Assembly: GCA_938031185.1 (NCBI GenBank)
Contig: CALHGX010000021.1
Coordinates: 1 to 64,000 of the forward strand
DNA from: an uncultured bacterium
GTDB lineage: Bacteria > Verrucomicrobiota > Kiritimatiellia > CAIKKV01 > CALHGX01
Length of the DNA stretch: 64,000 bases
Direction of reading: 5' to 3'
Within the stretch, counting starts at the first letter, position 1. Every line of letters starts with the position of its first letter. A model generated the notes under the pieces. It made no database searches. It worked only from the letters and a program-made list of their open reading frames with translations, and had not been told where the DNA came from. Positions 1 through 64,000 of the stretch are shown here, one piece after another. The position numbers and the translations under genes were made by a program.

Positions 1-1245
1 CTCGGAGAGGATAGTCGGAGTCTGAGCGCAGGGCGCTGCCCCCAACGTCCTCCGAGGCCGATCAAGCGCCGGGCAGGAAGACGCGGCGGAGCTCGGCGAG
101 CGCGGCGCGCGGCATGGGGCGCGGGCGTCCGAGTGCGCGGGATCGGGAATTTTCAGCCCGCCCTCGGCCACGTAGTCGAAACGCACCGACCGGTATTGGT
201 CGGGCGCGAAACCCAGTTGCAGGTGGATGCCCCGGCTGCCGGATGCCGGAACGCCGGGATCGCCCATGACCTCTCCGCGCGGTCCGTAGATATCCGGAAA
301 AGCGGTCAACGAACTGAACACCAGTCGCGCCTGCCGGGGATCGGCCGTGAAGACGCGCAGGTTGCTGCCGCGGGCCGCGAACATACCCGAATAACCGGGC
401 CGGTGTCCGGCGTGATCGGCGAAGCCGAGCAACACGAGGGCGTCGCGCGTCAGCGGACGATCCGGCGAGCCGGCCTGCAGTGTGCCGTTACGATAGACAT
501 TCAGGTGAAACTTGTAGAAATGCGTCGAATGAAAGAACGGCCCCATCCGGGCGCCGGATTGCAACTCCACCGTACCGCCGTCGAAGATTTCCATCAGGCC
601 CTTGTCGCGGGCGGCGGTCCAACGGAAGGTGCCGTTGATGATCAGCCGCCCGCCGGTGACCAGCACCTCGTCGTTGACGCCGATATCGCCCAGCGCCTCG
701 ACCGAGGCGTCGCCCAGCTTGTTCACGACGAACTTGTGCGTGACGGCACTGCGGCTGTGGCCCTGGTTGTCCTGCGGCGTCGGGAACCGGCTCTCCTCGA
801 CTTTCAAATAGGTGTGCTTGTCGCCGGCGATCCCGAAGACCCAAAGCCGACCCGTGGGCAGGACGTGAATATTGACGTACACGGTCATCCAGGGACCGAG
901 GATCGGCCCGTTCATGGAGGCGTCGTTCTCGATGGTTAGGTGGCGAACCTCGCAGTGGTTCTTCACGTTCAGCCGGCCACGAATGATCACGTCAGTGTCG
1001 CGGTCGGGCAGCCGGTCGGCGGGCGCGGCCGCCGAGCGTGCGCCAGTTGCCCAGATGCTCGAAATCGCCGTTTCCGGTCCAGACGAGCGCGCGTGCCGGC
1101 GGCCATTGTTGCGATTGCCAAGGCGCAGGCGCCCCGGCGCCGCGGGGCGCGTCGCCGAATGCGGGAAGCCCCGCGAGCGCTCCGCACAGGAGCGCCATTT
1201 GCGGGGCTGTCAACCGGACCAGAAATCGAAATGTTTTTTCATCAT
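1..1245 (-). pseudogene. Secreted protein, possibly G8-like beta-helix, partial at window edge and apparently frameshifted
   Basis: Minus-strand reading gives MMKK(T)FRFLVRLTAPQMALLCGALAGLPAFGDA... ALVWTGNGDFEHLGNW, then in another frame ADRLPDRDTDVIIRGRLNVKNHCEVRHLTIENDASMNG... LQAGSPDRPLTRDALVLLGF. Coherent protein is spread over two frames, so two indels are needed (A6 run at 1234-1239 and about 1010-1035). Continues open to base 1. Confidence 0.55.
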
Positions 1246-1376
1246 TGATCTCTCGCCGTAGCGTGCGCGGCCCGGAACCGCGCCCCTGAAGCCTGAATGG
1301 GAGGCTCTGCCTGCCACTCGGCGCGACAAGGACGCGGTATCTCGGCGCGCGCGACCCCGATGCATTGTAGCGTGAC

Positions 1377-1414
1377 GGCAAGGGTTCTTGGCTTGCCGCC
1401 GCCGAACCCTTGCC
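1377..1414. repeat. Intergenic hairpin: perfect 11-bp inverted repeat ggcaagggttc/gaacccttgcc with 16-nt loop
   Basis: Arms at 1377-1387 and 1404-1414, between the PEP-CTERM gene and the left-edge gene. Confidence 0.75.
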
Positions 1415-1495
1415 CGTAACGCTCCGAACGCCAGGTTCAGTCAACCCCGCACCCGGTCCGGCGTAAAAAAAGAATGTGTCGCGCAACCGCTTTTT

Positions 1496-2275
1496 TTACA
1501 CCCCACGCCTGCCGCGGCGAATCAAAACCGTCAGCACGCCCAGCACCAGCACGCCTGTCGAAGCCGGTTCGGGAATCACATCCACGACAATACTGGCGAC
1601 GGCGCCGCTAAATGGCGTTCCCTCCCACACATACCTGAACCCGGGACTATTGTTCGTCGTGTTCAAGCCCATACGCAAGCTGGCGTCATCGTGGGACGAA
1701 TCGCCATCAATACCCCTCATTACAAAGTGGTATGTCGTGCTGGGAGCGATGCCGATCGGAGACGCGAACAGGAATTCGACCCAACCCCGTTCGTTATCCA
1801 CATTGTTCACGGGGGTCGCATATTGATTCGAGTTCGTCGGGTTGCCGGTGGCCGAATAAACCAGCGTCCCCGTTCCGACGGGCCCCTGCCATAACTCGAT
1901 TTTCAACGTCTGGGCGCCATCAATACCAGAGCCGCGTCCGTCATACGTGCCGGGGATCAATATTCGCGAAATCGGGTTCACGCTCGCGGGCGTTGTGAAC
2001 GCTTTTACCCAATTCGCATATTCAACGCCCGCCAAAATACTGCTATTTCGGTAAAACGGATAATGGCCGTTCTGATTTTGCCAGCTGTCATCTATCATAC
2101 GCACATCCGCGCCGTTTGTGCCCGGCTTGACGGGAGTGCCGCTGGTCCCGGCGGGATTCAAAATAGCCACCGTGCTGCCGTCCGACAGCGTCAACGCCGC
2201 GTCCGCCCGATCCGAGACGGCCAACAGCAGTGGAACTGCCGCCAAGGCCGCCCATTTGCTTGTCTTCTTGTTCAT
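1496..2275 (-). CDS. PEP-CTERM sorting domain-containing secreted protein
   Basis: Signal peptide MNKKTSKWAALAAVPLLLAVSDRADA; C-terminus VIPEPASTGVLVLGVLTVLIRRGRRGV (PEP motif, TM helix, Arg-rich tail). Start trimmed to ATG at 2275, which has an upstream SD. Confidence 0.85.
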   Translation of the reverse strand: MNKKTSKWAALAAVPLLLAVSDRADAALTLSDGSTVAILNPAGTSGTPVKPGTNGADVRMIDDSWQNQNGHYPFYRNSSILAGVEYANWVKAFTTPASVNPISRILIPGTYDGRGSGIDGAQTLKIELWQGPVGTGTLVYSATGNPTNSNQYATPVNNVDNERGWVEFLFASPIGIAPSTTYHFVMRGIDGDSSHDDASLRMGLNTTNNSPGFRYVWEGTPFSGAVASIVVDVIPEPASTGVLVLGVLTVLIRRGRRGV

Positions 2276-2307
2276 GGCTCTCTCCTTCGGCTCGTCATCG
2301 CGAGCCC

Positions 2308-2634
2308 TTACACCCCTCTTCGGGGCCGTCCAACCGAGGGCCCGTCCCAACCGAGCCACCGTGGCGCGGTCTCGACCCCCGCGATGATCCAACATCCTTC
2401 ATTGTCGTTCGCGCTGTTTCCTTTCACCGCCGCCCCCCAGCCGAACGACGACACCGAGCGAAGCTGATCCCGGTATTCCAATGCATCGAGATTCACATAC
2501 CGAAGCCCGCCGTAGAGTGACTGGGCCAGCGTCGTCTTACCCGTCTGCCGCGCCCCTGTCAGCACCACCAATCGCCGTTCATCCGGCTTCGGCAATCTGT
2601 CCGAAAGAGTCCTGGCTATGAAGCAATCCGCCAT
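2308..2634 (-). pseudogene. N-terminal remnant of AAA ATPase (DUF4143-type)
   Basis: RRLVVLTGARQTGKTTLAQSLYGGLRYVNLDALEYRDQLRSVSSFGW (Walker A plus following block), then unrelated sequence; only 108 aa against the expected roughly 380-450. Confidence 0.65.
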
Positions 2635-2722
2635 ACTTGTGAGAAATTATACAGTATTTTTGCAATAGTCAAGTTATACAAGCGATTTTGTTGTGTAGTT
2701 TTCAAAACTGTGCAATTTCGTG

Positions 2723-3320
2723 CGATCAAAATTGGGATTTTTCGGTGGGGCGGTTGGTGAACAGCAGGATGGGGAGTGTGTTGGGGGCGGGGGGTTGGGC
2801 CAAGACGGAGGTGTGGCCCGAGGGGTGGAAGCGGAGGATCAGCGCTGTGCGGGGCGGGACTTCGAGTCGGACGCGGCGAGGGCCGATGGGGATGCGGCCA
2901 TCGTCGCCACTGCGTAGGGTTTTGCGGACGGCCCAGATATAGGACCACTTTTCCGCCGCCGCCCGAGCGGATATCTCTCCGGCACGCACCCCCTCCAAAA
3001 TGTGCCGAATCAGCGGAGACGCCAGACGATGAGCCAACTGTGCTTTGTTTTTTTCATAGGCTGGGATTGTAGCCCATTGGGGACGCTGCCCCCAAACCCC
3101 CGGAGTTTATCGCGCGAACCGGTGATTGAGACACGCCCCGAAAAAAGAACCCCGCAGCAACCGAAATCGCCGCGGGGCGGGGCTGAGTTACTCAACCACC
3201 GGGGCGCGGGCCGCTCGGGTTGCGCTCCCGCAGAGCCCTATCCCGCCCGTGCCGCGACCACCCTCTCATGCGCTCTCCTCTTGTCAAGCCCCGCTCCGCA
3301 GAATCCCAATTTTGATCGCA
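2723..3320. repeat. Region bounded by perfect 19-bp inverted repeats (tgcgatcaaaattgggatt)
   Basis: Arms at 2723-2741 and 3302-3320 (reverse complement); weaker similarity extends into the flanks. Confidence 0.75.
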
Positions 3321-3485
3321 CACAAACTGTCACCTTTTGCTCGCACCACGACAGCCTTTTCAGCCATGGACTCGGTCGTTGTCCGCCTGCCGCATCTATC
3401 TCCCGCCCCACGCCTTTTGAAAAGACCTTGAATGCCGTGCGCCACGCAGCTATAGGAAAACCGTCGCTAAAGTAATAAGGACTGC

Positions 3486-4658
3486 ATGTCAAATATGAGT
3501 TCAAAGACGCCAGCATCCCGCGCCAGCCAGCAGGAGACCGTTCTGGATGGCATCATCCCCCCCCTTTCAAGCGCTGATACTGATCGCCAGCGGCTCATCG
3601 AGAACTACCATGCGATAATTCGCGAACGCGCCATCCGGTATCCAGTGCCGTACCATTTTGTCCGCGAACTGGGCAAAGGACGGCAGGGCATCGTATTTCT
3701 GGCGATCCGGCAAGGAGGACGGGGATGTCTCACCCGTCACGCCGTGAAGCTGCACGACCCGGCCATCTATTCTTCAGCAGAACAGTATTGGACTGATATG
3801 GGCCGTCTCGCAGGCCAAGTCTCCAGGCTGCAGCCCATTCATAACGATCATCTCGTCACCCGCGAGTACTACGACGAATGCAACGGCGTGGGGTACCTTC
3901 AGATGGCGGCAATTGACGGCCTGGACCTTCAATTCCTGCTGGAGGGAACGCACTTGGCTATCGCGCGCAGTCAGTCAACCGATGACGAATGGAATCACTT
4001 CCTGTCGGTTCTGTTTCGAATCGAAGACGACCGGTTCATGCTGCAACCGGGATTGGCTGTGTACATTCTTCGCAAGGTCTTGCTCGGATTGTCCGGTGTG
4101 CATGAAGCCGGCTTCCTGCACGCTGACATCAAACCATCCAACATCATGATTGACCGCATGGGGTCGGTTAAACTGGTGGATTTTGGTCGCGCCGTCACCA
4201 TCGGCGAACGCATCAGCATTCTCTTGGGAAGTCCTTTCTACATGGCCCCTGAAACCCACCGTCTGGAGATTGGGCAGATGTCAACCGACCTGTTCAGCAC
4301 GGGTGTGGTCGGGCTGGAAATGCTCACCGGGCGTTATTTGCAGGACTGCTGCGATATGAACGACGAGCAGTTGCTCGATTTCAAAATGAAGCTGCTGGAC
4401 GGCCTGGATCAGCGATTGCCCGCAGATGTGCGGGCGATTCCGTCCCTCGTCAAAGCACTGCGTCGATTCCTGCAACCAGATCCCGCAGCTCGTTACCAAA
4501 GCGCCAAAGACGCCGACGCCCCGCGCGAAGGCTTGAGCGCCGCCGCTCGCGCACTGCGCCTCGCCAGCATGGAAGCCGAGTATGACCGTGAGCTGCGTCT
4601 CTATCTTGAGAAAATCACCGATCCCGAGACGGGGCACGTGAATCCTCGTCTCCGGTAA
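3486..4658 (+). CDS. Cytosolic eukaryotic-like Ser/Thr protein kinase
   Basis: Gly-loop ELGKGRQGIVF, HAVK lysine, catalytic loop HADIKPSNIM, DFG (LVDFGRAV), SPFYMAPE. No obvious TM helix. Confidence 0.9.
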   Translation: MSNMSSKTPASRASQQETVLDGIIPPLSSADTDRQRLIENYHAIIRERAIRYPVPYHFVRELGKGRQGIVFLAIRQGGRGCLTRHAVKLHDPAIYSSAEQYWTDMGRLAGQVSRLQPIHNDHLVTREYYDECNGVGYLQMAAIDGLDLQFLLEGTHLAIARSQSTDDEWNHFLSVLFRIEDDRFMLQPGLAVYILRKVLLGLSGVHEAGFLHADIKPSNIMIDRMGSVKLVDFGRAVTIGERISILLGSPFYMAPETHRLEIGQMSTDLFSTGVVGLEMLTGRYLQDCCDMNDEQLLDFKMKLLDGLDQRLPADVRAIPSLVKALRRFLQPDPAARYQSAKDADAPREGLSAAARALRLASMEAEYDRELRLYLEKITDPETGHVNPRLR

Positions 4659-5640
4659 CGGTGCTTGCGTCTGCCGCCGAGTAGTAGACCTGATCGGCCA
4701 CCGGCTGAGGTCGAATCCGTCCTTGGCGCACTGCTTCAGCCAGGAGCGCTTCCGCTTCCTTCTCTGGAAGCTCAAGGAACGAGGCCACATCCCGGACGGT
4801 ACAGGGATGCCGCCGCATTAGGCGCTCGGCGTCATTCCACGAAGGGGCGCCTTCGCCCGCTTCTTCCGACAGCCGGTCAGCCTCACCGATTACTTCGGCA
4901 GCAGGTCGAAACCTGTTTGCCAATTCGGTCAGCCGCTCTTTTGCGACCGCTTGGGCTTCGGAAAACGCCGGCGGCCTGACAACCGTGTTGAGCTGCACCT
5001 TGTCTGGCGCAAGCTCCGTCACGAGCGCTGCTATGCGGTCCACCGCCTCAGGCCCGTCATTCAACCCGCCCACCAGCATCGTTTCCACCCACAATTCGCC
5101 GGAGTATTCGCACCGAAAGCGCCGCAGTCCATCCACCACCAATTCAAACCGAAGTTCCGAGTGCGGACGATTCACCGCCGCAAAGGATGCTTGATCCCAG
5201 GCACTCAAGGACACCTTGACCACCTCGGCTTTCGCAGCGTCCGAGCGCACCTCGGGAAGAAAAAATAGCGCCCCGTTGCTTAGCAAGGCCCGCCGAATCG
5301 CGGCGCGATCGCCGATGCCGTCCAATACGCGGCCGAAACCGACATGCAATGTGGGCTCGCCAGAACCGGCCAGTGTCACATAGTCGGCCCGGCCGCCACC
5401 CGCCAGCCAACCATCCAGTTCCGCCAAAACCGCTTCCACCGGCACATACTCCCGCCGCTCCAACGTCAGCGCCGTGGTTGTGCCCAGTTGACAGAACACA
5501 CAGTCAAAAGCACAGGTTTTAAACGGCACAAGGTCAACGCCTAGCGACAGCCCCATTCGGCGGGACCGGACCGGACCAAACAAGTGGCGATATCCGCCCC
5601 CCGTCGGCGTCAGCCCGCTGAAATGGCTTCGACCGGGCAT
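4615..5640 (-). CDS. Radical SAM protein
   Basis: CAFDCVFCQLG (CxxxCxxC-type cluster), GSGEPTLH motif; 341 aa. Confidence 0.85.
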   Translation of the reverse strand: MPGRSHFSGLTPTGGGYRHLFGPVRSRRMGLSLGVDLVPFKTCAFDCVFCQLGTTTALTLERREYVPVEAVLAELDGWLAGGGRADYVTLAGSGEPTLHVGFGRVLDGIGDRAAIRRALLSNGALFFLPEVRSDAAKAEVVKVSLSAWDQASFAAVNRPHSELRFELVVDGLRRFRCEYSGELWVETMLVGGLNDGPEAVDRIAALVTELAPDKVQLNTVVRPPAFSEAQAVAKERLTELANRFRPAAEVIGEADRLSEEAGEGAPSWNDAERLMRRHPCTVRDVASFLELPEKEAEALLAEAVRQGRIRPQPVADQVYYSAADASTVTGDEDSRAPSRDR

Positions 5641-5780
5641 TCGCTCTCACAAAGACCGCAATCCACGCACTTCTCCGGGTCAATCACGTAGCGTTCCGGT
5701 CCTTCCGAAATGGCTTCCTGCGGGCAAACCCCCATGCAGCTACCGCAACGCGTACACTTGTCCGATATCACATAAGCCAT
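5610..5780 (-). CDS. 2[4Fe-4S] ferredoxin
   Basis: MAYVISDKCTRCGSCMGVCPQEAISEGPERYVIDPEKCVDCGLCESECPVEAISAG; two CxxCxxCxxxCP motifs. Start trimmed within ORF 5610-5948. Confidence 0.92.
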   Translation of the reverse strand: MAYVISDKCTRCGSCMGVCPQEAISEGPERYVIDPEKCVDCGLCESECPVEAISAG

Positions 5781-5804
5781 GGCGTTCCTCCGTCGTCTGC
5801 GTTG

Positions 5805-5834
5805 ATTATGCACGACAATAAAGGCGCAAGTCAA
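5805..5834 (-). promoter_or_regulatory. Sigma70-like promoter for ferredoxin/radical SAM
   Basis: Minus strand TTGACT (5829-5834), 18-bp spacer, CATAAT (5805-5810), upstream of ATG at 5780. Confidence 0.5.
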
Positions 5835-7525
5835 TGCATCCTGCCGCCGGCCATCTGTCGCACAGTCCCAATGCGCCGCCAGGCCCATCGCAGCATATCC
5901 ATGCACTCGGGAACGCGCAGCAGGAGCACCGTGAGACCGTAGGCCCACATACCCGCTCCAACCCCCGCCGCCACCGAGATCAACCGCCCTTTGAAATCAG
6001 ACACCACCCAGGCCGAAGCCCATTCAACCGTCCAGGCTGCCGCCCAACCGCACGCACACGCCGCCATCAGCACAGAACCTAGAAAACGAATCCAACGGGT
6101 TGCGCCGCCCAGACAGACCAATCTTTTCAGACGCACCGCCAGTTGCACGCTGTTTAGGAGGGCCACGCAGGACGTCGTCATGGCCAGTCCCACATGGCCG
6201 AACCCAAGCCACTTGAAGAGAATCAGATTAAGCCCCAGATTGATGCCGATGCCGATCAAGCTGACGTTCAACGGTGTGCGGGGATGGTCCAGCGCATAGA
6301 AACACGGCGTCAAGACCTTCAGAACGGCGTAACCGCAAAGGCCGGCTGCGTAGCCACGCAGAGCCGCCGCTGTGCGTGCGGTGTCAAATGCCGTGAAAAG
6401 ATGCCGCTGGTAGATGAGACCGATTAAGTCCGGCGCCAGCGCAAACAATCCGGCCGCCGCCGGCAAGGTCAAAAAGATGGCCAGACGAAGGGACTGCTCC
6501 ACGTTCCAACCAATGGCCGGCAGATCGCCCCGCGCATGATGACGGGCCACCGCCGGCAAGGTCACGGTGGCGATCGCCACGCCAAAAACCCCGATAGGAA
6601 ATTGCATCAAGCGAAACGCGCAATTAAGCCATGATCGAGCCCCGTTGATCTCCGAAGCAAACATCCCATTGACTACCACGTTGATCTGGACGGCCGCCCC
6701 CGCAATAACGCTCGGCCACATGAGGCGCCAAACCTGCCGGAGGCCGACATCGCGCACCGTCGGATCCCAACGGAAAAAATACCCCTGTCGCCTCAAAACA
6801 GGCCATTGTATGGCCAATTGGGCGAAACCGCCCAGCAAAACCCCCAAACACACCCCATACAAAGCCCTTTCACCAAAGAACGGCCTGCGCCAGTCCGCCT
6901 GCGGGTCGAAGGCATACGCCAGCGCCACGCCGGCCGCCACAGAGACCACATTGAACGCCGTGGACGCCGAAGCAGGAAGCCCGAAGATGAAGCGGGCGTT
7001 CAGAACACCCATTGCCACAGCCGCGAGAGAAACGAGTAAGATGAAAGGAAAAAGCAGCCTCGTTAGTCGAACGGCAAGATCAAACTTCCCCGGTACGTCG
7101 TGGAAACCGTAGTTCGTCACGTGAACAAGCCAAGGGCTGACCGCAATGCCGAGCAGGCAGATCGCGCCAAGGAACAGTGTCATCGTGCTCAGCAGTCGAC
7201 TGGTCAACCGCCAAGCGGCCGCCACCCCCTCCCGTTCCTGCGTCTTGGCGAAAGTGGCGGTAAATGCGGTGGACAGAGCCCCTTCAGCGAACAGGTCTCT
7301 AAGAAGATTCGGGATCTGAAACGCAGCCAGAAAGGCATCCAAGTTGCGACCGGCGCCGAACAACCCCGCGAAGACCACTTCCCGAACCAGCCCCATCAGC
7401 CGGGAGCCTAAGACCGCCGCTCCCACCACCCCAGCGGCTTTTCGTCCCCCGCTCATGCGAAGATAGGCCTCTACCACTGCGAATACCCGGCTGCGAAAGA
7501 GAGCCGCCAAGGGATTTCCGCGCAC
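5831..7525 (-). CDS. murJ: MurJ/MviN lipid II flippase
   Basis: GSRLMGLVREVVFAGLFGAGRNLDAFLAAFQIPNLLRDLFAEGALSTAFTATF; multiple TM segments; 564 aa. Confidence 0.93.
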   Translation of the reverse strand: MRGNPLAALFRSRVFAVVEAYLRMSGGRKAAGVVGAAVLGSRLMGLVREVVFAGLFGAGRNLDAFLAAFQIPNLLRDLFAEGALSTAFTATFAKTQEREGVAAAWRLTSRLLSTMTLFLGAICLLGIAVSPWLVHVTNYGFHDVPGKFDLAVRLTRLLFPFILLVSLAAVAMGVLNARFIFGLPASASTAFNVVSVAAGVALAYAFDPQADWRRPFFGERALYGVCLGVLLGGFAQLAIQWPVLRRQGYFFRWDPTVRDVGLRQVWRLMWPSVIAGAAVQINVVVNGMFASEINGARSWLNCAFRLMQFPIGVFGVAIATVTLPAVARHHARGDLPAIGWNVEQSLRLAIFLTLPAAAGLFALAPDLIGLIYQRHLFTAFDTARTAAALRGYAAGLCGYAVLKVLTPCFYALDHPRTPLNVSLIGIGINLGLNLILFKWLGFGHVGLAMTTSCVALLNSVQLAVRLKRLVCLGGATRWIRFLGSVLMAACACGWAAAWTVEWASAWVVSDFKGRLISVAAGVGAGMWAYGLTVLLLRVPECMDMLRWAWRRIGTVRQMAGGRMH

Positions 7526-7532
7526 CGAAGCC

Positions 7533-7949
7533 CTATGATCGGGCCACCTTCACTCGCAGGAAATCAGCCAGCCGTTGATCCACACTCTTGATGTGATTCT
7601 GAAACCAATCAATGAGCAACCCGCTGAATCGCATTCGAAGCCCACTGTCCTTCGCGTCAGCACGAATAGGTGTTTCGAATGAAGCCATCTGCTCCCGCAT
7701 CCATGCATGTTGCGCCACATGGGGGTCAGCATCGGGATAGGCATGCTCTCTCATCAACTTCTGCTCAGTCCCGAAGTGATGCACAACGTAGCGGTTCAGA
7801 AACTCAAACATCTCCAGCATTCGTTCCGGGGCCACGGCATCGTCAAGATAAAGGGTCAACAACTTGTCCACGCGGCGGAAGTATTCCCGGTGTTGTATAT
7901 CCATCACCCGCAAACCGGTTTCCAGCGTCTTGTCCCATCCCGTACTCAT
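7533..7949 (-). CDS. Bacteriohemerythrin
   Basis: MDIQHREYFRRVDKL...FEFLNRYVVHHFGTEQKLMREHAYPDADPHVAQHAWM; hemerythrin His/Glu pattern. Confidence 0.9.
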   Translation of the reverse strand: MSTGWDKTLETGLRVMDIQHREYFRRVDKLLTLYLDDAVAPERMLEMFEFLNRYVVHHFGTEQKLMREHAYPDADPHVAQHAWMREQMASFETPIRADAKDSGLRMRFSGLLIDWFQNHIKSVDQRLADFLRVKVARS

Positions 7950-8023
7950 TCATTACCCCCGTCCGCAGCGCCAATTCCTGCCGCATCCCTTTGCCTAAGC
8001 TGTTCGCCCGCAAATGAACACTC

Positions 8024-8640
8024 TTAAGCTAGGCATTTCCTCGCCGAATTGCAAGCACCTCGGACGCCACGTCTCGGCATCCACGCTCCCGGCTGCTTTC
8101 GCCTGTAGCGCATCAGCATTTTCTGGACGCTTTGGAGGCGACATTCATGCGGCCGCCTCCAGCAGGGATTGACAAGCCTGAGAGGGCTCTTGAAACCACG
8201 ACGTTCGAGCAGCCAGGTGCGATTGCAAAGCTCTTTGAAGGCCAGGAGCGCCTGGCGCAGTTCTTCGATCGTCGCAAAGAAAGCATCCCAGAGCAGGTTC
8301 TCTTTCAGGGTGCTGATGAACCGCTCGGCACAGCCGTTGCCCTCTGGCTCCCACCAACCGAAAGCCGGAGAGCTTCTTGCCCCAAGAAAAAACAGTTCGT
8401 CCTTGAAGACATCCGAGAGGTATGCGTTGCCATGATCGGAAGCGTACTGACAAGTCCCCAGCCACCTCGGCCGTGTAGCCGCAAAAGCACTCCCGCAGGT
8501 CTTGGCGAATCGACTCCAAGGCTTCAAAACGATTTCCCGACGTCTCCGCGTGAATGCCGAAGCATTCGGCCTGCGGCCCCCTTTTCATCCACACCCCCGG
8601 TGCGCCAATCGAGAACTCGCGGCACGCTGAGAAGAGCGAT
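8024..8640 (-). pseudogene. Degenerate IS transposase (integrase core fragment, frameshifted)
   Basis: ECFGIHAETSGNRFEALESIRQDLRECFCGYTAEVAGDLSVR in one frame; ASDHGNAYLSDVFKDELFFLGARSSPAFGWWEPEGNGCAERFISTLKENLLWDAFFATIEELRQALLAFKELCNRTWLLERRGFKSP in another. N-terminal half absent. Confidence 0.8.
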
Positions 8641-8658
8641 CTGTGAACGGGAGACTCC

Positions 8659-9915
8659 TCAAGGTAAAAGGTCCCCGCGCGCCTTGGCGTCGGCAATTAG
8701 GGCTTGTGCCATGGTCCATAGGGCTTCTCCGCCTTCCCTAATGTGCCGGTTGCGTTCCACAACGCGATCAGCCGTCACGCCGTTCTTCCGCCATACCGCC
8801 CCGCGAGTCAGGTAGTTGAGCAGCAGCGGTTGCAGCCGGTCCAGTGCAGCCGCGTAACGGGCCTCGGCCGTGCGTCGCTCTTCAAATTCATTCCAGAGCG
8901 AGCGAAATTCCTCCGCCTGATCAACCGGCAGCAACCCAAATACCCGCTCCGCCGCCTGGCGTTCCCGCGCCAGTCGATCCGCCTGTCCCGCCTCATCGTA
9001 GCAATAGGTATCCCCCGCTTCAATCTCCACCAGGTCGTGGACCACCAGAAGGCGCAACACTCTCCCAACATCAATGATCCCGGGCCCGGCATGCTCCGCC
9101 AAAACCATGGCCATCACCGCCACATGCCAGCAATGCTCCGCTGCGTTTTCCCGCCGCGAACCGTCCTCCAATACCGTGTGACGCAACACCTGCTTCAACC
9201 GATCAATCGCCGCAATAAACTCCCATTGCCGGCGGCACCGTTCCTCCAACTTCAAGCGATGATAATCAGGCCCTGCAGCCCCCTCGCCCCGGCGCGTCTC
9301 AAGCCATTGCACCAGCCGCTCCGCCACTTCGATCTTCGGCAACAGAGGCCACCGCTCGCACGATCCGTCTTTTGCGAACACAACCACACGATTGGTATCC
9401 GCCTCAAACCCCGCATCGGGTTGGCTCACATCGTTGGCAATCACCAGATCCAACCCCTTCTGCTCCAGCTTGCGCCTGGCCTCTTCTTCCAGATGATCCG
9501 TCTCAGCCGCGAATCCAACGAACAAGCGGGAACCTTTGAGAAGTCTAACCGCCTGCAGGATGTCCTCTGTTGGTTCCAACTGAAGCCGATGCGGGACACT
9601 GCTCTTCTTGATCTTTCGCGATTCGCAAACCGCAGGCCGCCAGTCCGCCACGGCCGCCGTCATTACCAGCGCATCGCACCACGGCACCCATTGCCTGACC
9701 GCCGTTAGCATGTCTTGCGCTGAAACGACCGAAACCACCTCGCGAACCGGTGGCGCCACCAGAGCGACAGGCCCCGAGACCAGCACCACCTCATGCCCGC
9801 GCCGCGCCGCGACTGCCCCCACAGCGTACCCCATTTTCCCTGAAGAACGATTGCCCAGGAAGCGCACGGGATCCATGTGCTCGCGGGTCGGACCGGCTGT
9901 GACCAGCAATTTCAT
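8659..9915 (-). CDS. CoaB-type phosphopantothenate-cysteine ligase domain fused to C-terminal HD-domain (YfbR/HDDC2-like) hydrolase
   Basis: N-term LLVTAGPTREHMDPVRFLGNRSSGKMGYAVG...VMTAAVADWRP...FVGFAAETDHLEEEARRKLEQKGLDLVIANDVS; C-term RRENAAEHCWHVAVMAMVLAEHA...LLVVHDLVEIEAGDT. Start trimmed to ATG 9915. Confidence 0.85.
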   Translation of the reverse strand: MKLLVTAGPTREHMDPVRFLGNRSSGKMGYAVGAVAARRGHEVVLVSGPVALVAPPVREVVSVVSAQDMLTAVRQWVPWCDALVMTAAVADWRPAVCESRKIKKSSVPHRLQLEPTEDILQAVRLLKGSRLFVGFAAETDHLEEEARRKLEQKGLDLVIANDVSQPDAGFEADTNRVVVFAKDGSCERWPLLPKIEVAERLVQWLETRRGEGAAGPDYHRLKLEERCRRQWEFIAAIDRLKQVLRHTVLEDGSRRENAAEHCWHVAVMAMVLAEHAGPGIIDVGRVLRLLVVHDLVEIEAGDTYCYDEAGQADRLARERQAAERVFGLLPVDQAEEFRSLWNEFEERRTAEARYAAALDRLQPLLLNYLTRGAVWRKNGVTADRVVERNRHIREGGEALWTMAQALIADAKARGDLLP

Positions 9916-9971
9916 GGTTTTGCGCGAAGAACGCCTACCGGCGCAGCCGTGGCCATCTCCGCAAGGACAGT

Positions 9972-10877
9972 TCAGCAACCGCTGTGGTTTGGGCTGGAGC
10001 CGTCAAACACCCGAATCTTCTCACGCACGGCCGCTTCGGCTTCTTGGTAAATCTCCTGTATCATCGGATCGGAGAAGCGATAGGTGCGATCCTCCAGCGT
10101 TGTTTGCCCCAGACGATCGAATAACCGCTGCTGCGCAGACGCAATGTCCTTGCCGTAAATGTGAAACGAATCCGCGTGCCAGTTCATTCGCGCCAGCCGA
10201 ACCGGCCGTGCGGCGCGTTCGGCAATGCCCGCAGCCACGACATCCCGATTGAACAAAATAAACCCGAACATGTTCATGAAGTTGGCGCCCCACGCGTCAT
10301 TGCTTCGAAATCGAATATTGCAATTCAGCCACCACACCCCCTCCGCGTCCACCAGCACCCGATACCACAGTGACTGCAAGCAGGGGGGATCATAGCAGTC
10401 CAGGTCCATCCACGGCATCCAAGTGATCATCTGCGCCTGGCGGGTGTACGGCACTTTCGCCAGCTTCTCAATCACCTGTTCGATCTGGTTCACGTTGACC
10501 GGGCCCACATCCATGGAAACACCATCCCGCAGTTCACGCCACTGTCCATAGGTCGCCAAGCGGCCATGATAGGTGTATTCCCATCGCGTGTCCTTGGGGT
10601 CGTTCATATTCTTGACCCAGTGGTCTTTCGCCCCCTGCAGTTCCATCACATATTCGCGCAAATCCTCTATGCCGCCCGGAAATGCCTTATGAATCATCGG
10701 CTCCGCCAGCGGATCCTCCACAGTGATATTCATCGTCGCATCAAGGCTGGGCGGATCGCCCGGCCGATCATACTGCGTCTTGAAAGGAATGCCATGCGCA
10801 TGCAGCGCACAAAGGGCCCGCTCGTATGCTTCGGCGAGCGATGCGCCTTGAACATGAAGAACCGGTATGCTTTCCAT
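9972..10877 (-). CDS. Thymidylate synthase superfamily protein (divergent ThyA-like)
   Basis: DPPCLQSLWYRV (active-site PPC), LNCNIRFRSNDAWGANFMNMFGF, ADSFHIYGKDI, and MNITVEDPLAEP; 301 aa. Confidence 0.75.
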   Translation of the reverse strand: MESIPVLHVQGASLAEAYERALCALHAHGIPFKTQYDRPGDPPSLDATMNITVEDPLAEPMIHKAFPGGIEDLREYVMELQGAKDHWVKNMNDPKDTRWEYTYHGRLATYGQWRELRDGVSMDVGPVNVNQIEQVIEKLAKVPYTRQAQMITWMPWMDLDCYDPPCLQSLWYRVLVDAEGVWWLNCNIRFRSNDAWGANFMNMFGFILFNRDVVAAGIAERAARPVRLARMNWHADSFHIYGKDIASAQQRLFDRLGQTTLEDRTYRFSDPMIQEIYQEAEAAVREKIRVFDGSSPNHSGC

Positions 10878-10917
10878 TCGTGCCTCTCCGTCCTCCAGCC
10901 GCTCGCCGGAAAACCCG

Positions 10918-10994
10918 TGGCACCCCCGGCAGGACTCGAACCTGCGACCGCCGGATTAGAAATCCGATGCTCTGTCCGTCTGAGCTACGGGGGT
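10918..10994 (-). tRNA. tRNA-Arg(TCT), CCA encoded
   Basis: acccccgtagctcagacggacagagcatcggatttctaatccggcggtcgcaggttcgagtcctgccgggggtgcca; full cloverleaf, loop tttctaa. Confidence 0.95.
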
Positions 10995-11079
10995 CCGCCG
11001 CTTCATCATAGAGGCCGGCCCGCTGCCTTCAAGCCCAAAGCCTCGTCAAACGCCCTGCCGTCTGCCGCGCGAGATTCGG

Positions 11080-11973
11080 TCAGTCCTTCTTCCACGGCGG
11101 CTGTTCCGGCAGCAGCGCTGTGAATTCAGCCACCAACGTCGTTTCGTACGCGCCCGCATAGGCCCCCTGAATGAACCGATCCAGCGCTTCGTCGTGCAAA
11201 CGTTTCCAAGACGCCTCTTCATGCCCCGGGTTCACGGGAAAGAAACACGCGCCCACCGCTTGCGCCGCTTTGCGGTCACCTGGCGCATCCCCGATCATCA
11301 AAATCCGATGCGCCGGGTATCGACCATCACTCGCCAAACGCAAGTGTTCCGCCTTGGTTCCCAACTCCTGCCCCGCAATCACCCGCGGATAGGCATCCAG
11401 ATCGTTCTCGCGCCACTCCCGAATCAAAGCTTCTTCCGGCGTTTGCGACACAACAATGATGTCCGCCAGATGACGCATTTTCTCCAAACTCTCCCTCACC
11501 CATCGAAACGGTGGAACCTTCGTCACCGTTCTTTCAATCGTCCGATTGACCGCCAGACTCCATTCCAACACGCGCTGGATCTCTTGGTCTCCCGTCCGCT
11601 CCACTTCCTCTCGCAACGTGGCGTTGCTCAAGGCCACGCCCGACTCGATATACCGCCGCAAGGCCGTCATGTCCGGAAGACGGACACCGGCCGCCGCCAC
11701 TTCGGGGCGGGATCGCAGTAATTCCATGACGCGCAACAAGGCGGGGAAACGATTAATCCCGCGCCATACCGAGTAGAGATTCACAAACTCGGCCGCCTCT
11801 CGCACCTCCCGCTCTATGGCTTGCAACCCCCACGCTCGAATAATCTCCGGATGAAAACACTGCTTCTGCTTGATTTCCATGGTGGGGAAAACACACCCAT
11901 CGGAGTCAATCCCGACCAGAAAACCCCGCCTCGGCTTCATGCCCTTCAAGTCGTCTATCGAAAACCCCGCCAT
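11080..11973 (-). CDS. HAD-superfamily hydrolase
   Basis: FLVGIDSDGCVFPTM (DxDG), IIVVSQT, ILMIGDAPGDRKAAQAVG. Confidence 0.75.
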   Translation of the reverse strand: MAGFSIDDLKGMKPRRGFLVGIDSDGCVFPTMEIKQKQCFHPEIIRAWGLQAIEREVREAAEFVNLYSVWRGINRFPALLRVMELLRSRPEVAAAGVRLPDMTALRRYIESGVALSNATLREEVERTGDQEIQRVLEWSLAVNRTIERTVTKVPPFRWVRESLEKMRHLADIIVVSQTPEEALIREWRENDLDAYPRVIAGQELGTKAEHLRLASDGRYPAHRILMIGDAPGDRKAAQAVGACFFPVNPGHEEASWKRLHDEALDRFIQGAYAGAYETTLVAEFTALLPEQPPWKKD

Positions 11974-11995
11974 AATGTGCCATCCTCCTCTTTCC

Positions 11996-13312
11996 TCACC
12001 AGACCCTCAAATCCCGCACCCGTCGGGCCTTGCCCGGCACGCGTTCCAGACTCCCTGGTTCCAACAGCGTCAAACGGACTCTCAAGCCCAAAACGGAATC
12101 CAACCTCCTCTGAAGGCGGTCTCGCAACGCCGCCATCTCCCCCATCCGATCCGAAAACAACCCGCCATCCGCCTCCACCCGCACTTCCAGTTGATCCATC
12201 GCTCCGTCGCGCGAAACCACCAGTTCATAGTGCGGGCGGATCTCCGAAAAAGCCAGCAAAACGGTCTCGACCTGCGATGGGAACACGTTCACACCGCGAA
12301 TAATAAGCATGTCATCCGCGCGCCCTGTCACCTTCGCCATGCGCCGGGTGGTGCGGCCGCAGGGGCACGGCTCCGTCAATATACGGGAACGATCCCTGGT
12401 TCGATAGCGAATGACCGGCGAGGCCTGCCGTGTCAAGGTCGTGAAAACCAATTCACCCTCTGCCTCGTCAGGAAGGCTATCTCCCGTTTCCGGATCCACC
12501 ACTTCACACAAAAAGTGATCCTCCGCAATGTGCATCCCGTCCTGCCGCAAACATTCCCCGCTTACGCCGGGGCCCATCACCTCGGAAAGTCCGTAGTTGT
12601 CAGTGGCCAGAAGCCCCAGCCGGGATTGGATCTGCTTCCGCATGATCTCCGACCAGAACTCTCCGCCGAAAAAGCCCAACCGCAGCCGCAAATCACTCTT
12701 TGTAATGCCTTGCCGTTCTAGCTCTTCGGCTAGGCAAAGCGCATAGCTGGGGGTGCAAACCAATGCGGTGACTCCTAGATCCCGCATCAAAGCAACCTGT
12801 CGCTCGCTGTTCCCGCTGGAAACCGGTATGACGGTGGCGCCCACCCGCTCCGCGCCCTGATGAAGGCCAAATCCTCCCGTGAAAAGGCCATACCCAAAAG
12901 CAATTTGGACGATGTCGTCGCAACTCAAACCGCCCGCCACCAAAATCCGGGCCACCGTTTGTGTCCATATTTCCAAGTCCGTTCTCGTGTAGCCCACCAT
13001 GATCGGGCGGCCAGTAGTCCCGGTGGAAGCCTGCAGGCGCACCACATCGGCCAACGGCACGGTCATCGCTCCATATGGATACTGCCGCCGCAGGTCCTCC
13101 TTCTCCGTAAACGGCAGCCGGGCAAGGTCTTCCAGACCGCGAATGTCTTGCGGCCGCACGCCCACAGCGCGCATTTTTTCACCGTAATAATGCGAACCGT
13201 CATACAAACGTCGCAACTGCGTCTGCAGCCTTTCCAGTTGCAGGGTTCGCCTCTTTTCCGGCTCCAAGCGCTCCGCCGCCGGATCAAAAATGCGTGACGC
13301 AGAAGACGGCAT
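11996..13312 (-). CDS. Phenylacetate-CoA ligase family AMP-forming enzyme (copy 1)
   Basis: [62 protein letters not shown]. Confidence 0.9.
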   Translation of the reverse strand: MPSSASRIFDPAAERLEPEKRRTLQLERLQTQLRRLYDGSHYYGEKMRAVGVRPQDIRGLEDLARLPFTEKEDLRRQYPYGAMTVPLADVVRLQASTGTTGRPIMVGYTRTDLEIWTQTVARILVAGGLSCDDIVQIAFGYGLFTGGFGLHQGAERVGATVIPVSSGNSERQVALMRDLGVTALVCTPSYALCLAEELERQGITKSDLRLRLGFFGGEFWSEIMRKQIQSRLGLLATDNYGLSEVMGPGVSGECLRQDGMHIAEDHFLCEVVDPETGDSLPDEAEGELVFTTLTRQASPVIRYRTRDRSRILTEPCPCGRTTRRMAKVTGRADDMLIIRGVNVFPSQVETVLLAFSEIRPHYELVVSRDGAMDQLEVRVEADGGLFSDRMGEMAALRDRLQRRLDSVLGLRVRLTLLEPGSLERVPGKARRVRDLRVW

Positions 13313-13319
13313 GAGCTCG

Positions 13320-13751
13320 TTACTTGGTCAGAATATCCGCTTCCCCCAGCAGACGAATGCCGGCGCCGCGCAGGACGTCCATCGCCCGGGCGCTGTCGTT
13401 GAAACGAAATACAAGCACCGCTTTGTCCGCGGTCTTCTCCACAAAGGCATACATGTACTCGACGTTGATCTGGTGCGCCGCAAGCAGGCTCAACACCCCC
13501 GCCAAACCACCGGGGACATCAGGCACTTCCACGGCCACAACTTCCGTCATCCGCAGCGTAAATCCGTGCCGCCGCAACATCGCCTCGGCATCGGCGGGGC
13601 GATTCACGATGAGCCGCAAGATGCCAAAATCACTGGTGTCGGCCAGTGACAAGGCCCGAATATTGATGCCCGCATCGCCCAGCAAGCGGGCAATCATCTC
13701 CAACCGTCCCGCCCGGTTCTCAATGAACACGCTGATTTGCCTCACGGTCAT
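13320..13751 (-). CDS. Tandem ACT domain protein
   Basis: [49 protein letters not shown]...[28 protein letters not shown]. Confidence 0.9.
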
Positions 13752-13766
13752 GGCCCGCCCCTTTCG

Positions 13767-15074
13767 TTAGAGCACCCGCTTGTCTATCACACGTTTGGCT
13801 TTTCCCTGGCTGCGCTCGATGGATCTGGGCTCCACCAACGTCACCTTCGCCGTAAGTCCCAGAATGCTGAAAATCTCCGACGCCACCTTCTGGCGAAGAG
13901 CTTCCAATCCCCGCACTTCATCGGAAAAGACGCGTTCGTTCACTTCCACCTGGATTTCAAGTTCGTCCATGTTCTCGCGCCGATCCACCACAATCAGATA
14001 GTGCGGTTCCGTCCCTTCGATTTCGAGCAGCACACTTTCGATCTGCGACGGGAACACGTTGACCCCCCGAATGATCAGCATGTCGTCTGTCCGGCCCGAT
14101 ACCCGCTCCATGCGCACCAACGTCCGTCCGCAGGGACATGGTGCTCGCATCAGGCGCGTAATATCCCGCGTCCGATACCGAAGGAGGGGGAGCGCCTCCT
14201 TGGTCAGGCAAGTGAAAACGAGTTCGCCCCGCTCTCCGTCGGGTAGCGGCTGCCCGCTCTCCGGGTCAATCACCTCGGGATAGAAATGGTCTTCAAACAC
14301 GTGCAACCCGCAGTGGGCGTCGCACTCGCTGGAAACACCCGGTCCAATGACCTCGCTCAATCCATAGATGTCAAACGCCTGGAGCCCAAGGCGCTCTTCG
14401 ATCGCCTGCCGCATGCGGGCGGACCACGGCTCGGCGCCAAAAAGTCCCGCTCGCAGCTTCAACTTCCGCATGTCCACGCCCATGTCCGTCGCCACTTCGG
14501 CGATCTCCAGCGCGTAGGACGGCGTGCAGCAGAGCAACGTGGTCCCGAAATCCTGCATCAACATGATCTGCCGCTTCGTATTGCCCCCGGACATGGGAAT
14601 CACTGTGGCGCCGAGCTTCTCTCCTCCATAATGCATCCCGAGGCCGCCCGTAAACAGCCCGTACCCATAGGCCACTTGCACGACGTCGTTGCGCGATCCC
14701 CCGGCGCACGCCAGCGTTCTCGCGCATGTGCGCGCCCAAAGATCAATATCCCGGCGTGTATACCCAACGACCGTGGGCTTGCCGGTGGTGCCCGAAGAGG
14801 CATGCAGCCGCACCACGCGACTCATCGGCACTGCAAACAACCCGAAGGGATATTCCTCGCGAAAATCCGTCTTCGTAGTGAATGGCAGGCGGGAGAGATC
14901 GCTCAGCGACCGAATGTCGTCCGGATGAATCCCGTGTTGCTCAAGCCGCCGGCGATAGAACGGAACGTGCTCATACACTCGCGCAACCACCGCCCGAAGA
15001 CGGTCGCCTTGAAGCGCCGCGCGCTCGTCGCAACTCATAGTCTCCAGCTTGCGCTCAAAGCATCTGCTCGTCAT
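13767..15074 (-). CDS. Phenylacetate-CoA ligase family AMP-forming enzyme (copy 2)
   Basis: [62 protein letters not shown]. Confidence 0.92.
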
Positions 15075-15403
15075 GGCTCACCCCGCCTCCATTCCGCTGC
15101 TTGCCCAACCAAGGTTGACCATACCAGAGGGGAAGCGAAAGCGCCAGCCGCATGAGAACTTCACATGGCAGGCCGCCGCCGAAAGAGCCAGACAATGCTT
15201 CTGGAGAAGGCAGGCCTTCTCGATCTTTCAGTACCGGAAGAGCGCCGCCATCTGGTTCTGCAGGGCGAGACGCGCCCTAACAGATCAAGAAGGATCCTGC
15301 TGCATCTGCTCCGACGGGGCGAGCATGAGGGAAAAGCGCAGGAGGTATGCCTCTAGCGATCCAACCATCGCCACCGTCCCAAAGCGTTGTTTGACGGCAG
15401 AGC

Positions 15404-15829
15404 TTACGGTGACTTCGGCGGCTGCTCTGACGTTGAGGCGTCCGTCTTGGCCTTCTTCTTGCGATCAACTGGAGCCAGATTTACAAACTCCAGAAAGGCC
15501 GTTTCCGCTCCGTCGCCCCGCCGCTGTCCCACCTTGACTATGCGGGTGCAGCCTCCCCGCCGATCCGCATACAGCGGCCCCAATGTTCCGAACAGTTTGC
15601 TCACGCAGTCCTTCCGGCGCAAATAGGCCGCAGCCATGCGGCGCGACGCCAACGTGCCGCGTCGCGCCAAGCTGATCATTCGCTCCGCCACCGGTTGGAC
15701 CGCTTTGGCTTTGCTCAACGTGGTCCGAATTCTCTGCTGCTCTATCAGTCCGCAAACCAAAGAGGCCAGCGTCGCCCGACGATGAGCGCTGGACCGACCC
15801 AACTTGGCGGTCTGTCTCTTGTGTCGCAT
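15404..15829 (-). CDS. rplQ: 50S ribosomal protein L17
   Basis: MRHKRQTAKLGRSSAHRRATLASLVCGLIEQQRIRTTLSKAKAVQPVAERMISLAR; start trimmed. Confidence 0.95.
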   Translation of the reverse strand: MRHKRQTAKLGRSSAHRRATLASLVCGLIEQQRIRTTLSKAKAVQPVAERMISLARRGTLASRRMAAAYLRRKDCVSKLFGTLGPLYADRRGGCTRIVKVGQRRGDGAETAFLEFVNLAPVDRKKKAKTDASTSEQPPKSP

Positions 15830-15863
15830 ATCCCTTTTCCCTGTTTTCGCAATCCCTAACCGG

Positions 15864-16889
15864 CTACGCGCTCTCCGACGATTCAACCCGGTTTTGCTTC
15901 AGCGCCTCCAATACCGAAGGCTCAAACTCCATGCCAAGCCCCAATCCCAACTCCTCCAGCTTGGCTTTGATCTCGTTGAGCGATTTCTTGCCGAAGTTGC
16001 GATACTTCAGCATTTCCGCCTCACTTTTCTGCGCCAGCTCCCCCACGGTGGTGATATTGGCGTTGTTCAGGCAATTGGCGGCCCGAACGCTCAACTCGAT
16101 TTCGTTCACGCTCATACGGAGCACACGCAAGAGTTCCTCGCGTTTCTGATCCACTTCCTCTGCGGTCTCCTCAAACTCCACCACCTGTTTGCTGGAATCA
16201 ACGAACACGTCGAGCTGGTGCCGCAAAATCGCGGCGGACATCACCAGCGCCTCGTCCGGCTTGACCCGGCCATCCGTCCATATCTCGATCAGCAGGCGTT
16301 CATAGTCCGTCCGCTGCCCCACGCGGGTGTTCTCCACCGTGAAATTCACCCGGGAAACAGGCGAGAAAATGGCGTCTATTGGGATGCGACCGATCGGCTG
16401 ATCTTCGGTCTTGTTTCCTTCCGCCAGGCAAAAGCCTCGCCCCATGCGCACCTCGAGCTGGGCGTTCAGCGCACCGTCCTTGTCCAATGTCGCCAGCGGA
16501 AGGTCCGGATTCAGCACCTCAACGGTTCCGTCGGTCTGAATCTGACCGGCGCGCACCACTCCCGGCCCCTTCGCCTTGATCGTCAGAACGCGGGGTTCCC
16601 GCGTGTACATTTTCAGCAGCACTTGTTTCAGATTCAGAATGATATCCGTCACGTCCTCGACCACGCCCGGGATCGAACAGAACTCGTGAGGGGCCCCTTC
16701 AATCGTCACGGCTGAAATGGCCGCGCCCTCAAGCGAGGAAAGCAACACGCGCCGCAAGGAGTTCCCGATCGTCCGACCATATCCGACCTCCAGTGGTTCC
16801 GCGATGAATCTCGCGAAGGTGGGCGTGGCCGTGGATTCCTCCATGGTCAACCGCTTCGGCATCTCAAATCGGCTCAATCTGATTGGCAT
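15864..16889 (-). CDS. rpoA: RNA polymerase alpha subunit
   Basis: FARFIAEPLEVGYGRTIGNSLRRVLLSSLEGAAI; C-term ELSVRAANCLNNANITTVGELAQKSEAEMLKYRNFGKKSLNEIK. Confidence 0.97.
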   Translation of the reverse strand: MPIRLSRFEMPKRLTMEESTATPTFARFIAEPLEVGYGRTIGNSLRRVLLSSLEGAAISAVTIEGAPHEFCSIPGVVEDVTDIILNLKQVLLKMYTREPRVLTIKAKGPGVVRAGQIQTDGTVEVLNPDLPLATLDKDGALNAQLEVRMGRGFCLAEGNKTEDQPIGRIPIDAIFSPVSRVNFTVENTRVGQRTDYERLLIEIWTDGRVKPDEALVMSAAILRHQLDVFVDSSKQVVEFEETAEEVDQKREELLRVLRMSVNEIELSVRAANCLNNANITTVGELAQKSEAEMLKYRNFGKKSLNEIKAKLEELGLGLGMEFEPSVLEALKQNRVESSESA

Positions 16890-16940
16890 CGTTTCACCCT
16901 TCCCGTGGCGGCCCCATGTTCGACCGCTCCGACTATTCCA

Positions 16941-17567
16941 CTACCTCGAATACAATTCCACGACCAGCTGTTCGTTCACAAAGGGACCGATGTCGTCCCG
17001 TGACGGCACACGTAGAACGGCGCCGGTCAACGTTTCACGGTCGAACTGCAGCCATTTCGCCTTGTCGCGTTGCTGCGACACCTCCAGCGCCAATCGGGCG
17101 AACTCCTGACTCTGTTTCCGCGTCCGAACGGCGACTTGGTCCCCTGGGCGAAGGAGCATGGACGGCACATCGGCTCGACGCAGGTTGACCGTCACATGCC
17201 CATGTCGCACAAACTGCCGCGCCTCCCGCCGTGATCGTGACAACCCCATGCGGTACACAACGTTATCCAGCCGCAGCTCCAGCATCTGGAGCAGCATCTC
17301 GCCCGTCACCCCGCGTTTCCGCAATGCGCGCTTGAACAAATTGCGAAATGGCCCTTCCTGCATCCAGTAAGCTCGGCGCAGCCGCTGTTTTTCCCGAAGC
17401 TGCAAACCATAGTCGGTCTTTTTGCCGGGACGCTTGCCGTGCATACCCGGCACACCACGCCCGGTTTCGACGGGGCATTTCGCCATGCGGCAACGATCCC
17501 CCTTGAGAAAAAGCTTCATGCCTTCCCGGCGGCACAACCTGCACGCTGGTCCTGTATATCTCCCCAT
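16941..17567 (-). CDS. rpsD: 30S ribosomal protein S4 (Zn-binding type)
   Basis: MGRYTGPACRLCRREGMKLFLKGDRCRMAKCPVE...GKKTDYGLQLREKQRLRR. Confidence 0.96.
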   Translation of the reverse strand: MGRYTGPACRLCRREGMKLFLKGDRCRMAKCPVETGRGVPGMHGKRPGKKTDYGLQLREKQRLRRAYWMQEGPFRNLFKRALRKRGVTGEMLLQMLELRLDNVVYRMGLSRSRREARQFVRHGHVTVNLRRADVPSMLLRPGDQVAVRTRKQSQEFARLALEVSQQRDKAKWLQFDRETLTGAVLRVPSRDDIGPFVNEQLVVELYSR

Positions 17568-17602
17568 CCCTCTCTCCTCCTGGCGATTCTGACAAGATGT
17601 GT

Positions 17603-18094
17603 TTAGACGCGCCGCCGTTTTCGCGGCCGACAGCCATCATGCGGCATCGGGGTCACATCACGAATCATGGTAATGGTCAGACCCGCGGCCTGCAGCGCGC
17701 GAATGGCGGATTCCCGCCCGGCACCAGGTCCTTGCACGCGAACTTCCACCTCCTGCATTCCTCGCGCCACAGCCTGGCGGGCCGCCTCCTGCGCCACCAC
17801 GCTGGCCGCAAAGGCCGTGCTTCGCCGCGACCCCTTGAAGCCGGCGCGTCCGGCGGAACTCCAGCCCAATACCGCGCCTTTCGGGTCCGTAATCGTCACC
17901 ATCGTGTTATTGAACGTGGCGCGGACATGGGCCACTCCATACGGCACCGCCCGCCCCCCTCGGGGGCGCGCACCACCTCCTCGCGCAGCGCGCTCCGCCC
18001 CTTCCACGGTTTCCGGCCGTCGCTCGCCGGCAGGTGCCTCCTGTTCGGCAGGCCCTCCCCCTGTCTGTTCCGCCTTGTCCTTCTCTTCCGCCAT
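17603..18094 (-). CDS. rpsK: 30S ribosomal protein S11 with N-terminal low-complexity extension
   Basis: [29 protein letters not shown]...[16 protein letters not shown]. Confidence 0.95.
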
Positions 18095-18127
18095 ATCACT
18101 CGCCCTTCTGATTGGCCGCCGGCCTCA

Positions 18128-18538
18128 TCAACTCGCCGGCGTATCCTTCTTCATCGCCGTCCGCACTTCCTTGCTGCGAACCGCCCCGACCGTCCGCCGT
18201 GGCCCCTTCCGGGTGCGGGCGTTGGTGCTGGTGCGCTGCCCTCGCACGGGCAACCCGCGCTTATGCCGCACACCGCGGTAGCTTCCAATGCTGATCAGTC
18301 GCCGAATGTTCTGCGCCACCTCGCGCCGCAGATCGCCCTCTACTCGATACCCGGTCTGCAACACGTTGATGATGCGAGCCAACTCCTCGTCGCTGAGATC
18401 ATCGGCCCGCTTGCGTGGATCCACCTTGGCCTTGGAGGTCACTTCGCGCGCCACCGTCGGACCAATTCCGTAAATATAACGCAGGGCATATTCGATATGC
18501 TTCTTGCCGGGAATGTCCACCCCGAGAATTCTGGGCAT
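18128..18538 (-). CDS. rpsM: 30S ribosomal protein S13
   Basis: [26 protein letters not shown]...[30 protein letters not shown]. Confidence 0.96.
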
Positions 18539-18550
18539 ACGCCACTCTCC

Positions 18551-18664
18551 TTATCCTTGCCGCTGCTTGTGGCGCGGATTCACACAGATAACCCGCACCA
18601 CCCTCTTGCGGCGCACAATACGGCACCGCTCGCAAAACCGCTTGATGGAACTCCGCACCTTCAC
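18551..18664 (-). CDS. rpmJ: 50S ribosomal protein L36 (37 aa, GTG start; not in supplied ORF track)
   Basis: [37 protein letters not shown], between map and rpsM. Confidence 0.95.
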
Positions 18665-18745
18665 GCTGCTCCTCCGCTCACAACAAAAGCTGTGTATTCT
18701 GCCACGCCCTTCATCACTTGTCCATATCTATCCGCCCCGCCGTTC

Positions 18746-19495
18746 TCATTCCGCACGGGTGAGAATCTCGGGGCCATCCGCCAGTATGGCCACGGTATGC
18801 TCAAAATGCGCCGACGGCATACCGTCCTCTGTTTTCACTGTCCACCCATCGGCCTGCACCACCACCGCACCGCGCCCCATGTTCACCATCGGCTCAATGG
18901 CCAGCGTCATTCCCGGCCGCAACCTCGGCCCGCATCCCGGAGGACCAAAATTCGGAATCTGCGGATCCTCGTGCATCGAACGCCCAACGCCATGCCCCAC
19001 GAATTCACGCACCACCGTGAAGCCCCCTTCTTCGACCGTCTGCTCGATTGCGTGCGATATGTCAGACAACCGCCCGCCAACCACCGCCTTTCGAATACCT
19101 TCCTCCAAGGCCCGCTGCGCCACCCGCACAAGGCGTATGCGTGCCGCCTCGGTCACGCCCACCATGAACGTTGCCGCTGTGTCGCCGACATACCCGTTCA
19201 GCACCACCCCCACATCAATGCTGACAATATCCCCTATCTCTATGCGCCGCACCCCAGGAATGCCATGCACCACCTCGTCATTGATCGAAATGCACACATG
19301 CCCCGGATAGCCCCGATAACCAAGAAACGCACTCCGCGCACCCGCCCGGGATATCCGACGCTCCGCCTCGGCATCCAGTTCCGCGGTGGTCATGCCGGGC
19401 GTCACCCGTGCGCCCAACTCGGCCAGCACCACCGCCGCCAAACGCCCGCTTTCCCGCATCCTGTCTATTTCTTCCGGCCGCTTGATGACAATCAT
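18746..19495 (-). CDS. map: Type I methionine aminopeptidase
   Basis: MIVIKRPEEIDRMRESGRL...VCISINDEVVHGIPGVRRIEIGDIVSIDVGVVLNGYVGDTAATF. Confidence 0.95.
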   Translation of the reverse strand: MIVIKRPEEIDRMRESGRLAAVVLAELGARVTPGMTTAELDAEAERRISRAGARSAFLGYRGYPGHVCISINDEVVHGIPGVRRIEIGDIVSIDVGVVLNGYVGDTAATFMVGVTEAARIRLVRVAQRALEEGIRKAVVGGRLSDISHAIEQTVEEGGFTVVREFVGHGVGRSMHEDPQIPNFGPPGCGPRLRPGMTLAIEPMVNMGRGAVVVQADGWTVKTEDGMPSAHFEHTVAILADGPEILTRAE

Positions 19496-20160
19496 GCCGC
19501 CGTCGCACCCATAATGCGGAGAATCTCCTCCACCGTATCTCCTCGCGGCCGGGAGGAGTCCACGCGGAAAAAAACACCCTGCTTCTCGTAGAAATCCATC
19601 AACTCGGCGGTTTGCTTTTCGAACACGTCCAAGCGGCGGCGGATGGTTTGTTCCTCATCATCTGGCCGCTGATAAAGACCTCCTCCGCACACATCGCATA
19701 CCCCGGGCGTCTTGGGAGGAATGTTCACCACATGGTAATTGGCGCCGCACTGCCGGCAGATGCGACGCCCCGTCAGGCGCGAAATCAGCAAAGCTTCGGG
19801 TGCATCCAGAAAGAACACCCAATTTACGCGGCTTCCGCGAGCCGCTAAACATTCATTCAACAACTCGGCCTGACGAACTGTTCGAGGAAAACCATCAAAC
19901 AGCACCAGCGTGCCGTGTTCGGTTGCGTCCAGGCGTTGGGCCACCATTTGGATGATGACGTCGTCCGGCACCAAAATCCCCTGCTTCATGAACGACTCCG
20001 CCCGGCACCCTACCGGACTGCCCTTCTTCACTTCCTCACGCAACATGTCGCCCGTCGACACATGGGTGCAGGCCGTGGATGTTTTGATCCCCTCCGCGAT
20101 CGTACCCTTTCCGGCGCCCGGCGCGCCAAGCAAAATGGCTGTCTTGAAACTGTGTACCAT
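19492..20160 (-). CDS. adk: Adenylate kinase (zinc-lid type)
   Basis: ILLGAPGAGKGTIAEGIK...LFDGFPRTVRQAELL...RICRQCGANYHVVNIPPKTPGVCDVCGG. Start trimmed to ATG 20160; ATGA overlap with map. Confidence 0.95.
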   Translation of the reverse strand: MVHSFKTAILLGAPGAGKGTIAEGIKTSTACTHVSTGDMLREEVKKGSPVGCRAESFMKQGILVPDDVIIQMVAQRLDATEHGTLVLFDGFPRTVRQAELLNECLAARGSRVNWVFFLDAPEALLISRLTGRRICRQCGANYHVVNIPPKTPGVCDVCGGGLYQRPDDEEQTIRRRLDVFEKQTAELMDFYEKQGVFFRVDSSRPRGDTVEEILRIMGATAA

Positions 20161-20173
20161 TGCCGCCGATCCT

Positions 20174-21523
20174 TCAGCGCCGTCCCCGTAAACGGCCCTT
20201 CGTAAGAAAACCGTCATAGTGCCGCATCAACAAGTGCGACTCCACCTGGCGCATGGTGTCCAGCATCACGCCCACCACAATGAGCAGACTGGTGCCTCCG
20301 AAGAATGAGGCCACAATCCACGGCACGCTAAACTGCCTCGCCAGTACTGTCGGTATCACGGCTATGACGGTGAGAAAAACCGCACCTGCCAGCGTAATGC
20401 GGGTCATCGTGCTGTCCAGAAACTCGGCCGTCGGTTTCCCCGGTCTGATGCCTGGAACGTAACCGCCGTATTTTTTCAAATCATCGGCGATTTGGACCGG
20501 ATTGAACTGTGTCGCCACCCAGAAATACGAGAAGAATAGAATCATCAAGCCGTACAGCGCCAGGTATAGCGACGTTTCCATCGTCATCGCATCCGCCAGC
20601 CGTTGGAAGAAGGGCGCCGGCAGACGCTTGAGCAGCATCGTCGGAAACATCAGGATGGATTGGGCAAAGATGATCGGCATCACACCCGAATAGTTGATGC
20701 GCAGCGGCATGTACGTCTGTTGCCCCCCGTACACCTTGCGCCCCACCACCCGTTTGGCGTACTGGATCGGTATCTTGCGCTGCCCCTGCGTCACGGCAAT
20801 GGTTCCGGCCACCACCAGAAACAGCATCACCAGCAGGAACACCAGATGAAAAACGGAGAACTGCCGGCTGCCGTCCTCCGCGGCGCGAAACATGGCGGCC
20901 ATGGTGAACACCGCACTCGGCAGCCGGCTTACAATGCCGACCGTGATGATCAACGAGATGCCGTTCCCGATCCCCCGCTCCGTGATCTGCTCGCCCAACC
21001 ACATGATGAACATCGTGCCCGCAGTCATCGTCAGCACCGTCATCAGACGGAATCCGATGCCGGGATGCAGCACCAGCATGCGGTTGATCCCCAGCGCCTG
21101 GGGATGCTCCAGCGTAACAGCCATCACATAGCCCTGAATCACGCATAGACCGACGGTCAGATAGCGGGTGTACTGTGTGATCTTCTGCCGGCCCGCATCG
21201 CCCTCCCGCGCCAGGCGCTCGAGCGCTGGAATGACCGCCGTGAGCAGCTGCAGGATGATCGAGGCGCTAATATAGGGCATGATGCCCAGTGCCCCGACCG
21301 CGCAATTGCTCAGCGCGCCCCCGCTGAACATGTCAATCAACCCGAGAAAGCCACCTCCCACCCGACTTTCGATGTCCGCAATCACCTGCTTGAGCGCCAC
21401 GGCATCCACGCCCGGCGCAGGAACATTCGCCACGATCCGGCAGATGAATATGAGCCCCATGGTGAACAGCACCCGGCCCCGCAGATCGGGGATTTTGAAT
21501 GTGTTGGCGAATGCAGATAACAT
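20174..21523 (-). CDS. secY: Preprotein translocase SecY
   Basis: KIPDLRGRVLFTMGLIFICRIVANVPAPGVD...ISLIITVGIVSRLP...ITQYTRYLTVGL; multiple TM segments. Confidence 0.95.
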   Translation of the reverse strand: MLSAFANTFKIPDLRGRVLFTMGLIFICRIVANVPAPGVDAVALKQVIADIESRVGGGFLGLIDMFSGGALSNCAVGALGIMPYISASIILQLLTAVIPALERLAREGDAGRQKITQYTRYLTVGLCVIQGYVMAVTLEHPQALGINRMLVLHPGIGFRLMTVLTMTAGTMFIMWLGEQITERGIGNGISLIITVGIVSRLPSAVFTMAAMFRAAEDGSRQFSVFHLVFLLVMLFLVVAGTIAVTQGQRKIPIQYAKRVVGRKVYGGQQTYMPLRINYSGVMPIIFAQSILMFPTMLLKRLPAPFFQRLADAMTMETSLYLALYGLMILFFSYFWVATQFNPVQIADDLKKYGGYVPGIRPGKPTAEFLDSTMTRITLAGAVFLTVIAVIPTVLARQFSVPWIVASFFGGTSLLIVVGVMLDTMRQVESHLLMRHYDGFLTKGRLRGRR

Positions 21524-21545
21524 GGCGCCTAAATTCCTTGCCCGC

Positions 21546-22004
21546 TCACACCGCCCCGGTCGCCGCGGCGATTTCGCAAACCCCGCCGGCCGCTTCAATC
21601 TTTGCCTTGGCGCTCGCGCTAAACGCCGCGGCCTTCACCCGCAGCGGGTGGGCCAACGCTCCGTGCCCCAGCACCTTAACCGCCGCATCCCTTGCCCGAA
21701 GCAAACCGGCTTCACGCAACACCGCCACCGACACTTCGGCCCCCGCAGGAAACTTACCGAGATCGCCCACGTTGACCACCGCCATCGCCAGATGCCGCTC
21801 GTGATGAAACCCCCGCTTCGGCAGGCGGCGGGCCAGCCGCATTTGGCCTCCTTCAAAACCCGGTTTGTGTTTGTGACCCGACCGGGCGTACTGGCCTTTA
21901 TGCCCCCGCCCACAAGTCTTGCCCTTCCCGGAGGACATCCCACGCCCCACCCTCATGCGGGCTTTCCGGGCCCCCGGCCGAGATTGCAGTTCTTGCAGAT
22001 TCAT
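21546..22004 (-). CDS. rplO: 50S ribosomal protein L15
   Basis: [50 protein letters not shown]. Confidence 0.95.
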
Positions 22005-22564
22005 GCTTCCGCCGCCCCTTCCGACTCGTCCGCCGCCGAAGGCTTCACCGCCTTCGGCTGAATGTTGCGGGTCGCCAGTATGTCTTCCTTCGATCGCAAC
22101 TGCTGCAGCGCATCCAATGTGGCCTTGACCGCGTTCAACTTGTTGCTGCTGCCGAGGGACTTGGCCAACACATCGTGGATGCCCGACAGCTCCAACACCG
22201 CACGCACCCCGCTGCCAGCGATCACGCCCGTGCCCTGCGACGCCGGCTTGAGCAAAACCCGCCCGCCGTCACATTGCCCCGTCACCTCGTGCGGAATGGT
22301 CCGATCCTTCAGCGTCAGCTTGATCAGGGAACGCCGGGCGATTTCGCCGCCCTTGCGGATGGCATCGGCTACTTCGTTCGCCTTGCCGAATCCAAAACCA
22401 ACCATGCCATGCCGGTCGCCGACGACCACCACGGCGCTGAAACTGAACCGCCGCCCGCCCTTCACCACCTTGGCGCAGCGGTTCACAAAAACCACCCGCT
22501 CTTCCAAATCCGAAACACCCTCCGCGGGTTTGGCCCGCGGCTCTGCTCGTCTTTCACTGCTCAC
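22001..22564 (-). CDS. rpsE: 30S ribosomal protein S5
   Basis: [53 protein letters not shown]. Confidence 0.96.
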
Positions 22565-22585
22565 AGCATGGCTCCTTGAGGCCCC

Positions 22586-22936
22586 TTACATCGCGATGCC
22601 GGCGGCCCGAACGGCCTCGGCCACAGCCTTCACGCGGCCATGGTATTTGAACCCGCCCCGGTCGAACACACACGCCGAAATACCTTTCTCCCGCGCCATC
22701 TCGCCCAGCCTGCGTCCCAAGGCCGTCGCCCCGTCCACATTCTTCTGCCCCGTTTCCGACCCGCTTGTGGAAAGCGCCACCAGCGTCAACCCGCCCTCAT
22801 CGTTCACAAACTGGGCGTGAATGTGCCGATTCGAAACCATCACGCAGAGTCGGGGCCGCTCCGCCGTTCCCATTACCTTGCGTCTGATCCGCACATGGCG
22901 TCGTTCCCGACGCGCCTTCTTTTCTTCCCTTTTCAT
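22586..22936 (-). CDS. rplR: 50S ribosomal protein L18
   Basis: RRERRHVRIRRKVMGTAERPRLCVMVSNRHIHAQFVNDEGG...FDRGGFKYHGRVKAVAEAVRAAG. Confidence 0.95.
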   Translation of the reverse strand: MKREEKKARRERRHVRIRRKVMGTAERPRLCVMVSNRHIHAQFVNDEGGLTLVALSTSGSETGQKNVDGATALGRRLGEMAREKGISACVFDRGGFKYHGRVKAVAEAVRAAGIAM

Positions 22937-22938
22937 GC

Positions 22939-23472
22939 CTATGCCACCGTCTTACCGGCCTTGCGCCGCACATGCTCGCCCTTGTATCGCACACCCTTGC
23001 CCTTGTATGGCTCCGGCGGGTAGAAGGACCGTATACGGGCTGCCACATCGCCCACCAGCTGCTTGTCGGCCCCGCTGACCACAATCACGCCCTCGCGCAA
23101 CTGCAGGCTGATGCCCGCAGGCGCCTCGTACTGAACCGGCGAAGCGAAGCCCAGCGAGAGCGAGAGCTTGCTGCCTTGCACCGCAGCGCGAAACCCCACC
23201 CCCTGCAACTCGAGCTCGCGGGAAAAACCCGCTGTGACGCCGGCCACCATACCCGCGGCCAGACTCCGGGCCAACCCGCAAAAAGCCCGGGCGCGATCCG
23301 AGGGCTCCTCCACGCTGAAATGAACGGCGCCATCCCGGAGCTCCGCCCTGACCCCCGGCGGCAGCCTCCTTGTCAATGCGCCTTTCGGCCCCCTGATGGT
23401 CAGGCCGGCGTCGTTCAAAACGACCTCCACTCCTGACGGTATGGGCACCGGTTTCCTTCCAATCCTCGACAT
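22939..23472 (-). CDS. rplF: 50S ribosomal protein L6
   Basis: MSRIGRKPVPIPSGVEVVLNDAGLTIRGPKGALTRRLP...PEPYKGKGVRYKGEHVRRKAGKTVA. Confidence 0.96.
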   Translation of the reverse strand: MSRIGRKPVPIPSGVEVVLNDAGLTIRGPKGALTRRLPPGVRAELRDGAVHFSVEEPSDRARAFCGLARSLAAGMVAGVTAGFSRELELQGVGFRAAVQGSKLSLSLGFASPVQYEAPAGISLQLREGVIVVSGADKQLVGDVAARIRSFYPPEPYKGKGVRYKGEHVRRKAGKTVA

Positions 23473-23506
23473 GATGCTCTCGCTCCCCGCGCCCGCGCGC
23501 TTTCGT

Positions 23507-23905
23507 TCACCACACCTGACAAAGAACCTCTCCGCCTACCCGGCGGCGGCGTGCCTCACGATCCGTCATCACCCCGGCAGACGTGCTCACAATCGTCACA
23601 CCCAGGCCGCCCAGCACACGAGGGAGTTTTGCGACTCCTGCATAGCGGCGGAAACCAGGACTGCTGACGCGCTTCAGCCCTTTCATTGCCGGTTCGCGAT
23701 CGCCTCCGTATTTCAAATAAACCCGCAATGTCTTGCGGCCGCCCTCGCCCTCCACCACCACGTCCCGCACATACCCCTCCCGCGTCAAAATGCGCGCCAC
23801 TTCAGCCTTCAACTGCGAATGCGGCACTTCGGCCACTTCATGGCCCGCAGCATAGGCATTGCGAATGCGGTTCAACATGTCCGCGATGGGATCCGTCACA
23901 CTCAT
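23507..23905 (-). CDS. rpsH: 30S ribosomal protein S8
   Basis: MSVTDPIADMLNRIRNAYAAGHEVAEVPHSQLKAEVARILTREGYV...GLGVTIVSTSAGVMTDREARRRRVGGEVLCQVW. Confidence 0.96.
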   Translation of the reverse strand: MSVTDPIADMLNRIRNAYAAGHEVAEVPHSQLKAEVARILTREGYVRDVVVEGEGGRKTLRVYLKYGGDREPAMKGLKRVSSPGFRRYAGVAKLPRVLGGLGVTIVSTSAGVMTDREARRRRVGGEVLCQVW

Positions 23906-23918
23906 GATTGCCTCTCCG

Positions 23919-24104
23919 TCACCAACTGGCTTTCACCACGCCCGGTATCGCGCCCGTCAACGCCATCTCCCTGAAACAAATCCGGCACAGATGAAAACGG
24001 CGCATAAACGCGTGCCGCCGGCCGCATCGCTTGCACCGATGATACCCGCGTGTGCTGAATTTCGGCGGGCGATTGGCTTCCGCTATCTGCGATTTCTTGG
24101 CCAC
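23919..24104 (-). CDS. rpsN: 30S ribosomal protein S14 type Z (GTG start)
   Basis: [61 protein letters not shown]; two CxxC. Confidence 0.93.
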
Positions 24105-24129
24105 CTTAAGTTGTCCTCCTGCCCCTTCG

Positions 24130-24675
24130 TCAACGCGCACTCTTCGCCAACGGCAAACCGAGCCAGCTCAGCAACTCCCGCGCATCCTCATCGCGCCGCG
24201 CCGACGTCACCAGCGTCACGTTCATGCCTTGGGCCCGTTTGATCGAGTCGGGATCAATCTCCGGAAAAACCGTCTGCTCCTGCAGGCCAAACGAGTAGCT
24301 GCCTCGGCCGTCGAATCCCCCGGCCGGCAACCCACGGAAGTCGCGGATACGGGGCAATGCGGCATGAATCAGCCGCTCCAGAAAATCATACATCCGGTCA
24401 CCACGTAGCGTCACCCGCGCACCCACCGGCATGCCCTTCCGCAGCTTGAAATTCGAGATACTCTTGCGCGAGCGCGTCACCACCGGTTTCTGCCCGGACA
24501 GGCGCGCCAGATCGTCCACCAGCGCCTTGATCGTATCTTTGTCCAACGAGGAGTTGAAGCCCATGTTGATGGCAATCTTCAACAGCTTCGGAACCTGCAT
24601 TCGATTGGGCAGCCCCAGTTTCTCCTGCAGAGCCGCCACGCCTTCGGCTTTCCACTTGTTCTTCAATTCCGCCAT
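24130..24675 (-). CDS. rplE: 50S ribosomal protein L5
   Basis: [14 protein letters not shown]...[48 protein letters not shown]. Confidence 0.96.
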
Positions 24676-24686
24676 AATCCGGTTCC

Positions 24687-25004
24687 TTACGCGTCAAACG
24701 CATGCCCGCAACGTTTGCATTGCCGCACTTTCTTCCCACCGTCCGTCACGCGCCGCGTGCGCACACCGCGTTTGCACTCCGGACAGTACAACATCAGATT
24801 CGATACGGCCATCGGTGCCTCTTTCCGCACCATTCCCCCTTTGGGGTTCTCCTGCGACTTCCGCAGATGCTTCGTCACAAGATTCAGGCCTTCCACGATG
24901 GCCCGGCCACGCGCGGGTTCGATGTGCAGCACTTTGCCCGTCTTGTCGGCGCCGGCGTCCCGGCCGCGAATGGGCGTCACAATGTCGTTTCGCCGGATGT
25001 TCAT
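24687..25004 (-). CDS. rplX: 50S ribosomal protein L24
   Basis: IRRNDIVTPIRGRDAGADKTGKVLHI...VEGLNLVTKHLRKSQENPKGG; C-term CPEC...CKRCG. Confidence 0.94.
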   Translation of the reverse strand: MNIRRNDIVTPIRGRDAGADKTGKVLHIEPARGRAIVEGLNLVTKHLRKSQENPKGGMVRKEAPMAVSNLMLYCPECKRGVRTRRVTDGGKKVRQCKRCGHAFDA

Positions 25005-25014
25005 GCTTCGCTCC

Positions 25015-25380
25015 TCACACCACTTCCGGCGCCAGAGAAATGATCTTCATGTAGTTCTTTTCTCGCAATTCGCGGGCGACCGGACCGAAAATCCGCGTAC
25101 CAAGGGGGTTGAGCTTCTCATCCACCAACACCGCCGCGTTCTCGTCGAAACGCAGCCAACTTCCGTCCGCGCGGCGAATCGGCTGGGCCGTCCGGACGAT
25201 AATGGCAAAACACACCTGCCCCTTTTTCACCAATCCCGCCGGTTGCGCCTCCTTCACGGACACCCGTATCACGTCGCCGATGTGCGCGTACCGCTTCCGC
25301 TGGCCGAGAATGCGGAAGCAGCAAACCCGCCGCGCGCCGGTGTTGTCCGCCACCTCCAGATTCGTCATCTCTTGAATCAT
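25015..25380 (-). CDS. rplN: 50S ribosomal protein L14
   Basis: [45 protein letters not shown]...[24 protein letters not shown]. Confidence 0.97.
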
Positions 25381-25667
25381 ACCGCCTCACCCGCTCCCTG
25401 TGCCCTGGCCTTCTCCAGCACTTCCACCAACCTCCAGCGCTTCAGACGACTCAACGGCCTGGTTTCAACAATCCGAACCTTGTCCCCCACCGCCGCCTCG
25501 TCCTTTTCGTCATGGGCGTAGTACCGGCGGTGATAACGGACCTCCTTGCCGTACAACGGATGGCGCTCCTTGCGCTCCACACGCACCACAATGGTCTTGG
25601 CCATCGCGTCGCTCACGACGACTCCCACCCGCTCCTTGCGCATTCCGCGTGCTCGCGTATCGGTCAT
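25377..25667 (-). CDS. rpsQ: 30S ribosomal protein S17
   Basis: [78 protein letters not shown]. Confidence 0.96.
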
Positions 25668-25864
25668 GCTTTCTCCCCGCCCGTCCGCTCTCTCATGATG
25701 GTCAAGGCCCGGGCAATATCGCGCCGCAACAGCCGGAGACGCGACGGCTGCTCCACCTGCCCGGCGGGCCTTCGTATTCTCAAGTGGTTCAGCTCCCGGC
25801 GCCAGTCCGCCTCCCGCTGCGCCAACTCTTCATTCGTTAGTTCGCGAAGTTTCGCCGCCTTCAT
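25664..25864 (-). CDS. rpmC: 50S ribosomal protein L29
   Basis: [60 protein letters not shown]. Confidence 0.93.
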
Positions 25865-25894
25865 GGCTTGCTCCGGGCGCCCGCCCGGCCTCCT

Positions 25895-26308
25895 TTACCA
25901 CTGCCGTTTGACAAACATCGTTCGGATCGGCAGCTTGGCCGCCGCCAGACGCAAAGACTCCCTGGCCAGCGCTTCCGGAATGCCGCCCACTTCAAACAAC
26001 ATCATGCCCGGTCGCACCACGGTCACCCAGTACTCGGGCGCCCCCTTTCCTTTTCCCATTCTCGTTTCAAGGGGCTTCTTGCTCACCGGTTTGCTCGGAA
26101 ACACCCGAACCCATACCTTTCCGCGTCGTTTCATGTGCCGGTTCATGGCCACGCGGCACGCTTCCATCTGCGTCGCCTTGATCCATCCTCGATCCAGCGC
26201 CTTCAGTCCATACTCCCCAAATGAAATATCCTTCCCGGACTGGGCCACACCTCGGAAGCTACCGCGCTGCACCTTGCGGTACTTCACGCGCTTAGGCATA
26301 AGCGGCAT
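25895..26308 (-). CDS. rplP: 50S ribosomal protein L16
   Basis: [89 protein letters not shown]. Confidence 0.97.
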
Positions 26309-26963
26309 GGGGACGCCCTCCTCTCACGGCTTTCTCCGGCTCCTCTCGGGGCTTGCAAATCCACACCTTGACGCCGATCTTGCCGGCCGTGGTGCGCGCC
26401 TCTGTGAAGCCGTACTCAATGTTCTCGCGCAGCGTATGCAGCGGTATCTTGCCTTCCTTGTACCACTCCGTTCGCGCCAGCTCCGCTCCGCCCAGCCGGC
26501 CAGCCACCCGGATGCGCACCCCTTCAACGCCCAAATCCATGGCCATCTTGATCGCCCGTTTCATCGCCCGCCGGAATGAAACGCGTCGCTCCAATTGCAG
26601 CGCCACGCTCTCCGCCACCAACTGGGCGTTGGTGTCAGGATTCCGTATTTCCCGGATATCAAGGTAGACTTCCTTGCCGGTCATCTTTGCAATCTCTTCC
26701 CTGATCCGCTCCAGGTCCTGGCCTTTGCGGCCGATCACAATGCCCGGCCGCGCCGTGTGAATCGTCACGCGGACCCGGTTTGCATACCGCTCAATGATGA
26801 TGTCGTCCACCGCCCCACCGGCCAGCCGCTTCTTCAGGAAGTCCCGGATGCGGATGTCTTCGTTCAGCAACTCGCCGAATGATTTCTTGTCGGCAAACCA
26901 GCGGGAACGCCACGCCCGCGTCACTGCGACCCGCATGCCGAATGGATTGACCTTCTGTCCCAA
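26292..26963 (-). CDS. rpsC: 30S ribosomal protein S3
   Basis: [47 protein letters not shown]...[28 protein letters not shown]. Confidence 0.97.
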
Positions 26964-26991
26964 GGGAATGCTCCTTTCAACGCCTCATCCG

Positions 26992-27339
26992 CTACCCGTT
27001 GTCCTGCCCGTCCGTCAGCGTGATGTGAATATGGCTCGTGCGACGGCGAATACGGCTGACCATGCCGCGGGCTCGCGGCCAGTGCCGCCTCAACGCCGGC
27101 CCTTCACCCACGATCGCTTCCTTCACGATCAGATCCTCCGCCGAGGCGCTATCCGAACGGTTGGAGGCGTTCGCAATCGCCGAACGCAGGGTTTTCCCCA
27201 TCAACACGGCCGCCTTGCGGCACGTCAAATCCGTGATCTTCAACGCGTCCGACACCGGCAACCCCTGTATCGCCCGCGCCAGATCTCGCGCCTTTCGCGG
27301 CGACAGCCGCGCATATCTCATGACCGCCTTGACTTCCAT
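26992..27339 (-). CDS. rplV: 50S ribosomal protein L22
   Basis: MRYARLSPRKARDLARAIQGLPVSDALKIT...RHWPRARGMVSRIRRRTSHIHITLTD. Confidence 0.95.
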   Translation of the reverse strand: MEVKAVMRYARLSPRKARDLARAIQGLPVSDALKITDLTCRKAAVLMGKTLRSAIANASNRSDSASAEDLIVKEAIVGEGPALRRHWPRARGMVSRIRRRTSHIHITLTDGQDNG

Positions 27340-27348
27340 GGCTCCCCT

Positions 27349-27819
27349 TCACTCTGCCGGCGAGCCGGCCAGAACCAGCCGGTCGCCCGCCTCCGGCGCG
27401 CGCCGCGTTTCCTCCTCCAGCACGGCTCCCGAAACATTCGGTCTCACATCCACCAAGCGCACGCGACCAATCACCCGCCCCTCCCGCACCACCAAATACC
27501 GCGCTCCTCCACGCAAACCATCCGCCCATCCGCGACGCGTGATCAGCAAGCCCAAGGCGGGGTTCACCTCCGCCACCACCAAGTCGTCGCCTGACAACGC
27601 CATCTCCGGCAACCGTCCTTCCACAAGCCGGCGCTCGCACCGCGCCCGATACCAATCCGCTTCACACCGCGCTTCAACCAACGCATCCGTCAAATAGGCC
27701 ACCCCGGCCGACCGCTCAGAATCCGCCGTAGGGCGCCCCTCACCCGAAGCCCCCAATACGTTCAAGCTCCAGAGCATCCACGCCGCCAACCCGCCCGTTG
27801 CCTGTTTCCGCCATCTCAT
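27349..27819 (-). CDS. Hypothetical, probably exported protein embedded in the S10 operon between rpsS and rplV
   Basis: MRWRKQATGGLAAWMLWSLNVLGASGEG signal-like N-term; LVVAEVNPALGLLITRRGWADGLRGGARYLVVREGRVIGRVRLVDVRPNVSGAVLEEETRRAPEAGDRLVLA. Fits exactly between rpsS and rplV on the same strand (gaps about 10 nt each). Confidence 0.85.
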   Translation of the reverse strand: MRWRKQATGGLAAWMLWSLNVLGASGEGRPTADSERSAGVAYLTDALVEARCEADWYRARCERRLVEGRLPEMALSGDDLVVAEVNPALGLLITRRGWADGLRGGARYLVVREGRVIGRVRLVDVRPNVSGAVLEEETRRAPEAGDRLVLAGSPAE

Positions 27820-27829
27820 CGTCCAGCAC

Positions 27830-28114
27830 CTATTTCAGCGCCACCGCTTTGTCGGTATGCACGCCGTGTTTGCGGAACACCCGCGTCGGCGCAAATTCGC
27901 CCAATCGATGCCCGACCATGTGCTCGGTGATGTAAACCGGCATGTGTTGCTTGCCGTTGTGCACAGCCAGCGTGTGCCCGATGAACTCCGGCACAATCAT
28001 GGACCGGCGCGACCACGTCTTGATCACCCGCTTGTCGCCCGCGCGCGCCAGTGTCTCCACTTTCTTCAACAGCTTCGGGTCCACATACGGACCCTTCTTG
28101 AGTGAACGACCCAT
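27830..28114 (-). CDS. rpsS: 30S ribosomal protein S19
   Basis: [23 protein letters not shown]...[49 protein letters not shown]. Confidence 0.97.
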
Positions 28115-28115
28115 G

Positions 28116-28940
28116 TTACTTTCTCCGACTCACAATAAACCGGTTCGACGGTTTGCGCCGACCGCGTGTCTTTCGACCCTTCGTCAGCTCGCCCCACGGC
28201 GTCACCGGATGTCCGCCTCCCGACGTGCGGCCCTCGCCACCACCCATGGGATGGTCCACCGGGTTCATGGCCACGCCGCGTACGGTGGGCCGAATACCCC
28301 GCCACCGTTTGCGTCCCGCCTTTCCCAGACTAACCGTTTCATGCTCGAGGTTGCCCACCTGCCCGATGGTTGCCATGCACGCCTCGCGAATGCGGCGGAT
28401 TTCACCGGACGGAAGCTTGAGGTGCGCCCATCCGCCCTCCCGAGCCATGAGTTGGGCCACCTGCCCCGCGCTGCGCGCCATCTGCCCGCCGCCGCCCGGA
28501 CGAAGCTCGATGTTGTGCACCGGCAGTCCTAACGGAATCCGCGCCAGCGGCAGCGCATTGCCCAGCGTCGGCTCAGCGTCCGGACCGGACATCACCCGCA
28601 TGCCCACTGTCAGCCCCGCCGGTGCCAGCATGTATCTTTTCTCGCCATCCTTGTAGTGCAGCAGCGCAATCAGCGCGGACCGGTTCGGATCGTATTCGAT
28701 AGCTGCGACTTTGGCCGGAATGCCCCATTTCTCGCGACGAAAGTCAATCACTCGCAGTTTCCGTTTGTGCCCGCCGCCTCGGTGCCGCACAGTGATACGT
28801 CCCGCGGAATTCCGCCCCGCCTTGCCGCCGGCGGGCTTCGTCAGGCGGCGCTCCGGCTTTTTCTTCGCGATTCCATTGCGGTCCAGCAACGCCGTGTAGC
28901 GCAGGGATGGCGTCACAGCACGATAGGTCTTCAGCGGCAT
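28116..28940 (-). CDS. rplB: 50S ribosomal protein L2
   Basis: [15 protein letters not shown]...[66 protein letters not shown]. Confidence 0.97.
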
Positions 28941-28953
28941 CGGTATTTCCTCG

Positions 28954-29238
28954 TCAGGTAAGTTCGATCTTTTCGCCGGCTTTCAGCGTCACGACGGCTC
29001 GCTTCCAGTTCGACCGCCGCCCATAATGCGGGGTCCGTTCCCGCCGCATCTTGCCAAGCACGTTCATGGTGTTGACCTTGACCACCGTCACCTTGAACAT
29101 CTGCTCCACGGCGCGCTTGATTTCTAGTTTGTTTGCCCGCGGGTCCACTTTGAACAGGTATTTGTTCTCGGCCGCCGCTAGGCGGGATCCCTTTTCGGTG
29201 ACGTGCAGGGAACGAATCACGTTGTCTGTGTCTCTCAT
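28954..29238 (-). CDS. rplW: 50S ribosomal protein L23
   Basis: [57 protein letters not shown]. Confidence 0.96.
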
Positions 29239-29873
29239 GCGGCCCCCTTCCGGGCTTCGCTCAGTCGCGCCTGCAGACGCTCCAGCGCCGCGCGCGTGAT
29301 CAGCACCAGCGGATGACGAAGCAATTGATATGTATGAATCGAATCGGGCGTGCCCACGGCCACACCGGTCATGTTGCGCGTCGCCCGCCAGAGATTGCGG
29401 TCCTCCCGCTCCACGACAATCAGCGCTTTAGGCGCCGAAAGCGCCTTCAACATCTGCTGCACGAGGCGCGTCTTAGGTTCCCTCATTTCCAAGCCGGCCA
29501 GAACGCGAACCGCGCCCGCCTCCACCCGCATGGAAAACGCCCGGCGAAACGCGAGACGCTCGACTTTGCGCGGCAACTTCACCGAGTAGTCCCGCGGATG
29601 CGGACCGAAAGCCACGCCCCCGCCCCGCCACACCGGCGACTGGCGGTACCCTGATCGAGCGCGTCCCGTTCCCTTCTGACGCCATGGTTTACGGCCGCTT
29701 CCCGCCACTTCGCCCTTCCGCAGCGTAGACGCCGTCCCGGCGCGGCAGTTCGCTCGGTGAGCTACCACCGCCTCCTGCACCGCCTGCCCGCCCCGTCGAA
29801 CCAGCAGCGCGTCGGGAAACTCCACTTCGCCCACCTCGGCCCCGCTTATGTCGTACACACGAAGACTGCTCAT
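29235..29873 (-). CDS. rplD: 50S ribosomal protein L4
   Basis: [23 protein letters not shown]...[56 protein letters not shown]; start trimmed from ORF 29235-30074. Confidence 0.96.
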
Positions 29874-30511
29874 GATGCCCGCCCCGCCTTCTTGCGCGCC
29901 TTGCGGACCACCAGCACGCTGCCCGCAGGTCCCGGCACGGCGCCCTGCACCAGCAGGAGGTTCTCGGCCGGCCGGACTTGAACGACCTTCAGATTCTGTT
30001 GCGTCACCTTGACGTGCCCCATGTGTCCAGGCATCCGCTTGTTCTTGTGAATCCGCCCCGGAAAAGATCGACAACCGATCGAACCAATCCGCCGCTTGGA
30101 GTGACCACCATGGGTGACCGGGCCGCCAGCCATGCCATGTCGCCTCATCACTCCCTGAAATCCGCGCCCCTTGGTCATACCGGTCACATCCACGTGCGTC
30201 ACCCCCTCAAAGAGGGCCACCGTCACCGGTTGATTCACTTCGTAGGCATCCCCCTCCTCCACGGCAAACTCATGGAGATGCCGGCACGCCTGAGCGCCAG
30301 CCTTCTTGAAGTGCCCCACTTGCGGACGCCGCGCCCGCCCCTGGTCCAACGGCTCATACCCCACCTGGAAGGCGTCGTATCCGTCCGTCGCCTTGGTCTT
30401 CCGCTGCACCACCACGCACGGCCCCACTTCCAGAACCGTCACGGGCACCTGGCGACCCTCCTCGCCAAAAACGCGGGCCATTCCGATTTTCTTTCCAATC
30501 AACCCTTGCAT
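29870..30511 (-). CDS. rplC: 50S ribosomal protein L3
   Basis: MQGLIGKKIGMARVFGEEGRQVPVTVLEVGPCVVVQRKT...VTGMTKGRGFQGVMRRHGMAGGPVTHGGHSKRRIGSIG. Confidence 0.97.
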   Translation of the reverse strand: MQGLIGKKIGMARVFGEEGRQVPVTVLEVGPCVVVQRKTKATDGYDAFQVGYEPLDQGRARRPQVGHFKKAGAQACRHLHEFAVEEGDAYEVNQPVTVALFEGVTHVDVTGMTKGRGFQGVMRRHGMAGGPVTHGGHSKRRIGSIGCRSFPGRIHKNKRMPGHMGHVKVTQQNLKVVQVRPAENLLLVQGAVPGPAGSVLVVRKARKKAGRAS

Positions 30512-30519
30512 GACACAAC

Positions 30520-30828
30520 CTAAATCCTGATCGTGATATCCACACCCGCCGGCATATTGAGCTTCTTGAGTTCATCCACCGTCTTGGCGGTCGGCTCGAT
30601 AATGTCCAGCAACCTCTTGTGCGTTCGCACCTCGAACTGCTCCATGGACTTCTTGTCCGCATGCGGGCTGCGATTCACGCTGAACCGCTCAACGCGGGTC
30701 GGCATGGGTATCGGCCCCGCCACGCGGGCGCCGGTTCGCTTGGCCGTCTCGACAATGTCGGAGACCGACTGATCCAGCACCCGATAATCATAGGCTCTCA
30801 ACCGGATTCGTATGCGTTGATTCTCCAT
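30520..30828 (-). CDS. rpsJ: 30S ribosomal protein S10
   Basis: [76 protein letters not shown]. Confidence 0.97.
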
Positions 30829-30836
30829 CGCGCCTC

Positions 30837-32972
30837 TCACTGGTTTAGCAACTGGTGTTGAATCGCCTCCGGCACTATATCAAACCGGGTTGGCTCCATG
30901 GTGTAGCTGGCGCGCCCGCGGGTCAGCGAGCGAATCGCCGTAGAATAGCCGAAAATCTCCGCGAGGGGAACCAGCGCATGAATCACTTGCGCCGCATCCC
31001 GCGCCGCAATGTCCCGAATCTGGCCGCGCCGCCCGTTCAAGTCGCCGATCACGTCCCCGAGATGTTCCGCGGGCACCGTGATTTCCATGGCCATGATGGG
31101 TTCCAGCAGGACGGGTCCCGCCGCTCGCACCGCTTCCCGTAACGCCAGACAGGCCGCCGTCCTGAACGCCACATCAGTGGACTCCTGCTCGTGGAAAGCG
31201 CCTCCCACCACGCGCACCCGAACATCCGTCAGATTGTAATTGGCCAGCACCCCGGTGGTCAGACCATCGCGAATGCCTTCTTCTGTGGCCGGACGGAAAG
31301 CCGCGGGAATCCGCGTCGCCGGCACATCGAATTCAATCCGATTGCCCTCTCCGCGGGGCCCCGGCTCCACCTCGAGCACCACCTGCGCCATGTGCCGCTG
31401 GCCGCCGATCTCTCGCTCGAAGCGATGCTCGCCGCGCCCGTGACCCGTAATCGTTTCCCGGTAAGAGACCATCGGCTTGCCCGTGTTAGCCTCCACCTTC
31501 CACTCCCGCAACATTCGGTCCCGCAGGATCTCCAGGTGCAGTTCGCCCATACCGCTGATCAGCGTCTGCCCCGTTTCGGCATCTGTCGTGATCACGCACG
31601 TGGGGTCTTCCGCCGCCAAATCCTCCAGCGCGGCGTTCAGTTTTTCGCGATCCGCTTGGGACTTCGGTTCGATCGCCATCGCCATTACCGGCTCGGGAAA
31701 GCGAATGCGCTCCAGCTCGACCGGCTGGTGCTCTGCGCAGAATGTGTCGCCCGTGCTGCCCTGCTTCACCCCTACCACGCCGCCGATCTCTCCGGAATAA
31801 AGCGTTTCCACCTCCTCCCGCGCGTCGGCATGGAGCAGCACCAGGCGGCTGATCCGATCGCGCTTCCGCGTACGGGGGTTGTAGATGTTGTGCCCTTTGC
31901 GCAACTGGCCTGAATACACGCGAACCAGCGCCAGACGCCCAACGTATGGGTCGTTCACCAGCTTGAACACCAGCGCCGCGGTCGGGCCCGAATCGTCCGC
32001 CTCGCGCAAAACAATCGCATGCGTCTTGGGATGATGTCCCGCCACCGGGGGCAAATCGGCCGGGGAAGGCAGATAATCCACCACCGCATCCAGCAGCGGC
32101 TGAACCCCCTTGTTCCGCAACGCCGCGCCGGCCAGCACTGGCACCATGCGACCGCTCACAACGGCGCGCCGAATGCCGGCACGAATGGTTTCCGCCGGCA
32201 AATCGGGATGCTCCAGATACGCCTCCAGCACCGCTTCGTCCGCCTCGGCCAGTTTCTCAAGCATGCGCGCGCGCGCCGCCTCCGCCGCCGCCGCCATTTC
32301 CGGAGGCACCGGCCCCCGCTCGCACCGCGCGCCCAGCGTTCGTTCGTCGAACAAGACCCGCTCCATGGTCACCAGATCAATCACGCCACGGAAACTTTCC
32401 TCGCGGCCCCACGGGATTTGCACCGGCACCGCATTCGCACCCAGCCGATCCCGCATCTCGCCAACCACCGCTTCAAAGTCCGCGCCGATGCGGTCCATCT
32501 TGTTCACGAAAGCGATTCGCGGCACGCCATATCGGTTCGCCTGGCGCCAAACGGTTTCCGACTGCGGCTGCACCCGCCCCACCGCGCAAAACACGCCGAT
32601 CGCGCCATCCAACACCCGCAGCGAGCGCTCCACCTCGACCGTGAAATCAACATGGCCCGGCGTATCAATCAGATTAATCTGACAGTCGCGCCAGAAACAT
32701 GTTGTCGCGGCGCTCGTAATCGTGATCCCGCGTTCCTTTTCCTGTGGCATGAAGTCCATGACCGCCGTGCCTTCATGCACTTCGCCCATGCGATGCACCC
32801 GGCCCGCGTAGAACAGAATCCGCTCCGACACCGTCGTCTTGCCCGCATCAATGTGCGCAACAATGCCGATGTTGCGGACCTTGGCCAACGGCCGGCAGCG
32901 CTCCGGCGCTTCCCGCCTTCGCGTCTCGTCCGTCCGCCCGGTCTCTGATGATCTCTCCGCCACCGCCGTCAT
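30837..32972 (-). CDS. fusA: Elongation factor G
   Basis: [63 protein letters not shown]...[44 protein letters not shown]; 711 aa. Confidence 0.96.
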
Positions 32973-33019
32973 GATCCATGAACCCGGCGGCGCTTGCGCG
33001 CCGCCTTCGCCCGCTCAGC

Positions 33020-33499
33020 TCACCACCGATAATGGGCAAACGCCTTGTTGGCCTGCGCCATCTTGTGCGTATCGTCCCGCTTCTTGATCGCGTTGCCCTG
33101 CTCGGCATACGCGTCCATGATCTCCATCGCCAGCGCCCGCCCCATGGGCACACCGCGGCGCGCCCGGGCGTACTGCAGCAGCCACCGCATGGCCAGAGCC
33201 AACTGCCTTTCGCCGGCCACCTCCACCGGCACCTGATACGTCGCCCCACCCACCCGCCGGGACTTGACCTCCACGCGAGGCATGACGTTGTCGATCGCCC
33301 GCATGAGCACTTCCAACGGATCGGCGTTCATCTTCTCCCGCACGGCATCCAACGCGCTGTTCACAATGCCCACTGCCACGGACTTCTTGCCCCGCTGCAT
33401 CAGGCGATTGGTCAGCCGCGCGACCAGCTCGCTATTGTATCGCGTATCCGGCATGACCGGCCGCGGCACGCTTCTGCGTCGTCTTCCCATATTGATCAC
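33020..33499 (-). CDS. rpsG: 30S ribosomal protein S7
   Basis: LVARLTNRLMQRGKKSVAVGIVNSALDAV...MPRVEVKSRRVGGATYQVPVEV...DDTHKMAQANKAFAHYRW. Confidence 0.97.
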   Translation of the reverse strand: MINMGRRRRSVPRPVMPDTRYNSELVARLTNRLMQRGKKSVAVGIVNSALDAVREKMNADPLEVLMRAIDNVMPRVEVKSRRVGGATYQVPVEVAGERQLALAMRWLLQYARARRGVPMGRALAMEIMDAYAEQGNAIKKRDDTHKMAQANKAFAHYRW

Positions 33500-33504
33500 C
33501 CGTC

Positions 33505-33885
33505 CTAGGCGCTTGCCTTCGGCCGCTTGGCGCCATACTTCGACCGCCCGCGATGCCGGCCCTCGACCCCAAGGCTGTCCAACGTCCCGCGCACAATGTG
33601 GTATCGCACACCGGGCAGATCCTTCACCCGTCCGCCGCGAACCAGCACCACGCTATGCTCCTGCAGGTTGTGCCCTTCTCCGGGAATGTACGCAGTCACT
33701 TCCTCGCCGTTCGTCAACCGCACCCGGGCCACCTTGCGCAATGCCGAATTCGGCTTCTTGGGTGTTTGCGTCTTGACCAAAAGACACACGCCTCGCCGCT
33801 GCGGACAGCCTTGCAGCGCAGGCGACTTGCTCTTCGCGCCCTGCGGCCGGCGGCCTTTTCTCACCAACTGACTAATCGTCGGCAT
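33505..33885 (-). CDS. rpsL: 30S ribosomal protein S12
   Basis: [100 protein letters not shown]. Confidence 0.97.
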
Positions 33886-33919
33886 CGCTTCCCCTTGAAT
33901 TCTTCAACGCACTCAACGC

Positions 33920-33950
33920 AAAAAGGCGGGCATCATACCGGACGCCCGCC
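33920..33950 (-). terminator. Rho-independent-like hairpin after rpoC: GGCGGGC-N12-GCCCGCC-TTTTT
   Basis: Minus strand arms 33950-33944 and 33931-33925, followed by T5 (33924-33920). Confidence 0.65.
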
Positions 33951-33960
33951 CGCTTGACAA
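33932..33960 (-). promoter_or_regulatory. Sigma70-like promoter for the rpsL operon: TTGTCA-N17-TATGAT
   Basis: Minus strand -35 at 33960-33955, -10 at 33937-33932, exact 17-bp spacer; rpsL ATG at 33885 with AAGGGGA SD. Confidence 0.65.
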
Positions 33961-33962
33961 GA

Positions 33963-36900
33963 CTATCCAAGCAATTCCTGTATCTTCTTTTCCGCCGGCT
34001 TTTCTGCGGGCAGTTCTTCCTCCGGAATCGGCTCGGCCAGCGGCACCAATTTGATGTTGCGGAACATCGGAAAACCCGTGCCGCCTGGTATCAGCCGGCC
34101 CATGATCACATTCTCCTTGAACCCGTACAGCGCATCCACGCGGCCCAGCGTCGCCGCCTCCGTAAGCACGCGGGTCGTGTCCTGGAAGGAAGCCGCCGAG
34201 ATGAAGCTCTCGGTCTCCAACGCGGACTTGGTGATGCCCAGCAAGGCGGGCAGCGCTTCCGCGGGCCGTTTGCCTTCGGCCACCGCTTGCGCGTTGACTT
34301 CCTGGAAACGCTGGCGTTCGACTTGTTCGCCCCAGAGGAACTCCGTGTCGCCCGGTTCGGTGATCCGGACTTTGCGCAACATCTGCCGCACGATGACCTC
34401 GATGTGCTTGTCGTTGATCTCCACGCCCTGCAACCGATAGACCTGCTGCACTTCGTTCACCAGGTATTCCTGCAGCTCCTGGGGCCCGCAGATTTCAAGA
34501 ATTTCCTGTGGCACCACAGGGCCTTCGGTCAACTGCTGGCCTTTCTGCACGTAATCGCCCTTGATGACCACGATGTGCTTGCCCATCGGGATGAGATGCT
34601 GTTCCTCATCGCCGGTCACGGTGTCCCGAATGATCAGGCAGCGGCGGCCGCGCTGATTGGGGCCGAAGTCCACGACTCCGTCAATCTTCGCGATTTCCGC
34701 GGCGTCCTTCGGGCGACGGGCCTCAAACAGCTCGGCCACTCGTGGCAGGCCGCCGGTAATGTCCTTGGTCTTCGATTCCTTGCGCGGTGTCTTGGCCAGC
34801 ACCGCGCCCGCCGCCACTTTCTGCCCATCCTTGACAAGGACGTGCGCGCCCACGGGAATGCTGTAGGCCGTGTGCTGAGCGCCGGCACCTGGATATTCCA
34901 CCACAATCTGCGGATGCAGGTCCTCTTTGTGATCCAGCACCACGGTGGCCATCAGACCGGTGGACTGGTCCACCTCCTTCTTGACCGTCACGTTTTCCAC
35001 GAATCCCTGGCAACGCACCACCCCCGCGCGTTCGGCCAGAATGGGGACGCTGTAGGGGTCCCACTCGATGAAGCTTAAGCCCTTCGTCACCGCGCCGCCA
35101 TCCGCCACGGAAATGATGGCGCCGATGGCCAGGCTGTGCCGTTCCAGCTCCCGCCCCGCGTTGTCCATGATCACAATCGATCCGTTCTTATTCAACGCCA
35201 CAAACCGGCCCTCGTCGTTGCGCACCACCCGCAGGTTCTCATACTTGACGGTGCCGTCATGCTTGGACACGACGTGGGGCTGCTTGAACACCGAACTCGC
35301 CGTGCCGCCGATGTGAAACGTCCGCATGGTCAACTGGGTGCCCGGCTCGCCGATGGACTGCGCGGCAATGATCCCGACGGCCGTTCCAATGTCCACCATC
35401 CGGCCGGTCGCCAGATCTCGGCCGTAGCAGCGCGCGCAGATGCCGCGCCGCGATTCGCAGGTCAGCACACTGCGGATCCGTACATGGTCCACATCCGCGT
35501 CGGCAATCTTGTCCACCGTCTGTTCGTCAAGCAGCGTGCCTGCCGGCGCCAGCAGCTCGCGGGTGATCGGATGCAATACGTCCGCCACCAGCGTTCGTCC
35601 GAGAATCCGATCGCGCAGCGACACCAGTTCTTCGTCCCCTTCGCCGATCGCCTTGACGGCAATCCCATTCAACGTATTGCAGTCCTGCTCCACCACGCGC
35701 ACGTCCTGCGCCACATCCACCAGCTTGCGCGTCAGGTAGCCGGCATCCGCCGTCTTCAAGGCCGTATCCGCCAGACCCTTGCGCGCACCGTGCGTGCTGA
35801 TGAAGTACTCCAGCACGCTCAAGCCCTCGCGAAAATTGGACACGATCGGCCGCTCGATGATCTCGCCGGACGGCTTGGCCATCAACCCCCGCATGCCGGC
35901 CAACTGCCGGATCTGCTGCCGACTGCCGCGGGCTTTGGAGTCCACCATCATGAAAATCGGGTTGATTTCGTTCTTGCCGGCGTTTTCCTCAATCGCCCGG
36001 TACATGGCGTTGGATATTTCGTCGGTGGCCTGCGTCCAAACGTCCACGATCTTGTTGTACCGTTCGCCATCGGTGATCACCCCGCGCCGATATTGCGCCT
36101 CCACTTCCGCCACCCGTCGCCGCGCCTTGGCGATGATGCCCTCCTTGTCGGCCGGAATAATCATGTCCTCCAAACCGATGGAAACGCCGGAAAGCGTCGC
36201 GTGTTCAAAGCCGATGTTTTTCAGCCGATCCAGCACCCGCACCGTGGCCTCGTGCCCGCTCAACCGGTAGCACTGCCAGATCAGCCGCCCCAGGAAGCCC
36301 TTGTCGCAACATCGGTTGATGAAGCCGAGACCCGCGGGCAGAATTTCGTTGAACAACACCCGGCCCACCGTGGTGGTGATCACCCGTGCCTCCCGGTCGC
36401 CAAACACGGTCTCATGCCCATAGTCCGGATTCCGCAACCGGATCCGGTCGTGAATCTTCAGCGCGCCTTCGTCATAAGCCAGACGAACCTCCGACGGCCC
36501 ATTGAAGAGCGGCAGCGACTCCCGCGCCCGTCCCTCCGCCGCCTTGCGCCGTGCCTCGGTCAGCCGGTCCTTCTGGGATGCCGAAGTCAGGTAGTAAAGC
36601 CCCAGCGCAATGTCCTGGGTCGGGGTCATCACCGGGCGCCCGCTGGACGGCGAAAACACGTTGTTGGTCGAGAGCATCAGCAGCCGCGATTCCATTTGCG
36701 CTTCAATGGACAACGGCACGTGCACGGCCATCTGGTCGCCGTCGAAGTCCGCGTTATATGCCGTGCAGACCAGTGGATGAACCTGGATCGCCTCGCCCTC
36801 CACCAGCACCGGCTCGAACGACTGGATGCTGAGGCGGTGCAGCGTGGGGGCGCGATTCAGCAACACGGTCTTGTCGCGCGTGATTTCCTCCAAAATACCC

Positions 36901-38153
36901 CACACTTCGTCCGACTGACGGTCAATCAGTTTCTTCGCGCTGCGCACCGTGTGCGCCACCCCCAGTTCCTTCAGCCGCCGGATGATGAACGGTTCGAACA
37001 ATACCAGCGCCATCTTCTTCGGCAGACCGCACTGATGAAGCTTAAGCTCCGGGCCAATCACGATTACCGAACGCCCCGAGTAGTCCACGCGTTTCCCCAA
37101 CAGATTCTGCCGGAACCGCCCCCCCTTGCCCTTCAGCATATCGCTCAGGGACTTGAGCGGTCGGTTGCCCGCGCCGGTCACTGGGCGGCCGTGGCGTCCG
37201 TTGTCAATCACGGCATCCACCGCCTCCTGGAGCATGCGTTTCTCGTTGCGGATGATCACATCCGGCGTCTTGACCTGGAGGAGGTTTTTCAGCCGGTTGT
37301 TGCGGTTGATGACCCGGCGGTAAAGGTCGTTCAAATCCGAGGTCGCGAAACGCCCTCCCTCCAGTGGCACGAGCGGCCGAAGATCCGGCGGAATGACCGG
37401 CAGCACTTCCAGAATCATCCACTCCGGACGTGTGTGGCTCGCGCGGAAGCCCTCGATCACCTTCATCCGCTTGGCGATTTTCTTGCGGTTCTGCTTGCTG
37501 CGGGTATTCTCCATCTGTTGTTCGAGGTCCACCATCAGCCGGTCCAGATCCACGCGCCGCATGAGATCCCGAATCGCCTCGGCGCCGATCTTGGCTGTGA
37601 ACGCTTCGCCGTACTTCTCTTCGGCCTCCCGGTATTCCATTTCGCTGAGCAGTTGCATTTCCTGCAGCGGCGTATCCCCGGGATCAATCACGATGTAGTC
37701 CTCGTAATAGAGCACCCGTTCCAGGTTGCGAGCCGTCAGATCGAGCACCAGCCCCATGCGGCTGGGTGTGCACTTGAAGAACCAGATATGCGAGACCGGC
37801 ACCGCCAGATCAATGTGCCCCATGCGTTCCCGCCGCACACGGGACAGCGTGATTTCCACGCCGCAACGGTCGCAGATCACTCCTTTGTGCTTGATGCGCT
37901 TGTACTTTCCGCAACTGCACTCCCAGTCCCGCGTGGGACCGAAAATTCGCTCGCAGAACAGTCCGCCCTTTTCGGGCTTGTAGGTCCTGTAGTTGATCGT
38001 CTCCGGGTTCTTGACTTCCCCGTGGCTCCAGGAGCGGATGACCTCCGGCGAGGCCAACGTGATATGCACGCGATCAAACCCCGCCACATCGGACAACACG
38101 CCCCGTCGCTCATTGACTGCGCTTTGGTTCAACGTATGCCTCCCGGCTTCCAT
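33963..38153 (-). CDS. rpoC: RNA polymerase beta' subunit
   Basis: [70 protein letters not shown]...[17 protein letters not shown]; start taken at [10 protein letters not shown]. Confidence 0.97.
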
Positions 38154-38178
38154 CCGCCCTGCTGCTTGCCGCTCCCGC

Positions 38179-41100
38179 CTATACCGCGGCCTTCTGCTCC
38201 GTCCGCACATCCAGGCCGATGGCCCGCAATTCGTTGATCAAGACATTGAAGGACTCCGGCCGATCCGCCTCGAGCACGTTTTCGCCCTTGACGATGGACT
38301 CGTAAATCCGTGTGCGTCCCGCCACGTCGTCGCTCTTCACGGTCAGCAGCTCCTGCAGCGCATAAGCAGCCCCATAGGCTTCCAGCGCCCAGACTTCCAT
38401 TTCGCCCAGCCGCTGGCCACCATACTGCGCCTTGCCGCCGAGCGGTTGCTGCGTCACCAGCGAATAAGGGCCCACGGCGCGCGCATGAATCTTGTCGCTC
38501 ACAAGGTGATGGAGCTTCAGCATGTAGATCTGCCCCACCACAACTTTCTGGTCGAACGGCTCGCCCGTCCGGCCGTCGAAGAGCGTGGTCTTGCCGTCCG
38601 GCGGCAAATGGGCCTTCTCCAGCAGCTCCTGAATCCGCTTCTCGGAGATGCCGTCAAACACCGGCGAGCTGGCGTGCAACCCGAGGGCCTTGCATGCCCA
38701 GCCAAGGTGCGTCTCGAGCACCTGGCCGACGTTCATACGCGACGGGACGCCCAGCGGATTGAGGACCACGTCCACCGGCGTGCCATCCGGCAGAAATGGC
38801 ATGTCGCACGCCGGCAGGATTCGCGCCACTACGCCCTTGTTCCCATGGCGCCCTGCCATTTTGTCCCCAACCGCCAGCTTCTTTTTGCTCGCGATGTACA
38901 CCCGCACCTGCTTGATGATGCCGGCATCCACGTCATCGCCGCTTTCCAGCCGCTCCATGGCCGCCGTCTGCTCCTGCTCCAGTTCCGCGAACTTCTGCTG
39001 GTACTCGCTGATGATCTCCTGAATCTTTATCTGAATAGGGCTGCTCTCGATCTCAATGTGATCGCAATCCGCCGCGAGCTTCCTCAGGAGCGTCTTGGTG
39101 ATCTTGCGATTCGCCGGAATGATGACCTCGCCCGTCTCGACGTTGACCACATCCAGCGGGATTTTTTCGCCCAACAGGTGATTGCTCAACGCCTCGGTCA
39201 GTTGCTCCGTCAGTTCGGCGCGCTTTTGCTTCGCTTCTTCAACCACGTTCTTCGACTGACGACGACGCTCAGCCATGCTCATCTTTTCCTTGGACACGTC
39301 CTTGTGCGCCGTCACTTTCACGTCCATCACGATGCCGTACGTGCCGCTCGGTACCGTCAACGATGTGTCCCGTACATCCGCCGCCTTTTCGCCAAAAATC
39401 GCGCGCAACAACCGTTCCTCCGGCGCCAACTCGGTCTCACTCTTCGGCGTAATTTTCCCAACCAGGATATCCCCGGGTTTGACCTCCGCCCCCACGCGAA
39501 TCACGCCATCCGGCCCAAGATCCTTGAGCGCTTCCTCGCTCACGTTGGGAATGTCACGGGTAATCTCCTCGGGCCCAAGCTTGGTATCCCGCGCGCCGAC
39601 CTCAAATTCCTGGATATGCAGGGAGGTAAACGTATCATTCCAGACCAGCCGGTCGCTGATGAGGATGGCGTCCTCAAAATTGCAGCCGCACCACGGCATG
39701 AACGCCACCATGACGTTGCGGCCCAACGCCAGCTCGCCTTCGGCCGTCGCGGGCCCGTCCGCCAGCACGTCGCCGGCCTTCACCTTCTGACCAACGCGCA
39801 CCAGCGGCTTCTGGTTCACACACGTACCCGAGTTGGAGCGCATGAATTTCCTCAGCCGATACTCGCGCCGCCCGTCCTTGCGGCCTTTCCGGGGTTCGGT
39901 CTCCTCCACAATGACGCGATCGGCGGAGACGTACGTCACCGTGCCCGCCTTCTCCGCCAGCGTCAGCACGCCCGAGTCGCGGGCAATGCGCGCTTCCAGC
40001 CCCGTCGCCACATAACTGCGCTCCGTGCGCAGCAGCGGCACCGCCTGACGCATCATGTTCGAGCCCATCAGCGCGCGGTTCGCGTCGTCGTGCTCCAGGA
40101 ACGGAATCAAACCGGCCGCCACGCTGACCACCTGCTTGGGCGAGACGTCCATGTAGTCCACCCGTTCCTTGGGCACCTCCAGAAACTCACCGCGGAAGCG
40201 CACGGACACCGTGTCGCGCGCAAAACGGTTCTTCTCGTCCAGCGGCGTGTTGGCCTGCGCGATGACAAATCGTTCCTCCTTGTCGGCGCTAAGATACTCG
40301 ACTTCGTCTGTCACGCAGCCGTTGACCACTTTGCGATACGGCGTTTCGATGAACCCGAATTCGTTCACCCGGGCATAAATGCCCATCGAGGAAATCAGAC
40401 CGATGTTCGGGCCTTCCGGCGTCTCAATGGGACAAATGCGCCCATAGTGGCTGCTGTGCACGTCCCGCACTTCAAAACCCGCCCGTTCGCGGCTCAAGCC
40501 GCCGGGTCCCAAGGCACTCAACCGTCGTTTATGGGCCAGTTCCGACAGCGGATTGGTCTGATCCATGAACTGGCTGAGCTGGCTGCGCCCGAAGAAGTCC
40601 TTGACAACCGCCGAAAGGGTTTTCGGATTGATCAGCCGCTGCGGGGTCAGGGGACCAGAGGACGGATCGAACAACGTCATCCGCTCGCGCACCAGCCGCT
40701 CCGCGCGCGCCATGCCGACGCGACAAGCGTTCTCCAACAACTCGCCCACCGTGCGAATGCGGCGGCTGCCGAGATGGTCAATGTCATCCACCGTGCCTTC
40801 CCCTTTGCGAATCGCAATCAAGTACCGCATGCCGGCGATGAGGTCGCGCCCGTTCGGGTAGAGCGTGCGCACTTCTTCCCCTTTCGGCATCTCGGCCACC
40901 CACTCGGGCTTCGGCTCGCTCCGCGCCACCAGCGCCTCTATCAGCGCGTCCACTTCCTTGAGCTCCGCTTCTAGTTTTTGGCCGATCTTGTACCGCCCCA
41001 CACGCCCCAGATCGTACCGACGCAGGTCAAAAAACAGCCGCTTGACCATCTGGCGTGCGTTGGAGACCGTGGCTGGATCGCCCGGCCGCAAACGGGTATA

Positions 41101-42003
41101 AATTTCTTTCAACGCCTCGTCGGTGGACCGCGTCGGATCCTCCCGGACGCTGCGCAAAAGGGTGCCGCCGTCCCACGACACATTGATCACCTCGACCGTC
41201 TTGAAGCCTGCCGCCCGCATCTGCGACAATACACTTTCCGTCACCACGTCGTACCGGCGGGCCAGCACGGTCTGAGAATCCACATCAATCACATCGTCCT
41301 GAAAAACCCGATGAGCCAGTGCGTCCGCCCCGATGGATCCGCTCAAACGAAGGGTTTCCCGGGAGTAGAACAATCCCAGCAGTTGCTCGTCGGTCCCATA
41401 GCCCAGCGCCCGCAGGAAGGTCGTCGCCAGGAACTTCCGGCGGCGGTGCCGGCGATCCAAGTATATCCACAGCAGATCCGAAGCGTCGAACTGCACCTCC
41501 ACCCACGATCCGCGATCCGGAATGATCCGGAAAGAGTGCAACACGCTCCCGCTGGAATGGAGGGACTGCTCGAAGCACATGCCGGGCGAGCGATGCAATT
41601 GGCTGACCACCGTCCGTTCCGCCCCGTTGATGATGAAGGAGCCCGGCGGCGTCATGAGGGGGATTTCCCCCATGTACACGTCCTCTTCGCGAACTTCCTC
41701 GCCGTCCTTCAAACGAAACGTCACATGCAGCGGCGCCGCATAGGTCTGTCCTTCCCGCAGGCACTCATAGGGATCCATCTTCGGCTCCGCCACTTCGTAC
41801 TTCACGAAGTCGAGCACATATTGGCCTTCGTAGCTCTCGATCGGGAAGACCTCCCGGAAGACGGCCTGCAGGCCGGCGTTTTTCCGGCTGCGCGGAGCCA
41901 CCTCCAGTTGCAGGAAATCCCGGTAGGATGCCGTTTGGATCTCGATGAGATTGGGAGGCTCGATCACCTCGACCAGCTTGCCGAAATTCTTTCGCTCAGC
42001 CAT
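38179..42003 (-). CDS. rpoB: RNA polymerase beta subunit
   Basis: [67 protein letters not shown]; start trimmed to MAERKN. Confidence 0.97.
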
Positions 42004-42080
42004 GCCCACCCCTGTTGCGTGAACCGTTCCCAAGCCGAAGTCCCGCCGTCCCGCCACACCGGAAGAACAGCCCTGCGTTC

Positions 42081-42497
42081 TTACTGGATTTCAACCGTTG
42101 CGCCGGCCTTCTCCAGCACGCCCTTGATCTTCTCGGCCTCCTCCTTGGAAACGCCCTCCTTCACGGGCTTCGGGGCGCCCTCCACAAGATCTTTTGATTC
42201 CTTGAGCCCCAGACCGGTGATCGCGCGCACTTCCTTGATCACGCCAATCTTCTGGGCCCCCGCGGACTTCAGCACCACCGTGAATTCCGTCTTCTCCGCC
42301 GCCGCCGGAGCCGCGCCCGCCGCCGGAGCCGCGCCCGCCGCCGCCACCGCCACGGGGGCCGCCGCCGTCACGCCCAACCGCTCTTCAAGCGCCTTCACCA
42401 GCCGGGACAGTTCGAGCACACTGATGCCTTCGACCCAGTCCACGAACTCTTTCATTTTGCCTTCCAGCACAACCGTTTCCTTCGTTTCGTCCGCCAT
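42081..42497 (-). CDS. rplL: 50S ribosomal protein L7/L12
   Basis: [71 protein letters not shown]. Confidence 0.97.
42301..42336. repeat. Perfect 2x18-bp tandem repeat in the rplL hinge (gccgccggagccgcgccc)
   Basis: Encodes the [12 protein letters not shown] hinge. Confidence 0.9.
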
Positions 42498-42524
42498 GGC
42501 CTCTTCTCCTTGCGCGCAGCCGCC

Positions 42525-43046
42525 TTACGCCGCGCTGTTCTTCTTCCCTTCCACCGCTTTCAGCACATACACCACGCTGGCCAGCTTCTGCTTCATCACG
42601 CCCGACAGCCGGCCCAAGGGCGCCGCCAAGGTCCCGAGCATCGTTGCCAGCAATACCGGCCGCGGCGGCAACGCCGCCAGCGCCGCCACATCTTGCCCCG
42701 ACAGCAGTTGCGTTCCCATCACGCCGCTCTTAACCACCGGCAATCCCCGATGCTCGCCGCAAAAATGCTGCAGCGCCTTGGCGGTTTCCACCACGTCCCG
42801 CCCGCTGATCACCGCTGACGGCCCGCGCAAAGACGGCGTCAAGCCCGTCCACGACCGCTCTGCCGCCACGTGCCGGAACAACCGGTTCTTCACAACCAGC
42901 AGCCGCGCCCCCGTCTTCTCCAGCCGGCGACGCAATTCGTTGAACTGCTCGACCTTCAGCCCCCGATGGTCCGCCAAAAAGACGAAGGACGCCTCTCCGA
43001 CCCGGGCGCGCATCTCGTTCACAATGGATTCTTTTTCCGCTCTCAT
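42525..43046 (-). CDS. rplJ: 50S ribosomal protein L10
   Basis: [56 protein letters not shown]. Confidence 0.95.
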
Positions 43047-43062
43047 GCCTATCCCTTGAAAA

Positions 43063-43746
43063 CTATTCGCGCAAGGCCACAGCCAGCCCGACGCCCATCG
43101 TCGAACTGACCGTACAACGCCGAATGTACGCCCCTTTGGCCGCCGGCGGTCGCGCCGCCAGCACCGCCTGGATCACCACCTGCGCGTTGTCCACCAACTG
43201 CGTCAGATCGAACGACATCTTGCCGAACGGCACCTGCACGTTCCCGTTGCGATCCATCCGAAATTCCACACGCCCCGCTTTGCTCGCGCGAACCGCCGCC
43301 GCTGTGTCGTCCGTCACGGTGCCGGTCTTCGGATTCGGCATCAATCCCCGAGGGCCCAGCACCTTGCCGAGTTTCCGCACCTCTTTCATCGCGTCCGGCG
43401 TGGCAATCGCAACATCGAAATCCGTCCATCCGCCCCGCACCCGCTCGACCAGCTCGTCGCCGCCCACATGATCTGCGCCCGCCGCCCGCGCCGCGTCCGC
43501 CGCCGCCCCCGTGGCAAAAACCAGCACCCGAACCGTCTTTCCGGTTCCGTGAGGCAGGCTCACCGTGCCGCGCACCGACTGATCCGTCTTCTTGGGATCC
43601 AATCCCAAACGAAACGCCATCTCCGCGGTTTCGTCGAACCGCGCCACCCGGTTCTCCTTAAGAAACCGAATCGCATCGGCCAGTTCGTACACCTTGGCTT
43701 CGACCCGGGCTTTGACGGCCCGATACTTTTTTCCGTGCTTTGCCAT
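43063..43746 (-). CDS. rplA: 50S ribosomal protein L1
   Basis: [78 protein letters not shown]. Confidence 0.97.
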
Positions 43747-43748
43747 GG

Positions 43749-44174
43749 CTATGCCACCACCTCGATGCCCATGCTTCGCGCAGTCCCCTCGATCATCCGC
43801 GCGGCGTGCGCCTCGTCTTGCGCGTTCAAATCGTTCATCTTCAGGCGGGCAATCTCTAGCACCTGCTGCCGCGTCACCCGCCCCACCTTGTCCCGATTCG
43901 GTTGACCCGACCCTTTCGCCAAACCCGCCGCCCGCTTCAGCAGCGAAGACGCCGGAGGGCTTTTCGTGATGAACGTGAACGATCGGTCCTGATAGACCGT
44001 GATGACCACCGGCACCACCAGCCCTGCCTGCGCCTGCGTCGCCGCATTGAACGCCTTGCAGAACTCCATGATGTTCACTCCGTGCTGCCCGAGCGCCGGT
44101 CCCACCGGCGGCGCCGGATTGGCCTGCCCCGCCGGTATTTGCAACTTAATCTTGCCTGTGACTTTCTTCGCCAT
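43749..44174 (-). CDS. rplK: 50S ribosomal protein L11
   Basis: [47 protein letters not shown]. Confidence 0.97.
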
Positions 44175-44237
44175 TGTCAACCCGCTTTCGCCCGCTCCGT
44201 CATCCCGGCGCGGGATGCGAACGCTTTCCGGCTCCTA

Positions 44238-44789
44238 TTATGTCCGCTCCACCTGCCAGAACTCCAGCTCCACCGGCGCCGAACGCCCGAAAATCGCCAC
44301 CGAAACCTTGAGCCGCCCCCGGCTTGCGTCCACCTCTTCGACTACGCCCGTGAAGTTCATGAATGGGCCGTCGTTGATTTTCACCGTCTCGCCGACTGCG
44401 TATACCACCTTCGGCTTGACCTTCTCCTTTTTCTCCTCCACCTGGTAGAGAAGAACCTCCACTTCCTCCGGCCGCAGCGGTGCCGGCTTTTCTCCCCCGA
44501 TGAATCCGATGACGCCGGGCGTCTCGCGAATGAAGTACCACACTTTCTCGCTCAACCGCCGATGCTCATCGTACAGGCTCATTCGCACCAGCACATAGCC
44601 GGGAAAGAACTTCCGCGTCGTCGTGGTCTTGACGCCTTTCTTGACCTCCGAGACCTTCTCCGTGGGGATCAACACCTCCTCAATCTCGTCCCGTAGCCCC
44701 TCCGGGTCCCGCCGCCGTTCAATGCTGTCCTTGACCTTTGCCTCCTGCCCAGTCAGCGTATGCAGCACAAACCATTGCTTCTCGCTCAT
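44238..44789 (-). CDS. nusG: Transcription termination/antitermination factor NusG
   Basis: KQWFVLHTLTGQEAKVKDSIERR...FFPGYVLVRM...TPGVIGFIGGEKPAPL...VGETVKINDGPFMNFTGVVEEVD. Confidence 0.96.
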   Translation of the reverse strand: MSEKQWFVLHTLTGQEAKVKDSIERRRDPEGLRDEIEEVLIPTEKVSEVKKGVKTTTTRKFFPGYVLVRMSLYDEHRRLSEKVWYFIRETPGVIGFIGGEKPAPLRPEEVEVLLYQVEEKKEKVKPKVVYAVGETVKINDGPFMNFTGVVEEVDASRGRLKVSVAIFGRSAPVELEFWQVERT

Positions 44790-44816
44790 GATGAAGCCAC
44801 CGGATGCTCCTGCCTC

Positions 44817-45020
44817 CTACCGCGCCAGCAACTTGACGAACGCCACCAGCACCGAATCACTCAATCCGACGAACACGCTGAAAAACACCACCGAGAGAAT
44901 CACCATCATGGTGGACTCCAGCAGCTCGCCCCGGCTCGGCCAGGAGGACTTGCGCAATTCGCCATGCACATCGGCCAGGAATGTCCTCGCCCGGCCCAAC
45001 TGCTCCAGCAGTTTCTTCAT
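44817..45020 (-). CDS. secE: Preprotein translocase SecE
   Basis: MKKLLEQLGRARTFLADVHGELRKSSWPSRGELLESTMMVILSVVFFSVFVGLSDSVL; single TM; between tRNA-Trp and nusG. Confidence 0.92.
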   Translation of the reverse strand: MKKLLEQLGRARTFLADVHGELRKSSWPSRGELLESTMMVILSVVFFSVFVGLSDSVLVAFVKLLAR

Positions 45021-45061
45021 GCGCGTCTTCCCCGCTCCCGCCTCAAACATCCCCCTGGAAT

Positions 45062-45137
45062 TGGCAGGCCAGGAGGGACTTGAACCCCCAACAGCCGGTT
45101 TTGGAGACCGGTACTCTGCCAGTTGAGCTACTGGCCT
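45062..45137 (-). tRNA. tRNA-Trp(CCA), CCA encoded
   Basis: aggccagtagctcaactggcagagtaccggtctccaaaaccggctgttgggggttcaagtccctcctggcctgcca. Confidence 0.95.
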
Positions 45138-45153
45138 GCAACCACTCGCTTCG

Positions 45154-45306
45154 CTAACGCGTTTCCCTGTGCAGCGTGTGTTTGCGCTCGAACCGGCAGT
45201 ACTTCTTGATTTCCAGCCGGTCAGGCGTCAAACGCTTGTTCTTCGTTGTCGTGTAGTTGCGACGTTTGCACTCCGTGCAGGCCAGCGTCACCAAGTCCCT
45301 CGGCAT
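45154..45306 (-). CDS. rpmG: 50S ribosomal protein L33 (50 aa; not in supplied ORF track)
   Basis: [50 protein letters not shown]. Confidence 0.95.
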
Positions 45307-45349
45307 GCGAATCCCCTCTCTCTCGCCGGCGCGCCAACACGCCCGTCCG

Positions 45350-46558
<1,209 letters not shown>

Positions 46559-46604
46559 GATGCTGCTCCTCTTACGTTCCTTCTGCCTCTCCCGGACTCC
46601 CCGC

Positions 46605-46680
46605 TGGAGCCCATGAGCGGGATTGAACCGCTGACCTCGTCCTTACCAAGGACGTGCTCTGCCAACTGAGCTACATGGGC
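46605..46680 (-). tRNA. tRNA-Thr(GGT), CCA encoded
   Basis: gcccatgtagctcagttggcagagcacgtccttggtaaggacgaggtcagcggttcaatcccgctcatgggctcca. Confidence 0.95.
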
Positions 46681-46928
46681 CTCGCCGTCCTCATCCAACA
46701 AGACAGTAAAAGACAACCCCCTCTCTCTTGGAACCACACCCCAAGAAGTCGAGAGCTGCCTGCTCGCTATGTCGGAAACGCGCGCCCCATCCTCTGTGGC
46801 AGCGACAAAGCGGCGACTATACCATGCTTGTTTCTGGCGTCAATGACCTTTTTTTGTTTTTTTTGGCGCGCCCCCGGCAACGGCATGTTCCCTTCCGGCG
46901 GGCGCCCCGCCTGCTCGCGTTCCGTGGT

Positions 46929-47004
46929 TGGTGGAGGATATGGGAGTCGAACCCACGACCTCTTGAATGCCATTCAAGCGCTCTACCAACTGAGCTAATC
47001 CCCC
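46929..47004 (-). tRNA. tRNA-Ala(GGC), CCA encoded
   Basis: gggggattagctcagttggtagagcgcttgaatggcattcaagaggtcgtgggttcgactcccatatcctccacca; loop atggcat. Confidence 0.93.
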
Positions 47005-47253
47005 GCCGGTCAAGAAACAAAAATCAGGGCCGCAATGTGGACAAACCACCGCCCCTTGTCAACACCGTTCGTCACGAATGTCGTCCTCTCGCACGAATAG
47101 CCTCTGGTCCGATCTCCGCAACCGCTTTTTTCGCGGCAACTATTCATCGTAATATGATCGCTTCGTTCTCCCCTTTCTTGCGTTTGCGCATGCCCCTTCG
47201 TGCTCCGAAATGGCTTGCTCCGCTCGGCCGTTGCTTCATAGTCTTTATCGCAA

Positions 47254-48264
47254 ATGGCAACCACCGTAACACACGAGCAGCAACATCCCGCGCGTTCCCT
47301 TTCCCGGCACACCGTCGTTTCGGTCATCGTGCCCTGTTACAATGAAGCGCCCGTGCTGAACGGACTTCGTGAACGGCTGCAGGCGGCCATGAACGCATGG
47401 GGAACGGACTTTGAGGTGATTCTGGTGGACGACGGATCGCAGGACGCGACTTGGGACATGATCCGTCAATTTCACCGCCAGGATCCCCGCTGGCACGGGA
47501 TTCGTCTCTCGCGCAATTACGGACATCAAACGGCCTTGTGGGCCGGACTGGAAGCCGCCCGCGGGGATGTTGTGGCCGTGCTGGATGCGGATTTGCAAGA
47601 CCCTCCGGAAGCGCTTGGCGATTTCCTTTGGCGCTGGCAGCAAGGCTACGACGTCGTGTACGCGATCCGACACAACCGCAAAGAGAATCCGCTTCTGCGC
47701 GCTGCATACCATATATTCTACCGTGTTCTGGCCTTTCTCGCGGAAATAGACATTCCGCTCGACGCCGGCGATTTCTGCGTCATGGATCGCCGGGTGGTGG
47801 AAGCCATGCGCCTGACCCGAGAACAGGAACCCTTCATCCGTGGATTGCGCGCGTGGGTCGGGTTCCGTCAAGTGGGGTGCCCCTATGTGCGAGCGGCGCG
47901 CGTCGCCGGCGCGAGCAAGTACACGCTCAGAAAATTAGTCCGCCTGGCCACCAGCGGTGTCTTCAGTTTCTCCGTCCGCCCGCTCCGCCTGGCGGTCTGG
48001 CTTGGCTTTGCCGTGTCGCTGCTGTCCGCTGTAGGCGTCATCTTCTACTTCGTTCAGCGCCTTTTTCCCGAGGCCTTTGCGCGGGCAGGGTTCCCTCTTG
48101 TTCCCGGCTTTGCCACCATCATCATCGCCTTGCTCTTTCTCGGCGGCACACAATTGATTTGCCTCGGCATCTTGGGCGAGTACGTGGGCCGCATATTCGA
48201 AAACGTCAAAGGCCGTCCGCGTTTCATTGCCAGCGAAACAACCGATGCAGAGGCGAGCCCATGA
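47254..48264 (+). CDS. GT2-family glycosyltransferase (polyprenyl-phosphate glycosyltransferase/GtrB-DPM1 type)
   Basis: VSVIVPCYNEAPVLNGLRERL...VILVDDGSQDATW...VVAVLDADLQDPPEAL; two C-terminal TM helices. Confidence 0.92.
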   Translation: MATTVTHEQQHPARSLSRHTVVSVIVPCYNEAPVLNGLRERLQAAMNAWGTDFEVILVDDGSQDATWDMIRQFHRQDPRWHGIRLSRNYGHQTALWAGLEAARGDVVAVLDADLQDPPEALGDFLWRWQQGYDVVYAIRHNRKENPLLRAAYHIFYRVLAFLAEIDIPLDAGDFCVMDRRVVEAMRLTREQEPFIRGLRAWVGFRQVGCPYVRAARVAGASKYTLRKLVRLATSGVFSFSVRPLRLAVWLGFAVSLLSAVGVIFYFVQRLFPEAFARAGFPLVPGFATIIIALLFLGGTQLICLGILGEYVGRIFENVKGRPRFIASETTDAEASP

Positions 48265-48542
48265 TCATCGGTGTGGTGCAGGCAACTATCAGCATACCGC
48301 ACGCGCTCTCGTTAAAAGAGAAGCGCTCCGTCTTGAGAAGCCTCAAGGATCGAGCCGTGGGGCGAATGAATGTGAGCGTGGCCGAAGTGGGCCGCCAGGA
48401 CATGTGGAAGATGGCCGATCTGGCTTTCGTCACAGTGGCCGCCGAGTCTGAAACAGTCCAGCAGCGCATCTCGGAAATCAGCCGGTTCCTGCGGTCGGAT
48501 CCGGGGGTTGTCCTCGTGAACCTTCAAACCGAACTGCTCTGA
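48261..48542 (+). CDS. DUF503 family protein
   Basis: MIIGVVQATISIPHALSLKEKRSVLRSLKDRAVGRMNVSVAEVGRQDMWKMADLAFVTVAAESETVQQRISEI; ATGA coupling with the GT gene. Confidence 0.85.
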   Translation: MIIGVVQATISIPHALSLKEKRSVLRSLKDRAVGRMNVSVAEVGRQDMWKMADLAFVTVAAESETVQQRISEISRFLRSDPGVVLVNLQTELL

Positions 48543-49815
48543 TCCCGCCGCCCCCCGCATGTGCTTCCGCAGCCGGAGCGTTCGGCGCGGGAACAAACCG
48601 CGCAACCGCCGATCGCAAATCCATCACTTCATCTGCGTCGGCCGGCCGCCAGCGGCGCGTCCGCACCCGCTGGGCGACAGCGTCAGGACGCATCTCGAAA
48701 CTGGTCACATGTCGGCCGTCGCGACTGAAAATGTGGATTCGGCCCTGCGGCCCGCACACGGCAAACGCCTTGCTCTTCTCATCATGAAAAATGCTTCCGG
48801 CGCCGGCCTGTCTTGCGTCTTCCAGCGCCGCGTGTATCGGACGCTGTGCCTGCCGCCGGTCTTGGGCATGACGGGTGCGGCGCCGCGACTGCCGCGCGCC
48901 GCGTTCGATGTACTCCACCAAACGCCTCATGACGGCCGGCACCCGCTTCATTTCATCCGCCGCGCTCGGGGCCGCGCCGCCTGGCCCCATGCCCATGCGG
49001 CGCTCAATTTCCTCCAGCTCCCGCTCGGCCAAATCCCGGGCGCGATGCACCCATGAAGCCGCTTCGCTGACCAGCCACTCACGCAAGGCCACCTCATCGG
49101 CCAATCCCGCCAGTAGATTCAGTTTGAGCGCAAAACGCCCCTGGGCATTGCGCGTTTCGACCACTTGGAATGTCAGGGCCATGCGCCGGTCGGCGCTCGG
49201 CGGCGCTCCGCCCCGCGGCCGCAGGAAATACCCCGCCACCACCTGCCCCAGAATCGAGTAGGTGCGCGAGGCGCGTCCAAAGGAATAAAGCTGGCGCGTC
49301 CGGAGCGTTCGTCCATACTCCATCAGCGCGAGCACGCGCGGCGGTTCTTCAAACAACTGCTCTACCCGACTGTCCCGCGCCCGCAAAAATGCCTGCCCCA
49401 GATCGTGCCACTCCGCCGCCCCGTTTTCTGCGTATCCGGCGAATACCGACAGCAAGGTGGGCGGCCGACTGTGCTCGCAAGCGCTGGAGTCGCACCGGAA
49501 ACAGTACACTCGTCCGGCACGATATATACCCCATCCCGCTTGCGCCTCCTCCAGTTGAACGCCCGCCTGCTCCGTCAGGGGTGGTTCAAACCGCAGCACC
49601 CACTGTTCGCCCGGACGGCACTTGGCACGGAATGTGAACTCTATCTCCTCCGCACGGGGCAGGACGGCTCCGAAGCGATCCATGTGAAGGTCTCGCAGCG
49701 CCGTGCGCAAGGCATCAGCGGCTGCTCGTTCCCGACGCTCAAAGCGACCGGGACGGCTGGCCCGAACCTTCGGCGGAGGGAATGCGCCCCCCATGGAATC
49801 GGGTGTGTCGCTCAT
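48478..49815 (-). CDS. Conserved-looking hypothetical protein with Cys/His cluster (SWIM-like?)
   Basis: 445 aa uninterrupted ORF; YCFRCDSSACEHS (C-x2-C-x4-C-x-H); coiled-coil-like RARDLAERELEEIERRM. Confidence 0.65.
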   Translation of the reverse strand: MSDTPDSMGGAFPPPKVRASRPGRFERRERAAADALRTALRDLHMDRFGAVLPRAEEIEFTFRAKCRPGEQWVLRFEPPLTEQAGVQLEEAQAGWGIYRAGRVYCFRCDSSACEHSRPPTLLSVFAGYAENGAAEWHDLGQAFLRARDSRVEQLFEEPPRVLALMEYGRTLRTRQLYSFGRASRTYSILGQVVAGYFLRPRGGAPPSADRRMALTFQVVETRNAQGRFALKLNLLAGLADEVALREWLVSEAASWVHRARDLAERELEEIERRMGMGPGGAAPSAADEMKRVPAVMRRLVEYIERGARQSRRRTRHAQDRRQAQRPIHAALEDARQAGAGSIFHDEKSKAFAVCGPQGRIHIFSRDGRHVTSFEMRPDAVAQRVRTRRWRPADADEVMDLRSAVARFVPAPNAPAAEAHAGGGGIRAVRFEGSRGQPPDPTAGTG

Positions 49816-49916
49816 GGCCCGAAATTCGATGTTCGGGTGAAGACCTTCGTTGCCCGGAGGCCAGAACCGTTAGCGGCTTCCACTCCAGATCGTTGTTTCC
49901 CGGTCGAATTCCGACA

Positions 49917-50516
49917 TCATCTCCGGCTAGGCGATTCGGGAATGAAAAGCTTCTGGCCCACCCGAATCATGCCGCTGGCCGGCAAGTTGTTGGCCTTGAT
50001 GATGGCATCCATGCCGACCTTGTATGCACGGGCGATTTCCGACAGCGTTTCGCCCGACTTGACCACATGCTCGTATCCGGTTTGGGTGCTCCCACTGGCA
50101 CGGCTGCCCCCGCCGCCACCGGAGCCCGCCAGAATGCCCGCCATCTTGCGGCTCAACTCATCCACGATGGCGCGCCGATCCTGTTCCCGCGCCGCATGGA
50201 CTGCCACAATCTGGCGCTGCAACTCCTCCAACTGAGCCCTCAGGGCGGGGTTCTCCTGCCGCGCAGCCAATCGAGCGGCTTCAACGTCGGCATGCAGCCG
50301 TTGTTGTTCCATCTGAATGGCGGTCACCCGCTCCTGCAATTGGTCCACCCGTTCTTCCAAGACCGACAGGTCCGTGTGCAGCCGATCCACATCCGATGCC
50401 GGCATGAGCGCCACACAGCCCGACGAAACGGCCAGTCCCATGGCGGCGAAAGTCGTCCTAACAACCAACCCTCGCCAAACGCGCCTGGAAGCCAACAGCA
50501 AAGCTCTGACATTCAT
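49917..50516 (-). CDS. LysM-domain lipoprotein with coiled coil
   Basis: AAMGLAVSSGCVALM lipobox-like; coiled-coil VDQLQERVTAIQMEQQRLH; LysM HVVKSGETLSEIARAYKVGMDAIIKANNLPASGMIRVGQKLFIP. Start trimmed. Confidence 0.85.
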   Translation of the reverse strand: MNVRALLLASRRVWRGLVVRTTFAAMGLAVSSGCVALMPASDVDRLHTDLSVLEERVDQLQERVTAIQMEQQRLHADVEAARLAARQENPALRAQLEELQRQIVAVHAAREQDRRAIVDELSRKMAGILAGSGGGGGSRASGSTQTGYEHVVKSGETLSEIARAYKVGMDAIIKANNLPASGMIRVGQKLFIPESPSRR

Positions 50517-50600
50517 GGCCTGGCGTCTAACAAACCCTGGCGGGCGAGACAAGCGCAAAGAACGGCCGCCTGCCGCCCCCAAGCTCCTCCCGCCTTGCTC

Positions 50601-50630
50601 TTGACCCTTCGCGCGTTGCTTTGGTATTTT
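50601..50630 (+). promoter_or_regulatory. Sigma70-like promoter for the gsp-like operon: TTGACC-N18-TATTTT
   Basis: Upstream of ATG 50655/50667. Confidence 0.4.
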
Positions 50631-50654
50631 CAGCATGAACAACAGCTCGTCGCA

Positions 50655-51104
50655 ATGGAACAGGGCATGAGCGCAGAGCCACGAACGTTCAGGGCGGATT
50701 TCGCGAAAGACCAACGTTTCCGCCGCGCCAGGCAGTCAGGCTTCACTCTTGTGGAGATTCTTTTGGTGGTGGCCATACTCGGCATTCTGGCCAGCGTGGT
50801 GGTGGTGAGCACACGCAACCGGGTTCCACGGGCCCAGGTGGCGGCTTGCCGGATGAGCATCCAGGGCATCCTCACGGCCGTGGACACCTATGAGGTGGAC
50901 AACGGCAAACTGCCGTCTTCGCTGCAGGCGCTGATCGCACAAACGACCGAGATGAACTGGAACGGCCCCTATGTGCAAAGCGGCCGGCTTCCAAAGGATC
51001 CTTGGGGCAACGACTTCCAGTACACCATCAAGCCGGACGGAATAGAGATTCGATCCGCCGGCCCCGACGGGCAGTTTGGAACCGCGGATGATATCACCAA
51101 CTGA
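50655..51104 (+). CDS. Type II secretion GspG-like major pseudopilin
   Basis: G|FTLVEILLVVAILGILASVVVVSTRNR; C-term LPKDPWGNDFQYTIKPDGIEIRSAGPDGQFGTADDITN. Start 50655 or 50667. Confidence 0.92.
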   Translation: MEQGMSAEPRTFRADFAKDQRFRRARQSGFTLVEILLVVAILGILASVVVVSTRNRVPRAQVAACRMSIQGILTAVDTYEVDNGKLPSSLQALIAQTTEMNWNGPYVQSGRLPKDPWGNDFQYTIKPDGIEIRSAGPDGQFGTADDITN

Positions 51105-51648
51105 AGCGCCGCGTCGGGCCTTCACCTTGTTGGAGGTGCTGTTGGTGGTGGCCCTTATCGGCGTGATGACCCTTGTGTCCTTGCCGCAGATGATTCGCTC
51201 GATCCGGGGCAATCGTCTGCGCGCCGCCACGCGCACGCTCGTTATGGCGGGCCGGTATGCCCGCAGCATGGCGCTCTTGCGGCAAGAGGAAATGGCGCTG
51301 ATCTTCGATCTCGATCAGGCCGTGCTTCGCGTGGAATCGCGCGGCCGGCCGGCGCTGCAGCGATCCCCTGAAGACGGCGACATCGTCAGCGCCAACGACA
51401 CCCCGCGCCCCGGCACAAACGCGCCTCCGCCGACCCCCGTCAATTTGCGGCGATCACTGGATGCGGTCCGAATCGCCTCGGTTCGCGTGCAGGAGGAATC
51501 GGAGCACAGAGAAGGAATTTTCGTTGTGCCTTACGAAACAAATGGACGGTGCGCGCCGTACGAGGTGCGCCTGGAAGACGACCACGGCGGCCGCATGGTG
51601 ATTCGGGTGGATGCGCTGTCTTCGCCACAAACGGAGCGCGAAACTTGA
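51076..51648 (+). CDS. GspH-like minor pseudopilin
   Basis: RAFTLLEVLLVVALIGVMTLVSLPQMIRS; overlaps GspG end. Confidence 0.8.
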   Translation: MEPRMISPTEAPRRAFTLLEVLLVVALIGVMTLVSLPQMIRSIRGNRLRAATRTLVMAGRYARSMALLRQEEMALIFDLDQAVLRVESRGRPALQRSPEDGDIVSANDTPRPGTNAPPPTPVNLRRSLDAVRIASVRVQEESEHREGIFVVPYETNGRCAPYEVRLEDDHGGRMVIRVDALSSPQTERET

Positions 51649-51748
51649 GGCGGGTCGGCGGCAAGGGGCTTTGTGGCGAGGGGCCGGCTGTGGACGCGTT
51701 TCATCCCCGCCGGGCGGTTGTCCGGCCAGCAGACGCCTGAAACATCAG

Positions 51749-52150
51749 ATGAACAGACAGCGAGAGACGCAGGAAGCTTTCACGCTCGTGGAGGTACTCC
51801 TGGCCGTGGTCCTGCTGGGGATCGGCTCGGTCGTGATCATGACGGCAGCAAGCCGCTGCCTTGCCGTCGCGCGCGCCTCGCGGAATTACTATCAGGCACG
51901 GCATGTGCTGGATTTAGGCGAACTCGAATATCCCGTCTTTCTTTTCGACGAACGCGGAAAGGAGAAGGTGGAGAACGTGCCGCTCGATCCGGTGCCCTAT
52001 CCCGGCGGGTTTTTCTTCTCCCGAACCGCCGAGCCGAGCGAACGCTTCGAAGGATTACATGTGGTGCGCACGCGGGTGACGTGGCAGGCGGGCGGCCGCG
52101 AACGGATCGAAGAAGTGGTCGGCTATCTTTACTACACGAACGCGTTATGA
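51749..52150 (+). CDS. GspI-like minor pseudopilin
   Basis: EAFTLVEVLLAVVLLGIGSVVIMTAASRCLAVARASRNYYQARHV; start trimmed from ORF 51611. Confidence 0.8.
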   Translation: MNRQRETQEAFTLVEVLLAVVLLGIGSVVIMTAASRCLAVARASRNYYQARHVLDLGELEYPVFLFDERGKEKVENVPLDPVPYPGGFFFSRTAEPSERFEGLHVVRTRVTWQAGGRERIEEVVGYLYYTNAL

Positions 52151-52857
52151 TTCCAGGTTACGATGCCCGCCGCGCGGCCGCTTTCACGCTGGTGGAGATG
52201 TTGGTGGCGATTGCCATTCTCGCCATGCTGACGGTGGTGACGCACATGGTGTTTTCCACGGTAACCCGCGCCTGGCAGCGGGGGGTGGTCCTTACGGACC
52301 GGTTGCAGCACGGCGACTTCGTGGCAGAGCAGCTCGTGGACGCGCTGCGAGCCGCGCGCTGGCGATCCGACAAGGACGGCTTCTGGTTGGAGGAGGCCGG
52401 CGATGCGCCCGAAGCGAGCGACGTCATCAGTTGGGTCAAGACCGGTGCGGCGCTGGTGGGCGAAGAATCCGATCTGGCCAAGACCGTCCATCGCATCCGC
52501 TTCTTCGTGGGACCACACGGTGACGCCGGCCGGCCGGCCGCCTTGTTCACCGCCTGGGGCGACGAGTATCTGCACGGAGACGATTTCGATCCCGAGGAGC
52601 TGACGCCCGTCGCGCTCTCGGACAAGGTCGTGGGCTTCAACTGCCGCGTGGCCACCAACGCCGTGCCCAACGAAGGGGTGCAATGGCTTGACGAATGGAA
52701 AGGGCGCCTTCCCGACGGCCAGGACCTCACCAATCGCCTTCCGATCTATGTCGAGCTGACGCTTTATCTTGAACCACCGGCGCCAGGCGAGCCGCCGGTG
52801 GAAATGAAGCGCTGCGTGGAAATCACGGTCGCCCGCCGCCAATGGAAGGCCCGGTGA
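52147..52857 (+). CDS. GspJ-like minor pseudopilin
   Basis: AAFTLVEMLVAIAILAMLTVVTHMVFSTVTRAWQ; ATGA overlap with GspI. Confidence 0.8.
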   Translation: MIPGYDARRAAAFTLVEMLVAIAILAMLTVVTHMVFSTVTRAWQRGVVLTDRLQHGDFVAEQLVDALRAARWRSDKDGFWLEEAGDAPEASDVISWVKTGAALVGEESDLAKTVHRIRFFVGPHGDAGRPAALFTAWGDEYLHGDDFDPEELTPVALSDKVVGFNCRVATNAVPNEGVQWLDEWKGRLPDGQDLTNRLPIYVELTLYLEPPAPGEPPVEMKRCVEITVARRQWKAR

Positions 52858-53924
52858 ACATCAACACTCCGTTCCGTAAAGCGAATCATCGGGGCGAACG
52901 AACGCCGGATCCGCGGGGCGGCGCGGGACTGGTCGTGGTGTTGTGGGTGCTGGCCTTGATGGCGATACTGGTCAGCGCCTTTGCCTTCGACATGCATCTC
53001 GAAAGCCGCATCCTTTCCTACTATCGCAAGCGGCTGCAGGCGGAGTATCTGGCGCAAGCAGGAATTGAACGCATTCGTTTCCTGTTGTTCAAGAGCCTGG
53101 AGATCAGCGGCAAGCCGGGCGACAAGGATGCGGACAAGGACTGGTATGCCGATGCCAAACGACTCAAACAGGGGTTCGCAATTCACGGCCTGACCGACGA
53201 GCTGGGCGGCGGCACGGTGACGATTGACATCGTCCCAGAACCGGCCCGGCGCAACGTGAACGCGCTCACCGATGAGGACTGGGAGCGCATATTCAAGGTC
53301 GGCGGCGTGCCAGAGCCCTTGTGGCCCGTCCTGATTGACAGCTTCAACGACTGGCGGGACGGCGACGACGAGCCGCGCATGGACGGCGCCGAAACGGAGG
53401 ACTACTACGCCCGTCTCGATCCGCCGCGCAAGGCGCGCGGTCATGGACGGCCCGGTGAAACGGAGGCCCTGGACACGCTGGAGGAATTGCTGCTCATCCG
53501 CGGTTTTACCCGCCAAATCCTGTACGGAGGGCCCTCGTCCGACAAGGCCGATGAAGCCGTGCTCATGAGCGGCATCGCCGACTTGCTGACGGTCACGCCC
53601 GAAGCCGGAACCAATGTAGACGTGAACACGGCCTCTAAGCGCGTCCTGCTGACGCTTCCCGGCGTGGACGACGTGATCGCCGATGCCATCATTGCCGCCA
53701 GAGAAGGGTTGACGGAGGGCGCCCGAAGAGATGAAGATGCACAGTTTACGAGCTGGGAGGACTTTGTACGGCGAGTGCCGGCCGTCGCGCGCATGGATGC
53801 GGAGGACCGAAATGCGCTGCAGCGGCTGGTGACGATGTCGCGCGCGCGCATTCTGCGCCTTGAATCGGCGGGGCGCGTGGGCGGCGTGGAGCGACGTCTC
53901 TCGCAGGTGGCACAATTCGAGTAA
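52842..53924 (+). CDS. GspK-like pseudopilin
   Basis: GGAGLVVVLWVLALMAILVSAFAFDMHLESRIL...NVDVNTASKRVLLTLPGVDDVIADAIIAARE (SAM-like domain). Confidence 0.85.
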   Translation: MEGPVNINTPFRKANHRGERTPDPRGGAGLVVVLWVLALMAILVSAFAFDMHLESRILSYYRKRLQAEYLAQAGIERIRFLLFKSLEISGKPGDKDADKDWYADAKRLKQGFAIHGLTDELGGGTVTIDIVPEPARRNVNALTDEDWERIFKVGGVPEPLWPVLIDSFNDWRDGDDEPRMDGAETEDYYARLDPPRKARGHGRPGETEALDTLEELLLIRGFTRQILYGGPSSDKADEAVLMSGIADLLTVTPEAGTNVDVNTASKRVLLTLPGVDDVIADAIIAAREGLTEGARRDEDAQFTSWEDFVRRVPAVARMDAEDRNALQRLVTMSRARILRLESAGRVGGVERRLSQVAQFE

Positions 53925-53966
53925 GGCGCCCTCTGAGCGCATGGGCAGCACAAGGAGCAACCGCCA

Positions 53967-55349
53967 ATGGCGGCAGGCATGGTAACAGGGCTGGTCGTGA
54001 GGGCGTCCGCCATCGAGTGGACGGTCCTTCGGTTGGAAGCAGGTCGCTGGACACCCGTGAAGTCCGGGACGTATCCCCTTCCCGCTCCCTCTGAAGGACA
54101 GGACGTATTTCACGACCAAGCGAACCTGGCACTCATCGAGCAGGCATTGCACGCTGGTCTGCCCCGGCTGCCCAAGCCGGTGCGCATGGCGCTGCCGGCA
54201 TCCCGCGCCCTCCTTCGCGTTCTGCAACTGCCTCACGGAACGCCAGAGGAGCTGCACGGCATGGTGCGGCTGCAGGTGGAGAAGTTCGCACCCTTCCCTC
54301 TTGACTCATTGTTGGTTTCCCATGAAGTCCTTGCCACCAGCCCTGACGGGTGTTTGGTTCTCGCCGCCGCGGCGCCCGCCGCCCTTGTGGAGCGATGGGC
54401 CGGCTGCTTGCGCAACGCGGGAACGCCTATTCAAGCGGTGGACTTGGATGTTACCGCATGGTGGCGGCTCGTGAAAGACGCAGGACTTCTCCCCGCCGAA
54501 GGCCGCCAGGCGATCACAGTGGTGGACGGAGCGCACAGCCACCTCATGTTCGTGCGGCAAGGCATTCCCTTGGTGTTGCGCTCGCTTGAAATCGCCGAAA
54601 CGCCGGACGCAGCCGACGAACTCGCCCGCGAGTGGTCCTACACCATCGCTGCCATCGGCGCCGATCCGGACGAAGTCCCTCCGCACGCAACGGTTTTCCA
54701 TCGCGGCGATGAACCGGCCGCGTTGGCGTCACGTCTCGAGGAAGCTTTGGGATTGACGGTCGAATGCCGGGCGTTGGATCCCGCGCCAGCCCTCAGCGAG
54801 AGCGTGGCGCGGCGTCAGGCGGACCGCGAAACGCCGCCCCTCGATTTGGCCCCATTAGCGTGGCGGGACGCAAGCCGCCGTCGCGCGGCCAAAGCGCGGA
54901 TAATCGCCGCCACCGTCGTGCTGCTCTCCCTTTGGCTGGCCGCCATCGCCCTGATTTTCGGCGGAGCGCAATTCCAGCAACACCGCCTCATGTCCATGGA
55001 GGACACGCTGGCCGCCCTGAAGAAGCCTGCCGACCAGGTTCGCGCCACACAAGCGCGCGTCCTGGCTCTCGAGCAGTATTTGAACCGGCAATACTCCGCC
55101 CTGGAAGCACTGAGGGAGGTCAGTGACCTGCTGCCACCCGGGATAGATTTGCGCTCCTTTGTGTATCGTAAGGGCAAGACGGTCGAAATGGCCGGAGAGG
55201 CCTCCGCCGTCACGCTGGTCTTCGATTTCAAGAAGGAAATGGACGAATCCGAGTTTTTCCGCGGTGTAGATCTACCACGCACCCAGCGGACCTCCGGCGG
55301 ACGAGAAAGTTTTCGCATGACCGCCAAGCTGCCGGGAGGGACCGAATGA
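53967..55349 (+). CDS. GspL/PilM-PilN-like assembly protein (actin-like N-terminus, TM, PilN-like C-terminus)
   Basis: VQVEKFAPFPLDSLLVSHEVLA-type PilM block; TM VVLLSLWLAAIALIFGG; ALREVSDLLPPGIDLRSFVYRKGKTVEMAGEA. Confidence 0.8.
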   Translation: MAAGMVTGLVVRASAIEWTVLRLEAGRWTPVKSGTYPLPAPSEGQDVFHDQANLALIEQALHAGLPRLPKPVRMALPASRALLRVLQLPHGTPEELHGMVRLQVEKFAPFPLDSLLVSHEVLATSPDGCLVLAAAAPAALVERWAGCLRNAGTPIQAVDLDVTAWWRLVKDAGLLPAEGRQAITVVDGAHSHLMFVRQGIPLVLRSLEIAETPDAADELAREWSYTIAAIGADPDEVPPHATVFHRGDEPAALASRLEEALGLTVECRALDPAPALSESVARRQADRETPPLDLAPLAWRDASRRRAAKARIIAATVVLLSLWLAAIALIFGGAQFQQHRLMSMEDTLAALKKPADQVRATQARVLALEQYLNRQYSALEALREVSDLLPPGIDLRSFVYRKGKTVEMAGEASAVTLVFDFKKEMDESEFFRGVDLPRTQRTSGGRESFRMTAKLPGGTE

Positions 55350-55912
55350 CTATGTCCCGTCGCGAAGCTTTTCTGCTCTGGCTGACGGCCATGATGGTGC
55401 TGTTCGGCGCGACGTACCTGCTGGCGCAGCCGCGGCTGCAGACGTGGCGGAAAGCACGGGAGGAGCAGCAGGCGCTGAAGCGGCGCATCGCCATGGAACA
55501 ACGGCTCTTACAGCAGGCTCCGGAATGGACGCAGCGGCTACAGTCCCTTCGCGCCCGACTGCCGGCGCACCCGCGCGACAAGGATGTGACCGCGGATTTG
55601 CTCATCAACCTGGAACGCCTGGCGGCACAACGGCAACTGGTTTTGGCAAGCCGGGACGTGGAAAAAGAAGTGCAACAGGGGGACCTGTACGAACTGGCGG
55701 TGAACTGCCGCTGGGAGGGTTCGCTCGAATCGCTGGTGTATTTCCTCTTTGACCTGCAGCAGGATCCTGCTATGTTGGACATCAGTCAACTGTCGGTTGC
55801 GCCGAGCGAAAAAGGCCTCCTCAAGGGCAGTTTCACGGTGTACTGTTCCTATTCAAGAGGCGGGCCGGATGCGCCGGGAGCAACTCCGGAATCCCTGCCG
55901 TCAAGCAGATGA
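55346..55912 (+). CDS. GspM/PilO-like protein
   Basis: N-term TM FLLWLTAMMVLFGATYLLA, coiled coil, small C-terminal domain; ATGA overlap. Confidence 0.65.
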   Translation: MTMSRREAFLLWLTAMMVLFGATYLLAQPRLQTWRKAREEQQALKRRIAMEQRLLQQAPEWTQRLQSLRARLPAHPRDKDVTADLLINLERLAAQRQLVLASRDVEKEVQQGDLYELAVNCRWEGSLESLVYFLFDLQQDPAMLDISQLSVAPSEKGLLKGSFTVYCSYSRGGPDAPGATPESLPSSR

Positions 55913-58251
55913 GTTTGCAAAACATGGCGCCTTCAAACATTCGATCGAGTCGCGCAGCCGTGTGGTTCACGCTGCTCGTGGTCGCGACAGCCCCGGCCCA
56001 AGGTCCCGGCCCCTTCACCCTTCCCGGATCCATCCCGGCCGCCGGACCGGGAATGCCGGGCGGAAGCGCAGAAGTCGAATCAGAAACCGGGCAACAGAAA
56101 CTGATTTCGCTCAAGTTCAGCGCCGCGCCGCTCGCCCAGGTGCTGCAGTTCTATAGCGAGCTGACCGGACGCACCCTTCTGGAGGCGCCCAGCGTCAATG
56201 CCACCATCAACCTGCGCAGCCACACCAAATTGACGGTGGAAGAGAGCCTGCAGGCCATCAAGACGGTGCTGGCCATGAACAATGTGGGGCTCGTCCATGT
56301 GGGCGAGAAGTTCGTCAAAGTGGTGCCCATCGCCTCCGTGCTGCAAGAAGGGCTGGCCATCCAGACCAATGCATGGGCTCGCCGCACACGACCTGACACC
56401 GACGATCTCGTCAGCGAGATCATTTCGTTGCGCTACATAGACACGGCCGACGCCCAAAAGGCCATTGCAGGGCTTCAGCACGGTTATGGCAAGATACAAC
56501 CCCTCGAGCGCATCAACAGCCTGCTGGTGGCGGACAGCGCGGCCAACATCAACCGCATGCAGATCATCTTGGAACAGATTGATCAACCCCTCGAACTTAA
56601 GGAAAAACTCCACGTTCTTCCCATCCGCCACACCAAGGCCTCCGACGTGAAGGCCAAGATCGAAGAGATCATCGCGGAGGCAAAAGACAAGGAACGCGCG
56701 CCGACCGTTCGCCGTCCCCGCGAGAGCGGGGCACCCGGCGTGGAAGCCGCGCCACCGCCGATTCCCGGCATCATCCGCGCCCCTCGGCCCGTCGTGGCGC
56801 GCCCGGAAACGACGCCGGAAACGTCGGCGGCAGAGCCTGAAGACGGCCGACTCATTCGGGGCAATGTCCGCATGGTGGCGGACGACCGCACGGGCATCCT
56901 CATCGTCATCACCCGCCCCGAAAACCTCCCCTTTTTCGAGGATATGGTGGCCGCGCTGGATGTGCCCACCGCGCCAGACGTCATTGTCCGCGTGCTCCGC
57001 CTCGAATACGCCGATAGCGAGGACGTCGCCGGCATGCTCAACAATCTGATCGGCGCGGCTTCATCGAAGGACGCCGCGCCTCGAAAAGCCGCAACGCCGG
57101 GCGCTGCCGGCGAGTCGCCTCCACGCGGCGCCGAACTGGAGCAGTTTCTCCAGCAGCAACGGGAAGCCGGCGCGCCGCGCGAAACAAAGACCAAAGTCGG
57201 ACAGTTGTCCGCCGATAACATCAAAATCCTTCCCGACAAGCGCTCCAACGCGCTCATCATCATGGCCAGCAAAGGCGACATGGCCACCCTCGAGGAAATC
57301 ATCCGCGACATGGACATCATGCTCTCGCAGGTGCTGATCGAAGCGGTCATCCTGCAGGTCAATCTCGGCGACACCATGGAGCGCGGCGTGGATTTGATTC
57401 AACGTTCCCTCATTGCGTACGACCGCAAGGGCTCGCGGCGCGATCCCGTATTTGCCTTCGCGGGCAGCACCGGAGACAGCGCGTCGCCCAACCCGACGGA
57501 CGCTACATCCTTCCGCGGCGCGTTCCTTCCCGAAGGCGGGCTCACCTACTATTTCACCCATTTCGGCCTCAACATTGACGCCGTGCTGCGCTGGGCGGCC
57601 ACGGACTCGAAAACCCGCGTTCTTTCCTCGCCAGTGGTCCTCACCACGGACAACAAGGAGGCCAAGATTGACGTGTCGAAGGAAATCTATTTCTACAAAG
57701 GCCAGACCCCCACCAGCGTGGGCGGCACGATCGCGTATGTGCCCAACGTCGAGTCGCGCAAGGTGGGCATCAATCTCACGGTCACGCCGCGCATCAACAA
57801 GAAAAAATTCGTCGTGATGGAAATCAAACAGAAAATCGAAGAACAGGCCGATTCCCAGCCGATCCAGGGGCAGGGCGACTGGCCCACCATCTCCTCGCGC
57901 GAATTCACGGCCTCCGTGGCGGTGCGCACGGGCGAAACCATCGTGCTCGGCGGTCTCGTCAAGAACAGCGCCGTGGACACCAACAAGCGCGTGCCGATTC
58001 TCGGCGACATTCCGTTGCTCGGCATTCCGTTCCGCGCCTCCAGCCGTCAGAAGGGGCGAGAGGAAGTCGTCGTTTTCATCACGCCTTACGTGCTGGACAC
58101 GCCCGAGGACATCGCGCAGGAATCCCAGCGGCGCAAGGACGCCATCGACGCCAAGAACATGTGGACTCAGGGTTGGTCGGACAGCCGTTTGGCCGACCCT
58201 CCCGTCAAGAAGGGCCCGTTGCGCCGCTGGTGGCAGCGGCTGGCGCCATGA
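55909..58251 (+). CDS. GspD-like secretin
   Basis: N-domains (INLRSHTKLTVEESLQAIKTVL), INSLLVADSAANINRMQIILEQID, secretin VLSSPVVLTTDNKEAKIDV...VAVRTGETIVLGGLVKNSAVDTNKRVPILGDIPLLGIPFRAS. Confidence 0.95.
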   Translation: MSLQNMAPSNIRSSRAAVWFTLLVVATAPAQGPGPFTLPGSIPAAGPGMPGGSAEVESETGQQKLISLKFSAAPLAQVLQFYSELTGRTLLEAPSVNATINLRSHTKLTVEESLQAIKTVLAMNNVGLVHVGEKFVKVVPIASVLQEGLAIQTNAWARRTRPDTDDLVSEIISLRYIDTADAQKAIAGLQHGYGKIQPLERINSLLVADSAANINRMQIILEQIDQPLELKEKLHVLPIRHTKASDVKAKIEEIIAEAKDKERAPTVRRPRESGAPGVEAAPPPIPGIIRAPRPVVARPETTPETSAAEPEDGRLIRGNVRMVADDRTGILIVITRPENLPFFEDMVAALDVPTAPDVIVRVLRLEYADSEDVAGMLNNLIGAASSKDAAPRKAATPGAAGESPPRGAELEQFLQQQREAGAPRETKTKVGQLSADNIKILPDKRSNALIIMASKGDMATLEEIIRDMDIMLSQVLIEAVILQVNLGDTMERGVDLIQRSLIAYDRKGSRRDPVFAFAGSTGDSASPNPTDATSFRGAFLPEGGLTYYFTHFGLNIDAVLRWAATDSKTRVLSSPVVLTTDNKEAKIDVSKEIYFYKGQTPTSVGGTIAYVPNVESRKVGINLTVTPRINKKKFVVMEIKQKIEEQADSQPIQGQGDWPTISSREFTASVAVRTGETIVLGGLVKNSAVDTNKRVPILGDIPLLGIPFRASSRQKGREEVVVFITPYVLDTPEDIAQESQRRKDAIDAKNMWTQGWSDSRLADPPVKKGPLRRWWQRLAP

Positions 58252-58292
58252 CGCAGGATATGGCCGATCCCCGTTCAAGGAGACCTAGGAAC

Positions 58293-58946
58293 ATGAAACA
58301 CATCGCTTCGCTTCCCCGCACGGGGCTTGTGGTTTTGAGCGCCGCCCTCTGCTGGACCACCGGCTGCAGCTCCCTGCGCGTTGTTCAAGGAAGCCCTAAT
58401 CCACCTCCCTGGCTGACCGAGCCTTCCGCCGCGGCCGATTACCAGGCCGACCGCTTTGTCTACGCCAGCGGCATGGCCACCTACTGCCTGACGCTCGAAG
58501 AGGGCATACAGGACGCGCGACATGACGCCATTCGAAAGCTGGTCGAGCGCATCGGCGTGGCGGCGGACAACGTCTATCGGACGGACCGGATGAAGCAGGA
58601 AACCCGCTCGCAAAGCGGCATGCCGAACATGCCGCAAATGCTGCTCAACTCCCGGCGTGCGGTGAAGGACATCTCGGGGCGCGTGAACGACAAAGCCACC
58701 ACCGCGCCCCAGGCGTTCCACGTCTCGCGCAGTCGTGTGCACGGCATCGAGGAGCAGGCGCTCCAATACACTGTCTGGCGCTACCGCCCGAGCCTCCTCG
58801 CTCGCTGGCTGGACGGCGACACGGCCATCCGATTTTATGATGTGTACGTGCTGCTGCGTTGCCCTGTGGAGGAGTTTAACGCCGCCATCGAACTGGACCG
58901 ACGGCTCGAAAGCCTCCCCGAGACCCTGCAGATCAAAAAGGACTGA
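58293..58946 (+). CDS. Lipoprotein, LPP20-like
   Basis: LSAALCWTTGCSSLRVVQGSPNPPPWL lipobox; FVYASGMATYCLTLEEGIQDARHDAIRKLVERIGV. Start by SD aaggag. Confidence 0.7.
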   Translation: MKHIASLPRTGLVVLSAALCWTTGCSSLRVVQGSPNPPPWLTEPSAAADYQADRFVYASGMATYCLTLEEGIQDARHDAIRKLVERIGVAADNVYRTDRMKQETRSQSGMPNMPQMLLNSRRAVKDISGRVNDKATTAPQAFHVSRSRVHGIEEQALQYTVWRYRPSLLARWLDGDTAIRFYDVYVLLRCPVEEFNAAIELDRRLESLPETLQIKKD

Positions 58947-58962
58947 TCATTCGAAATCGGCG

Positions 58963-58991
58963 TTGACAATCCGCCGGCCATGAAGTACTAA
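58963..58991 (+). promoter_or_regulatory. Putative sigma70-like promoter for rplM-rpsI: TTGACA-N17-TACTAA
   Basis: Perfect -35, 17-bp spacer, weak -10, in the gap upstream of rplM. Confidence 0.45.
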
Positions 58992-59026
58992 ATCGCCCTT
59001 TTGTTTATCGGGAGAAGTGTTGGCGC

Positions 59027-59458
59027 ATGAAAACGTTCATTCCCAAGGAGCAAGAGATCACCCGTGCCTGGCATCTGGTGGACGCGGCCGGGCGGCCGGC
59101 GGGGCGGCTCGCCGTCGAGGTGGCCAACCTGCTTCGAGGGCGCGGAAAACCGATGTACACCCCGCACGTGGATACAGGTGATTTCGTGGTCGTGATCAAC
59201 GCGGCGCGCGTTCGGTTCACCGGAAGCAAGGAAGAGCAGAAGCTCTACTGGCGGTACACCGGCTTTCGCGGCGGACGCAAAACCATGACGGCGGCCGAAG
59301 TGAGGGCCAAGAGGCCGCAGCACATCGTCGAGCACGCCGTCAAGGGCATGCTCCCGCGCAACCATTTGAGCCGGACGATGCTGAAGCGCCTGAAGGTGTA
59401 TGCGGGCAGCGAACACCCGCACACGGCGCAGAAGCCCGTCGCGGCGGGCAAGGCTTAA
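59027..59458 (+). CDS. rplM: 50S ribosomal protein L13
   Basis: RAWHLVDAAGRPAGRLAVEVANLLRGRGKPMYTPHVDTGDFVVVINAARVRFTG...AVKGMLPRNHLSRTMLKRLKVYAGSEHPH. Confidence 0.97.
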   Translation: MKTFIPKEQEITRAWHLVDAAGRPAGRLAVEVANLLRGRGKPMYTPHVDTGDFVVVINAARVRFTGSKEEQKLYWRYTGFRGGRKTMTAAEVRAKRPQHIVEHAVKGMLPRNHLSRTMLKRLKVYAGSEHPHTAQKPVAAGKA

Positions 59459-59476
59459 TCGGGAGGAGCAAGCATC

Positions 59477-59875
59477 GTGGTCGAAACCAAAACGGAATAC
59501 GCGGCAACAGGGCGGCGCAAGACCGCCGTGGCACGCGTCGCGTTGATGTCAGGCACCGGAAAGTGGGTCGTCAATCGCCAGCCGGCGGAACTCTATTTCT
59601 CCACCGAGGCCATTCGCAACTACATCCAGCAGCCAATGAAGCTCACCGACACCCTCGCCAAGTTCGATCTGCGCGCCAAGGTTTCGGGCGGTGGGCCCGT
59701 CGGTCAGGCCGGCGCCTTGCGTCACGCCATTGCCCGCGCGCTCATCCAGGCGGACCCCTCGTTGCGCGAAGTGCTGAAAGACAGCGGTTGCCTCACGCGC
59801 GACTCGCGAATGAAGGAACGCAAGAAGTACGGCCAGCCCGGCGCTCGCAAGCGATTCCAGTTCTCGAAGCGCTAG
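59477..59875 (+). CDS. rpsI: 30S ribosomal protein S9
   Basis: [34 protein letters not shown]...[21 protein letters not shown]...[25 protein letters not shown]. Confidence 0.97.
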
Positions 59876-60000
59876 GCGTTCCGCTCCACCGCGATGGATA
59901 CGGTATTACGCCGCGTTCCGTGGCCCCCGCAGACGGCATTCGCCGACCGGGGCGCCTGCTTGTTTCATCCTGCTCCGGCACGGATGGCATGCCTACGGCC

Positions 60001-61221
60001 ATGAAGACCGCTTTCGCCATCGAAGCGGGAAGCACCACCGCGCCCCTCGGATTTCGCGCGGCGGCATTTCGCGCCGGCATCAAGGAGAGCCGGACACGCG
60101 ACGATTTGGCGCTACTGGTCTCGGACGTATCCGCCGCCGCGGCGGGCGTCTTCACCACCAACCGGGTGCAAGCCGCGCCGGTGCGCTATTGTCGGCGCCT
60201 CCTCGTTCGTCAAACCCATGTCCGCGCCGTCTTGATCAATGCGGGCAACGCGAACGCATGCACGGGCCCCCAAGGCGACCGCGATGCCGCGAAGATGGCC
60301 CGGGCCGCCAGCCGCTCGCTGCGCCTGCCCCATAATGAAGTCCTCGTTTGTTCCACCGGCACCATTGGCATCCCCCTGCCGATGCCGCGCATCGAAGCCG
60401 CCATGCCCGCCTTGGTCGCCCGTCTTTCACGAGACGGCACCGCCGCCGCCAACGCGATCCTGACCACGGACAAGGTGGCTAAAACGGGTGCAGTGCGGCT
60501 GACCGCGGACGGGAAAGACATCGTGATAGGGGGCATGGCAAAGGGCTCCGGCATGATTGCGCCCAATATGGCCACCATGCTGGCGTTCATCACAACCGAT
60601 GCCGCAGCGCGCCCTGCAGCGTTGCGGCGGGCCTTGCGCCGCGCCACACAGCTTTCATTCAACCGCATCACGGTGGATGGCGACGAAAGCACCAACGACA
60701 CCGTGCTCCTGCTGGCCAACGGCATGGCGGGAAATCGCCCGTTGGACGAACGCCATCCCGATTGGCCCCGCTTTCAGGCCGCGCTCAACGCCCTGACGCT
60801 CGATCTGGCCAAGAAAATTGTCCGGGACGGAGAAGGCGCCACCAAATTCGTCACCGTCCGAGTCTGTGGCGCGGCGTCGCCTGTTGATGCGCAGCGCGCG
60901 GCCCGGGCCGTTGCGCAATCCCTCTTGGTCAAGACCTCTTGGTTCGGCGGAGACCCGAACTGGGGTCGCCTCATGGCGGCACTGGGCTATTCGGGCGCCC
61001 GTATAGCCGAGGAGCGGATTGAAATTCGGTTTGACGGACAAGCGGCGGTTCGCCGGGGCCGCGCCCTTGGCGCCGCAACGGCGGAAGAACTCGCGGCGGT
61101 GCTGCGCCGTCCGGAATTTGTCGTCGAAATCCGCCTTGGCCTCGGCTCGGCGGCTTGCGAACTGTACACTTGCGACTGCAGCGAGGAATACGTTCGGATC
61201 AACGCCGAATACATGACCTGA
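60001..61221 (+). CDS. argJ: Bifunctional glutamate N-acetyltransferase/amino-acid acetyltransferase
   Basis: INAGNANACTGPQGDRDA...STGTIGIPLPM...ILTTDKVAKTGAV...MAKGSGMIAPNMATMLAFITTDA. Alternative ATG at 59989. Confidence 0.95.
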   Translation: MKTAFAIEAGSTTAPLGFRAAAFRAGIKESRTRDDLALLVSDVSAAAAGVFTTNRVQAAPVRYCRRLLVRQTHVRAVLINAGNANACTGPQGDRDAAKMARAASRSLRLPHNEVLVCSTGTIGIPLPMPRIEAAMPALVARLSRDGTAAANAILTTDKVAKTGAVRLTADGKDIVIGGMAKGSGMIAPNMATMLAFITTDAAARPAALRRALRRATQLSFNRITVDGDESTNDTVLLLANGMAGNRPLDERHPDWPRFQAALNALTLDLAKKIVRDGEGATKFVTVRVCGAASPVDAQRAARAVAQSLLVKTSWFGGDPNWGRLMAALGYSGARIAEERIEIRFDGQAAVRRGRALGAATAEELAAVLRRPEFVVEIRLGLGSAACELYTCDCSEEYVRINAEYMT

Positions 61222-61230
61222 AGCGCCATC

Positions 61231-62103
61231 ATGAAACACCTTGTGGAAAAGGCCGACGTGCTGATTGAGGCCCTGCCCTATATTCAGCGCTTTCGCGGAG
61301 CCCGCGTGGTGGTGAAATTCGGCGGCAGCGCGATGGAACAGCCGGACCGTTACGAAGGCATTCTGACAGACATTGTCTTCATGGAATGCGTGGGAATGCA
61401 GCCCGTGCTGGTCCATGGCGGCGGCAAGGCCATCACGCGAGCCATGGCAGAAGCGGGACTGACCGCCCGTTTCGTGCAGGGCCTTCGCGTGACGGATGAC
61501 GCCTCGATGCGCGTGGTCAAGGAGGTCATCACCCACCGGGTCAATCGTGGAATCGTCGAGACCATCCAACGACTGGGCGGGCAGGCGGAACGGGTGGACG
61601 GAGAATCGGTTTTCCAAGTAGACCGCCGCACCGGCAAGGATCCCGTCACCGGCGCAAAACTGGATTGGGGCCTGGTCGGCGAAATTCGCTCCGTGCGCGC
61701 CGATCCCCTTCTGGAATGCCTGTCGCGCGACGTCATCCCCGTGGTGACGCCGCTCGGAACCGGCCCCGACGGGCAGGTCTACAATCTGAACGCGGACGAT
61801 GCGGCCGCGGCCACAGCCCTCGCGCTGCAAGCGCGCAAACTCGTGTTTCTTTCGGATGTGCCCGGCCTCCTGCGTAACCGGCAGGACGAATCGTCTTTGC
61901 TGTCCACGCTTCGCATCCGCGAGGTGGAACAACTCATTCAGGACGGCGTGATTGACGGTGGCATGCTGCCCAAGATTCGCGGTTGCGCGGACGCGCTGGC
62001 CGGCGGCGTGCAGAAGATTCACATCGTGGATGGCCGGCTGCCGCATTCGCTTTTGCTCGAGATTTTCACCAACCAGGGAGTAGGAACGGAGATCACGGAA
62101 TGA
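61231..62103 (+). CDS. argB: Acetylglutamate kinase
   Basis: GARVVVKFGGSAMEQPD...VLVHGGGKAITRAM...YNLNADDAAAATALALQARKLVFLSDVPGLL. Confidence 0.96.
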   Translation: MKHLVEKADVLIEALPYIQRFRGARVVVKFGGSAMEQPDRYEGILTDIVFMECVGMQPVLVHGGGKAITRAMAEAGLTARFVQGLRVTDDASMRVVKEVITHRVNRGIVETIQRLGGQAERVDGESVFQVDRRTGKDPVTGAKLDWGLVGEIRSVRADPLLECLSRDVIPVVTPLGTGPDGQVYNLNADDAAAATALALQARKLVFLSDVPGLLRNRQDESSLLSTLRIREVEQLIQDGVIDGGMLPKIRGCADALAGGVQKIHIVDGRLPHSLLLEIFTNQGVGTEITE

Positions 62104-63314
62104 CCATTACGGCTGACATCGCCCAGAAGTATCGCCAACACATTATGCCCACTTACGCTTATAGCGGCCTCGTACTGACACGCGGAAAAGGGGCCCGCGT
62201 CTGGGACGCGGATGGCAAGGTTTATCTCGATTTTCAGACAGGGATCGCCGTCGTCGGATTGGGCCACTGCCACCCGGAGGTGACGCGAGCCGTCCAGGAG
62301 CAGGCAGCGCGGCTTGTCCACGTTTCCAATCTGCACTACAACGAAAATCAGGCGCTGCTTGCCGAAAAACTGGCTGGCCTCTTTTCCGGCGGCAAGTGCT
62401 TCTTCTGCAACTCCGGCGCCGAGGCGAACGAAGCCATGATCAAACTGGCCCGGCTGCGCGGCCAGGGGCAAGGCCGTTTCGAAATCATTTCGCTCACTCA
62501 GTCCTTCCACGGCCGCACGCTCGCGGCGCTCGCGGCCACGGGCCAAACAAAGTATCAGACCGGTTTTGAGCCGATGCCCGAAGGCTTCCGGCACGCCACA
62601 TTCAACGATCTGGAATCGGTGCGCGCCGCGGTAACGGACAAGACCTCCGCCATTCTCGTGGAAGCCGTGCAGGGCGAAGGCGGCGTGGTGCCCGGACAGC
62701 AGGATTTCCTGCGCGGCCTGCGGGCGCTCTGCGACGAACGGGATCTGCTCCTGCTCTGCGACGAGGTGCAATGCGGCATGGGCCGCACAGGGCGCTGGTT
62801 CGGCTTTGAACATGCCGACATCCGGCCCGATGCCTTCTCCCTCGCCAAAGCGCTCGGCAACGGCTATCCGATCGGCGCCGTTGTGGCGGGGCCCCGCGCG
62901 GCCGATGTGTTCCAGCCCGGCAAGCACGCCAGCACCTTTGGCGGGTCGCCGCTCGCCTGCGCGGCGGCACTCGCTGTGCTGCGGGTCATCGAGGCGGAAG
63001 GCCTCGTGGCGCGCGCGGCTGAGATTGGCGCCCGTTTTCAGGAACGCCTGCGCAGCATGGTTGGCCGTTATGAGCATGTGCGCGAAGTGCGCGGCCTCGG
63101 GCTTATGGTCGGGCTCGTGCTCGATCAGCCCGCTCGGCCGTTGACCGACCGCCTGGCCGAAATGGGGCTTCTGGCCATCCCGACCGCCGAGTCGGTCATT
63201 CGCTTTCTGCCCCCCTTGACCGTGAAAGACGGGGAATTGGACGAGGCGCTGGACATCATCGAAGACGCGGTGGCCGAACATCACGGCGCGCCGCGCGAGG
63301 AGGCAACGCCATGA
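62100..63314 (+). CDS. argD: Acetylornithine aminotransferase
   Basis: YLDFQTGIAVVGLGHCHPEV...FFCNSGAEANEAMIKLAR...QSFHGRTLAALAATGQ...LLCDEVQCGMGRTG. ATGA overlap with argB. Confidence 0.95.
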   Translation: MTITADIAQKYRQHIMPTYAYSGLVLTRGKGARVWDADGKVYLDFQTGIAVVGLGHCHPEVTRAVQEQAARLVHVSNLHYNENQALLAEKLAGLFSGGKCFFCNSGAEANEAMIKLARLRGQGQGRFEIISLTQSFHGRTLAALAATGQTKYQTGFEPMPEGFRHATFNDLESVRAAVTDKTSAILVEAVQGEGGVVPGQQDFLRGLRALCDERDLLLLCDEVQCGMGRTGRWFGFEHADIRPDAFSLAKALGNGYPIGAVVAGPRAADVFQPGKHASTFGGSPLACAAALAVLRVIEAEGLVARAAEIGARFQERLRSMVGRYEHVREVRGLGLMVGLVLDQPARPLTDRLAEMGLLAIPTAESVIRFLPPLTVKDGELDEALDIIEDAVAEHHGAPREEATP

Positions 63315-64000
63315 CCTTGGACGATCTGCGAGAACAACACGTCGGCTTGTGCGTTTCCGGCGGCCTTGATAGCCGCACCATTACGCGGAAGCTGGTGGAC
63401 CTCGGCATACGGGTCACCTGTTTCACCGCCGACCTCGGTCAACCCGACGAGGAAGACATTCAGAATATTCGCGCCAAGATGGCCCCGTGCGGCGCGGAAA
63501 CGGTGATCGTGGATCTGCGCCGTGAGATGGCCGAGGCCTGTTTTGAAGTGCTGCAAGCCCAGGCGATGTATGACGGGGGCTACTGGAACTCCACCGGTAT
63601 CGCTCGCGCAGTGACGGTTCGAGGCCTGCTTCCGGAAATGCGACGCCGGGGCTGCACGGTGCTGGGACACGGCGCCACGGGTCGCGGCAACGACCAGATG
63701 CGGTTTGAGCGCTACACCAATGTGCTGGCCCCCGACATGAAAGTTTATGCCCCATGGCGTGACCCAGCCCTGCTGAAAGAGTTCCCGGGCCGCAAACAGA
63801 TGGCGGAGTTTCTTTCCGCCCGGGGCATTCCCGCCCCCACGGGCGGACAAAAACGCTACTCGACAGACGCCAATCTGGCCGGCCTCTCGCACGAAGCGGA
63901 AGACCTTGAGAGCCTAGAGACCCCTTGCACCATTGTGAAGCCCACGATGGGGGTTTGGCCTCAGGACGCGCCGGATCGCGTCGAGGCGTGCACGGTGCGT
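63311..64000 (+). CDS. argG: Argininosuccinate synthase, truncated by window end
   Basis: MTLDDLREQHVGLCVSGGLDSRTITRKLVDLGIRVTCFTADLGQ...GCTVLGHGATGRGNDQMRFE...APWRDP; ATGA overlap with argD. Confidence 0.92.
   Translation, partial: MTLDDLREQHVGLCVSGGLDSRTITRKLVDLGIRVTCFTADLGQPDEEDIQNIRAKMAPCGAETVIVDLRREMAEACFEVLQAQAMYDGGYWNSTGIARAVTVRGLLPEMRRRGCTVLGHGATGRGNDQMRFERYTNVLAPDMKVYAPWRDPALLKEFPGRKQMAEFLSARGIPAPTGGQKRYSTDANLAGLSHEAEDLESLETPCTIVKPTMGVWPQDAPDRVEACTVR

Follow-up and report, generated by a model that had tools for sequence, protein, structure and literature searches.

In the pairs SecM-secA, MifM-yidC2 and VemP-secDF, the gene for an exported product immediately precedes one related to translation or secretion. 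Barrel domains that are compared with X below are found in FlgT of the H/T ring in the Vibrio flagellar motor, where a small, periplasmic, six-stranded barrel lies at the C-terminus, in the type IV pilus secretin-associated protein TsaP, which joins LysM to a FlgT_C-like domain, and in MreC, which comprises an anchor, a coiled coil and a β barrel with a GxxxGv..Gm motif. The gene string rpsS-rplV-rpsC is one of the most conserved in bacteria. In the window (the whole 64,000-nucleotide stretch of DNA that was analysed) a further gene, termed X, stands within this string, giving the minus-strand order rplB-rpsS-X-rplV-rpsC-rplP (Table 1). Its reading frame starts with ATG and ends with TGA, and X is present in a single copy in its own genome (G000). 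The initial annotation had reported a 156-codon same-strand ORF that fills the gap between rpsS and rplV and encodes a non-ribosomal protein; its coordinates and description are correct, Pfam confirms both neighbours, and X matches no ribosomal-protein family in Pfam or NCBIfam. Searched alone, X had no match in Pfam, NCBIfam or PDB sequences, and an Rfam scan of the window revealed only tRNAs.

Table 1. Gene X, its neighbours and its protein segments in the window.
Feature	Position	Strand	Evidence
Gene X, putatively exported coiled-coil and C-terminal barrel protein, 156 aa	27349..27819	-	ORF, same-slot homologs, dN/dS
rpsS (uS19), upstream neighbour of X, gap 10 nt	27830..28114	-	Pfam S19 E=2.3e-37
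rplV (uL22), downstream neighbour of X, gap 9 nt	26992..27339	-	Pfam L22 E=2.6e-30
X residues 1-24, export-signal-like N-terminus (MRWRKQ... hydrophobic ...VLGA)	27748..27819	-	Sequence
X residues 32-61, long helix / coiled coil, length lineage-dependent	27637..27726	-	AlphaFold, low confidence here; alignment A1
X residues 80-150, predicted C-terminal six-stranded FlgT_C/TsaP-like barrel	27370..27582	-	Alignments, AlphaFold, profile and Foldseek searches

X is a real gene, far beyond chance, and the original observation, besides being correct, was even understated. A search of 58 relatives identified homologs in 16 of 16 genomes of the same order and in many genomes of the same class, and in all same-order genomes with data these homologs sit between rpsS and rplV. 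Inspection of the rpsS-rplV spacing in relatives revealed homologs in the same slot at the level of order, class and phylum. The dN/dS values of X range mostly from 0.11 to 0.52, with one value of 0.68 at a dS of 0.07; they are far above those of the neighbouring genes but below 1, which supports purifying selection on X. X diverges far more quickly than the genes beside it, and no single interface of the protein therefore appears to be strongly constrained. The annotation had also considered that the ORF might be absent from relatives and free of codon-level selection, and neither is the case. Fast evolution and the lack of a Pfam family would suit an untranslated filler or spurious ORF, but reading frame, domain and position are kept across the phylum and dN/dS lies below 1; this conservation already refutes the filler reading, the probability of which is virtually nil.

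The N-terminus of X is basic and hydrophobic and looks export-directed, as first described, and a hydrophobic segment of the same type was observed in 80 of 82 homologs, compared with 15 of 146 ribosomal controls. The score applied is a simple hydropathy measure with a cut-off of 1.6 rather than a trained predictor, and the window protein itself, at 1.39, falls just under the cut-off because of its tryptophans. Export of X is strongly inferred from these segments, and the protein is probably located in the envelope. As a candidate ribosomal protein X was rejected on the same N-terminal segments together with the lack of a ribosomal-protein family match. Homologs range from ~100 residues, comprising signal and barrel, to ~400 residues, of which a long coiled coil forms part. 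This segment is of variable length and missing from some lineages, leaving the ~80-residue C-terminal domain, a predicted barrel, as the sole constant mature part, with the pattern (V)VxVNxxLxxVV...G...G(v)r.Gm.f.V.R....vxVxDvR...aGA.i......GDr and near-invariant residues G97, G101, G105 and the GDR motif (145-147). The AlphaFold model, built from six sequences only, displays a helix at residues 9-21, a long helix at 32-61 and β-strands at 80-86, 91-94, 107-112, 115-124, 130-137 and 147-150. Block-mean pLDDT of the C-terminal domain is 73-88 and the remainder is poor, so that the β-rich C-terminal domain proposed earlier is recovered in the model.

Structural similarity search of the X model with Foldseek returned TsaP, a chain of the flagellar LPHT ring and the barrel found at the N-terminus of rotary (F1/V1) ATPase subunits, all weak matches (best E 3.6e-3, none below 0.001). 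The ring chain, ranked second with a probability of 1.00 but an E of 0.01 and a TM of 0.39, is taken to be FlgT from its chain length. A barrel profile (A4) matched TsaP in the PDB (3jc8_Ta, E=2e-5) over the segment G...GV..G..F.V.R, and on this profile the C-terminal barrel of X appears homologous to that of TsaP, whereas alignment A1 of the family retrieved mostly coiled-coil noise from the PDB. FlgT_C (PF16538) is the commonest Pfam near-match of the family, with a best E of 7.1e-5 in a set of 22 barrel sequences that includes two from dispersed paralogs. X does not reach the FlgT_C cut-off, and in 13 genomes the sole match above it is another gene, located on contig C41 of the window's own genome (positions 6892-7080, within a 321-aa frame).

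The order of parts is that of MreC, and weak profile matches to MreC were obtained (PDB E=0.012; best Pfam E 0.0078). X could accordingly be read as an MreC-like or divisome-type morphogenesis factor that would serve wall elongation alongside ordinary MreC by means of an N-terminal anchor, a coiled coil and a barrel. We regard this as quite improbable: a separate full MreC is encoded in 7 of the 8 genomes tested, among them that of the window, X has one barrel domain only, and its coiled coil is not invariant, as several families comprise signal and barrel alone. X was likewise rejected as the MreC of its genome, since PF04085 does not match it and a separate MreC lies on contig C47, whose presence disfavours a substitute role.

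The gaps on either side of X are only 9-10 nt, from which co-transcription with rpsS and rplV on the S10 ribosomal mRNA is strongly inferred. Codon adaptation of X in the window (0.654) lies within the range of ribosomal proteins (0.588-0.736) and exceeds that of 13 of the 14 other long ORFs. The anti-Shine-Dalgarno energy is -3.7 kcal/mol for X, against -6.6 for rpsS and -7.9 for rplV, and among 63 loci, with automatic start codons of which some are wrong, the Shine-Dalgarno sequence is weaker in X than in S19 in 40 and than in L22 in 37. X is thus perhaps translated less than its neighbours. The earlier proposals that X is expressed at full ribosomal-protein level, and that it ties the cell surface to translation output, are speculation.

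On balance, X is probably a scaffold or adaptor that is made from the S10 mRNA and exported to the periplasm, representing an ancient Verrucomicrobiota family upstream of rplV with growth-linked dosage. X would be translated from the ribosomal-protein mRNA and exported by Sec via its signal peptide or N-terminal anchor; where present, the variable coiled coil would oligomerise or space the protein, and the conserved FlgT_C/TsaP-type barrel would dock it on another envelope component. From its place on ribosomal mRNA we propose that X dosage follows growth rate. Such coupling through operon position is plausible, while the scaffold role and the benefit of growth-coupled dosage are tentative. 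Secretins occur in every genome of the class, so that their co-occurrence with X points to no partner. X, as a putatively exported protein whose gene directly precedes, across a short gap, that of the exit-tunnel protein uL22, could also act as a secretion monitor: in the manner of SecM and secA, its translation would sense Sec capacity and control rplV together with the genes that follow. The tail after GDR, however, is short and variable, with no conserved C-terminal arrest-like motif, which disfavours a SecM-type device; conservation lies in the folded barrel, and the gap between X and rplV ranges from about 0 to 165 nt. A monitoring function is therefore very improbable.

The distribution of X was assessed in the class by a census of 112 genomes anchored on ribosomal S19. 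X occupies the rpsS-rplV slot in families f1, f2, f4-f6, f12, f14, f16, f18, f26, f29 and f37 and in single members only of f10 and f24; in f3 it was seen in the slot in same-order loci, separately from the census, and in f17, where the S10 operon is split, X stands with rplV only. About a third of the class families carry X in the slot. The remaining families lack X: either rpsS and rplV are ~0-260 nt apart, or the operon is split (f24). A survey of the phylum, in which profile A1 was run over 243 genomes and combined with S19 and L22 positions and loci, revealed X in most other sampled families of Verrucomicrobiota; it immediately precedes rplV in representatives of f41-f44, f46 (in part), f47, f48, f51-f57, f59-f62, f64 and f65. 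X was not found in f45, part of f46, f49 and one f42 genome (L280). In a single-contig genome of 2,664,102 bp (G199), which we take by its size to be Akkermansia muciniphila ATCC BAA-835, the slot between rpsS and rplV holds an X of 236 aa; the gut bacterium Akkermansia thus very probably carries X.

In two 0.92-Mb genomes (L245 and L246), whose size suggests Candidatus Xiphinematobacter, the slot holds a stretch of 148 and 313 nt, respectively, with stops in the reading frames, X being lost or decayed. A second protein family of X-like layout is scattered over the phylum; at L183:4484-6120, in the genome of Akkermansia size, two tandem dispersed paralogs of 258 and 271 aa with the layout of X lie near dnaX-like genes. 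In f24, short X-like proteins of 165-176 aa with signal, coiled coil and barrel are encoded away from ribosomal genes (L188:5804-6331 and L194:5701-6195), the former adjoining cytidine-deaminase-like and ruvB-like genes; they are possibly relocated X.

Where the S10 operon is broken, X stays with rplV. It lies upstream of rplV without rpsS in 23 loci (a few from one and the same genome), and 45 loci have an rpsS end with no rplV close by, X following rpsS in none of them, so that operon breaks fall between rpsS and X. Several X genes of split operons have promoter-like upstream DNA, as judged by eye, and in L186 the gene upstream of X is divergent; X is therefore probably promoter-proximal there and, in several split loci, seems to head the rplV operon. 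On a tree of S19, L22, S3 and L2 from 146 loci, 62 with X (a small, midpoint-rooted tree of unsplit operons only, split genomes being left out), X presence required 13 changes, against a mean of 47 and a minimum of 37 for shuffled labels, and fitted one ancestral gain and about 16 losses. Since X presence tracks the ribosomal-protein tree, X is probably ancestral with many losses, and an origin ancestral to the whole phylum appears likely. Pairwise distances of the X C-terminus and of L22 are correlated (r=0.66, reached in 0 of 2000 permutations). The many losses, and the disappearance or degradation of X in the two 0.9-Mb genomes, indicate that X is not universally essential.

The main rival reading is that X is a frozen hitchhiker, acquired by the S10 operon a single time in an ancestor and retained there, excision being harmful to rplV expression through promoter or translational coupling, while its envelope function is unrelated to ribosomes or growth rate. 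The many losses without obvious consequence and the fast evolution of X would agree with this, as would the promoter-like sequence in the enlarged rpsS-rplV gap of several X-less lineages, from which the slot may matter for driving rplV. On the other hand, X accompanies rplV through operon splits, as the first gene of a new operon rather than being dropped, and its codon adaptation in the window is ribosomal-like; we consider such passive retention a real possibility, though one that we doubt. An ancestral dedicated device of Verrucomicrobiota tying envelope building to ribosome production, in which an rplV-locked exported periplasmic scaffold has a dosage that follows ribosome output, appears unlikely.

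Other elements were observed around rplV. In X-less loci of f10, f13, f22 and f32, including L049, L034, L036 and L086, the rpsS-rplV gap extends to about 85-220 nt and contains, by eye, sigma70-like promoter sequence, exemplified by TTGACC-TATAAT in L049. In f46 (L235-L241 and L282) a conserved element, AAAAGGG(C/T)AGGG-[hairpin]-CTGCTGTCGCC-[loop]-GGAATC, immediately precedes the rplV ATG with or without X, and is a candidate ribosomal-protein leader RNA. A different conserved element, GATCGCAGA..TTGCGCCGGAAACGGGACCGG..ATCGTAACAGCGG, lies about 70-130 nt upstream of rplV in X-less f24 loci whose S10 operon is split (L130-L138 and L140). Rfam gave no match in 20 related loci, including the f46 element and the scanned loci with the f24 element.

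No description of the rpsS-X-rplV insertion was found in the open-access papers searched, nor did an experimental localisation or phenotype of X come to light; the X family, its position and its linkage with rplV thus appear undescribed, whereas the domain type is already known. That an exported protein is fixed in rpsS-rplV-rpsC over a large part of a phylum, and stays with rplV at operon breaks, is unexpected, and the finding names an undescribed family that is, very probably, present in Akkermansia. A TraDIS study of Verrucomicrobium spinosum lists 644 genes as essential, along with 100 essential proteins whose function is unknown (PMC12283558). X offers a simple way of testing, in mutagenisable organisms, for a hard-wired link between envelope building and ribosome synthesis.

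When compared with the described systems, X resembles FlgT in its predicted small C-terminal six-stranded barrel and predicted periplasmic location but lacks the N-terminal and middle domains of FlgT as well as a flagellar gene context. Its C-terminal barrel is like that of TsaP, although a signal and a variable coiled coil stand in place of LysM, which was not among the families listed in an hmmscan of 16 X-family members, and its gene adjoins rplV rather than pilus genes. The succession of anchor, coiled coil and β barrel with a GxxxGv..Gm motif is shared with MreC, from which X differs in its single barrel domain. With SecM-secA, MifM-yidC2 and VemP-secDF, X shares the placement of a putatively exported product just upstream, but it differs from these systems in lacking an arrest motif and in displaying a conserved folded domain.
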